Origin: Deltaproteobacteria bacterium | GTDB taxonomy: Bacteria > Desulfobacterota > Dissulfuribacteria > Dissulfuribacterales > UBA5754 | DNA: 38,260 nucleotides | Direction: 5' to 3' | Assembly: GCA_036574075.1 (NCBI GenBank) | Contig: JAINCN010000026.1 | Span: forward strand, 1 to 38,260 | Shown: piece after piece, positions 1 to 38,260 of the stretch | Numbering within the stretch: position 1 is the stretch's first letter | Layout: each line of letters starts with the position of its first letter | Notes under the pieces: generated by a model | Databases searched by the model: none | Told to the model about the DNA's origin: nothing | Seen by the model: the letters and a program-made list of their open reading frames with translations, nothing else | Translations under genes and position numbers: made by a program

Positions 1-198
1 GCTCAAGATCCTCCATGTTCGGGGATCGGAAAAATATTCCCACGGGCGATGGAATACCGCGTGTTTCAGGATCTGTGTGTCATCTAGCCACCACCAGCCC
101 TGTAGGGCGTCGCCATACAGGGAAAAGGTGAGGCATCCGAGGAAGAGAAGGACCAGGATCTTTTCGTGGCGGGATGGCCATGAGAAGGTTGTCCTCAT
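1..198 (-). CDS. N-terminus of an integral membrane protein (partial)
   Basis: An open frame of 66 codons runs from an ATG at 198 off the left edge of the window, so only the start is seen. The translation begins MRTTFSWPSRHEKIL, followed by a hydrophobic helix (about residues 14-32) and then WWWLDDTQIL. A first membrane helix followed by an aromatic stretch and an acidic pair is typical of polytopic GT-C type glycosyltransferases or the TPR-membrane proteins related to them; that assignment is inference from a short fragment. It starts 11 bp after the acyltransferase stop, so it is probably the fourth gene of the same operon. No strong Shine-Dalgarno sequence is visible. Confidence 0.6.
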   Translation of the reverse strand, partial: MRTTFSWPSRHEKILVLLFLGCLTFSLYGDALQGWWWLDDTQILKHAVFHRPWEYFSDPRTWRILS

Positions 199-209
199 AT
201 TCCGGAGCA

Positions 210-1169
210 TCAGCCCCCTTCGGCCGGGGACATTTTGGGGAGTGAATCGACTGCGAACCACCTGCCAGGGGCATTGCGGATGGCCTTCTCGAGGAAGGCG
301 TAGATAACGTCAAGCGCATTTGGCTCTGCGGCTGGGAGAACAGGGCCTCCCTCGATCCGGTAACATCCTGGTGAGACATGACGGCAGACGAATCCCCCTA
401 TATCACTTCCCGTCCTTTCGGCCAGCCTTTGTGGTCCGCCCGCGACCAATCGTCTCATGCCGAAAAAAAGGGGCGTAGATACGGCTCCTCCGGGCGCTGG
501 GGGGACATCCGCGAGGATAACTAGGCATTCCTTTCTCTCGAGGATCTTGTAAAAATGACGCAGTCCCCTTTCCAGGTCCAGTATCTTTCCTCCGTTCATC
601 CATTTTTCCATCGCCCGGTACTTTTTGTGAAAATGATCCCTCACAGGCAAGGCCACCCTCTCGTCCACGATCGCCATGCTCATGGCATTGATCCGGACCC
701 CTGCCTTTCCAAGAAAGGTTATCCCCAAGGAAAAACTGTCATAGTGTGGGGTCAGCAGGACAAGCCCTCTCTCCCTGTGGAGGCATGAATACAAAAAGGA
801 AAAGGGTGCAATCGTGCAGCTTATCTCAGGGACCCGGCCGGCGATGATCAGCCGGCTCTCGTATTCCTCCCTGCTCTCCGTTTCGAAACGCTCCCTTACG
901 AGGGATCGGATGTCTTTCTCATGGGCTTGGGGATACAGGATCCTATATCCGGCATACGTCAACCTTGCCACATGAGGATCTCCTACAGCCACGGACCGCC
1001 AGTCGCGTTTTATCCGGCAGTTCATCCATCCCCTGGCGCGAGCAAGGGCATAGCCCATGGGCAGAGGTAGGATGGCCATCGTCGGGAGGACCGAACGGTA
1101 GTCTAGGGCGTGGAGGGCATGGCAGAATCGGCATGCCTTATTTTTGAAACTTTTCGATAAGTTGACCAT
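210..1169 (-). CDS. LpxL/HtrB-like lysophospholipid acyltransferase family protein
   Basis: 319 aa. The order of elements resembles the lipid A acyltransferase (LpxL/HtrB) superfamily: an N-terminal hydrophobic segment (about 28-46), a central block GLVLLTPHYDSFSLG (about 135-149) in the place of the HX4D/E active-site box, and a distal LVILADVPPAPGG stretch. The histidine (H142) is present, but the residue five positions later is Ser instead of the usual Asp/Glu; an Asp lies at +2. Family members transfer acyl chains to lipid A or similar lipids at the inner membrane; the actual acceptor is unknown here. It lies 14 bp after the GNAT-like gene, in an operon with a polysaccharide-export ATPase, so envelope lipid or glycan acylation fits. 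The call is by motif only. Confidence 0.6.
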   Translation of the reverse strand: MVNLSKSFKNKACRFCHALHALDYRSVLPTMAILPLPMGYALARARGWMNCRIKRDWRSVAVGDPHVARLTYAGYRILYPQAHEKDIRSLVRERFETESREEYESRLIIAGRVPEISCTIAPFSFLYSCLHRERGLVLLTPHYDSFSLGITFLGKAGVRINAMSMAIVDERVALPVRDHFHKKYRAMEKWMNGGKILDLERGLRHFYKILERKECLVILADVPPAPGGAVSTPLFFGMRRLVAGGPQRLAERTGSDIGGFVCRHVSPGCYRIEGGPVLPAAEPNALDVIYAFLEKAIRNAPGRWFAVDSLPKMSPAEGG

Positions 1170-1183
1170 TTTTCAAGGTTTTT

Positions 1184-2203
1184 TTACAGGAAATCCGTAT
1201 CTCCACCCATCAGCCACCACTCTGATCCCTCGATGTCTTCCTCCGGGATCGCAGTGACACGCGACAAGGCAAGAAAAGCGGCATTAACTGTGCTTTCAGC
1301 GCCCGTCTCCTGTAAAACCCTGAAAACGGCCGGCGTGCCCCAGCATGTGAGGACATCCGTCCCGGAGGAGGCCGCAGCTGAAAGCGCCGCGCGAACTGCG
1401 AGGTGCATGGCCCTTCTCGGGCCGATGACATCGAGCAGCTCCGCCTGTTTTCCGTGTAGGCCCATCACGCAGATCGCCTTGCTCTCCCCCCATGGCCATC
1501 TTTTGATCGAAAGGAATATGTATTCGCGGTCGGGACGGGAAAGGAAACGATGACGGAGATATTCCGCATCCCTCACACCCAGCACGAAAAGACCCATGTC
1601 CCTCTCCATGGCCTTCCATGCCCGGGTGACGTCGCGTTCCCAATCCTTCGTATCCGGGGGGAGGAAGGACCAGCGCCATGCAAAGGGAAGCTTGTGGTGG
1701 TCTGTTCGCCAGCGCAACTGGTAGATCGGACCAAAATCACGGTAAAGCCCCAGGGCAACGCCAAGCCGTATGTGCCGTTCATTGGGGAATCCGAAGGTGA
1801 TCTGGTAGGGACGATCCACCCCTGCACGACTTGACAGGAAATGGGATGCGACGTGGTAAAAGGGGCCTTTCCTGGCAGACAGGCCGCGCACCTCCGGCGC
1901 AACCATCACATCCCCGATCTGTATGGCGGATACGGAGACCCCCTTCCATCTCAATTCGCGGGCGAATCCTCCGTAATGGGCAATCAGCCGCCCCTTTTCA
2001 TCCCAAAGTCCGACGGCCTCTCCTCGACCTGGGGCGTATTTCCAGGAAAACCATCGTTCGTGGGGTGTGTAGCCGAAGGCAGAGACAAAAAGCCGGAGGA
2101 CCGCATCTTCATCTTCGAGGCGGACATCCTCAAGGTTGAACGATTGGGTCCCAATCCGGATGGGAATAGGGTGTGAGCTTCGGCTGTTCATACCCTCAGA
2201 CAC
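1184..2203 (-). CDS. GNAT-superfamily acetyltransferase-like protein
   Basis: 339 aa soluble protein. The N-terminal half resembles Eis-type/Acetyltransf_9 GNAT proteins: VRLEDEDAVLRLFVSAFGY at the start, then GLWDEKGRLIAHYGGFARE and IQIGDVMVAPEVRGLSARKG, the last matching the beta4-alpha3 acetyl-CoA binding region (V-x-P-x-x-R-G). FGFPNERHIRLGVALGLY follows, as is common in these proteins. The C-terminal half has a second, weaker GNAT-like fold. Substrate unknown. Its start overlaps the end of the upstream ABC ATPase gene by 8 bp, suggesting translational coupling, and its location suggests acetylation of a sugar or sugar-nucleotide used for a surface glycan; this role is inferred from neighbours. 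Confidence 0.6.
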   Translation of the reverse strand: MSEGMNSRSSHPIPIRIGTQSFNLEDVRLEDEDAVLRLFVSAFGYTPHERWFSWKYAPGRGEAVGLWDEKGRLIAHYGGFARELRWKGVSVSAIQIGDVMVAPEVRGLSARKGPFYHVASHFLSSRAGVDRPYQITFGFPNERHIRLGVALGLYRDFGPIYQLRWRTDHHKLPFAWRWSFLPPDTKDWERDVTRAWKAMERDMGLFVLGVRDAEYLRHRFLSRPDREYIFLSIKRWPWGESKAICVMGLHGKQAELLDVIGPRRAMHLAVRAALSAAASSGTDVLTCWGTPAVFRVLQETGAESTVNAAFLALSRVTAIPEEDIEGSEWWLMGGDTDFL

Positions 2204-3500
2204 AGCCTTGCCAACGATGGGGTAGGTCCACGATTCCCTGGGCGATGTCTTCTTGTGTCACAATAATGGTGACGGCGTGAGGGGCGTGGTCATATACATG
2301 AAGCCCGTTTTCGCACGCAAGAAAAAGGCTTGCGCGATATTCTCCCTTCAGGAGAGGAATCTCCGGAAAGACGATGGCGGCATGCCCCCTCCCATTTTTC
2401 CCCATGGCAACCGTGAGGCCTTCATTGGCAGTACTTGCACTGGTGACAAGGATGCCGGCGGCATTTTCAATTGCGACTGCAACGGTCGGCGGGGGAAGGG
2501 AAGGATCGAGCGCAAACTCCACGGCGAAAGAGATGGTGCTCTTTCGAGAAATTGCGTGGAGCTGCCTTCCCCATTTCCCATCACATGCACCCTGGACCGA
2601 GATGATACGCCCTGGCCGGGATGATTCGGCAAGGGTCGGCGTCGATGATGCCGCAGGCCCTGGGGCGTCAGGAGGGTCCGATTCATTGTGTGTGGAGGTC
2701 TGTTCCCGAATCAATTCGGTTGAATACGCGTTTGTAACGCGTTCGGCCGAATCGAAGAGCCGCATCCTGCCGTTTTCCAGCCATATGGCCCGCTGGCATA
2801 AGGCCTCTATGTAATACATGGAGTGGGAACAGAACAGTATCGTTTTGCCCGCTTTTTTCATGGCCATGATTCGGTCAAAGGATTTTCGGGCAAATGCCCC
2901 GTCTCCCACGGAAAGGGCCTCGTCGATGACAAGGATGTCCGGATCTACGCTCGTTGCGACAGAAAAGGCAAGGCGTACGAACATGCCGCTCGAATACGTC
3001 TTGACCGGCTGGTCTATGAACTCCCCTATGCCGGAAAAGGCCACTATCTCGTCGTAGCGCTTTTCGATCTCCTCCTGGGACAGGCCGAGGATGGCTGCAT
3101 TCATGAAGACGTTTTCGCGCCCCGTGAATTCTGGATTGAATCCGGCTCCCAGCTCCAGGAGCGCCGCAACCCTTCCTTGAGTCTCAAGTGACCCGCAGGT
3201 AGGTGTCAGGGTCCCGCATACGAGTTGAAGTAAGGTGGATTTGCCAGCGCCGTTCCGGCCGATAATGCCAACGACCTCCCCTTTGCGGATATCGAAATCC
3301 AGGTCACGGATGGCCCAAAATTCCCGAAAATATCTCTTGCGGCCACGGGCCAAAAACTGTTTCAGCCGGTCCTGGGGGCGATCATAGATGTGATAGCATT
3401 TTCCCAGGCCCCTGGCCCTGATGACATATTCAGCCTGCATCGGCACGGACTCCGGCTCGGCAGAGAGAGGAGCGGGTTTCTCCTGCGGCAGGCGGATCAT
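2196..3500 (-). CDS. Wzt/KpsT-like polysaccharide-export ABC transporter ATPase
   Basis: 434 aa. Residues about 25-265 form an ABC nucleotide-binding domain of the polysaccharide-export type: Walker A GRNGAGKST (81-89), the subfamily-typical TYSSGMFVRLAFSVA in place of LSGGQ (169-183), Walker B ILVIDEAL and the H-loop FCSHSM. Residues about 290-434 form a beta-rich extension like the Wzt C-terminal domain that recognises the glycan cap in O-antigen export. The partner permease (Wzm) is not next to it; the upstream side is filled with repeat elements. The start used is the first ATG; Met21 (MQAEYVIRARGLGK) would give the more usual N-terminus and is a good alternative. First gene of the leftward envelope operon. 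Confidence 0.88.
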   Translation of the reverse strand: MIRLPQEKPAPLSAEPESVPMQAEYVIRARGLGKCYHIYDRPQDRLKQFLARGRKRYFREFWAIRDLDFDIRKGEVVGIIGRNGAGKSTLLQLVCGTLTPTCGSLETQGRVAALLELGAGFNPEFTGRENVFMNAAILGLSQEEIEKRYDEIVAFSGIGEFIDQPVKTYSSGMFVRLAFSVATSVDPDILVIDEALSVGDGAFARKSFDRIMAMKKAGKTILFCSHSMYYIEALCQRAIWLENGRMRLFDSAERVTNAYSTELIREQTSTHNESDPPDAPGPAASSTPTLAESSRPGRIISVQGACDGKWGRQLHAISRKSTISFAVEFALDPSLPPPTVAVAIENAAGILVTSASTANEGLTVAMGKNGRGHAAIVFPEIPLLKGEYRASLFLACENGLHVYDHAPHAVTIIVTQEDIAQGIVDLPHRWQGCV

Positions 3501-3599
3501 AAGGGGCAGGTATAGGGCGCCTTCCTGCCTTTCGACAGGCAGGATTCCTCAGTTTTTTGAAGGGCATCATATTCCATAGTCCAATGATGAACCAATGAT

Positions 3600-3750
3600 G
3601 ATCACACTGCAAAAACCTCAAATCTGATCCAGATGACAAACCGAGATGCAAGGTGCAAAATTTTTCGAAGAATAATGTATACTTAGCGTGTGCCGCAGCG
3701 ACTGGAAAGATTGAAGCAACGCCGTGAGAATCGGTTTTTCAGCGGAATCA
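3600..3750 (+). repeat. Dispersed repeat family 2, copy a
   Basis: About 150 bp sharing both ends with the reverse complement of 33356-33503. Shared blocks include CTGCAAAAACCTCAA, ATCTGATCC, CGAGATGCAAGG and a terminal TTTTTCAGCGGRATCA. The middle has diverged. A shorter piece is at 13263-13304. It contains no gene. The stretch 3501-3599 holds only a small hairpin (CCTGCCT...AGGCAGG near 3523-3543). Confidence 0.7.
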
Positions 3751-3865
3751 AAGAGTTTTGGTATGATCGACCACAAATTATCACGTCGGACTTGCCTGAG
3801 GGAGGGGATTTCATGCACGGGGCCTGTCTGGTAGTCACGCATGGCAAACAGTGGTAACTTTTTGA

Positions 3866-4030
3866 GAGCCTACGGCCGGGGTATTTGTTCCGTGCGGCAA
3901 ATAGCCTCCTGTCCATGGGGGCAGATTTGCCCTTCGAACCCCATCCGTGAGCGCCTCATTTCATAAATACTCCGGCCGTAGGCTTATGCTGTGAAATCGA
4001 AAGGTTGAGTGCATATCTCACGGATTCAGG
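3866..4030 (-). repeat. MITE-like palindromic element, copy A (one end truncated)
   Basis: Begins at GAGCCTACGGCCGGGG and ends with the terminal repeat CTCACGGATTCAGG at 4030. The other terminal repeat (CCTGAATCCGT) is missing, so this copy is truncated at its 5' (plus-strand) side. It has the inner inverted repeat and both internal hairpins. The orientation puts the asymmetric 35-bp arm (ATGCTGTGAAATCGAAAGG) at the right. Confidence 0.85.
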
Positions 4031-4136
4031 TTGATGCCAAATCGCTCCTTGGTTTCTTCCTATAAGTATGCAATTTTCAGAAAAATTCACTGACAAAAAG
4101 TGGCAGGCATCCAGCCAGCTGACGGAAGAACATGTG

Positions 4137-4961
4137 ATGCCATACCGATCCTGGGATCCATCCGGGAAAAGGGCTCTGGTGTTGGCCCCCCATGCGGATG
4201 ACGAGACATTCGGTTGCGGCGGGACGATTGCCCTGCATGCAGCCTCTGGAGATCCGGTCATGGTGGTCGTGCTCACCGATGGCGCCCGAGGGAATATTTC
4301 ACGCAGGTATCTAGATGCCGAGTACATTCGGATGAGGAGAGACGAGGCCCGCGAGGCCTGCCGGATCCTGGGCGCTGCAGATCCCATTTTCTTGGAATTT
4401 GCAGACCGTTCCTTGTGGGGGGAGATACCGCGGGCGCGTGGCAAATTGATGGAGATTTTGGAGGACTTTCGGCCCGAAAGGATCTATGCCCCGTCTATGC
4501 TGGAATACCATCCCGACCATCGGGCCGCTGCTGCCCTCCTCCTCACGTTCATGGGCGACGTTTCGCCCGATTTGGAGATCGCCTTTTGGGAGATCAATCA
4601 ACCGCTTTGTGTCAACTGTCTGGTTGACATCAGCCCGGTCCTTTCCCAAAAGGAGGCGGCCATCCGGGTTTACAAGACCCAGCTGGAGGAATTGGATTAT
4701 GCAGACCATATCCTTTCCCTCAACCGTTTCCGTGCGATGACTCTTCCCCTCCCTACCACCCACGCCGAGGGCTTTTCCCTCTGGCCTGCCTATGGGATCC
4801 GCCGCTGGCTTTCCTATTTCGACCGCAGCCGAAAACCACCGCGCATGCATGGCTACACAGGCCTTTATGAAAGGCAGCTCCCCTTTCTGGATGTTCACTA
4901 TGGTGTGGAGCCGTCCGTGGCGGGTATCTGCGCCTCGATACATAGTTTTTTTGTGAAATGA
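4137..4961 (+). CDS. PIG-L (LmbE-like) family deacetylase
   Basis: About 274 aa from ATG 4137. The N-terminus ALVLAPHADDETFGCGG carries the zinc-binding A-H-x-D-D-E motif of N-acetylglucosaminyl deacetylases, and YAPSMLEYHPDHRAAAALL carries the second HPDH zinc motif. These enzymes remove N-acetyl groups from GlcNAc-type sugars or small thiols. The start at 4137 is preferred because GGAAGA lies 7-8 bp upstream; an in-frame ATG at 4068 adds 23 residues but has no ribosome site. The stop overlaps the following glycosyltransferase start in ATGA, so the two are coupled. With that neighbour the likely substrate is a lipid-linked or polymeric sugar of the cell surface; this is inference. Confidence 0.9.
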   Translation: MPYRSWDPSGKRALVLAPHADDETFGCGGTIALHAASGDPVMVVVLTDGARGNISRRYLDAEYIRMRRDEAREACRILGAADPIFLEFADRSLWGEIPRARGKLMEILEDFRPERIYAPSMLEYHPDHRAAAALLLTFMGDVSPDLEIAFWEINQPLCVNCLVDISPVLSQKEAAIRVYKTQLEELDYADHILSLNRFRAMTLPLPTTHAEGFSLWPAYGIRRWLSYFDRSRKPPRMHGYTGLYERQLPFLDVHYGVEPSVAGICASIHSFFVK

Positions 4962-7855
4962 GTGGCCTTGTCAGCATCATTGTGCGGACCTTCAATCGCC
5001 CAAGGCTGGTTAGCGAGGCCTTGCAGAGTGTGGCTGCCCAGCAATACCGGCCGATCGAGGTCGTTCTGGTCAATGACGGTGGCCTTACTCCGGATCTGGA
5101 TTCTTTGGGGAAAATCCTCGGAGATATCCCATTGCGATATGTGGGACTTGTGGCCAACACAGGTAGGCCGGCAGCTGCAAACGCAGGACTTCGGGCAGCA
5201 AGCGGTGATGTCATCGGATTTCTCGACGACGACGATATTTTCCTGCCCGCCCATGTCATGCTCCTTCGAAGGGCCATGGAAGAACAGAAGACGCGGGTTG
5301 TTTACAGTTCGGTTCGCGCCGTTTTTTATGACGAAAACGGAAAGCGCAGGGCAGATGGGCCACTTTACGATTCGGATTTCCTCGCATCCCGTCTCCTCTT
5401 CGAGAACTTCATTCCTTTGCATGCGCTCCTTTTTGCCCGTTCGGTCTTCGATGAGGACGTGTTCGACGAAACGCTCGAATTCAATGAAGACTGGGATCTC
5501 CTGATACGTCTGTCGAGAAGGTATACCTTTTACCATGTCCCAGAGATCACGGCCGAATACCGGCTCTTCCCCAAAAATGATGACGAAGACAGGCGCCGCG
5601 TTCACGCCCGCTGGTTTACCCAGGTCTTTGACAGGCATCGCCACCTGGTGACCGGCAGGGATTGGCAGGAGTTTTATCAGGGTTACCTGATCCCTGCCCA
5701 GGAAAAGGAAACGGATTTTCTCAAAGGTCTCCTCCGGAGCGAGCAGGAGAGGCTCGAAGGCCTGCTCAAGGGCAAAGAGGAGGAAAATCGGGTCCTGGAT
5801 GCCGAACTTCGAAAGGTCGCCCTTGAATACAAGGAGCTTGAAGCGAGGTTAGGCCGGCTTACAAAGGATCTGCAGGCTGTATCCGCAGAGAACAAGCGGC
5901 TCGAGACCGAGGTCACCGGATTGAGGCACCAATTGGATATCATCTATGGGTCGCGCTCCTGGAAGCTCACCAAGCCCCTCAGGGAAATGGGGAAGGCATT
6001 TCGGTGGATCCGCTCCCTCTTGGGCTATGTGGTCTCTCATCCCCCTTCGGTCGTCTGTCGCAGGGCCGTCATGGAGTTCTACCGAAGCCCTATGTCCGGC
6101 CCTGTGCTCGGCCTTTTGCCGCCTTCTGTCAAACAGCGGGGCAAGGCCTGGCTGGTTAGGCAGGAGGCCATTTCCGAACCGGTCCTTTCCGTTTCCGATC
6201 CCCGGATCTCCATCATCATCCCTATATACAATCACGCAGATTTTCTGCCCCAGTGTCTCGAGAGCGCCCTGAGCCAGGATTATCCCCATGTGGAGGTAGT
6301 CGCAGTGGACGACGCCTCTACCGATCCCTGCGTCCGGGAGATCCTTGCCAGCTATGCAGATAATCCCCGCCTGAAGGTCTTTACGAACGACCGTAACCAG
6401 GGGATCGCCGAGACCCAGAACAGGGCCTTGGTGGAATCCTCGGGAGACATCATCGCCTTTCTCGACTGTGACGATTATCTGGAAAGGGACGCGGTCTCGA
6501 GCGTTCTCCCCTTCTGGGGCCGTGAGACTGTCTATCTCCACACGGCCCGTATCAACATGGATGCAAACGGCAGGGAGGTTCAGCGCATCTCGTTTGAACA
6601 CCTTCCCCGCAGGGACTACTTCGCCGAGAATCTCGAACGGATGTTTGCCACACATTTCAAACTGATCCGCCGGGATGTCTTTGGGCGGGTCGGACTGTTC
6701 GATCCACGATTCGACTCTGCTCAAGATTACGACATGCTGATGCGGGTGGCCTTTCATTATCCATCGTCATCCTTTGCCTTTGTTCCCCGCTTTGTCTATC
6801 ACCATCGGCTACATTCTGGGCAGACGTCCTCCATCGCCGAGGCACAACAGCGGCGTTTCACCTCTCTCATCCAGGAGGAGGCCCGAAAGCGCCGCTCCAT
6901 CTCCGACGGGACCTATGCCAAAAAGGTGAGCATCATCATGCTTTCATACGGAAAAGGTGAGCAGACGATAGAGGCGCTCGCCAGCATCGCCGAGACCGTC
7001 AGGATACCGATGGAGGTCATCCTTTTTGACAACGGCTCAGATGAAAAGACCGTGCGGCTTTTGAGAAAGGAGGTCACGGCCGAGCGCTACCCCTTTGTCC
7101 GCCTCATTCTCAACCCGGAAAACCTTGGCCCGGCTGCAGGCCGTCGGGAGGCTATCAAGTATGCGACAGGAGATTATCTCATCACTTTCGACAACGACGA
7201 GATCGCCCAGCCCGGTTGGCTGGAAGAGCTCATCGTCCGGGCGGAGACCGATCCGCAGATCGGAGCGGTGGTCTGCCGAGTGTATTTTCCGGACAATCGC
7301 CTCCAGTTTTCTGGAGGAGGAGTGATATATCACGACGATGAACTGGTGGAGCTTTTGCGTTACGATGCCAATCGTCCCTGGTTTGAACTCGGGACCGCCG
7401 GTTTCCGTGAGTGCGACTGGGTACCGATCGGCGCGACCCTTTTTACTGTCTCTCCTGGCCCCTATCTGCATGCAGGCTATCCCAACGCCTTTGAGGATGC
7501 CGGAGTGTCCTTTGCGCTGCGCAGGGCCGGGTATCGCCTCGTGAACGCCCCCGGCGCCCGCGTGCTTCATAATCATTTCCTTTTTCGGGGGGATTTCGGC
7601 ATGAAAAAGGACTATCTTGATTCACGATACAATCAGCGGGGGATGATGCAGTCCCTCGCCTCCTTCTACCAGGAAAACGGTCTCATCCTGTATGATGAAT
7701 ACGTATGGAAAGAAAACGGCCTGGACGCCATCACGCGGGCCGACCTCAAGAAAAGGCTCCGGGCGATCGCCGGGGAAAGGGGAAACGGATATCCGCCGCC
7801 CCCTGCCAGTGTGCAAGGAACCCAGGTCTCACCCATGGAAAAGATCGGCTCATGA
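4958..7855 (+). CDS. Three-domain GT2 glycosyltransferase with coiled coil
   Basis: 965 aa. Three GT-A family 2 domains are visible. Domain 1 (about 4-235) has SIIVRTFNRPRLV and the metal-binding FLDDDD. Domain 2 (about 418-630) has SIIIPIYNHADFL, VDDASTD and FLDCDD. Domain 3 (about 656-900) has SIIMLSYGKGEQT, LFDNGSD and TFDNDE. Between domains 1 and 2 is a Glu/Leu/Lys-rich coiled coil (about 245-325) ending in YGSRSWKLTKPLRE, a signature often seen in O-antigen and capsule glycosyltransferases after such coils. Each domain keeps a DxD-like motif, so three transfer steps by one polypeptide are plausible. Coupled to the PIG-L gene upstream (ATGA) and to the GspC-like gene downstream (ATGA). 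Substrates are not deducible. Confidence 0.92.
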   Translation: MSGLVSIIVRTFNRPRLVSEALQSVAAQQYRPIEVVLVNDGGLTPDLDSLGKILGDIPLRYVGLVANTGRPAAANAGLRAASGDVIGFLDDDDIFLPAHVMLLRRAMEEQKTRVVYSSVRAVFYDENGKRRADGPLYDSDFLASRLLFENFIPLHALLFARSVFDEDVFDETLEFNEDWDLLIRLSRRYTFYHVPEITAEYRLFPKNDDEDRRRVHARWFTQVFDRHRHLVTGRDWQEFYQGYLIPAQEKETDFLKGLLRSEQERLEGLLKGKEEENRVLDAELRKVALEYKELEARLGRLTKDLQAVSAENKRLETEVTGLRHQLDIIYGSRSWKLTKPLREMGKAFRWIRSLLGYVVSHPPSVVCRRAVMEFYRSPMSGPVLGLLPPSVKQRGKAWLVRQEAISEPVLSVSDPRISIIIPIYNHADFLPQCLESALSQDYPHVEVVAVDDASTDPCVREILASYADNPRLKVFTNDRNQGIAETQNRALVESSGDIIAFLDCDDYLERDAVSSVLPFWGRETVYLHTARINMDANGREVQRISFEHLPRRDYFAENLERMFATHFKLIRRDVFGRVGLFDPRFDSAQDYDMLMRVAFHYPSSSFAFVPRFVYHHRLHSGQTSSIAEAQQRRFTSLIQEEARKRRSISDGTYAKKVSIIMLSYGKGEQTIEALASIAETVRIPMEVILFDNGSDEKTVRLLRKEVTAERYPFVRLILNPENLGPAAGRREAIKYATGDYLITFDNDEIAQPGWLEELIVRAETDPQIGAVVCRVYFPDNRLQFSGGGVIYHDDELVELLRYDANRPWFELGTAGFRECDWVPIGATLFTVSPGPYLHAGYPNAFEDAGVSFALRRAGYRLVNAPGARVLHNHFLFRGDFGMKKDYLDSRYNQRGMMQSLASFYQENGLILYDEYVWKENGLDAITRADLKKRLRAIAGERGNGYPPPPASVQGTQVSPMEKIGS

Positions 7856-8601
7856 AAAGACCTTCTGATCATGCGAAGAGATCCCTGGCCGCGTGGGTGG
7901 CATGCATCGCAGCGGCCGTCGGAGGCGCATCCCATTTGGTGTGGATATGGGGCGGCCCCTCTGGATCCGCCTGGGCATCCGCCGAAGTCCCCGCCCGTTC
8001 GGCATGCGAAACGCCCTTCAGCCTTCAGGGGACCGTCGTCTCCGGCGCCTACAAGACGGCCTTTTTCCTCCAGGATGCGCAGGCTTCGGGAGGGACGCTC
8101 CATCGGCTCTCGGAAGGCGAGCGCCTCGATGGATATGAGGTGTACCGCATCATCCCGGATTGCGTTCTCCTTAGAAAGGACGGCCGGATCTGTTCCCTTT
8201 CCCTTTTCGATACACGGCTGAGGTCGGCCCGTCTGCCTGCGCCTTCCGTTCCTGCGCTCCTGGCCACCTCGGCCGCAGATCGCGTTTCGGGTGTTGAAGG
8301 AGGCGGGGAGGCGGGCCCTATAACCCCGCCTTCACAGGAAGAAGGAAAGGGGTCGAGTCCGTCCCCCGCCTCGGCCGATTCCGCTACCGGCGCCGGCTCT
8401 CCAGCTCCATCCTCGAAGGAGGGGGCTGAAAGGGCCGGGAAGGAGGCAGGGGGCGCCCCGTTTTCAAAGACCGGCCCATCCACAGGAGAGAACCCCTTGC
8501 TTCAGCTCTTTAGAGGGGGAAGTAGCGGGTCTTCCCAGCCGCCTCCTCCGCCCCAAGAGAACCCCTTATTCAAACTCTTCGGAGGCGGCAGGGGCAAGTG
8601 A
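7852..8601 (+). CDS. GspC/PilP-like inner-membrane protein with Pro/Gly-rich tail
   Basis: 249 aa from ATG 7852, which overlaps the previous stop (ATGA); longer in-frame starts lie inside the glycosyltransferase and are rejected. An N-terminal helix (about 11-38) is followed by a small beta domain (about 50-125) with FSLQGTVVSGAYKTAFFLQ, YEVYRIIPDCVLLRKDGR and SLSLFD, matching the GspC/PilP homology-region pattern of type II secretion and type IV pilus proteins. The C-terminal half is low-complexity Pro/Ser/Gly sequence ending in two copies of an ENPLxxLF-Gly-rich motif. No PDZ domain and no other secretion genes are seen nearby, so its role is uncertain. Alternative: a generic periplasmic beta domain protein. 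Confidence 0.6.
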   Translation: MKRPSDHAKRSLAAWVACIAAAVGGASHLVWIWGGPSGSAWASAEVPARSACETPFSLQGTVVSGAYKTAFFLQDAQASGGTLHRLSEGERLDGYEVYRIIPDCVLLRKDGRICSLSLFDTRLRSARLPAPSVPALLATSAADRVSGVEGGGEAGPITPPSQEEGKGSSPSPASADSATGAGSPAPSSKEGAERAGKEAGGAPFSKTGPSTGENPLLQLFRGGSSGSSQPPPPPQENPLFKLFGGGRGK

Positions 8602-8631
8602 GACCGGGGAATAGGCATCGGCATCGGTCTC

Positions 8632-8660
8632 TTGCCAATCTCGGATGAGTATTGTATGAA
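8632..8660 (+). promoter_or_regulatory. Possible sigma70 promoter for the foldase gene
   Basis: TTGCCA (8632-8637) and TATGAA (8655-8660) are separated by 17 bp, about 65 bp before the foldase start. The -10 box is only a moderate match. Confidence 0.35.
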
Positions 8661-8725
8661 TTTGCATGTATCCGAAATCAAGGTCTTCTTTCTATGGTAA
8701 GTCCGATACGGAGTGAGAAAGGCCC

Positions 8726-9544
8726 ATGCAGATGAAACAGATGACGTATAGGACGGCGCTCGCCATCGGAGCGGGCCTCATCCTTCTCTTTTTGGAAGGG
8801 GTCTGCATCCATGCCGAGGACAAGGTCCTTGCGCGCGGCGATGGATTCGTCGTCACGGAGGCGGACATCTCAGCGGCCAAGGCCCTTGCGCCCGAGGGGA
8901 TCACGGTGGGTGATGAGGAGCTTCTCAGGATGACTCTCACTAACCGTCTCCTCGCCAGGGAGGCGGAGGCCGCGGGTCTTGCCAAGGAACCGGGGCTGGA
9001 GAAAAGGCTCCAGATCCTGCGTGAAAAGACCATCGCCGATGCCTACTGGTCCGACAGGTACCTGCCCTCTGTCAAGGTTGAGGACGATGTCCTCAAATCC
9101 TACTATGAGGCCCATGTGGAGGAGTTCACCGTGCCTGCGGGTGTCCATCTCATGGCCATATACGTTACAGATGAGGCACATGCAAAGGATATTGTGGAAA
9201 GGGTGAGAAAGGGGGAGGATTTTCGAAAGATCGCCTCTCAGGAACAGCTCAATCTCCCGGTCGGGAGGCCTAAAACCGACCTTGGCTGGGTGAGCGTGGA
9301 GAAACTCCCTGCCGAGTGGCGGCCTGTGGTGGGAAATCTCGCAGCCGGGCAGGTGAGCGCGCCCATCCCGTCGAACGGTCTCTACCACATCCTCTTTGTC
9401 TCGGAAAAGAGGGAAGCCCGCCTCAAGCCCTTTTCTGAGGTGGAGAAAGAGATCCGCGATAGCCTTGTCATGAAGAAGCAGAAGGAGTTGATGGACCAGG
9501 AGATCGCATCGCTCAAGCAAAAATATCATGTTTCCGAAGAGTGA
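8726..9544 (+). CDS. Periplasmic parvulin-type peptidyl-prolyl isomerase (PpiC/SurA-like)
   Basis: 272 aa. A signal peptide (about 1-30, AIGAGLILLFLEGVCIHAED) is followed by a SurA-like N-terminal chaperone region (about 33-130, with KVLARGDGFVVTEADI and LTNRLLAREAEAAGL) and a parvulin domain (about 140-235) containing AIYVTDEAHAKDIVERVRKG, FRKIASQ, DLGWVSVEKLP, AAGQVSAPIPSNGLYHILFV. These proteins help outer-membrane and periplasmic proteins fold. The C-terminal helix is highly charged. Followed after 4 bp by a lipoprotein gene, probably co-transcribed. Length is shorter than E. coli SurA and there is one parvulin domain. Confidence 0.9.
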   Translation: MQMKQMTYRTALAIGAGLILLFLEGVCIHAEDKVLARGDGFVVTEADISAAKALAPEGITVGDEELLRMTLTNRLLAREAEAAGLAKEPGLEKRLQILREKTIADAYWSDRYLPSVKVEDDVLKSYYEAHVEEFTVPAGVHLMAIYVTDEAHAKDIVERVRKGEDFRKIASQEQLNLPVGRPKTDLGWVSVEKLPAEWRPVVGNLAAGQVSAPIPSNGLYHILFVSEKREARLKPFSEVEKEIRDSLVMKKQKELMDQEIASLKQKYHVSEE

Positions 9545-9548
9545 TGGC

Positions 9549-10028
9549 ATGAGAAGGAGGGCTATTCCCATACTGTTCCTCGGGGTCCTGCTCCTCTGCA
9601 TCGCGGGGTGTGATCCAGACTCCAAAAGATACCGAAACCCCAAGCCGCCGGGGTCCGAGGCCCTTAGCATGGATCCCGTGCTTGACGTCCCGCCGAAGGT
9701 CCAGCGATCGTTCGTGGAATACTGGTCCGCCCGCGTGAGGCGTGACTGGCCTGTTGTATATCGGTTTGAGGCCCCTCACGTCAAATATCAGATTACCGAG
9801 GAGGACTTCAGCCGATATCTGGGCAACGGTAAGCCCCTTGGAAAGGTCCTTGTAAAGGGTGTGGAAAAAAAGGGGGATGCCACGTGGGACCTTTCCCTTG
9901 AGCTCGAGTTCAAGGAAACCGGCATCAAGGGCATAAATGACATCAAGATCCCTTTACAAGACAGATGGATTATGATAAATGGAAATTGCTATCATGTATT
10001 TAAGGATTTTTTTCTGCGCATATCATGA
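9549..10028 (+). CDS. Predicted lipoprotein of unknown function
   Basis: About 159 aa from ATG 9549 (MRRRAIPILFLGVLLLCIAGC). The lipobox IAGC with Cys21 predicts lipidation. The start at 9549 is chosen because it places a basic n-region directly before the hydrophobic helix; a 5' in-frame ATG at 9528 adds seven residues and overlaps the foldase gene. The mature part is soluble (VEYWSARVRRDWPVVYRFEAPHV, then beta-rich LVKGVEKKGDATWDLSLELEF), resembling a small NTF2-like or transport-accessory fold, but I do not recognise the family. It follows the foldase gene by 4 bp, suggesting a common role in envelope biogenesis. Confidence 0.75.
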   Translation: MRRRAIPILFLGVLLLCIAGCDPDSKRYRNPKPPGSEALSMDPVLDVPPKVQRSFVEYWSARVRRDWPVVYRFEAPHVKYQITEEDFSRYLGNGKPLGKVLVKGVEKKGDATWDLSLELEFKETGIKGINDIKIPLQDRWIMINGNCYHVFKDFFLRIS

Positions 10029-10060
10029 TTGGGTAGTGCCGAGGCCGGCCGTCTGAGATG

Positions 10061-10089
10061 TTGACATGGCAGGCGTCGGACGATATTAT
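10061..10089 (+). promoter_or_regulatory. Strong sigma70-type promoter
   Basis: A perfect -35 box TTGACA (10061-10066) and TATTAT (10084-10089) are separated by exactly 17 bp. A start near 10096 would give a 5' leader of about 118 nt before the secreted-protein gene, containing a short ORF with its own ribosome site. Confidence 0.75.
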
Positions 10090-10140
10090 CCCCACAAGCC
10101 TTGGTGAAAGGAGGTGGCAGTATCAAGGAGGGCGCTTTGC

Positions 10141-10203
10141 ATGCGGCATGGAGGGATGTTGGTAAGCTTTGTTGGAAAAAAACATCAAGACAAACTACCC
10201 TAA
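10141..10203 (+). CDS. Possible 20-codon leader peptide (uORF)
   Basis: ATG 10141 is preceded at 9-nt spacing by AAGGAGG (10125-10131), a very good Shine-Dalgarno site. The frame runs 20 codons and stops at TAA 10201-10203, which overlaps the ribosome site (TAAGGAGGG) of the secreted-protein gene whose ATG is at 10214. The peptide is basic (MRHGGMLVSF then K/H-rich). The arrangement suggests that translation of the leader influences access to the next ribosome site. It may also be a chance ORF; no homologue comes to mind. Confidence 0.4.
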   Translation: MRHGGMLVSFVGKKHQDKLP

Positions 10204-10213
10204 GGAGGGAAAA

Positions 10214-11281
10214 ATGAAAAAGGCACTCAGGAACGTAGCAATTACATCAGCAGTTATTGCGGCGCCAGTGGTTGTCGCCTCTCAGGCCGGGGCAGCGGAA
10301 AAACCCACTGGTATCGGCACCTACAACGTAGGCCCTGCCTACATTGCGTCTGACGGGATCAGCACCTTCTTCGAGCTGGTCAACACGTCCCCATGCGCCC
10401 AAGAAGTCCATGTTAGCCTCCGTTCCCGTGGCAACAGCGCGGACCTCTGGGACAGGAAATTCACGCTGACCGGCATGGACGTCCTTATCCTCCAGATCTA
10501 TGATGACCACGGCACACGTATGGTGAAGGTGGTGAACGGGAGTGACAGCAGCAACCCCGCCGCCCACGAGAAGACCGGCTACGAGGAGCCCCTTTCTGGA
10601 GCAGACAATTCGTGCACCGGATTCCACTTTGACGACACCGTGGGGTACATCTTCGCCTGGGACGAGGACAAGTCGGATTCTGTCTGGATGGGGAATACCC
10701 GGATCACGACGGGAAGCGGTTTGACGGTCGCCATCAACAACGCAGCTGCGGATAACAACCCAGATCGCAACGGCAGTGTCGTAGATGGGTATTTAAAGGA
10801 TAAGCTCTATGTGGACTATATATTTAACAATACCACCCTTATCCTGACCCATCCGACCCCCGATGGTGTTTCGAGCGGATGGAGATGCGGCTTCTTCGAT
10901 GTCGACAAAAGCTACTTCACCCTTTACGACTATGATGAAAAGTATGTGGGGGCTCCCTCTCCGTACCGCTTCCCGGCAGAGGAGCTTTCCGTCATCCTCT
11001 TTACGGATAAGGACCCGAACGCCCAAATTGCAAGTCCCGCGTTTTACACCATCAACGGCAGTAAGACCAACAAGGGCCTTGGCTTCAACATCAGCGCGAG
11101 CAGTTTCGGGGCTGGCATTGCCACCATGGATCTGAGAGGCTTACTTAATCTGCCTGACAATCCGAGGAATACGGTCTGCTCTTATATGACCGTTGACCAC
11201 GGCGACATCTTCTGGCTCCCCTGCCAGTATGATGACAACATTACGCCAACAACGCAACAGTCCTGCCCAAGCGGCAACTAG
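10214..11281 (+). CDS. Secreted protein of unknown function
   Basis: 355 aa from ATG 10214, with AAGGAGGG 6 bp upstream. A classical signal peptide (MKKALRNVAITSAVIAAPVV, cleavage predicted after AGA in SQAGAAEK) precedes a mature protein rich in Asp, Asn, Thr, Ser and aromatic residues, with little Lys/Arg and six widely spaced cysteines (for example TSPCAQE, NSCTGF, WRCGFF, TVCSYM, LPCQYD), which could form disulfides. Repeated beta-like segments such as ISTFFELVNTSP suggest an extracellular all-beta structure. Strong promoter, strong ribosome site and an immediate terminator imply high monocistronic expression, as for a surface, matrix or filament protein. I do not recognise the family and assign no function. 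Confidence 0.85.
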   Translation: MKKALRNVAITSAVIAAPVVVASQAGAAEKPTGIGTYNVGPAYIASDGISTFFELVNTSPCAQEVHVSLRSRGNSADLWDRKFTLTGMDVLILQIYDDHGTRMVKVVNGSDSSNPAAHEKTGYEEPLSGADNSCTGFHFDDTVGYIFAWDEDKSDSVWMGNTRITTGSGLTVAINNAAADNNPDRNGSVVDGYLKDKLYVDYIFNNTTLILTHPTPDGVSSGWRCGFFDVDKSYFTLYDYDEKYVGAPSPYRFPAEELSVILFTDKDPNAQIASPAFYTINGSKTNKGLGFNISASSFGAGIATMDLRGLLNLPDNPRNTVCSYMTVDHGDIFWLPCQYDDNITPTTQQSCPSGN

Positions 11282-11309
11282 GCTGATAAATTATTAAGCC
11301 AGGTTGTGA

Positions 11310-11337
11310 AAGGCCCCCCTCAAGGGGGGCCTTTTTT
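11310..11337 (+). terminator. Intrinsic terminator of the secreted-protein gene
   Basis: AAGGCCCCCC-TCAA-GGGGGGCCTT hairpin with a run of T, 29 bp after the stop codon. Confidence 0.95.
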
Positions 11338-11365
11338 AGTGCAAAATTTATGGCTCATCCCCTAC

Positions 11366-12136
11366 TTACCGCGTGATGCCGGCGACGAACTGCTGCAAGC
11401 GCTGCCCCTCGGCCCGGGCCTCGGCCGGCAACTGGTTCCAGTGGTCTGGCGGATGGTCGCCTCCCAGCATCTTGCGGAACACGCGGTAGGCGCCGTCGCT
11501 GCTCTCATAGGCGCGCTTGGTGTCCTCGTCAAGGACCCACGAGATCACCTTGCTGGGCGCGTGGTAGCAAAAGAACAGCCGGTACTGCTGGAAGAACTTT
11601 GCACGGAACCAGTGCTTGTGGTCGGCCTAAGGTTTCGCCTTACCGGCGGTCGCGTCAGATCTTGCGGGATGGCATCGAATGCCAGTTTTGTGATCGCGGC
11701 CAGCCTTTGCTTGCGTTCTTTTTTACGTACCCGGCCGGGTCCTTCTGCTTCAGGGTCTCGGCCTGAAGCACCATCGCTTCAATCTGCCCTGAATCCGTGA
11801 GATATGCAGTTAATCATTGCGGCAAATAGCCCCCGTCCATGGGGGCGGATTTGCCGTTCGAGCCCCATCCATGGGCGCCTCCATCCACAAATACCCTGGC
11901 CGTAGGCTCACGGATTCAGGTCTGCGCCAGAAACAGTAGATGGGCAAAGACCGTTTAGCCATGAATGACCAAGGGCTCAGGCTTGCCTGCGCTCATTCAT
12001 CATCTGCCGACTGTGTAGTATCTCGATCGACATCGAGGCTGCCGATGGACACTGCCAGCATCCACAACTTGCAGCTGTTCGGGATGGCAAGTGATGTCAG
12101 CGCGGCCAGGAGGCCGAGGAAAGCCCCAAGCACTTC
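11366..12136 (-). pseudogene. Decayed prlF-yhaV toxin-antitoxin pair, interrupted by a MITE
   Basis: On the minus strand a YhaV-like toxin can be read in pieces. The C-terminal part (11366 to about 11590) contains RAKFFQQYRLFFCYHAPSK, LDEDTKRAY, AYRVFRKMLGGDHPPD and AEARAEGQRLQQFVAGI, all typical of YhaV. Two frame changes upstream give LAAITKLAFDAIPQD and then IEAMVLQAETLKQKDPAGY. Beyond the MITE the frame resumes as TVFAHLLFLAQ, preceded by a TAA stop where the family usually has Trp. Further upstream, at about 11993-12136, pieces resembling the PrlF C-terminus are seen in shifting frames (VLGAFLGLLAA, DITCHPEQLQVVDAG, SLDVD...SADDE). Both genes are clearly dead. The family assignment is by recollected family sequence. 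Confidence 0.75.
11788..11920 (+). repeat. MITE-like element, copy B, inserted in the yhaV remnant
   Basis: Perfect terminal repeats CCTGAATCCGTGAG and CTCACGGATTCAGG. The element lacks the first inner arm (internal deletion) but has the hairpin arms. It is flanked by TCTGC on both sides (11783-11787 and 11921-11925), a 5-bp target-site duplication. Removing the element plus one TCTGC restores the YhaV reading LAQIEA. Confidence 0.93.
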
Positions 12137-12313
12137 TTATCAGCATGTAAAATCAGTGTGGTAATTTATTGGTAGCGTTGTCAATAGGAGACCTGCGAAA
12201 TTTACTGGTGGGGGCGATCGGCTGGCCCCCCGTTTTCCCCATTTCCGGACGGTCTCTCTCGTTCGGAGGTATATGATCAAACGATACGGAACATTGAATG
12301 TGTAGCCATGTGA
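12137..12313 (+). other. Intergenic stretch without a recognised gene
   Basis: Between the prlF remnant and the PIN toxin. An open minus-strand reading exists (about 12160-12280) but is not recognisable; it could be a remnant of mobile DNA. A short palindrome GATCATAGATCATG lies near 12310-12324. Confidence 0.3.
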
Positions 12314-12724
12314 TCATAGATCATGAAAGGCTGCAATGGTAAAACCCATTTCTGGAAAATGCTTGTCGAAAGAAAAGGCAAGCGTTATCTCCCGTGATTC
12401 CATGATCTCAAAACTGATGCAATCAACAAGACTTACGCTGCGATTACTGAGAGCGAAAAGCCGTTGCATTGCCTTGGTGTACCACTCATTGTTTACCCAT
12501 ACGATTTCCAGAAGCGGCATGATTTTTGAATGGAAATCGTGCACCGCCGGTATTCCTACGCGTCGCTGCAAAAGGGCAATTGTTTCAACCAAGACAAAGG
12601 AACTGGTCAGCAGATGCGCACGATGTTTGGCAAAATACGCAAAATTGAGCTTTGCCCGGACATGCATGTAGTCATTGCTTACTAGTAGTGCAAAAAGTCC
12701 GGATGTATCTGCAAAGACCTTCAT
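12314..12724 (-). CDS. PIN-domain (VapC-like) ribonuclease toxin
   Basis: 136 aa. The PIN fold is supported by MKVFADTSGLFAL with the first catalytic Asp (D6), SSFVLVETIALL with the conserved Glu (about 47), SLVDCISFEIM with the third acid (about 100) and AFSFDKHFPEMGF with the last Asp. Such proteins cleave RNA, often tRNA or rRNA, with Mg ions. The start overlaps the stop of the upstream antitoxin by 4 bp (ATGA), the standard toxin-antitoxin layout. All acidic residues are present, so the toxin should be active. Confidence 0.92.
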   Translation of the reverse strand: MKVFADTSGLFALLVSNDYMHVRAKLNFAYFAKHRAHLLTSSFVLVETIALLQRRVGIPAVHDFHSKIMPLLEIVWVNNEWYTKAMQRLFALSNRSVSLVDCISFEIMESREITLAFSFDKHFPEMGFTIAAFHDL

Positions 12725-12966
12725 GCACCAAAGCCTTCCTCCAGATAGCTATCATGATTCATGGAAATATCGCTCCTGTCCGCTTTATATTTGCCGATAA
12801 CCGATCCTGCCTGGCGGTAAAGTGTAGAGCGGTCCGGGTTCCCTGAAACAATAAATTGATCAACGGCTTGGCGAATGAGGGCCGCCACGGATACCCGCCT
12901 GACAGCCGAAAGCTCTCTCAGTTTCTCGACCTCTTCTTCGGTTAGTTGGATCTGCGTTCGTACCAT
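12721..12966 (-). CDS. Ribbon-helix-helix antitoxin of the PIN toxin
   Basis: 81 aa. The N-terminus MVRTQIQLTEEEVEKLREL followed by VSVAALIRQAVDQFIV has the beta-strand and two helices of a CopG/Arc-type RHH DNA-binding domain. The C-terminal part (about 48-81), with GKYKADRSDISMNHDSYLE, resembles the toxin-binding tail of these antitoxins. A good ribosome site (GGAGGT) precedes the ATG. Two palindromic sites just upstream (12983-13014) are likely operators for autoregulation. Confidence 0.9.
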   Translation of the reverse strand: MVRTQIQLTEEEVEKLRELSAVRRVSVAALIRQAVDQFIVSGNPDRSTLYRQAGSVIGKYKADRSDISMNHDSYLEEGFGA

Positions 12967-12982
12967 AAGACCTCCAATACAT

Positions 12983-13014
12983 TATGATTACATATTTGCA
13001 ATTATGCTTACATA
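12983..13014 (-). promoter_or_regulatory. Tandem palindromic operator of the RHH/PIN operon
   Basis: Two nearly identical 12-bp palindromes, TATGATTACATA (12983-12994) and TATGCTTACATA (13003-13014), lie 20 bp apart centre to centre, that is two helical turns on the same DNA face, 17-48 bp upstream of the antitoxin start. RHH repressors typically bind such repeats cooperatively. Confidence 0.7.
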
Positions 13015-13073
13015 ATAATGTCCCGTCGTCAAGGTTTTTGCAGGCTTGTTAGCAACACCGTTGTTTGAGCCTT

Positions 13074-13198
13074 CCTGAATCCGTGAGATATGCACTCAAC
13101 CTTTCGATTTCACAGCATAAGCCTATGGCCGGGGTATTTGTGGATGGAGGCGCCCACGGACGGGGCTCGAACGGCAAATCCGCCCCCATGGACAGGAG
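13074..13198 (+). repeat. MITE-like element, copy C (right end truncated)
   Basis: Starts with CCTGAATCCGTGAG, has the asymmetric arm and the first inner arm (GCCTATGGCCGGGG), then the hairpin region up to CCCCCATGGACAGG, after which the sequence changes. The right inner arm and the right terminal repeat are missing. Confidence 0.85.
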
Positions 13199-13262
13199 TC
13201 CCCATCCTTCCCCCAGCTGGGGAGGGGAAGGGTGGATGATCATCAGCCGCATGGGCTGTAAA

Positions 13263-13304
13263 ATTGAAGCAGCGCCGCGCGAATCGGGTTTTTCAGCGGG
13301 ATCA
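13263..13304 (+). repeat. Dispersed repeat family 2, half copy
   Basis: ATTGAAGCAGCGCCGCGCGA followed by TCGGGTTTTTCAGCGGGATCA matches the right half of copy a at 3710-3750. The rest of 13305-13514 has no convincing gene; a minus-to-plus frame around 13368-13500 with AKAKARGY is weakly transposase-like but contains a stop. Confidence 0.65.
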
Positions 13305-13514
13305 GGAAGGAATTTGGGCCGGGGTGTTGTACAATCTCTTGCTGGTCCGCAGCAAGAAGCCGAAGGCCGCTATAGTGCCCACGACATCTTCCGGGCCGCC
13401 AAGGCAAAGGCAAGGGGATATTTGCTGTGTCGAGACCTTTATTAGAACATCATCTACCTGCTCGCTGCTCCCATCCAGGAACTCATCCGATTCCTAACGA
13501 AAAGACGAAGAGCC

Positions 13515-13544
13515 AAAAAAACCCGGCGGTTTTTCACCGCCGGG
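13515..13544 (-). terminator. Intrinsic terminator on the minus strand
   Basis: Read on the minus strand, CCCGGCGG-TGAAAAA-CCGCCGGG is followed by seven T. No minus-strand gene is seen to its right, so it may end a small RNA or antisense transcript, or be a relic. On the plus strand the hairpin has no T run. Confidence 0.75.
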
Positions 13545-13608
13545 CGCACAGGGAGAAGGAGGAGAGAGAAAGAGAGAAAAATGGAGGAGGAGTTTTTTCG
13601 TTCTTGAT

Positions 13609-15444
13609 ATGCTTGTCGGTACTGACTTGTGGAGACATAAATTTGCGGTGCGATCAGTCCTGTCCTTCGTTTTTGCCCCTCTTTTCCTTCTTTCCGGCCC
13701 CCTGTCCTTAGGGCCTTGTGCAACAGACCCGGGGACGGCAAAAGAGGTCCGTTCCGTCACAAAGATCCTCTCAGGGGCCGTGGAACTCTGTCTCGATTGC
13801 CACAAGGAGCGGCCTGACACGGCCCATGGCCGGGAGGTCCTGGGGTGCTCCGTCTGTCACCGCGGGGATCCCCTTGCTGGGTCGATGAAGGCCGCCCACA
13901 AGGGAGTGGTCAGGAATCCGGGCGAACTCCGGTTGGTGGACCAGACCTGCGGCCAATCAGGATGCCATACCAAGGAGACCAGCTGGGTAAAGAATTCCCT
14001 GATGGCGACGAACCGGGGGATCATCAGCACCCTGCGGTACTACTGGGGCGAGTCGGATGACCATGCCGAGGATATCTCGGTCGAAATGCTCCGCAAGACG
14101 GGTCTCGATTCCCCGGCTGTTGACTACTTCCGAAAACTCTGCGGCTCCTGCCACCTCTGGATGGAAAAGGGCTCCCTTCCCGACTTTCTCGCCAAAAAGG
14201 GCGGGGGATGCACGGCGTGTCACTATCTTCCGGCGGACGAGACCCTTCCCAAGGGCGAACGCCACCCTGCCATTGTCCGCAAGATCCCCATGGAGAACTG
14301 CGTCCGGTGCCACAATCGAAGCGGCAGGATAGGGCTTTCCTATCAGGGGCTCTATGAGAACGAGGGCTACGGGACCCCCCTTGAAAAGGGGAATTTCACC
14401 AGGAGATCCCTTGAGGACGGGCGCTTCGTCTCGGTCCTTCCAGAAGACATCCACCATCGGGCCGGCCTGATATGTACGGATTGCCACACCCAGCGGGAGG
14501 TCATGGGGGATGGGAAGCGGCATGCCCACTTCGAGGAACAACTCGAGGTCACATGCAGGACGTGCCACGGGGATGTCTCCATGCTCAACAGGATCGCGGA
14601 CCAGGCCCTTCGGGAAAAGGCCGGGATGCCCAAGGGGGACGCCCCTGCCGCCTTTCCCAGGCTCGCGGTGGAAAAACGGGACGGTGCCTTTGTCCTCCTC
14701 GGAAAAAACGACGGAAAGCCCCATGCCCTCGATCCCCCGGACCCGATCGCCTGCACCCATCCCACGCACAAGAGGCTTTCCTGCTCTGCGTGTCATGCCA
14801 CATGGGTCCCCCAGTGCTACGGATGCCACGTAAAGGGAGACGCGTCCCGGACCCAGCTCGACAAGGTCTCCCTAAGGGAGACCCCGGGCCGCTGGCAGGA
14901 ATTCAAGGGCTTCATGCGTCATGAGGTCCCACCCCTTGGTGTGCTGAAGGACAGGCACGATGTGGAGGAGGTCGTGGTCCTTGTGCCCGGATGACAGGAC
15001 GTCATCTCGTTCCTGGACGGAACCGGCACATGGAAAAGGGATTTCATTCGGCTCACGGCCTCGTGGATGGACCCGCACACGACCCAGAAAAAGGGGCGGA
15101 CCTGCGTGGAGTGCCACACAGACCCCAGGGCCGTTGGCCTTGGAACAGGATCCCTCTCCCTGATCAATGGGTCATGGACCTTCACCCCGGCCCTCTCGCC
15201 CTTGGGGATACCAGGCATTCATCACCCACTCGATGCCTTTGTCAGTGTGGATGGCACCCCCTTCGTCCATACCTCCCGACCAGGTCTTCGGCCTTTCTTG
15301 GGCCCGGAGATCCGTTCCGTGCTCGAGGTGGGTTTATGTCTCGAGTGCCATCGGGACTTTACCGATCCTGTCATGAAGGCATGGGTCCCCGGACACCCAC
15401 CAGAGCCTTGCGAACAAGCAAAAGAGAAAGGCGTCAATCGGTGA
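13609..15444 (+). CDS. Multihaem c-type cytochrome, probable selenoprotein (in-frame UGA at codon 462)
   Basis: 611 residues if UGA 14992-14994 is decoded. A hydrophobic N-terminal segment (about 16-35, VLSFVFAPLFLLSGPLS) predicts export. Before the UGA there are nine CXXCH haem sites (CLDCH, CSVCH, CGSCH, CTACH, CVRCH, CTDCH, CRTCH, CSACH, CYGCH) and one CX4CH (CGQSGCH). After it, in the same frame and without another stop, come CVECH and CLECH, so the total is twelve. The frame is uninterrupted by indels, the downstream part is clearly protein-like, and a hairpin with SECIS features follows the UGA. The local context is VPG-UGA-Q. Periplasmic electron transfer is the likely role. Alternative: a nonsense mutation giving a 461-aa product. 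A purine-rich tract with GGAGGAGGAG (13583-13592) lies 16 bp before the ATG, a long spacing, so the start is uncertain. Confidence 0.85.
14992..15023 (+). promoter_or_regulatory. UGA plus SECIS-like hairpin
   Basis: Downstream of the in-frame UGA (14992-14994), GTTCC (15009-15013) pairs with GGAAC (15019-15023) around the loop TGGAC. The loop starts 19 nt after the UGA and has a G among its first two bases; both fit the general bacterial SECIS rules (hairpin 16-37 nt from UGA, G early in the apical loop). A competing hairpin CAGGACG/CGTTCCTG directly after the UGA also exists. Confidence 0.5.
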
Positions 15445-15500
15445 TCTTCGTCCCTGGAGCAGCATGCGCAGGTCCATGTGTCACGGGACCGAATGCTTCC

Positions 15501-16475
15501 TCAGGCAGGATACAGGTGGCAGGCAACCTTGCGGCCGGGGCCAAGTGAGGTTTGGGATGGGATGATATGGCTACAGGCCTGGATGGCTTGCGGACACCTG
15601 GGATGGAAGGCGCAGCCTCCGGGGATCTCACCGAGGGACGGGACGGCGCCTGGTATGGGTGTCAGACGGCCATGTTTGCGTCCCGAGGTCGGGGGAAGGG
15701 ATGCGAGGAGTCCCTGGGTATAAGGATGGAGGGGTTGGGCGAAGAGGTCCCGAACCGGGGCCTCTTCAACGATTCTTCCTGCGTACATGATGAGGACCCG
15801 ATCGGCGATGCGGGCGACGACTCCCAAATTGTGGGTGATGAATAGGAGTCCAAGGCCCCTTTCGGCCCTTAGGGTATGGAGGAGGTCGAGGATCTGGGCC
15901 TGAATGGAGACGTCAAGGGCTGTTGTGGGTTCATCTGCCAGGAGGATGCGCGGGCCGCAGGCGAGGGCCATGGCGATCATGACGCGCTGGCGGAGTCCAC
16001 CCGAGAGCTCGTGGGGATATTGCCTCAGGCGGATTTCCGGGTCAGGGATTCCCACTTGGGCGAGCAAGGCCTCCACCCGCCTCTTCACCTCCTGGGACGA
16101 GACCTTTTTATGTGTGGTGATGGCCTCCTCGATCTGGGCGCCGACGGTAAAGACGGGGTTTAAGGCCGTCATGGGTTCCTGAAAGATCATGGCGATCTCT
16201 CGGCCCCGTATGGAGCGCCAGTCCCTCTCGGTGAGGTCTAAGAGATTGCGGCCCTGAAAGGTGATCGAGCCTTTCACGCAAAAAGGGGGAGAAGGCAAGA
16301 GACCCAGTAAGGAGAGGGCGGTCAGGCTCTTGCCACAGCCGGACTCTCCCACAAGGCACACACATTCCCCTGTATCCAGTCCCAGGGTGATGTCTTTGAC
16401 CGCAACAAGGGGTGAGGGTCTTCCTCCGATTGCAATTTCGAGCCCGGAGACACCGAGGAGGGGACCTTTGCTCAC
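15501..16475 (-). CDS. OppD/DppD-like peptide ABC transporter ATPase
   Basis: 324 aa. Walker A GESGCGKS, Q-loop FQEPMTALNPVFTVG, signature HELSGGLRQRVMIA, Walker B ILLADEPTTALDV and H-loop FITHNLG give a complete ABC ATPase. The C-terminal extension (about 240-324) with LHPYTQGLLAS and GCAFHPRCPQAIQAC is the oligopeptide/dipeptide (oligo_HPY) extension, whose cysteines can bind an iron-sulfur cluster in some members. No permease, second ATPase or binding protein is adjacent, so it is an orphan subunit. The start is GTG, overlapping the stop of the RecA-like gene in GTGA. Its 3' end faces the cytochrome gene 56 bp away. Confidence 0.93.
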   Translation of the reverse strand: MSKGPLLGVSGLEIAIGGRPSPLVAVKDITLGLDTGECVCLVGESGCGKSLTALSLLGLLPSPPFCVKGSITFQGRNLLDLTERDWRSIRGREIAMIFQEPMTALNPVFTVGAQIEEAITTHKKVSSQEVKRRVEALLAQVGIPDPEIRLRQYPHELSGGLRQRVMIAMALACGPRILLADEPTTALDVSIQAQILDLLHTLRAERGLGLLFITHNLGVVARIADRVLIMYAGRIVEEAPVRDLFAQPLHPYTQGLLASLPPTSGRKHGRLTPIPGAVPSLGEIPGGCAFHPRCPQAIQACSHIIPSQTSLGPGRKVACHLYPA

Positions 16476-17167
16476 GCCTGTTTTATGAGGAAGCTGGAAG
16501 GATCCAGGACGAGAGGAGGCGTGTTTTCCGGGAATTTGCCCTTGAGAAGGCCCACATGGATCTCCTGTTCCACGAACTCGAGCTGGACGATGATCTTGAA
16601 AAGGTCGGCCACTTGCCCGATGGACGTGGGAATCCCGTCTGAACCAACGGCATCCTCCTGATGTGCCCGGGCGGTGAACCAGGCCGGAAATCCGTGTTCC
16701 CTTGCGGTTATCCTGAACTCGGAGATGACATCCCTGGCCCGGACATCGAATGGGAGCCCGTCCACGAGGACGATCTGGGGGAAAAAGATCCCCTGTTCCA
16801 TGAGGTCGTTCAGTCGCTCTTCAAAGTGGGAGACTTCAAAAGTGTCTGGGCGGAATGTCATGATTAACCGGTGTGGAAGGATAGTCTCCCAGAGATCGTT
16901 CGTGTATGTCACCCCGTATTCGTCCGTGATCTTGCGAAAGACCTCCTCGTACCAGAGGCAGACCTTACGGACCGGCTGATCCAGGCTCACATGCAGGAGA
17001 TTTCTTCCGCGCAGGAGGCTGTCGAGGGCGAGCTGGACGAGAAAGGAGGTCTTCCCCACGCCCGCACGGGCAATGATAGCGCCCAGGTCGCCGGGATCGA
17101 GCACAGGGGAGGCGGGATCGCCGAAGAGCCGGATGGGATTTCTCTGAATGAGGTCGGAAATCATCAT
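16472..17167 (-). CDS. RecA/DnaB-superfamily P-loop ATPase of unknown role
   Basis: About 231 aa from MMISDLIQRNPIRLFG. Walker A is ARAGVGKTS and Walker B is PQIVLVDGLPFD; between them LLHVSLDQPVRKV and LIMTFRPDTFE follow the RecA/KaiC/DnaB core. ITAREHGFPAWFTARAHQED fits the sensor region. No extra DNA-binding domain is seen, so it may be a stand-alone regulator. The start at 17167 is preferred (AAAGG about 9 bp upstream); an ATG at 17272 adds 35 residues with no ribosome site. It is translationally coupled to the OppD-like gene, an unusual pairing. Confidence 0.75.
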   Translation of the reverse strand: MMISDLIQRNPIRLFGDPASPVLDPGDLGAIIARAGVGKTSFLVQLALDSLLRGRNLLHVSLDQPVRKVCLWYEEVFRKITDEYGVTYTNDLWETILPHRLIMTFRPDTFEVSHFEERLNDLMEQGIFFPQIVLVDGLPFDVRARDVISEFRITAREHGFPAWFTARAHQEDAVGSDGIPTSIGQVADLFKIIVQLEFVEQEIHVGLLKGKFPENTPPLVLDPSSFLIKQA

Positions 17168-17304
17168 GGTGTAGGACCTTTCCGTTATGGGGATGATTCT
17201 TGCGTTACCGGGCGACTGAAATCGGTCTACCAGCAAGGACGGTCTTTTCCGAAAGGGCAGGATCCTCGGCATGGCGAACCCGGACCGGACATGCGCGTCC
17301 CGTA

Positions 17305-19395
17305 TTATGCCGCCTTTTTCTTCCTCTCCTCCGCCGCCTTTTTGATGATCTCCTCCGCCACGTTCTTCGGGACTTGCCGGTAGGCGGCGAATTCCATGGT
17401 GAACTGGGCCTTTCCCTGGGTCGCAGAACGAAGGACCGTCGAGTATCCGAACATCTCAGCGAGTGGGACCTCGGCCTCAATGGTGCACATATCGCCCTCG
17501 TCTTGGGTCCCGAGGATGATCCCGCGCCGCTGGTTCAGAGAGCCCATGACCGTGCCCTGGAACTCCGTTGGGGTCTCGACCGCCACCTTCATGATGGGTT
17601 CGAGGATGACAGGCCTGGCCTTGCTGTAGCCCTCCTTGAAGGCGCCCCGGGCAGCGGCCTGGAAGGCGTTGTCCGAGGAGTCAACAGGGTGGGACTGACC
17701 GTCGTTTATGGTGATCTTTACGCCCGTGACCGGGAAGCCGCAGAGCGGTCCCTTTTCAAGGCTCGCCCTGAAGCCCTTTTCACAGGACGGGATGAACTCC
17801 GTGGGGATGGCGCCTCCTACGATCTGGTTATCGAAGACGAATTCTTCCCCTTCTGGAGCAGGCTCCATGAAACCGGCCACCCTACCGTACTGGCCTGCGC
17901 CGCCGGTCTGCTTCTTGTGGGTGTAGTTGAAGTCTCCCCTGCCCGTGATGGTCTCGCGGTAGGCGACCTGGGGCATGCCGGCTGTGACCTCTGCGTTGTA
18001 CTCGCGCTTCATCCGTTCGATATAGACCTCGAGATGGAGTTCACCCATGCCGGAGATGATCGTCTCGCCGGTCTCGTGGTTGACGGAGGCCCGAAACGTG
18101 GGGTCTTCCTTGGTGAATCGGTTCAGGGCCTTGGACATGTTTGCCTGGGCCTTCTGGTCCTTGGGTGTGATGGCAAGGGATATGACCGGTTCTGGTACGT
18201 GCATGGACGTCATGGCGTAGCTCACGTCCGGGGACGTGAACGTGTCGCCTGACGCGCACTCGATGCCGAACATGGCGCCGATGTAACCGGCCGGAATGGT
18301 TTCGATGTCCTCCATCTGATCGGCGTGCATGCGTACAAGCCGGCCGATCTTGACCTTCTTTCCGGTCCTGGAGTTGACAATGGTATCCCCCTTGTTCATG
18401 TCGCCCTGGTAGACACGAATGTAGGTGAGCTGGCCGTATCTGCCCTCCTCGATCTTGAAGGCCAGGGCCACGAGAGGCCTGTCCGAACGGGTCTCAAGGA
18501 CCACAGGGGCCTTGTCATGCAGGAGGTCGAAGGCGACGTTCTCTACGTCAGCGGGGCTCGGAAGATAGTATGTCACAGCATCGAGAAGGGGCTGGACGCC
18601 CTTGTTCTTGTAGGCTGAGCCCATGAAGACCGGTGTGATCTTCCTCTGGAGTGTCCCTACGCGCACGGCCTGCCTAAGGGTGGATTCGCTCACCGACCCT
18701 TCGATGGCCTCCTCCATGAGGGCGTCTGAAAACATGGAGGCAGCATCGATAAGGATCTCGCGCCTGGCGTTTGCCTCGTCCACGAGTGAGTCGGGGATGT
18801 CCGCCTCGCGGATGATCTCTCCGTATTGGCCTTCGAAGTAGTACGCCTTCATGGTGACGAGATCCACCACGCCCTCCAGATTGGCCTCGAGACCGATGGG
18901 GATCTGCATGGCAACCGCGTTGTGGCCGAGCTTTTCCCGAAGCTGCGCAATGACCTTCATGGGATTGGCCCCGCTTCGGTCACACTTGTTCACGAAGGCG
19001 ATGCACGGGACCTTGTAGCGGGACATCTGGCGATCGACCGTGATGGACTGGGACTGGACCCCGCCCACGGAGCAGAGGACGAGGATGGCGCCGTCGAGGA
19101 CGCGAAGGGCCCGTTCCACCTCGATGGTGAAATCCACGTGGCCAGGGGTGTCAATGATGTTGATCTCGTGGCCTCTCCACTCGCAGTATGTGGCAGCGGA
19201 TGTGATGGTGATTCCCCGTTCCCGTTCGAGTTCCATGAAGTCCATGGTGGCGCCAACACCGTCCTTGCCGCGGACGTCGTGGATCGCATGGATCTTTTGG
19301 GTGTAAAAGAGGATGCGTTCGGTAAGTGTGGTCTTGCCCGCGTCTATGTGGGCGCTGATACCGATGTTACGAAGGAGGTTGAAGTCTTTTTTCAT
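17305..19395 (-). CDS. fusA: Translation elongation factor G, mitochondrial-like (spdEFG1) type
   Basis: 696 aa, full length. G-domain motifs are AHIDAGKTT (G1, residues 15-23), RGITI (G2), DTPGH (G3) and NKCD (G4); domains II-V follow with the usual C-terminal [20 protein letters not shown]. Switch-region wording [11 protein letters not shown] and the [14 protein letters not shown] stretch match the spirochaete/delta/planctomycete EF-G (spdEFG1), the relative of mitochondrial EFG1, and not the common EF-G with HEGAATMD. It promotes translocation of tRNA and mRNA on the ribosome with GTP hydrolysis. No rpsL, rpsG or tuf gene is adjacent, so it lies outside the str operon. Ribosome site GAGGT lies about 10 bp before ATG. 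Confidence 0.97.
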
Positions 19396-19420
19396 GAAAA
19401 TGATACCTCAAAATAAAGTC

Positions 19421-19472
19421 AGCTATCAATTATCAGCTTTTTGCTTTTGCTGATAACTGACAACTGATAGCT
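19421..19472 (+). repeat. Imperfect inverted repeat upstream of fusA
   Basis: AGCTATCA and TTATCAGC on the left pair with GCTGATAA and TGATAGCT on the right, with an 8-nt bulge, so a long imperfect hairpin forms between fusA and pyrD. The remainder of 19473-19761 has no convincing gene; it also contains the 10-bp perfect hairpin at 19556-19581. Confidence 0.5.
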
Positions 19473-19555
19473 GACAGCTATTTTTGGATGCCAGGCCGGC
19501 CTTGGGCAGTTTTCTCTGTGCTCTCTGTGGTGAGGGGGTATGCTTCACAGGCATT

Positions 19556-19581
19556 ACGATTTTGCTGCCTTGCAAAATCGT
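19556..19581 (+). repeat. Perfect 10-bp hairpin between fusA and pyrD
   Basis: ACGATTTTGC and GCAAAATCGT are exact reverse complements around TGCCTT. No T run follows, so it is not an obvious terminator. Confidence 0.5.
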
Positions 19582-19761
19582 GGCCTCCTCGCGCCATTTT
19601 TCGAGGCTCCCCTTAATTTATCTCGGAAAAGGGAGGAGGACCAATGGAAATTGGCTGGCATCTTGTACAGTTTAGGGATGTTGCTGTCAAGAGCGGATGA
19701 ATATGACGATTTGTTACAGGAAGGACCTGAATCCCTTAGGATATGCATCAACAAGGCCTTA

Positions 19762-20673
19762 TCAGGCGATCTGCATGTCGGTGATCCTTGCAAACCCCTC
19801 TTCTTTCATGAATCGTTCGATCCCGGAGACGACCTGGATCGAGGCCTGGGGATTTACGAGGGTCGCGGTCCCGATCTGCACTGCCCGGGCACCGGCCATG
19901 AGGAACTCGATGGCGTCTTCGGCCGTCCCGATCCCGCCGATCCCGATGACCGGTATTTCCACCGCCCGGACGGTCTGCCAGACCATTCGAAGGGCCACAG
20001 GACGGATGGCCGGTCCGGAGAGGCCCCCGAAGATATTTGCAAGGGCGGGCCTTCTGCGCCTGATGTCGATGGCCATGCCGAGAAGGGTGTTCACGAGGGA
20101 GAGCGCATCAGCCCCTGCCTTCTCGACTGACCTGGCGATCGTCGTTATGTCGGTCACGTTCGGGGAGAGCTTTACGATCAGCGGAAGACCGGTCGATTCC
20201 CTCACGGCCTGTGTCACCTCGGCTGCGGCCTTCGGGTCTGTCCCAAAGGCAGACCCGCCCGTTTTCACGTTCGGACAAGAGATGTTCACCTCGATGGCGT
20301 TCACCCCGCCCTCTGAGTCCAGGATGCGGGCGAGCTCTTTGTACTCCTCCACGCCCTCTCCCAGGATGTTTGCCACGATGCACGTATGAAGGCCCTTAAG
20401 TGCAGGGAGCTTCTCCCGCAGAAAGGCCTCCACCCCCACGTTTTCGAGCCCTATGGCATTCAAAAGCCCGCTCGGGGTCTCGACGATCCGAGGCGGCGGG
20501 TTTCCGGGCCGGGGCCGCAGGGATATCCCTTTGAGGACGATCCCACCGAGGGCACCCAGATCCACGAGATCGGCGAGTTCCGTGCCATAGCCGCAGGTCC
20601 CGGAGGCGAGGAGGACCGGATTTTTGAGCCTCAGGGGGCCGATGGCGACAGAGAGATCGGGCAGAGGGTTCAT
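19762..20673 (-). CDS. pyrD: Dihydroorotate dehydrogenase, class 1B catalytic subunit
   Basis: 303 aa from MNPLPDLSVAIGPLRLKNPV (ATG 20673). FMN-barrel motifs include LASGTCGYG, VLKGISLRPRPGNPPPRI, IEVNISCPNVKTGG with the catalytic Cys, SLVNTLLGMAID and IPVIGIGGIGTAEDA for phosphate binding. It oxidises dihydroorotate to orotate in pyrimidine synthesis; class 1B enzymes pass electrons via PyrK to NAD. The ATG overlaps the stop of the pyrK-like gene by 4 bp, supporting a heterotetrameric PyrDK enzyme. A longer in-frame start lies within pyrK and is rejected. Last gene of the leftward operon. Confidence 0.95.
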   Translation of the reverse strand: MNPLPDLSVAIGPLRLKNPVLLASGTCGYGTELADLVDLGALGGIVLKGISLRPRPGNPPPRIVETPSGLLNAIGLENVGVEAFLREKLPALKGLHTCIVANILGEGVEEYKELARILDSEGGVNAIEVNISCPNVKTGGSAFGTDPKAAAEVTQAVRESTGLPLIVKLSPNVTDITTIARSVEKAGADALSLVNTLLGMAIDIRRRRPALANIFGGLSGPAIRPVALRMVWQTVRAVEIPVIGIGGIGTAEDAIEFLMAGARAVQIGTATLVNPQASIQVVSGIERFMKEEGFARITDMQIA

Positions 20674-21467
20674 GGGGTGCGCTCCCAGTCCACAAGGGCG
20701 GCGTCGATGACCGGGCCGTCCGTGCAGACATGGAGATATCCGCCTCCGGAGCGTGGAACTGCGCACCCGAGGCACAGCCCGGTCCCGCAGGCCATGCGGG
20801 CCTCGAGGGAGACCTGGCAGGCGATTTCGTGCCTTTGGCACAGGTGAGCCACGGCCTTTGCCATGGGCCAGGGCCCGCAGGCGAGGACTTGCAGAGCAGA
20901 TGCATCGCGCGCGGCGCTCTCGATCCGTTCTGCAAGAGGCGCTGTCACAAGGCCTGGCCGGCCAAGGCCTCCGTCTTCCGTCGAGATGATCAGTTCGTCT
21001 GCATGGGGCCGATAGGCATCCGCACACACAAGCTCGCCGGAGGTGCGGGCCCCGAGCATGATGATTGTCCTTTCCTTCGCACGCCTTTTTGCAAGAAATA
21101 GCAGGGGGGCCATGCCGAGTCCGCCTCCGACCAGGAGCGATTTTCTTTCATTGTCACCTGCAAAACCGTGCCCGAGGGGACCGAGGATCTGGATCTCTTC
21201 GCCCGGTCTTTTTGCAGCGAGGAGGCGGGTCCCTTTCCCTACCACACGGTAGAGGAAAAGGACGGTCTCTCCGTCCGCATCGTGGATGGATAGGGGCCGG
21301 CGGAGCAGGGGATCTGTCGTCCCAGGAGATCCGGCATTGAGCATGCAGAACTGGCCGGGTTGGGCGATGCTTGCGATATGGGGGGCGCAGACGGCAAGGA
21401 GAAAGATGCCCTCCCCGAGGTCCTGGTTTTTCAGGACCAGGGCCGGAATATCGAGACGCGTCATCAT
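20670..21467 (-). CDS. pyrK: Dihydroorotate dehydrogenase electron-transfer subunit
   Basis: 265 aa from ATG 21467 (second ATG at 21464). FAD-binding PLSIHDADGETV, NAD-binding LLVGGGLGMAPLLFLA, CGPWPMAKAVAHL and the [2Fe-2S] cysteine cluster ACGTGLCLGCAV...YLHVC give the complete PyrK pattern. It shuttles electrons from FMN of PyrD to NAD. The ATG overlaps the UbiA stop (ATGA), and its own stop overlaps pyrD. The 22058 start of the longer open frame is inside the ubiA gene and is discarded. Confidence 0.95.
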   Translation of the reverse strand: MMTRLDIPALVLKNQDLGEGIFLLAVCAPHIASIAQPGQFCMLNAGSPGTTDPLLRRPLSIHDADGETVLFLYRVVGKGTRLLAAKRPGEEIQILGPLGHGFAGDNERKSLLVGGGLGMAPLLFLAKRRAKERTIIMLGARTSGELVCADAYRPHADELIISTEDGGLGRPGLVTAPLAERIESAARDASALQVLACGPWPMAKAVAHLCQRHEIACQVSLEARMACGTGLCLGCAVPRSGGGYLHVCTDGPVIDAALVDWERTP

Positions 21468-22336
21468 GCCCGGACGAGGAGGGATGCTGCTGTCGCGGCA
21501 AAGAGGACCATGCTGATGGCCCCGTTCAGGGTGAAGAAGGCCATGTCCATGCGGGAGAGGTCGTCCGGGCTTACGATACGGCGCTGTAAGACGAGGAGGA
21601 CCAGGGTGACTGCGAGGCCAGCCGCGTAGATCCAGCCCAGTTGCGCCATGAAACCGGCTGCGGCAAAGAGGATGAAGGCGATGGCGTGAAACAGGGCCGA
21701 GATTCGAAATGCCTTTTTGAGTCCGTATCGGGCGGGGATGGAGAAGAGCCCGCAGGACCGATCGAATTCCAGGTCGAGGCAGGAATAAAGGATATCGAAG
21801 CCCGCCACCCAGAAGATGACGCCTGAGCTCACGACAAGGGGAAGGAGACCTACGTCTCCGCACACGGCGATCCAGCCCGCGGTCGGAGAGATCCCGATGG
21901 CAAGCCCGAGAAAGAGGTGGCAGAGGGAGCTGAACCGCTTCGTGTATGAGTAGAAGAGGGTGACCGCGAGCACGAAGGGAGAAAGGAAGAAGGCCATCCT
22001 GTTGAGGAGGAAGGCCGCGAGAAAAAAGGCCACAGATGCCAGGATGACCATGGTCCATGCCTCGCCCATCCTTACCTTGCCGGTGGGTATAGCCCGCCCG
22101 CAGGTACGCGGGTTTCGGGCGTCGTATGGGACGTCCACTATCCGGTTGAACCCCATGGCCGCGGTCCGGGCGCCTGCCATAGCAAGAAGTATGAGAAGCG
22201 AGGTCCGAAGATCAGGGGGTCCCTTGGCTGCGAGAAAGGCCCCGAGATAGGCGAACGGGAGAGCGAAGACCGTGTGCTCGAACTTGATCATATCGAGGAG
22301 GATGCGGGTCTTGGCAAAAAGGCCCATGGAAATCAC
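21464..22336 (-). CDS. UbiA-family polyprenyltransferase (UbiA/MqnP-like)
   Basis: 290 aa, mostly hydrophobic with about eight or nine helices. The first Asp-rich motif is FNRIVDVPYDARNPRT (NX3DX3D type) and the second is DILYSCLDLEFD (DX3DX3D type); both bind the Mg-prenyl diphosphate. The family moves a polyprenyl chain to an aromatic acceptor in ubiquinone or menaquinone synthesis. Coupled genes for UbiX and UbiD act on the same intermediates, and in anaerobes lacking ubiquinone such a trio usually serves the futalosine menaquinone route (MqnP, MqnM, MqnL); that is inference. Start is GTG at 22336, overlapping the UbiX stop in GTGA, with an ATG at 22327 as an alternative. Confidence 0.92.
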   Translation of the reverse strand: MISMGLFAKTRILLDMIKFEHTVFALPFAYLGAFLAAKGPPDLRTSLLILLAMAGARTAAMGFNRIVDVPYDARNPRTCGRAIPTGKVRMGEAWTMVILASVAFFLAAFLLNRMAFFLSPFVLAVTLFYSYTKRFSSLCHLFLGLAIGISPTAGWIAVCGDVGLLPLVVSSGVIFWVAGFDILYSCLDLEFDRSCGLFSIPARYGLKKAFRISALFHAIAFILFAAAGFMAQLGWIYAAGLAVTLVLLVLQRRIVSPDDLSRMDMAFFTLNGAISMVLFAATAASLLVRA

Positions 22337-22932
22337 CCCTCAGGCAGGCCCTTCCATCGCACGAGCCCTGGAACCTGTATGCCGAGGTGGTCGGCGATGC
22401 GGCCTGCAAAGGCGCGGGCGAGATCCTCGATGGAGGATGGAAGCTGATAAAAACCGGGCATGGCTGGAAAGATGACCGCTCCTGCGTCGTGTGCACGAAG
22501 CATATTCTCAAGGTGGATCCGGTTCAAGGGCGCCTCCCTGGGGACGAGGACGAGGGGCCGCCTCTCCTTTAGAAAGCAGTCTGCCGCTCGGTGTATGAGG
22601 TTCCTGGAGATCCCGTGTGCAATGGCCCCAATGGTCCCCATGGAGCACGGGAGGACCACCATGGCCCTCCATCTGGTCGATCCGCTTGCAGGGGGTGCGG
22701 CGAGGTCTTCTGGGTCGTACACCTCGTCTGCGAGTTCGATCAAGGATCTCAGGCCGTCAGGACCGAGTTCGTGCCTAGCGACCGTCTCACCTGCGGCCGA
22801 GACGATGAGGTGGACTGAGACGCCCGCATCCCGGGCGATCTCAAGAAAGGAGAGGGCGTAGAGGATACCGCTCCCTCCGGTGACGGCAAGTACGAGGGGG
22901 TCACGCTTCTCTTCGGTCATTTTGTCATCCAT
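22333..22932 (-). CDS. ubiX: UbiX flavin prenyltransferase
   Basis: 199 aa. LAVTGGSGILYALSFLE binds FMN; VLPCSMGTIGAIAHGISRNL and LVLVPREAPLNRIHLENML are the characteristic UbiX motifs, and AVIFPAMPGFYQLP closes the active site. UbiX builds the prenylated FMN cofactor from reduced FMN and dimethylallyl phosphate for UbiD. Its 5' end overlaps the UbiD gene by 8 bp. Met5 (MTEEKRDP) is an alternative start. Confidence 0.96.
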   Translation of the reverse strand: MDDKMTEEKRDPLVLAVTGGSGILYALSFLEIARDAGVSVHLIVSAAGETVARHELGPDGLRSLIELADEVYDPEDLAAPPASGSTRWRAMVVLPCSMGTIGAIAHGISRNLIHRAADCFLKERRPLVLVPREAPLNRIHLENMLRAHDAGAVIFPAMPGFYQLPSSIEDLARAFAGRIADHLGIQVPGLVRWKGLPEG

Positions 22933-24307
22933 TATCCCGATGGCCGTACATCAGACCCAACCTTGCTGAGAGGGCCGCTGCCTTTTCCATGGTCTCTGGA
23001 TCCCATTTTGCCTCCTCGGGCCACGGCCTCCCAAATCGCTCGGATTTCCGCGTGCAGTCCACGTCAAGGCATCCTGTCCCAGTGCCGCTGATCGTACCCT
23101 GGACCAGATCCCTTGCCGGGTCCACCCGGTTTCCGATGAGCCAGAGGACACGGGAGAGATCGCGGATGTCGTCGTCAGCGCCAAACGCGCAGATGAACCT
23201 GAATCCTGCGAGAAATCCCTCATCCCTGAGGGATGTGATAAGTCGAAAGGGCTGGCCCTCCTCCGACTTTTCGATGGATATGAAGGCGATATTCTGAAAG
23301 ATCCCTTCTACTGGGAGGTTGAGGTCCCTCACCTCCGGAAACCTCTTCTGGATTCGGGCGAGGAGGAGCCTTTCTGCCGCCTTGGCGAGGAAGCAGTCCT
23401 CCTTGGGCGGGGGGCCGACGACGGTCGCAGGAAATACGGCGTCCCTGCGGAAAGTGGCGCAGGTCACATGGAAGACCGGATACAGGGCCGGAAGGTCGTA
23501 AAGGCCCGTGTGCATGGCAAAGGGGCCTTCAACGCGCCTTTCTCCAGGCTCAAGATATCCCTCGAGAACGATCTGGGAGGAGGCCGGGACCTCGAGGTCA
23601 ACGGTCCTGCATCGGGCAAGCGGAACAGGTGTGCCCCTGAGGACCCCTGCATAGACGAATTCGTCCTGGTCTTCTGGAAGGGGAGAGCAGGCGGCAAGGG
23701 TGCAGGCAGGGTCTGCACCGAGGGCGACTGCAGCGGCAAGCCTCTTGTTCGATCCTTCAGCCGCGTTGTAGTGTTTCGCTCCCCCGGATCCTGTTCTCCA
23801 GTGCATGCCCGTGGTCCTGGGGCCGAGGATCTGGAGGCGGTACATGCCCACGTTTCTTGCGCCTGTTTCTGGATGGCGGGTGACAACGATAGGAAGGGTA
23901 AGTGCAGGGCCTGCGTCTTTGGGCCATGCATGAAGGGCGGGAAGACGGGTGAGGTCTACGTCGTCTCCGAAGAGGACGATCTCTTGGCATGGCGGTTCCA
24001 GGACGAAAAAATCCGGCACGTCAGGGGCAGAGGCGAGAAATTCGCCGTTCACCGCATCCAGATCCTGCAGTGACCGGATGCCAAGGGCAAGGGCCATGCG
24101 TCTTTCCGTTCCGAAGGCATTAGTGAGGACCGGCATGTCAAAACCCTTTACCTGTTCGAAAAGGATGGCAGGGCCTCGGTTTTGCGAGACGAGGTCCGTG
24201 AGGGCAGCGATCTCGAGGCGGGCACTGACCGGCTCCCGGATGCGGATGAGCTCCCCGGCCCTTTCGAGCATTCGGATGAGTTCCTGGAGATCTGCTGGGA
24301 TCGTCAT
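22925..24307 (-). CDS. UbiD-family prenyl-FMN-dependent decarboxylase
   Basis: 460 aa. Typical UbiD blocks are ILFEQVKGFDMPVLTNAFGT, LPALHAWPKDAGPALTLPIV, NVGMYRLQILGP, EGYLEPGERRVEGPFAMHTG, FPATVVGPPPKED and GTGCLDVDCTRK. It removes a carboxylate from an aromatic acid with prenylated FMN made by UbiX. A substrate in menaquinone (MqnL-like) or ubiquinone-type synthesis is likely given UbiA next door. ATG overlaps the stop of the upstream methyltransferase gene (ATGA). Confidence 0.95.
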   Translation of the reverse strand: MTIPADLQELIRMLERAGELIRIREPVSARLEIAALTDLVSQNRGPAILFEQVKGFDMPVLTNAFGTERRMALALGIRSLQDLDAVNGEFLASAPDVPDFFVLEPPCQEIVLFGDDVDLTRLPALHAWPKDAGPALTLPIVVTRHPETGARNVGMYRLQILGPRTTGMHWRTGSGGAKHYNAAEGSNKRLAAAVALGADPACTLAACSPLPEDQDEFVYAGVLRGTPVPLARCRTVDLEVPASSQIVLEGYLEPGERRVEGPFAMHTGLYDLPALYPVFHVTCATFRRDAVFPATVVGPPPKEDCFLAKAAERLLLARIQKRFPEVRDLNLPVEGIFQNIAFISIEKSEEGQPFRLITSLRDEGFLAGFRFICAFGADDDIRDLSRVLWLIGNRVDPARDLVQGTISGTGTGCLDVDCTRKSERFGRPWPEEAKWDPETMEKAAALSARLGLMYGHRDNG

Positions 24308-25500
24308 TCCACGAGGCAGAGAAGGCCTGTGAGATAACGGCCTTCAGGAAAGGAAAGGAGGACCGGGTGATCCGGTGCCTGATCAAGATATCGGAGGATG
24401 CGGACGTTTCTTCCGGCATCACAGGCCCCGTCCGCAACGACCTTCTGAAAGAGGTGGGGTTCTACAAGGCCAGAACAGGAAAACGTCGCAAGGATTCCGC
24501 CGGGTCTCAGGATCCGACAGGCAAGGAGATTAATGTCCTTGTAGCCCCTTAGGCCGGATTCGAGGTGCGCGCGGGAGTCGACGAATTTCGGCGGATCGAG
24601 GACCACGAGATCAAAGGTCCTCCCATCGTCCCGGAATCCTCTAAGAACTTGAAATACGTCTCCTGGCACGTTTTCCATGCGTTCAGGATCCATGCCGTTT
24701 TCCTTAGCGTTTTCCCGGGCGAGGTCCAGGTTTTCCTGTGAGTCGTCCACATTGGTGACCCGCACGGCCCCTCCGAAGAGGGCCGAGATCCCGAATCCAC
24801 CAGTATAGGAGAAGGCGTTCAGGACCTCCCGGCCGCAGGCGTATTCGCGTACGAGGATGCGGTTTTCCGCCTGGTCAAGATAAAAGCCCGTCTTGTGGCC
24901 GTTTTTGACATCTACAAGATAAGTGCACCCTTGCTCACGTATGGGAAGGAGGGAAGGGGGTTCCTCTCCCCGGAGGAGGCCCTTCCTTGGGATAAGGCCT
25001 TCCTTTCGCCGGACGTCTGCGTCTGATCGCTCGTAGATCCCCCTGACGGAAAGAAGCGACTGGAGGATCCTGATGATTGCGTCTTTCATGGCCTCGACCC
25101 AGGCGGCGAGGAACTGGCAGACGAGAAAGTCCCCGTAGAGGTCCACGATAAGGCCAGGCAGGCCGTCCGACTCCGCATTCACCAGGCGTCGCGCCGTCCT
25201 TGCGCGGAGTGAAGGAACTGCTTCGCGCGCCGCAATGGCGGACCTCAGCCGGCCCTCTATCCAGGATGGAGCGATCCTTTCGCCTGGATCGAAACTGAGG
25301 GCGCGGACTGTGATCTGGGAGGAGGGAGAATAGGCGCCGCGGCAGAGGAAGTCGCCAGAAAAGGAGAGGACATCCACGATCTCTCCCAGTGCCGGTGAAC
25401 CCTCAACGCGGGCGATGGCACCGGAAAAGATCCACGGGTGACGACGGAGGAGGGATCGTTCTCGTCCCTTTTTGAGGATGACTGATGGATATGTGGTCAT
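24304..25500 (-). CDS. rlmI: RlmI-like class I SAM-dependent rRNA (cytosine-C5) methyltransferase
   Basis: 398 aa. N-terminal PUA-like domain (about 1-80, ILKKGRERSLLRRHPWIFSGAI), then a Rossmann methyltransferase with LVDVKNGHKTGFYLDQAENR, LNAFSYTGGFGISALFGGA (motif I) and FDLVVLDPPKF (motif IV). FSCSGLV near the C-terminus contains the cysteine expected in C5-cytosine enzymes. RlmI methylates C1962 of 23S rRNA in E. coli; the exact target here is unproven. It starts 45 bp after the EttA gene. Confidence 0.88.
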   Translation of the reverse strand: MTTYPSVILKKGRERSLLRRHPWIFSGAIARVEGSPALGEIVDVLSFSGDFLCRGAYSPSSQITVRALSFDPGERIAPSWIEGRLRSAIAAREAVPSLRARTARRLVNAESDGLPGLIVDLYGDFLVCQFLAAWVEAMKDAIIRILQSLLSVRGIYERSDADVRRKEGLIPRKGLLRGEEPPSLLPIREQGCTYLVDVKNGHKTGFYLDQAENRILVREYACGREVLNAFSYTGGFGISALFGGAVRVTNVDDSQENLDLARENAKENGMDPERMENVPGDVFQVLRGFRDDGRTFDLVVLDPPKFVDSRAHLESGLRGYKDINLLACRILRPGGILATFSCSGLVEPHLFQKVVADGACDAGRNVRILRYLDQAPDHPVLLSFPEGRYLTGLLCLVE

Positions 25501-25545
25501 CTTTGAGGCGTCGATCGGGAAAGTTTATCCCATGGTACACGCCGC

Positions 25546-27219
25546 CTACCTGGTGAGATTTCGATAGCGGATACGGTGCGGGGTGTCGGCCTCTCGGCCC
25601 AGTCGTCTCCTTCGGTCCTCCTCGTACTCGGAATAGTTCCCGGTAAACCATACGACCCGGCTGTCCCCCTCGAAGGCGAGGATGTGGGTCGCAATCCGGT
25701 CCAGGAACCACCGGTCGTGGCTCACGATCACTGCAGAACCTGCAAAACTCTCGATGGATTCCTCAATGGCCCTAAGGGTGTTGACATCAAGGTCGTTTGT
25801 GGGCTCATCGAGGAGGATGACGTTTGCTCCCAGGGTGAGGATCTTGGCCAGGTGCACCCGGTTCCGTTCCCCTCCAGAGAGGTTTTTCACGAGCTTTTGC
25901 TGGTCCGGGCCGAGGAAATTGAACCCAGCCACATACGCCCGTGTGTTGACCTTCCTGTTGCCGAAGACGAAAAACTCCTCGCCCCCCGAGATCTCCTGCC
26001 AGACCGTCTTTTCCCCGTCGAGGGTCTCGCGGGTCTGATCCACATATGCGAGCCTTACCGTCTGGCCAAGGGTGACGGTCCCTGCATCGGGCTGTTCCTG
26101 CCCGGTGATCATCTTGAGAAGCGTGGTCTTCCCGGCGCCGTTCGGACCGATAACACCCACAATGCCTCCTGGAGGAACGGAGAACGTGAGGTCTTCCATG
26201 AGGACCCTGTCCCCTTTGGTCTTCGTCACCCTGTCAAAGGCGATGACCACGTCACCGAGTCTCGGGCCCTGCGGGATGAAGATTTCGAGATCTTCCCTGG
26301 CCTTTTCGTGTTCCTGATCCAGAAGTTTCTCATACGCGGCGATGCGAGCCTTCCCCTTGGCCTGTCTGGCCTTTGGCGCCATGCGTATCCATTCGAGTTC
26401 GCGCTCAAGGGTCTTCTGCCTCTTGCTTTCGGCCTTCTCTTCCCGGCAGAGGCGTTCCTTTTTCTGCTCAAGCCACGACGAATAATTGCCTTTCCACGGG
26501 ATTCCGTGTCCACGGTCGAGCTCGAGGATCCAGCCCGCCACGTTGTCGAGGAAGTAGCGGTCGTGTGTTACGGCGATGACCGTGCCCTTGTATTCCTGGA
26601 GGTGCCGTTCGAGCCACGCCACAGACTCGGCGTCCAGATGGTTCGTGGGCTCGTCGAGAAGGAGGATGTCGGGTTCGGTGAGCAGGAGCCTGCAAAGAGC
26701 GACCCTCCTGCGCTCACCGCCCGACAGGGCCGTGACCGGGGTGTCGCCGGGCGGGCAGCGAAGGGCGTCCATGGCGAGATCGAGGCGGCTTTCGAGGGTC
26801 CAGGCGTCGTTACGGTCGATCTCCTCCTGGATCCTGGCCTGTTCTTCGACAAGGGCGTCGATGTCGGCATCCGGATCCGCGAATTTCGCGTTTATCTCCT
26901 CGAAGGCCTTCAGGAGATCCGCGATGGGCTGAACGGCCTCTTCGACCACCTCTTTTACGGTCTTTTGTGGATCGAGCACCGGCTCCTGTTCGAGAAGGCC
27001 GATCGAGTAGCCCTTTGACACAGAACGCTCGCCGCTGTGGTCCGTGTCGATCCCAGCGATGATGCGAAGCAGTGTGCTCTTTCCTGAGCCGTTAAGACCG
27101 ATGACGCCGATCTTTGCGCCATAGAAAAAGCCGAGGGTGATGTCCCTTAGGACCTGCCTGTTCGGCGGATAGGTGCGTCCAACGCGCACAAGGGAAAGAA
27201 TGACCTTTTCTTCGTTCAT
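25546..27219 (-). CDS. ettA: Energy-dependent translational throttle protein EttA (ABC-F)
   Basis: 557 aa from ATG 27219 (MNEEKVILSLVRVG), matching the usual length near 555. Two ABC domains: GLNGSGKST with ALSGGERRRVALC and LLLDEPTNHLD, and GPNGAGKTT with NLSGGERNRVHLA and ILLDEPTNDLD. The helical P-site tRNA interaction arm lies between them. No membrane segment, as expected for ABC-F proteins that bind the ribosomal E site and sense the ATP/ADP ratio. A longer in-frame ATG at 27321 is in the intergenic space. Likely the first gene of a leftward operon. Confidence 0.95.
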   Translation of the reverse strand: MNEEKVILSLVRVGRTYPPNRQVLRDITLGFFYGAKIGVIGLNGSGKSTLLRIIAGIDTDHSGERSVSKGYSIGLLEQEPVLDPQKTVKEVVEEAVQPIADLLKAFEEINAKFADPDADIDALVEEQARIQEEIDRNDAWTLESRLDLAMDALRCPPGDTPVTALSGGERRRVALCRLLLTEPDILLLDEPTNHLDAESVAWLERHLQEYKGTVIAVTHDRYFLDNVAGWILELDRGHGIPWKGNYSSWLEQKKERLCREEKAESKRQKTLERELEWIRMAPKARQAKGKARIAAYEKLLDQEHEKAREDLEIFIPQGPRLGDVVIAFDRVTKTKGDRVLMEDLTFSVPPGGIVGVIGPNGAGKTTLLKMITGQEQPDAGTVTLGQTVRLAYVDQTRETLDGEKTVWQEISGGEEFFVFGNRKVNTRAYVAGFNFLGPDQQKLVKNLSGGERNRVHLAKILTLGANVILLDEPTNDLDVNTLRAIEESIESFAGSAVIVSHDRWFLDRIATHILAFEGDSRVVWFTGNYSEYEEDRRRRLGREADTPHRIRYRNLTR

Positions 27220-27379
27220 GAGGACCTTGGGGGGAGAAGGATATGCCGGAAGGGCCTGACGAATGAAAAAAAAGTTACCGGGCTCGCATGCCGATTGCAA
27301 CAGCAGGAGGAGAGGACACAAGGTCGTGACGGCTTGTCCTTCAGTGCCCTTCAGTGTACTTCTTGAAAAGACATGCGGT

Positions 27380-27456
<77 letters not shown>

Positions 27457-27464
27457 ATAAAATT

Positions 27465-27496
27465 GGTTACGGACCAAAAACCGTAACCATTTTTTT
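27465..27496 (+). terminator. Intrinsic terminator after tRNA-Arg
   Basis: GGTTACGG and CCGTAACC flank ACCAAAAA, followed by ATTTTTTT. Right after it, at about 27530-27545, is a fragment of repeat family 2 (GCACTGCAAAAACCT). Confidence 0.93.
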
Positions 27497-27562
27497 GGTT
27501 TGACAACAGTATGACAGGATAGATAGCACTGCAAAAACCTTGTATCTTTCCCTGGAGAGAAT

Positions 27563-27738
27563 CCTGAATCCGTGGGTTATGTAGTCAACCTTGCGATTTT
27601 TCAGAACAAGCCGACGGCCGGGGTATTTGTGAAGTGAGGCGCCCATGGATGGGCGCCGTCGGCTAATCCGCGCCCCCATGGACGGGGGCTATTTACCGCA
27701 CGGAACAAATATCCCGGCCGTAGGCCCACGGATTCAGG
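27563..27738 (+). repeat. MITE-like element, copy D (full length)
   Basis: Full element: terminal repeats CCTGAATCCGTGGG and CCCACGGATTCAGG, the second arm type (TTATGTAGTCAACCTTGCG), inner inverted repeat, and both hairpins. Here the terminal stem differs from other copies at a position where both sides changed together (A to G and T to C). Flanking bases do not form a clear 5-bp duplication. Confidence 0.92.
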
Positions 27739-27756
27739 TAATATTCTGTGGCGACT

Positions 27757-28956
27757 TTATTGTAAAGAGCATTGCTTCAAACGATTATGAACAAGATAAA
27801 GTAAGGGCAGCGCTAACAATTGGGTGAGAACGGAAAATGTCACTAAACCGATCAAAGATCGCTCGTACAAAAGACCCATTAAAGCGCTGCCAGCAAACCA
27901 GGCAAGACCGAAACCCGCATTAAAAACGCCATATCCCGTTGCTCGCTGATCTTGAGGAACGATGTCAGCGACAACAGCTCGGATGATCGATTCCTGCGCG
28001 CCCATGCCGATACCCCACAAGGCCATTCCAAAGATCAAGACAACCGGTCCGGTTAGGAAAACCAGGGGTGCGCTCCATGCAGATGCTGCTATGATGACTA
28101 ATAGGACTGGAAACCCCTTCTTGTCATATAAGCGCCCAAAAGCAAGTGCGCTCAAGGCGTCCACACCCATGGCTCCTGCATAGATCAAGGGTATCCATTT
28201 GTCTGCCACGATTGCATGGGTTTTCATATGGAACGCCGCCAAAGGGTAGTCGACAAACCCGAGGGCGATGCAGGCGACGGCCATGAGATAGAACCAGAAG
28301 GTCGAACGAAGGCCGATGGTTTTGGGTGCACGGGACGAAGGTTCGAGGTCGTGTGGTTGAGGATAGCTAATCCGGGCAACAGCAAGCACGGCCAGAGCCA
28401 GCAACGCCGGGACGATCAACCCGGCAAATCCAAACTCATAGCTGCCTTTCCACGCCAGGACAGCAGCGACGATGATTGGGCCGATTATGGCCCCGATCTG
28501 GTCCATGGCCTCATGAATACCGAACGCCCATCCTCGGCCCAGGCCCTGAGCCGCATGGGAAAGCATAGCATCCCTGGCCGGAGTCCGTATCGCTTTGCCG
28601 AAACGCTCGGCCATGATGAGGACGGCGGCGATCTCCCATCTTCCCGCAAGAGCCATGGCAGGTACTGCAAGCAAGTTAACTGTGTACCCAGCGATGGTGA
28701 TCGCCCAGTATCGATGTGTCCGGTCGCTGATGATCCCTGAGACGATTCTCAATCCATAACCGATGAGTTCTCCCAAACCGGCGACTATGCCGACTACAGT
28801 AGCGCTGGCTCCGAGGATAGCCAGGTAGGGGCCGGTGATACTTCGAGCCGCTTCATAGGTCATGTCCGCGAAAAGGCTGACAACCCCCAGGAGGAGCACA
28901 AAACGCAAGGCAATCTGGTTGTTTCTATTCCTCATGTGTGCCGTGTTGGCCAGCAT
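27757..28956 (-). CDS. Major facilitator superfamily transporter
   Basis: 399 aa, about 11-12 hydrophobic helices. The loop between helices 2 and 3, GYGLRIVSGIISDRTHRYW, is a G-x-x-x-D-R type MFS motif, and the N-terminal half carries TPARDAMLSHAA. The substrate is unknown. It begins 20-41 bp after the antiporter gene in the same direction, so it is probably under the same fluoride riboswitch; a role in fluoride or cation stress is an inference. Met8 (MRNRNN) is an alternative start; neither start has a strong ribosome site. Confidence 0.85.
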   Translation of the reverse strand: MLANTAHMRNRNNQIALRFVLLLGVVSLFADMTYEAARSITGPYLAILGASATVVGIVAGLGELIGYGLRIVSGIISDRTHRYWAITIAGYTVNLLAVPAMALAGRWEIAAVLIMAERFGKAIRTPARDAMLSHAAQGLGRGWAFGIHEAMDQIGAIIGPIIVAAVLAWKGSYEFGFAGLIVPALLALAVLAVARISYPQPHDLEPSSRAPKTIGLRSTFWFYLMAVACIALGFVDYPLAAFHMKTHAIVADKWIPLIYAGAMGVDALSALAFGRLYDKKGFPVLLVIIAASAWSAPLVFLTGPVVLIFGMALWGIGMGAQESIIRAVVADIVPQDQRATGYGVFNAGFGLAWFAGSALMGLLYERSLIGLVTFSVLTQLLALPLLYLVHNRLKQCSLQ

Positions 28957-28976
28957 TGCGTACGTGTCATATGCCT

Positions 28977-30182
28977 TTATCCTTCATCGCTAAGCCCATC
29001 TTCCCGAGGAGCTGCCTCTTCTGGCTGTTCGGATTTGGGCAGAAGATGTCGAGGCAAGAAAGCCAGTCCGGCAATCAGCGTCGGAACCACGGCGCTTGCG
29101 ATGACAACAGCGACCAGAAAGGAATACTGCTCCTGCGTCACGATGTTGTGTGAAAAACCGTATAACGCCGAGATCGTTCCAAATGTCAGTCCTGTTGACA
29201 TCAGCAAGGTGTAATACCATCTCTCGTCACGCCTGCTACGGAACAGTCCGATGATTGGATACAGCCCGAATATCTTCGATATCACTTTCCCACCCAACAA
29301 AAACAGGAAGATCATTGGGGCGGAAACCAGGGCAGGCAAGGAAACAAATGTTCCGGCACGAATGAAATAGAACGGCGTGAGGAATCCAACGGTCAAGGTC
29401 CTAAGACGACGAATCCAGAAGGTGTCTCCGTTCGAGAATTCCGCCAGAACCATGCCTACAAGATAGGCCGGAAGTACAGCCTCGCTCCCGGACCATAGCG
29501 CCAAAGCCCCCAAGCCAAAAAGGATGAGGATGACCCATTTGGTCCGAATCGCGGCAGTCCTATAGGCGTAAACGCGGGTCAACCAACGGCTGGTGAAGGG
29601 CAGGATAGCCAGCACAAAGGTTGTCACTCCAATGAAGATTAAGGTTTTATATGTGAATGGCGCAAACAACAATCCCAGGGCGATGACTGTGCCGAGATCG
29701 TTGATGAAGCAGGCCCCGAGAATGCCTTTGCCGAAGTCGGTCTTGTTAAAGCCGGTTTCCAGCATGACCGCGTAAACAACCGCCATCGAGGTGGTTGAGA
29801 GCGCGACGCCGCAAAGCAGGCTGGCCTGGAGATTCCAGTCCAACAGGTAGCGTGCAATAGCCGCGCAGCCCAAGAACGGCGCAAAAAAACCGACGAGGCC
29901 GACGACCGTCACTTCCTTGAGTTTCTTTCGAATTACCTCCGGCTCAAGTTCGGCCCCGGCCAGGAAGGTGAGCAGGACAGCTCCCGAAGCTGCCAAAAAC
30001 TTGAGCCATTCCAGATTGGAGCCGAGCGCGTCCAGCTTCCCCAGGTAGCCCGCGACGGCAGCCGCGATTACGCCCACACAGATTTCAACAAGGGCGATGG
30101 ACACCCGCAGGTGGTAGGCAACAACGGCGGAGATAACAGCCAACCCGAGCCATAGGGCGGCGATGGTAAAGATATGTTCCAT
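28977..30182 (-). CDS. CPA2-type cation/proton antiporter under fluoride riboswitch control
   Basis: 401 aa from ATG 30182 (MEHIFTIAALWLGLAV), chosen because AAAGGAGGA lies about 7 bp upstream; a start at 30221 lacks one. About 12-13 helices. Motifs include LLTFLAGAELEPEVIRKKLKE and FGKGILGACFINDLGTVIAL, the latter containing the ND region where KefB/NapA-type antiporters bind the ion and protons. It exchanges a monovalent cation for H+ across the inner membrane. The leader has a fluoride riboswitch, so it is expected to be made under fluoride exposure. CPA-type antiporters are among the known targets of fluoride riboswitches alongside crcB and CLC-F. Confidence 0.92.
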   Translation of the reverse strand: MEHIFTIAALWLGLAVISAVVAYHLRVSIALVEICVGVIAAAVAGYLGKLDALGSNLEWLKFLAASGAVLLTFLAGAELEPEVIRKKLKEVTVVGLVGFFAPFLGCAAIARYLLDWNLQASLLCGVALSTTSMAVVYAVMLETGFNKTDFGKGILGACFINDLGTVIALGLLFAPFTYKTLIFIGVTTFVLAILPFTSRWLTRVYAYRTAAIRTKWVILILFGLGALALWSGSEAVLPAYLVGMVLAEFSNGDTFWIRRLRTLTVGFLTPFYFIRAGTFVSLPALVSAPMIFLFLLGGKVISKIFGLYPIIGLFRSRRDERWYYTLLMSTGLTFGTISALYGFSHNIVTQEQYSFLVAVVIASAVVPTLIAGLAFLPRHLLPKSEQPEEAAPREDGLSDEG

Positions 30183-30232
30183 GATGGAGTCCTCCTTTCT
30201 TTGAAAAACTATCCTGGCCATGGCGCAGGCAC

Positions 30233-30254
30233 AAAAAAAACCGCTTTGCAGCGG
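30233..30254 (-). terminator. Intrinsic terminator of the fluoride riboswitch
   Basis: On the minus strand CCGCT-GCAA-AGCGG is followed by eight T. It lies about 50 bp before the antiporter start codon, the usual expression-platform position. Confidence 0.92.
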
Positions 30255-30353
30255 GTGGTTCTTGGCACCATTTTGCCCCTACCGCTGCAAAAGCCCGCGC
30301 GGTAGGAGTCATTAGCCCGGCCCGGGCGATTATCTGGGGACCCCATCCCAAGA
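30233..30353 (-). ncRNA. Fluoride riboswitch (crcB motif) with terminator-type switch
   Basis: Read on the minus strand from 30353. The aptamer (30353 to about 30301) has GGGATGGGGTCCCC, then ATAATCGCCCGGGCC and GGGCTAATGACTCCTACC, matching the crcB/fluoride consensus. P1 is GGGGT with ACTCC; P2 is GCCC with GGGC; the pseudoknot is TTGGG with CCCAG. Downstream, CTCCTACCGC can pair with GCGGTAGGGG (10 bp) and would break P1. CTTTTGCAGCGG can pair with CCGCTGCAAAG, the 5' side of the terminator. So without fluoride the terminator forms; with fluoride P1 holds and an antiterminator can form. This is an ON switch by this reading, as in known fluoride riboswitches. Confidence 0.88.
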
Positions 30354-30360
30354 TTTCGAA

Positions 30361-30389
30361 ATAAAATAACGGTTCCCCCAAAAAATCAA
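30361..30389 (-). promoter_or_regulatory. Promoter of the fluoride-responsive operon
   Basis: On the minus strand TTGATT (30389-30384) and TTTTAT (30366-30361) are 17 bp apart. Transcription would begin about 30354, exactly at the start of the aptamer. The region 30390-30615 between here and ispF has no other gene that I see. Confidence 0.6.
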
Positions 30390-30615
30390 GACAAAAGCCA
30401 GCCCCTGTTGGGAGTAAATAAATGTTGGGAACAAATGGGGATGCCTATGTTTTTAAGGCTCCTCGACGTTTCGAGTGGATTTGGAGTTTCTTGGACTCCA
30501 ATTACGGGCGCTTTTGTACCTCTGTGACCCGGTTCCAGAAGACGGGCCTTTTTGCTATGTTTGAAGCCGTCTGCCTGTGACGGCAGGATGCATCATTAAT
30601 CCGAGGATTTCCTTG

Positions 30616-31110
30616 ATGCAGTCCCCCATTCCCTATCGCATCGGTTTCGGCCACGACGTCCACCGGCTTGTCACTGGCCGCCCCCTCATCCTGGCTGGGG
30701 TCCAAGTCCCACATGAATACGGACTACTCGGTCACTCGGACGCAGACGTCCTCACCCATGCCCTTTGCGACGCCATCCTCGGGGCCTGCGGCCTCGGGGA
30801 CATAGGCCGCCACTTCCCCGACTCTGACCCGCGCTACAAGGGGATCTCGAGTCTCGTCCTTTTGGGCAAGGTCATGGCCATGGCCCAAGAGGCGGGCTAT
30901 GAACTGAAAAATGCCGATCTCACCCTGGTTGCCGACCGCCCCAAGATCTCTCCATTTGTGGAAAGGATGCAGGAGACCATCGCCAGGGTCTGCGGTGTTT
31001 CGGCATCGCAGGTGAACATCAAGGGGACCACGACCGAAGGCCTCGGCTTCACCGGGACCGGCGAGGGAATGGCCGCCCATGCTGTAGTCCTTCTTGCGGC
31101 CTTAGGATGA
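30616..31110 (+). CDS. ispF: 2-C-methyl-D-erythritol 2,4-cyclodiphosphate synthase
   Basis: 164 aa from ATG 30616 (MQSPIPYRIGFGHDVHRL). The metal ligands GHDVH are near the start, with LLGHSDADVLTHALCDAILGA, IGRHFPDSDPRYKG and NIKGTTTEGLGFTG, all IspF hallmarks. It makes the cyclic diphosphate of the non-mevalonate (MEP) isoprenoid pathway. GAGGA lies about 9 bp upstream. A start at 30577 adds 13 residues and is less likely. Overlaps the next gene by ATGA. Confidence 0.97.
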   Translation: MQSPIPYRIGFGHDVHRLVTGRPLILAGVQVPHEYGLLGHSDADVLTHALCDAILGACGLGDIGRHFPDSDPRYKGISSLVLLGKVMAMAQEAGYELKNADLTLVADRPKISPFVERMQETIARVCGVSASQVNIKGTTTEGLGFTGTGEGMAAHAVVLLAALG

Positions 31111-32057
31111 GGGACGCGCGTTTTTTGCAGCAGAGGGCCGAGGCCCTGCGATCCCTCGCCTCTCCGTGCAGGCTCTGTCCCAGGCGCTGCGGGGTGGACC
31201 GTCTTGCAGGAGAAATGGGCTTCTGCCGCACGGGTGCCGAAGCAAGGATCGCGCGGGCCGTGCCCCACATGGGGGAAGAGCCCCCGCTCTCAGGCACGCG
31301 CGGGGCAGGGACGATCTTTTTCTCTGGCTGCCATCTCGGCTGCGTCTTCTGCCAAAACCACCAGATAAGCCACGGTGGCCTTGGACAGGCGGTCTCTGTC
31401 AGGGATCTCGCAGACACCATGCTTTTGATTGCGGCAAAGGGATGTCACAATATCGAGCTCGTTTCGGCCACCCACTTGCTCCCCTGGGTGGTCTCGGCCC
31501 TTGCCGTCGCCGTGGAAAATGGGCTTGATCTTCCTGTTGTATGGAACTCCGGTGGCTACGAGGCCTCAGAGACCCTCGCCCTTCTCGAAGGGGTTGTGGA
31601 CGTGTATCTGCCTGACGCCAAGTATGGCACGAATGAGAGGGGAAGACGCTACTCCGGTGTGGGGGACTACGTTGACCGGAATCTGGCAGCGCTGGACGAG
31701 ATGGTCCGCCAGACCGGGACCGGTCTTGAGATCGACAAAGAGGGCGTGGCCCGCCGGGGCATCATCGTCAGGCACCTGGTCCTTCCGGGCGGGGCCGAAG
31801 ACTCGATAAGGGTCCTCGAATGTCTTCGGGACCGGTACGGCACAGGACTTCACGTGGCCGTCATGTCCCAGTTCTTGCCGGCCTACAGGGCATCACGCTT
31901 TGAGGAACTCAAAAAGGGCCTTTCCATGGACGAATACCGGATCGTGCTCGAGGCGGTTGAAAGGCTCGGGTTTGAAAACGGCTGGGTCCAGAAGGCCGAG
32001 CCCCCGGAACCGAGCCTCCTTCCCGACTTTTCCGTGGACTGCGACATGATGCCCTGA
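31107..32057 (+). CDS. PflX-like radical SAM protein
   Basis: 316 aa. An N-terminal Cys cluster (CRLCPRRCGVDR, near 21-32) precedes GTIFFSGCHLGCVFCQNHQIS, the CX3CX2C radical SAM motif. Further blocks (KGCHNIELVSATHLLPWV, LPVVWNSGGYE, VDVYLPDAKYG) match the uncharacterised PflX family related to pyruvate-formate lyase activating enzymes. Function is unknown in the family; glycyl-radical activation or a modification reaction is possible. It is coupled to ispF (ATGA), and its end is 10 bp from the convergent formyltransferase gene. Confidence 0.9.
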   Translation: MRDARFLQQRAEALRSLASPCRLCPRRCGVDRLAGEMGFCRTGAEARIARAVPHMGEEPPLSGTRGAGTIFFSGCHLGCVFCQNHQISHGGLGQAVSVRDLADTMLLIAAKGCHNIELVSATHLLPWVVSALAVAVENGLDLPVVWNSGGYEASETLALLEGVVDVYLPDAKYGTNERGRRYSGVGDYVDRNLAALDEMVRQTGTGLEIDKEGVARRGIIVRHLVLPGGAEDSIRVLECLRDRYGTGLHVAVMSQFLPAYRASRFEELKKGLSMDEYRIVLEAVERLGFENGWVQKAEPPEPSLLPDFSVDCDMMP

Positions 32058-32067
32058 ATGGGGCGGA

Positions 32068-32928
32068 TCAATTGCGGCAGGCAGGGCCGCCCTGTCCGAT
32101 CCGGGCCTCGATCTCGGAAGTAAGATCCATGGGGCCTGGCATCTCGCGCCCGCTCCTATCGAGTACGCGTCCTTCAGAGAGGATGATCCTTCCGGTGGCG
32201 AGTGACCTCATGGTCTCCACGATGAGGGGAAGCTCGCGGCGCAACCCCTGCCGGCGTATGCGCGCAAAAAGCGGCTGGGCCTCGCCCATGTCCTTCATGA
32301 TCGCATCCAGCCCCGCCCCGGCGCGCTCCCTTTCGAACTCTTCCCATAGATGGTCCCAGCCCGGCCCCCTAACGGGAAATGTGCAGAAGGTGACCGGCGG
32401 ACCCTTGTCGAGTTCCGGAGTCACCAGGTGCATCATGACGCCTGTTCGGTCCGCGCCCTTTTCAAGAAGCTGCCAGATGACCTCCTGCCAGGTCCCTGCA
32501 GGGCCGTCAGGGGCCGCAGGGTGCAGGTTCAAAAGGGCGGCATGGGAACAGGCCTCTGGGCTCACGACCCACATGTAGCCTGCAAGGATGACCACATCGG
32601 CGCAGAACCCCCCTGTGCGTCCAAGGACTTCCCGATGATAGGCCACGCGCCAGGCCTCCCGGTCCCTTTTTCTCAGTACGGGCTCAAAACGGACCGCTGA
32701 AAGCGTGACCGTGGGGATCCCGAGGGCCATGGACTTCTCGAGGATCCGGTCGCTCCATTCCCCTTCTTTCGGGTCTCTGGATACGAAGACGTAGGCAAGA
32801 ACGCCTGGGATGGTCCCGTCCCGCATGGCGTCCGTCACTGTATCAAAGAGGGAGAGGGCGGCCTCGTCCCTGCCGGTCGTCCACCAGCCAAAACGGATCC
32901 TGCCCGTGTCAGGGCATGGAGGGTTCAT
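32068..32928 (-). CDS. Formyltransferase-family protein (PurN/Fmt-like fold)
   Basis: 286 aa from ATG 32928 (MNPPCPDTGRIRFGWWTTGRD), which overlaps the upstream DksA-like stop (ATGA); a longer frame to 33039 runs inside that gene and is rejected. The core DVVILAGYMWVVSPEAC and LLNLHPAAPDGPAGTW carries the N-x-H pair of formyltransferases, and TPELDKGPPV the catalytic Asp. The C-terminal 80 residues are extra. The substrate is not known; PurN (GAR) is less likely because the N-terminal loop differs. Confidence 0.82.
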   Translation of the reverse strand: MNPPCPDTGRIRFGWWTTGRDEAALSLFDTVTDAMRDGTIPGVLAYVFVSRDPKEGEWSDRILEKSMALGIPTVTLSAVRFEPVLRKRDREAWRVAYHREVLGRTGGFCADVVILAGYMWVVSPEACSHAALLNLHPAAPDGPAGTWQEVIWQLLEKGADRTGVMMHLVTPELDKGPPVTFCTFPVRGPGWDHLWEEFERERAGAGLDAIMKDMGEAQPLFARIRRQGLRRELPLIVETMRSLATGRIILSEGRVLDRSGREMPGPMDLTSEIEARIGQGGPACRN

Positions 32929-33320
32929 GATTGGCCTTTGCCCTCCCGCTCCATCTTCTCCTGACAGTCCCGGCAATAAGAGGCCCAGGGTTCCACAGCG
33001 AGACGTCTCGCACGGATCCATCGGCCGCAGTCGAGGCATTTTCCGTACTCACCCCTGTCCATGCGCCAGAGGGCCTGGGAGATCTCCTCGAGCATGGACT
33101 TTCTGGCCTTCACGGCCTCGATGACAATATCCTCCTGGAGGTCAGACTGGGCCAGATCCTCAGGATCGCGGATGGTCGAGATCTGATCCTGGTATTCAGG
33201 ACCGAGACGCTCCAGGAGGTCGTGCCGGATCTCGCTCCATAGCCTCTCCTGTTCCTCGACAAGACGTTTCCGGTATGCATCCATTTCCTGGGCGGTTGGG
33301 GGACGGCGTTCCTTTTCCAT
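32925..33320 (-). CDS. DksA/TraR-family zinc-finger protein
   Basis: 131 aa. A long coiled coil (about 8-80) with the tip DPEDLAQSDLQED, which resembles the DxxDxA tip of DksA, is followed by a C4 zinc finger: GKCLDCGRWIRARRLAVEPW and SYCRDCQEK. DksA acts with ppGpp on RNA polymerase through its secondary channel. Whether this is the main DksA or a paralogue is unknown. Ribosome site GAGAGGT precedes ATG. Coupled to the formyltransferase gene. Confidence 0.88.
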   Translation of the reverse strand: MEKERRPPTAQEMDAYRKRLVEEQERLWSEIRHDLLERLGPEYQDQISTIRDPEDLAQSDLQEDIVIEAVKARKSMLEEISQALWRMDRGEYGKCLDCGRWIRARRLAVEPWASYCRDCQEKMEREGKGQS

Positions 33321-33355
33321 GAGATACCTCTCTTATGTCTGGACAGTTTATCAAA

Positions 33356-33503
33356 TGATCCCGCTGAAAAAACCTGATTCTTGCGGTGGCGCATGCTGTA
33401 GCGTCAAATGGCGATTCGCCCCCTCATCCCACAGGAAAATTGCGCGCCTTGCATCTCGGGCTTTTTGAGCGGGATCAGATCTTGAGGTTTTTGCAGCACG
33501 ATC
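33356..33503 (-). repeat. Dispersed repeat family 2, copy b
   Basis: Reverse-oriented relative of 3600-3750. Blocks read on the minus strand: GCTGCAAAAACCTCAAGATC, TGATCCCGCTCAAAAA, CGAGATGCAAGGCGCG, and the end TTTTTTCAGCGGGATCA. The TGATCCCGCT and AGCGGGATCA arms are inverted, so a large hairpin is possible. Confidence 0.7.
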
Positions 33504-33567
33504 ATTAACAGAAAACGCCTCATTTATGCATTCGTCAAGTCGAGAAGATAATTCCCCGTGTCTGTGC

Positions 33568-33595
33568 TTGACACATGGTCATCTAATGGTAGAAA
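33568..33595 (+). promoter_or_regulatory. Probable promoter of the Pro/Ala-rich lipoprotein
   Basis: Perfect TTGACA (33568-33573), 16-bp spacer and TAGAAA (33590-33595), about 32 bp before the start codon. Confidence 0.5.
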
Positions 33596-33626
33596 ATGTA
33601 AAAAATATCTTCCAAGGAGGAGAACC

Positions 33627-34109
33627 ATGAAGCACACTTCGCGCATTGCCCTTGCCGCTATCCTTTCCCTTGCTCTTTCCGGCGGCCTTGTTGCCTGCCA
33701 GAAGGCAGAGGAAAAGAAGGCGGAGACACCCACCGAACACCCTGCTCCCCCGGCTAAGACCGCCAAGCCTGCACCTCCGTCCCCGGCAGGCCCAGCCAAG
33801 CCTGCGATCGTCCCACAGGCTCCAACTCCGGCTCCTGCTCCTCCGGCACCGGCCCCTGCACCGGCACCCGCGCCTGCAGAGAAATCCATGCTCGATACCG
33901 TGAAGGAAAAGGCTGTAACTGCGGGCGAGGCCGTAGAGAAAAAGACCGAAACCGCGATCGACGCCGCCAAGGAAATGCTCCCCGGCCAGAAACAGGCGGC
34001 CCCTCCGGCGTCCGAAGTAACGCCAGCACCTATACCCACAGGACATCCCGCGGCAGATGCGGCTAAGGACGCGGCTCAGCCCGCCAAGAAAAAGCAGGAA
34101 GGTTGCTGA
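33627..34109 (+). CDS. Small lipoprotein with Pro/Ala repeats
   Basis: 160 aa from ATG 33627, with AAGGAGGAG just upstream. Signal and lipobox: MKHTSRIALAAILSLALSGG followed by LVAC. The mature protein has Lys/Pro/Ala-rich stretches (KTAKPAPPSPAGPAK, then an (AP)n run near 70-90), an amphipathic Ala/Lys/Glu helix (about 90-118, EKSMLDTVKEKAVTAGEAVE) and a second helix near the C-terminus. It ends in GC, an unusual C-terminal Cys. The repeats resemble a flexible periplasmic spacer. No family recognised. Confidence 0.8.
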   Translation: MKHTSRIALAAILSLALSGGLVACQKAEEKKAETPTEHPAPPAKTAKPAPPSPAGPAKPAIVPQAPTPAPAPPAPAPAPAPAPAEKSMLDTVKEKAVTAGEAVEKKTETAIDAAKEMLPGQKQAAPPASEVTPAPIPTGHPAADAAKDAAQPAKKKQEGC

Positions 34110-34139
34110 GAAATACGCTGTTTTGCACAAACAGCCTCC

Positions 34140-34168
34140 GACCCGGCCGTCTGGCCGGGTCTTTTTTT
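34140..34168 (+). terminator. Intrinsic terminator after the lipoprotein gene
   Basis: GACCCGGCC-GTCT-GGCCGGGTC followed by seven T. Confidence 0.96.
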
Positions 34169-34193
34169 GGTTTCTCCGCCCCTTTCTCTTTGA

Positions 34194-34366
34194 CCTGAAT
34201 CCGTGGATTATGTATTCAACTTTGCGATTTTCAGAACAAGCCGACGTCCGGGGTATTTGTGGAGTGAGGCGCCCATGGACGGGCGCCGTCGGCAAATCCG
34301 CCCCCATGGACGGGGGCTATTTGCTGCACGGAACAAATACCCCGGACGTAGGCTCACGGATTCAGG
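34194..34366 (+). repeat. MITE-like element, copy E, with 5-bp target duplication
   Basis: CCTGAATCCGTGGATTATG at the left and GGCTCACGGATTCAGG at the right, flanked by TTTGA at 34189-34193 and TTTGA at 34367-34371. The inner stem reads ACGTCC/GGACGT where other copies read ACGGCC/GGCCGT, so both sides changed together. Hairpins GGCGCCC/GGGCGCC and GGCAAAT/ATTTGCC are intact. Confidence 0.96.
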
Positions 34367-34383
34367 TTTGATACAATCCCGTC

Positions 34384-35892
34384 ATGACGAACGACGCATC
34401 ACGCGACATGCCTACCACTGACGATCTCAACCAACTGATCGAGGTCCTTCCGGATCCCATCCGTGCATCCCTCGAGCATCTCACCCTCGACGACCTCCTC
34501 GAGATCGTCATGGATCTCGGGCGGCCTCCCGAGGCCCGTTTCCCTGGACGCGTCCTCGATCTCTCCAAGGAACCCGTCTCTTCAGAGGACATCGACAAAG
34601 TGGTCGGCCAGGTGGGCGAATTCGGCGCGGACAACCGGGCCGGGATCGAACGCACGCTCCACCGTATCTCCGCCATTCGAAACCGCAAGGGCCGGATCAT
34701 CGGGCTCACGCTCCGCGTCGGGAGGGCTGTCCCCGGAACAGTCGATCCCATCCGCGATCTCGTGGAGACGGGAAAGAACATCCTCCTGCTCGGACGCCCA
34801 GGCGTGGGCAAGACAACCATGCTCCGGGAGATGGCCCGGGTACTTGCGGACGAACTGGGCAAACGCGTGGTCGTCGTTGACACCTCTAACGAGATCGGCG
34901 GAGACGGCGACATACCCCATCCAGCCATAGGACGCGCACGGCGCATGCAAGTCCCACATCCAGACCAGCAGCACGCAGTCATGATCGAGGCGGTGGAAAA
35001 CCACATGCCCGAAGTCATCGTCATCGACGAAATCGGGACCGAAAAGGAGACGGTCGCGGCCCGAACCATTGCAGAACGCGGGGTCCAGCTCATCGGGACC
35101 GCCCACGGAAACACTCTCGAGAACCTCGTCATGAACCCGACCCTCGCGGATCTCGTGGGCGGGGTCCAGACCGTGACCCTCGGAGACGAAGAGGCGCGCT
35201 TTCGGGGGACCCAGAAGACCATAACGGAACGGAAGGGGCCTCCCACCTTTGATGTGGTGGTGGAGATCGCGGCCATCGGAAATCTCGTCGTCCACTCTGA
35301 CACGGCCTCTGCAGTGGATGACCTACTTCGCGGCTACATCCCCGAGGGGGAGAGCAGGCGCACCAAGGCAGAGACCACCGGGAAGTCCATTCCTCCACAA
35401 GAGGCACCGGTGTGTTTCTCTTCCGAGGCTGAGACCGCCAGGATCTATCCCTATGCCCTTAGCCCGGATTCCGTCTCGCGCGTTATTCGGGATCTCCGCC
35501 TCAACGCACGGGTGGTCGCCTATCCGGAGGATGCCAACATCCTTCTCGCCCTGAGGTCACGCGGGTTTGACCAGCGCCTTCAGCGCATGGAGAAAGAGAC
35601 CGGGGCATCCGTCCACCTGGTGAAACGAAACAGCACGGCCCAGATACGTCACGTCCTCCAGGACATCTTTTCCGTCGTGGAGGGCCACGACCCGGACGAG
35701 ATCCGGGTGGCCGTCCGTGAGGCCGAAGATGCAGTGGAAAGGGTCATGGAGACAGGGGCTTCCGTAGAGCTTTCACCCCGGCCTTCACCCCTTCGGAGGC
35801 TCCAGCACCGGATCGTTGCCCGCTGCCACCTTGTTGCGGAAAGCGTCGGAAGCGAACCCCTCCGCCACTTGATCATCCAGCCCCGTGAGTGA
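34384..35892 (+). CDS. SpoIIIAA/Ycf45-like AAA ATPase with C-terminal R3H domain
   Basis: 502 aa. Walker [20 protein letters not shown] (about 136-154), Walker [17 protein letters not shown], and sensor-type [17 protein letters not shown] identify the ATPase as the SpoIIIAA/PilT-like Ycf45 branch. The C-terminal half (about 335-502) has [17 protein letters not shown] and an R3H-like nucleic-acid domain around [22 protein letters not shown]. Proteins of this layout are found in many non-sporulating bacteria and plastids; function unknown, probably nucleic-acid linked. No ribosome site precedes the ATG, which lies 17 bp after the MITE; TACAAT at 34372-34377 could give a leaderless transcript. 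Confidence 0.88.
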
Positions 35893-35895
35893 ACG

Positions 35896-36495
35896 GTGCT
35901 GAACGCCATCTGGATGGGGCTGCTCGCCCTCTCCATGCTTTTCGGCATCTGGAACGGCCGCATGGCCGATATCTCCAAGGCCGCTGTGGACGGGGCCAAG
36001 GCCGGGGTCGAGATCGCCATCGGCCTTGTGGGGATCATGGCCCTCTGGCTCGGGGTCATGCGCATCGGGGAACGGGCCGGTCTTGTCACGGCACTCTCGC
36101 GCCTGCTCCATCCTGCGCTTCAAAGGCTCTTCCCGGAGATCCCCAAAGACCATCCAGCCCTTGGGGCCATGGTCATGAATCTCGCCGCCAACATGCTCGG
36201 ACTCGGAAACGCGGCTACTCCCCTGGGACTTGCGGCCATGAGGGACCTCCAGGGACTCAATTACGTCAAGGACCGGGCAAGTGACGCCATGTGCATGTTT
36301 CTCGCCCTCAACACGAGCTCGGTCCAGCTGGTGCCGACGACCGCCATCGCCGTACTTGCGGCCGCAGGAAGCATGAATCCATCGGCCATCATTCCAACAG
36401 CCCTTGTGGCAACGACCTTTTCCACGGCTGCTGGGATCCTTGCGGCCCTCCTTTTCCGGCATTTTTCCAGAAAGCAGGGAAAAACCCGAGGATGA
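35896..36495 (+). CDS. spmA: SpmA-like nucleoside-recognition (Gate) membrane protein
   Basis: 199 aa starting at GTG 35896, three bases after the ATPase stop. Several hydrophobic helices with GAMVMNLAANMLGLGNAATPLGLAAM, the hallmark Gate/nucleoside-recognition motif of SpmA. Then LALNTSSVQLVPTTAIAVLA. SpmA and SpmB were named in spore formers but are widespread in non-spore-forming bacteria, where their role is unknown. The stop overlaps spmB (ATGA). Confidence 0.92.
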   Translation: MLNAIWMGLLALSMLFGIWNGRMADISKAAVDGAKAGVEIAIGLVGIMALWLGVMRIGERAGLVTALSRLLHPALQRLFPEIPKDHPALGAMVMNLAANMLGLGNAATPLGLAAMRDLQGLNYVKDRASDAMCMFLALNTSSVQLVPTTAIAVLAAAGSMNPSAIIPTALVATTFSTAAGILAALLFRHFSRKQGKTRG

Positions 36496-37028
36496 ACGGC
36501 CTTCTCGATGCGATCTCAGCCTCAGCCATTCCGGTCCTCGTGGCCGGAATCCCCATGTATGCCTTTTTCCGAAAGCGGGTCCCTGTCTATGAGGTCTTCG
36601 TGGAGGGGGCAAAGGAGGGTTTCGGCATTGCTGTAGGGATCATTCCCGCCCTTGTGGGGATGCTTGTGGCCATCAACATGTTCCGCGCATCAGGTGCCCT
36701 TGATCTCCTCGCATCCTCCCTCGCTCCCCTCCTCGGGGGTATGGGGATCACACCTGAACTCCTCGCACTCGCCATCGTCAGGCCGCTTTCGGGAAGCGGC
36801 TCCCTTGCGCTCCTCGCAGACATCGCCCGGACTTCGGGCCCCGATTCCCTGCCGGCCCGCATAGGGGCCACCCTTATCGGCTCCACGGAGACGACCTTCT
36901 ACGTGATCGCCGTCTATTTTGGAAGCGTCGGCATTGCACGCTTCCGCTATGCCGTACCTGCCGGACTCATCGCCGATCTCGCAGGACTCGTGGCGAGCGT
37001 CCTGGTCTGCCGGTGGTTCTTCGGATAG
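36492..37028 (+). CDS. spmB: SpmB-like nucleoside-recognition (Gate) membrane protein
   Basis: 178 aa from ATG 36492, overlapping the spmA stop. About five helices with IPALVGMLVAINMFRASGAL, VRPLSGSGSLALLADI and GSTETTFYVIAVYFGSVG, typical of SpmB. Likely forms a complex with SpmA. Longer in-frame starts lie within spmA. The 3' end is 15-100 bp from a convergent gene. Confidence 0.93.
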   Translation: MNGLLDAISASAIPVLVAGIPMYAFFRKRVPVYEVFVEGAKEGFGIAVGIIPALVGMLVAINMFRASGALDLLASSLAPLLGGMGITPELLALAIVRPLSGSGSLALLADIARTSGPDSLPARIGATLIGSTETTFYVIAVYFGSVGIARFRYAVPAGLIADLAGLVASVLVCRWFFG

Positions 37029-37131
37029 GCCGGCCTCCCTGCATCACCATCTTCCATGACCGTGGCCCTGGCCATGATCCTTATCCTTGCCGTGAACCTT
37101 GTCCTTGTCACGGCCATTGCCGTGCCCATGG

Positions 37132-37749
37132 TCATGATCCTCGTCGTTTTCGCCTTGCCCACCCCAACGATCCATGTCCCGGACATGACGTTTTTTCCCG
37201 AAAATCCCTGTCGATAACAATGAAGTCCCTGTGTCTGGAGCGCAGGTCGATGATCCGCTCCGGAGGAACATGGTGATAATCGGACATGAATCTGAGGTTG
37301 ACCAGGTTGACGATGTCGTCGTCATCGAGGATCACGACCCTTCCCCTCTTCTTCTTGTAATGACCGTATGCCTTTCCATACTGTGGGCAGGGCATGTAAC
37401 CGCGGGGCAGCGGGACGTAATAGATATCGGGTGAAAGGCCGAAATGAAGGGTGATATCATACCAGCTCAGGCCTCGATGGCGCAGGTCGATGATCGTCAT
37501 CGGCGAGCACCGGGCCGCCCTTGCGATGTGACAAACAACCGGGACTTCCCAGGGCGCAAGTCCACAGTCCCTAATGATGTAGATATCCCTTTCCGGCACT
37601 CGGTAATAGTCCCAAATGGAGTGGTAGAAAGAGCTGAGGTCTCCGTTGAAGAAATTCGCCCTGATATCCCCCGAGAATTCAGCCCGTGCGCTTGGGGACC
37701 CAATGAGCAAAAAAGACACAATAGCAGACAAAAGATGTCTCCTTATCAT
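37132..37749 (-). CDS. Secreted protein of unknown function, probable C-terminal frameshift
   Basis: About 205 aa as read in frame, from ATG 37749 (MIRRHLLSAIVSFLLIGSPS, cleavage likely after ARA), with GGAGG about 10 bp upstream. The mature part has repeated blocks: YYRVPERDIYIIRDCGLAPW, RHRGLSWYDITLHFGLSP, HHVPPERIIDLRSRHRDF, each a 'position-x-x-hydrophobic' helix pattern. I do not know the function. After DRDFREK the frame reads CPGHGSLGWARRKRRGS and stops. Dropping one base in the A6 run (37191-37196) gives RHVRDMDRWGGQGENDEDHD and a His/Asp/Lys/Gly-rich tail to a stop at 37044, a more natural end. Confidence 0.75.
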   Translation of the reverse strand: MIRRHLLSAIVSFLLIGSPSARAEFSGDIRANFFNGDLSSFYHSIWDYYRVPERDIYIIRDCGLAPWEVPVVCHIARAARCSPMTIIDLRHRGLSWYDITLHFGLSPDIYYVPLPRGYMPCPQYGKAYGHYKKKRGRVVILDDDDIVNLVNLRFMSDYHHVPPERIIDLRSRHRDFIVIDRDFREKTSCPGHGSLGWARRKRRGS

Positions 37750-37776
37750 GACAGAAGGACCTCCTTTATTGTGATA

Positions 37777-37896
37777 CCTAAATCCTTGGGTTATGTATTC
37801 AACCTTGCGATTTTTAAGAACAAGCCGACGGCTGGGGTATTTGTGGAGTAAGGCGCCCATGGTGTACGTGGGTTATTTGCCGCATCCTGAATCCGT
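37777..37896 (+). repeat. MITE-like element, copy F (degenerate)
   Basis: Starts CCTAAATCCTTGGGTTATG, has the second arm type and the inner arm GCCGACGGCTGGGG, then GGCGCCCATGG, and ends abruptly in GGTTATTTGCCGCATCCTGA. Terminal repeats and right half are damaged. Sequence 37897-38085 holds no gene that I can support. Confidence 0.7.
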
Positions 37897-38085
37897 TCGT
37901 CGGCAGCCTGGAGCCATGTGGATCCACTTTAATATGCACGCGGTGTGCCAGCCTGTGGCCAGCCGGACCGCCTTGAGGCTATCTTGAAAAACCCTTGATC
38001 CGGCAGACGCGAGGCGATGAAAAAACAAACATTCGCTCCGATCCCCCCACCTTTTCCTTTTTTCCTTCCTGGATTAAATTTTTTA

Positions 38086-38259
38086 CCTGAATCCGTGAGC
38101 CTACGGCCAGGGTATTTGTTCCGTGCGGCAAATAGCCCCCGTCCATGGGGGCAGATTTGCCGACGGCGCCCGTCCATGGGCGCCTCACTCCACAAATACC
38201 CCGGCCGTAGGCTTATGCTGTGAAATCGAAAGGTTGAGTGCATATCTCACGGATTCAGG
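38086..38259 (-). repeat. MITE-like element, copy G (full length)
   Basis: CCTGAATCCGTGAG at the left, inner arm GCCTACGGCCAGGG, hairpins, inner arm CCCCGGCCGTAGGC, asymmetric arm, and CTCACGGATTCAGG at the right, reaching the edge of the window. The left flank ends TTTTA; the last window base is T, so a duplication cannot be tested. Same orientation as copy A. Confidence 0.9.
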
Positions 38260-38260
38260 T

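Follow-up and report, generated by a model that had tools for sequence, protein, structure and literature searches.

Whether the UGA codon that interrupts a multihaem cytochrome gene is a genuine stop or a selenocysteine codon is the question raised by this locus in the window, i.e. the whole stretch of 38,260 nucleotides analysed here. The frame on the forward strand (13609–15441, followed by a terminal TGA at 15442–15444) contains this single internal stop at residue 462. The first-pass annotation had described the UGA as the only stop within 612 codons, with the protein continuing for 149 codons and two further CXXCH motifs on its far side, and had reported a hairpin starting 14 nt after the UGA; both descriptions are confirmed in the sequence (Table 1). 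Taken alone, frame and hairpin are weak evidence, because the stability of the hairpin is ordinary and 25 other TGA-joined frames of more than 250 codons occur in the window, documenting that such frames are common by chance. The strong case for selenocysteine comes from the homologues, namely from the conservation of the TGA, from equal constraint on both of its sides and from a covarying stem.

Table 1. Features of the cytochrome locus (positions within the window)
Feature	Position	Strand	Basis
Putative Sec-containing ExtM-like dodecahaem c-type cytochrome, 611 aa	13609..15444	+	Read-through frame, homologues, constraint on both sides of the TGA
Hydrophobic helix at the N-terminus, probably a signal peptide or anchor	13609..13740	+	Sequence; helix 6–32 in the AlphaFold model
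Nine CXXCH haem motifs on the 5' side of the UGA (residues 61, 80, 178, 201, 231, 289, 316, 392, 403)	13789..14829	+	Motif scan, homologues
CX4CH motif CGQSGCH (residues 114–120; C114, C119, H120), probable twelfth haem site	13948..13968	+	Conserved in nearly all relatives
UGA codon, predicted to be read as selenocysteine (Sec462)	14992..14994	+	36 of 38 orthologues have TGA; all other codons are TGC or TGT
SECIS-type hairpin, stem GUUCC/GGAAC, loop UGGAC	15009..15023	+	Covarying stem; absent in Cys homologues
CXXCH haem motif beyond the UGA (residue 499)	15103..15117	+	Motif scan, homologues
Final CXXCH haem motif, likewise beyond the UGA (residue 577)	15337..15351	+	Motif scan, homologues

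Decoding of the in-frame UGA

A search of 60 relatives retrieved about 40 orthologues, distributed over about 11 families within the window's order, and one internal TGA was flagged in nearly all of them. Residue 462 is covered by 38 orthologue loci of the order, with TGA in 36 and TGT in the remaining two (genomes G010 and G015). The scan was widened to one genome per species with the addition of Thermodesulfobacteria, Desulfobulbales and cable bacteria. Seven thermodesulfobacterial loci (L126, L127, L130, L141, L143, L144, L159) exhibit a TGA at the same codon within an open frame, the first of them belonging to the cultured organism Thermosulfurimonas dismutans, and the loci of Desulfobulbales and cable bacteria harbor TGC or TGT. 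Across 85 loci, a set that counts five paralogues and overlaps the 38 orthologues, the codon is TGA in 37, TGC in 31 and TGT in 17 cases without any other codon, corresponding to 48 cysteine loci versus 37 with TGA. Cysteine also occupies this column in true ExtM proteins, i.e. those above the curated cut-off, and in other ExtM-like proteins; the homologues have it in the PGCQ context named by the first-pass annotation. A second paralogue in several genomes of the order (L057–L061) is about 35% identical, harbors 12 CXXCH motifs and has cysteine throughout. The copy of Candidatus Electronema KV (L147:7878-9797) has cysteine at residue 462 and a TGA elsewhere in the gene, which is probably an error or the mark of a broken copy.

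As expected of a bacterial selenoprotein gene, coding is conserved on either side of the in-frame TGA: in a same-genus pair, dN/dS amounts to 0.042/0.219 before and 0.043/0.235 after the codon. Several orthologues terminate with TGA like the window gene, indicating that this codon is not generally reassigned.

Single-sequence folding was rejected as evidence for a SECIS element. The isolated window hairpin has a folding energy of -5.6 kcal/mol, a value that does not stand out from shuffled sequences (z -1.1), a 45-nt piece containing it favours a different fold, and the mean MFE z-scores of TGA and Cys sequences (-0.84 versus -0.56) are barely separated. Because folding was uninformative, we relied on covariation and register-specific pairing in a gap-free alignment of 35 distinct TGA sequences from the window's order. 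The five inner stem pairs are formed in 95.4% of the cells, and 14 cells are changed on both sides, compared with a mean of 4.2 in shuffles, none of 500 reaching 14; every slid register scores below the true one for pairing and covariation alike. The window and its sister differ from the commonest sequence by a change from C-G to G-C at one pair and from U-A to C-G at another. In 43 Cys homologues the stem is not formed, the innermost pair being found in none of them. The Thermodesulfobacteria have a hairpin further downstream, several nucleotides more from the UGA (e.g. CTTTCCC-GGGA-GGGAAAG), which suggests either SECIS drift or a separate refinement. The SECIS assignment thus stands with respect to a hairpin conserved by compensatory changes among the TGA sequences, but an Rfam search of the UGA site gave no match to a SECIS model.

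The genome of the window (1.99 Mb, 99.9% complete) encodes tRNA-Sec (73.5 bits), SelB (363 bits) and SelA (607 bits), all scoring over the cut-off. The first-pass annotation had named selD as well, for which the search of this assembly was negative; on inspection, the two matches resemble ThiL and PurM, and the SelD of a same-genus genome used as query retrieved nothing better. Since all 11 relatives tested, among them the same-genus genome (locus L085), have a SelD that exceeds the cut-off, each with a copy that contains an in-frame TGA, we take its absence as an assembly gap, which is unproven. The tRNA-Sec is present in 19 of 20 relatives and in most genomes of Thermodesulfobacteria; in those of L127 and L144, all matches are weak (near 50 bits) and may represent tRNA-Ser.

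Two other readings of the codon have to be weighed. If the UGA were a true stop, the product would be a short cytochrome without its last two haems, and the downstream frame would be a remnant or translated separately. A mechanical ORF caller does break the gene at this point, the downstream part has an ATG of its own at 15067, and low selenium may also yield a short product; but the equal constraint on both sides, the exchange of TGA and Cys confined to one codon, the covarying stem and the single continuous gene of the Cys homologues make a true stop highly improbable. Practically negligible is the probability that the TGA reflects a sequencing or assembly error or is translated as a different amino acid, e.g. 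tryptophan, since the identical codon with its read-through frame is kept in dozens of independent assemblies, which rules out the assembly error, homologues have no residue other than Cys at the TGA codon, and the same gene ends in a terminal TGA stop. This reading is refuted by the TGA in 36 of 38 orthologues and by the restriction of the codon to TGA or Cys in the 85 loci. The interpretation of the UGA as a selenocysteine codon, as the first-pass annotation had proposed, is accordingly supported by homologue codons, hairpin covariation, dN/dS and the presence of selA, selB and tRNA-Sec. As judged from these sequences, the UGA at 14992 would almost certainly be decoded as selenocysteine by SelB and tRNA-Sec, steered by the hairpin 14 nt downstream.

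Family assignment and electron partners

The twelve haems claimed for the protein are reached by eleven CXXCH motifs and one CX4CH motif, i.e. only if the latter is counted. Its N-terminal hydrophobic helix suggests periplasmic export. The search against NCBIfam resulted in a match to ExtM (NF040943) of 267 bits, which is well below the curated cut-off of 800, and in weaker matches to ExtN and HmcA; the cytochrome is therefore a member of the ExtM superfamily and not of the ExtM equivalog. It shares with the 12-haem ExtM of the Geobacter cluster extHIJKLMNOPQS (PMC5877670) homology over nearly the full length, twelve haem motifs and the PGC(U)Q site, the cysteine of which lies in the same column as Sec462. 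However, true ExtM has cysteine, and the window protein is only about 30% identical and has no ext cluster beside it; the neighbours examined were glycosyltransferase, PPIase and ABC transporter genes as well as unmatched ORFs. For the selenocysteine coding of the UGA and the assignment to the ExtM superfamily taken jointly, we estimate a probability of roughly 0.93 on the basis of the sequence comparisons. Elsewhere in the window, a fluoride riboswitch (30296–30359, reverse strand) is located upstream of a Na/H-exchanger-family gene (28977–30221, reverse strand), which is followed by an MFS gene.

The view of the first-pass annotation that selenocysteine near haems is unusual has to be tempered by the precedent of ExtKL (NF040886), a five-haem cytochrome recognised in 2007 to contain a TGA in frame (PMC1914089). 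ExtKL and the octahaem tetrathionate reductase family (TIGR04315) are both listed selenoproteins (PMC13188914, Table 1), and neither model is matched by the window protein in NCBIfam. ExtKL resembles it as a Sec-containing multihaem c-type cytochrome of the same phylum, but belongs to a different family with five haems, the Sec context PDGU and no haem motif after the Sec. The genome of the window also contains such an ExtKL-type gene (contig C25:96639-97871, L197; NF040886, 556.6 bits) with an in-frame TGA in the context PDG-U-PTPNR. The octahaem family likewise combines multiple haems and Sec with a connection to the sulfur cycle, but has eight haems. An ExtM homologue is also known from cable bacteria (PMC11976967), and the Electronema and Electrothrix loci fall into the same family as the window protein; unlike the latter, they have Cys in place of Sec and form a sister clade in the tree.

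In Thermodesulfobacteria, the cytochrome gene follows the genes for a Rieske protein and a short cytochrome b. A relative of this cytochrome b is present as a single copy in 11 of 12 genomes of the window's order tested, and in most of these it is adjoined by a frame containing a Rieske motif. The pair is also found in the window's genome, where it is located on a different contig from the cytochrome. No conserved gene neighbourhood of the cytochrome was found in the order, except in G004, where the cytochrome b gene immediately precedes that of the Sec cytochrome. The Geobacter cluster comprises a Rieske protein (ExtO) and a cytochrome b (ExtP) in addition to ExtM (PMC5877670). Because its gene follows those of the Rieske protein and cytochrome b in Thermodesulfobacteria and in one genome of the window's order, the cytochrome probably serves an alternative quinol-oxidising complex as its electron acceptor in the periplasm. 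Somewhat more likely than not, electrons would pass from menaquinol via the Rieske/short cytochrome b pair to the haem chain. The sequences themselves show the Sec coding, the family membership and the gene pairing, whereas the cellular location, the electron flow among the partners and the role of Sec are inferred.

Position and role of residue 462

Residue 462 is the sole non-haem cysteine position that is conserved superfamily-wide. An AlphaFold model based on order-only sequences was poor (pLDDT 63) and discarded; the model calculated with 80 diverse sequences (pLDDT 88, pTM 0.83) places the residue in a long strand (453–469), within a region rich in beta structure that lies between the haem motifs at 403 and 499. 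A fold search of the PDB with both models gave no match, and a sequence search of solved structures retrieved only a short stretch of NrfA-type cytochromes with an E-value near 0.001.

We tentatively propose that Sec462 may act at the terminus of the haem chain as a redox-active nucleophile, the substrate probably being a sulfur or selenium oxyanion or polysulfide. This role, the likeliest of those considered, would fit the lineages of the organisms and the selenite/tellurite phenotype of the Geobacter ext cluster, a phenotype that has been demonstrated for extI, not for extM. A reversible selenosulfide of Sec462 with C382 or C601, which would provide a redox switch or a buffer for two electrons next to the haems, appears unlikely: C382 is conserved in 88 of 88 and C601 in 86 of 88 clade members, but both are missing in the paralogues and in nearly all ExtM proteins, where Cys462 persists, which downgrades the selenosulfide as a general mechanism. 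Being conserved together, the two cysteines may simply pair with each other in a structural disulfide. Still more doubtful is a function of Sec462, or Cys462 in the relatives, as an axial haem ligand that tunes the potential instead of binding a substrate. TsdA, SoxXA and DsrJ provide examples of haems with a Cys ligand, residue 462 is conserved throughout the superfamily, and twelve haems are confronted with only seven further histidines conserved in the clade (73, 97, 219, 282, 307, 387, 490), so that some haems lack a conserved distal His. However, the conserved Met132 and Met299 could be the ligands instead, penta-coordinate haems are possible, and the residue is located inside a predicted beta strand of a haem-free model. 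That Sec462 is a natural selenolate ligand of haem iron, with the Cys of ExtM and its relatives as thiolate counterpart, is improbable; if true, one family would offer both the selenium and the sulfur form of the same haem site.

Evolution and significance of the Sec form

The phylogenetic tree comprises 98 rows and was calculated with a quick method, with SH-aLRT as the only support measure; it contains a few long branches. All Sec rows fall within one clade of 43 (SH-aLRT 97), the sister group of which is a Cys clade of Desulfobulbales and others; ExtM and the paralogues branch outside these two clades. A minimum of three changes is required on the tree, namely, one gain of Sec from Cys and two reversions to Cys. 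The reversions are located in two species (L033 and L034). The genome of the former (G010) retains tRNA-Sec and a SelD with TGA, and its locus has kept the 5' arm and a UGGAU loop of the hairpin and lost the 3' arm.

An inventory of 119 selenoprotein families and subfamilies from 2026 does not contain ExtM-like proteins in its table (PMC13188914), and the window protein matched no Sec-specific model in NCBIfam. Our literature search, to which subscription papers, preprints, supplements and RefSeq records were external, retrieved no report of an ExtM-like selenoprotein or a dodecahaem Sec cytochrome. Selenocysteine-containing multihaem cytochromes as such are already known, but the ExtM-like Sec cytochrome appears to be a new selenoprotein family, priority not being proven.

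With it, the selenoproteome gains a broadly distributed family in sulfur-cycling lineages, the cultured T. dismutans included. Annotation without a Sec-aware model is expected to truncate the protein at the UGA, thereby dropping two of its twelve haems. The exclusive superfamily-wide conservation of one non-haem Cys/Sec points to the functional site of ExtM, which is a conserved protein of the Geobacteraceae and also occurs in cable bacteria. The natural Sec/Cys pairs, together with the two reversions, provide a direct test of the effect of selenium beside a haem chain.
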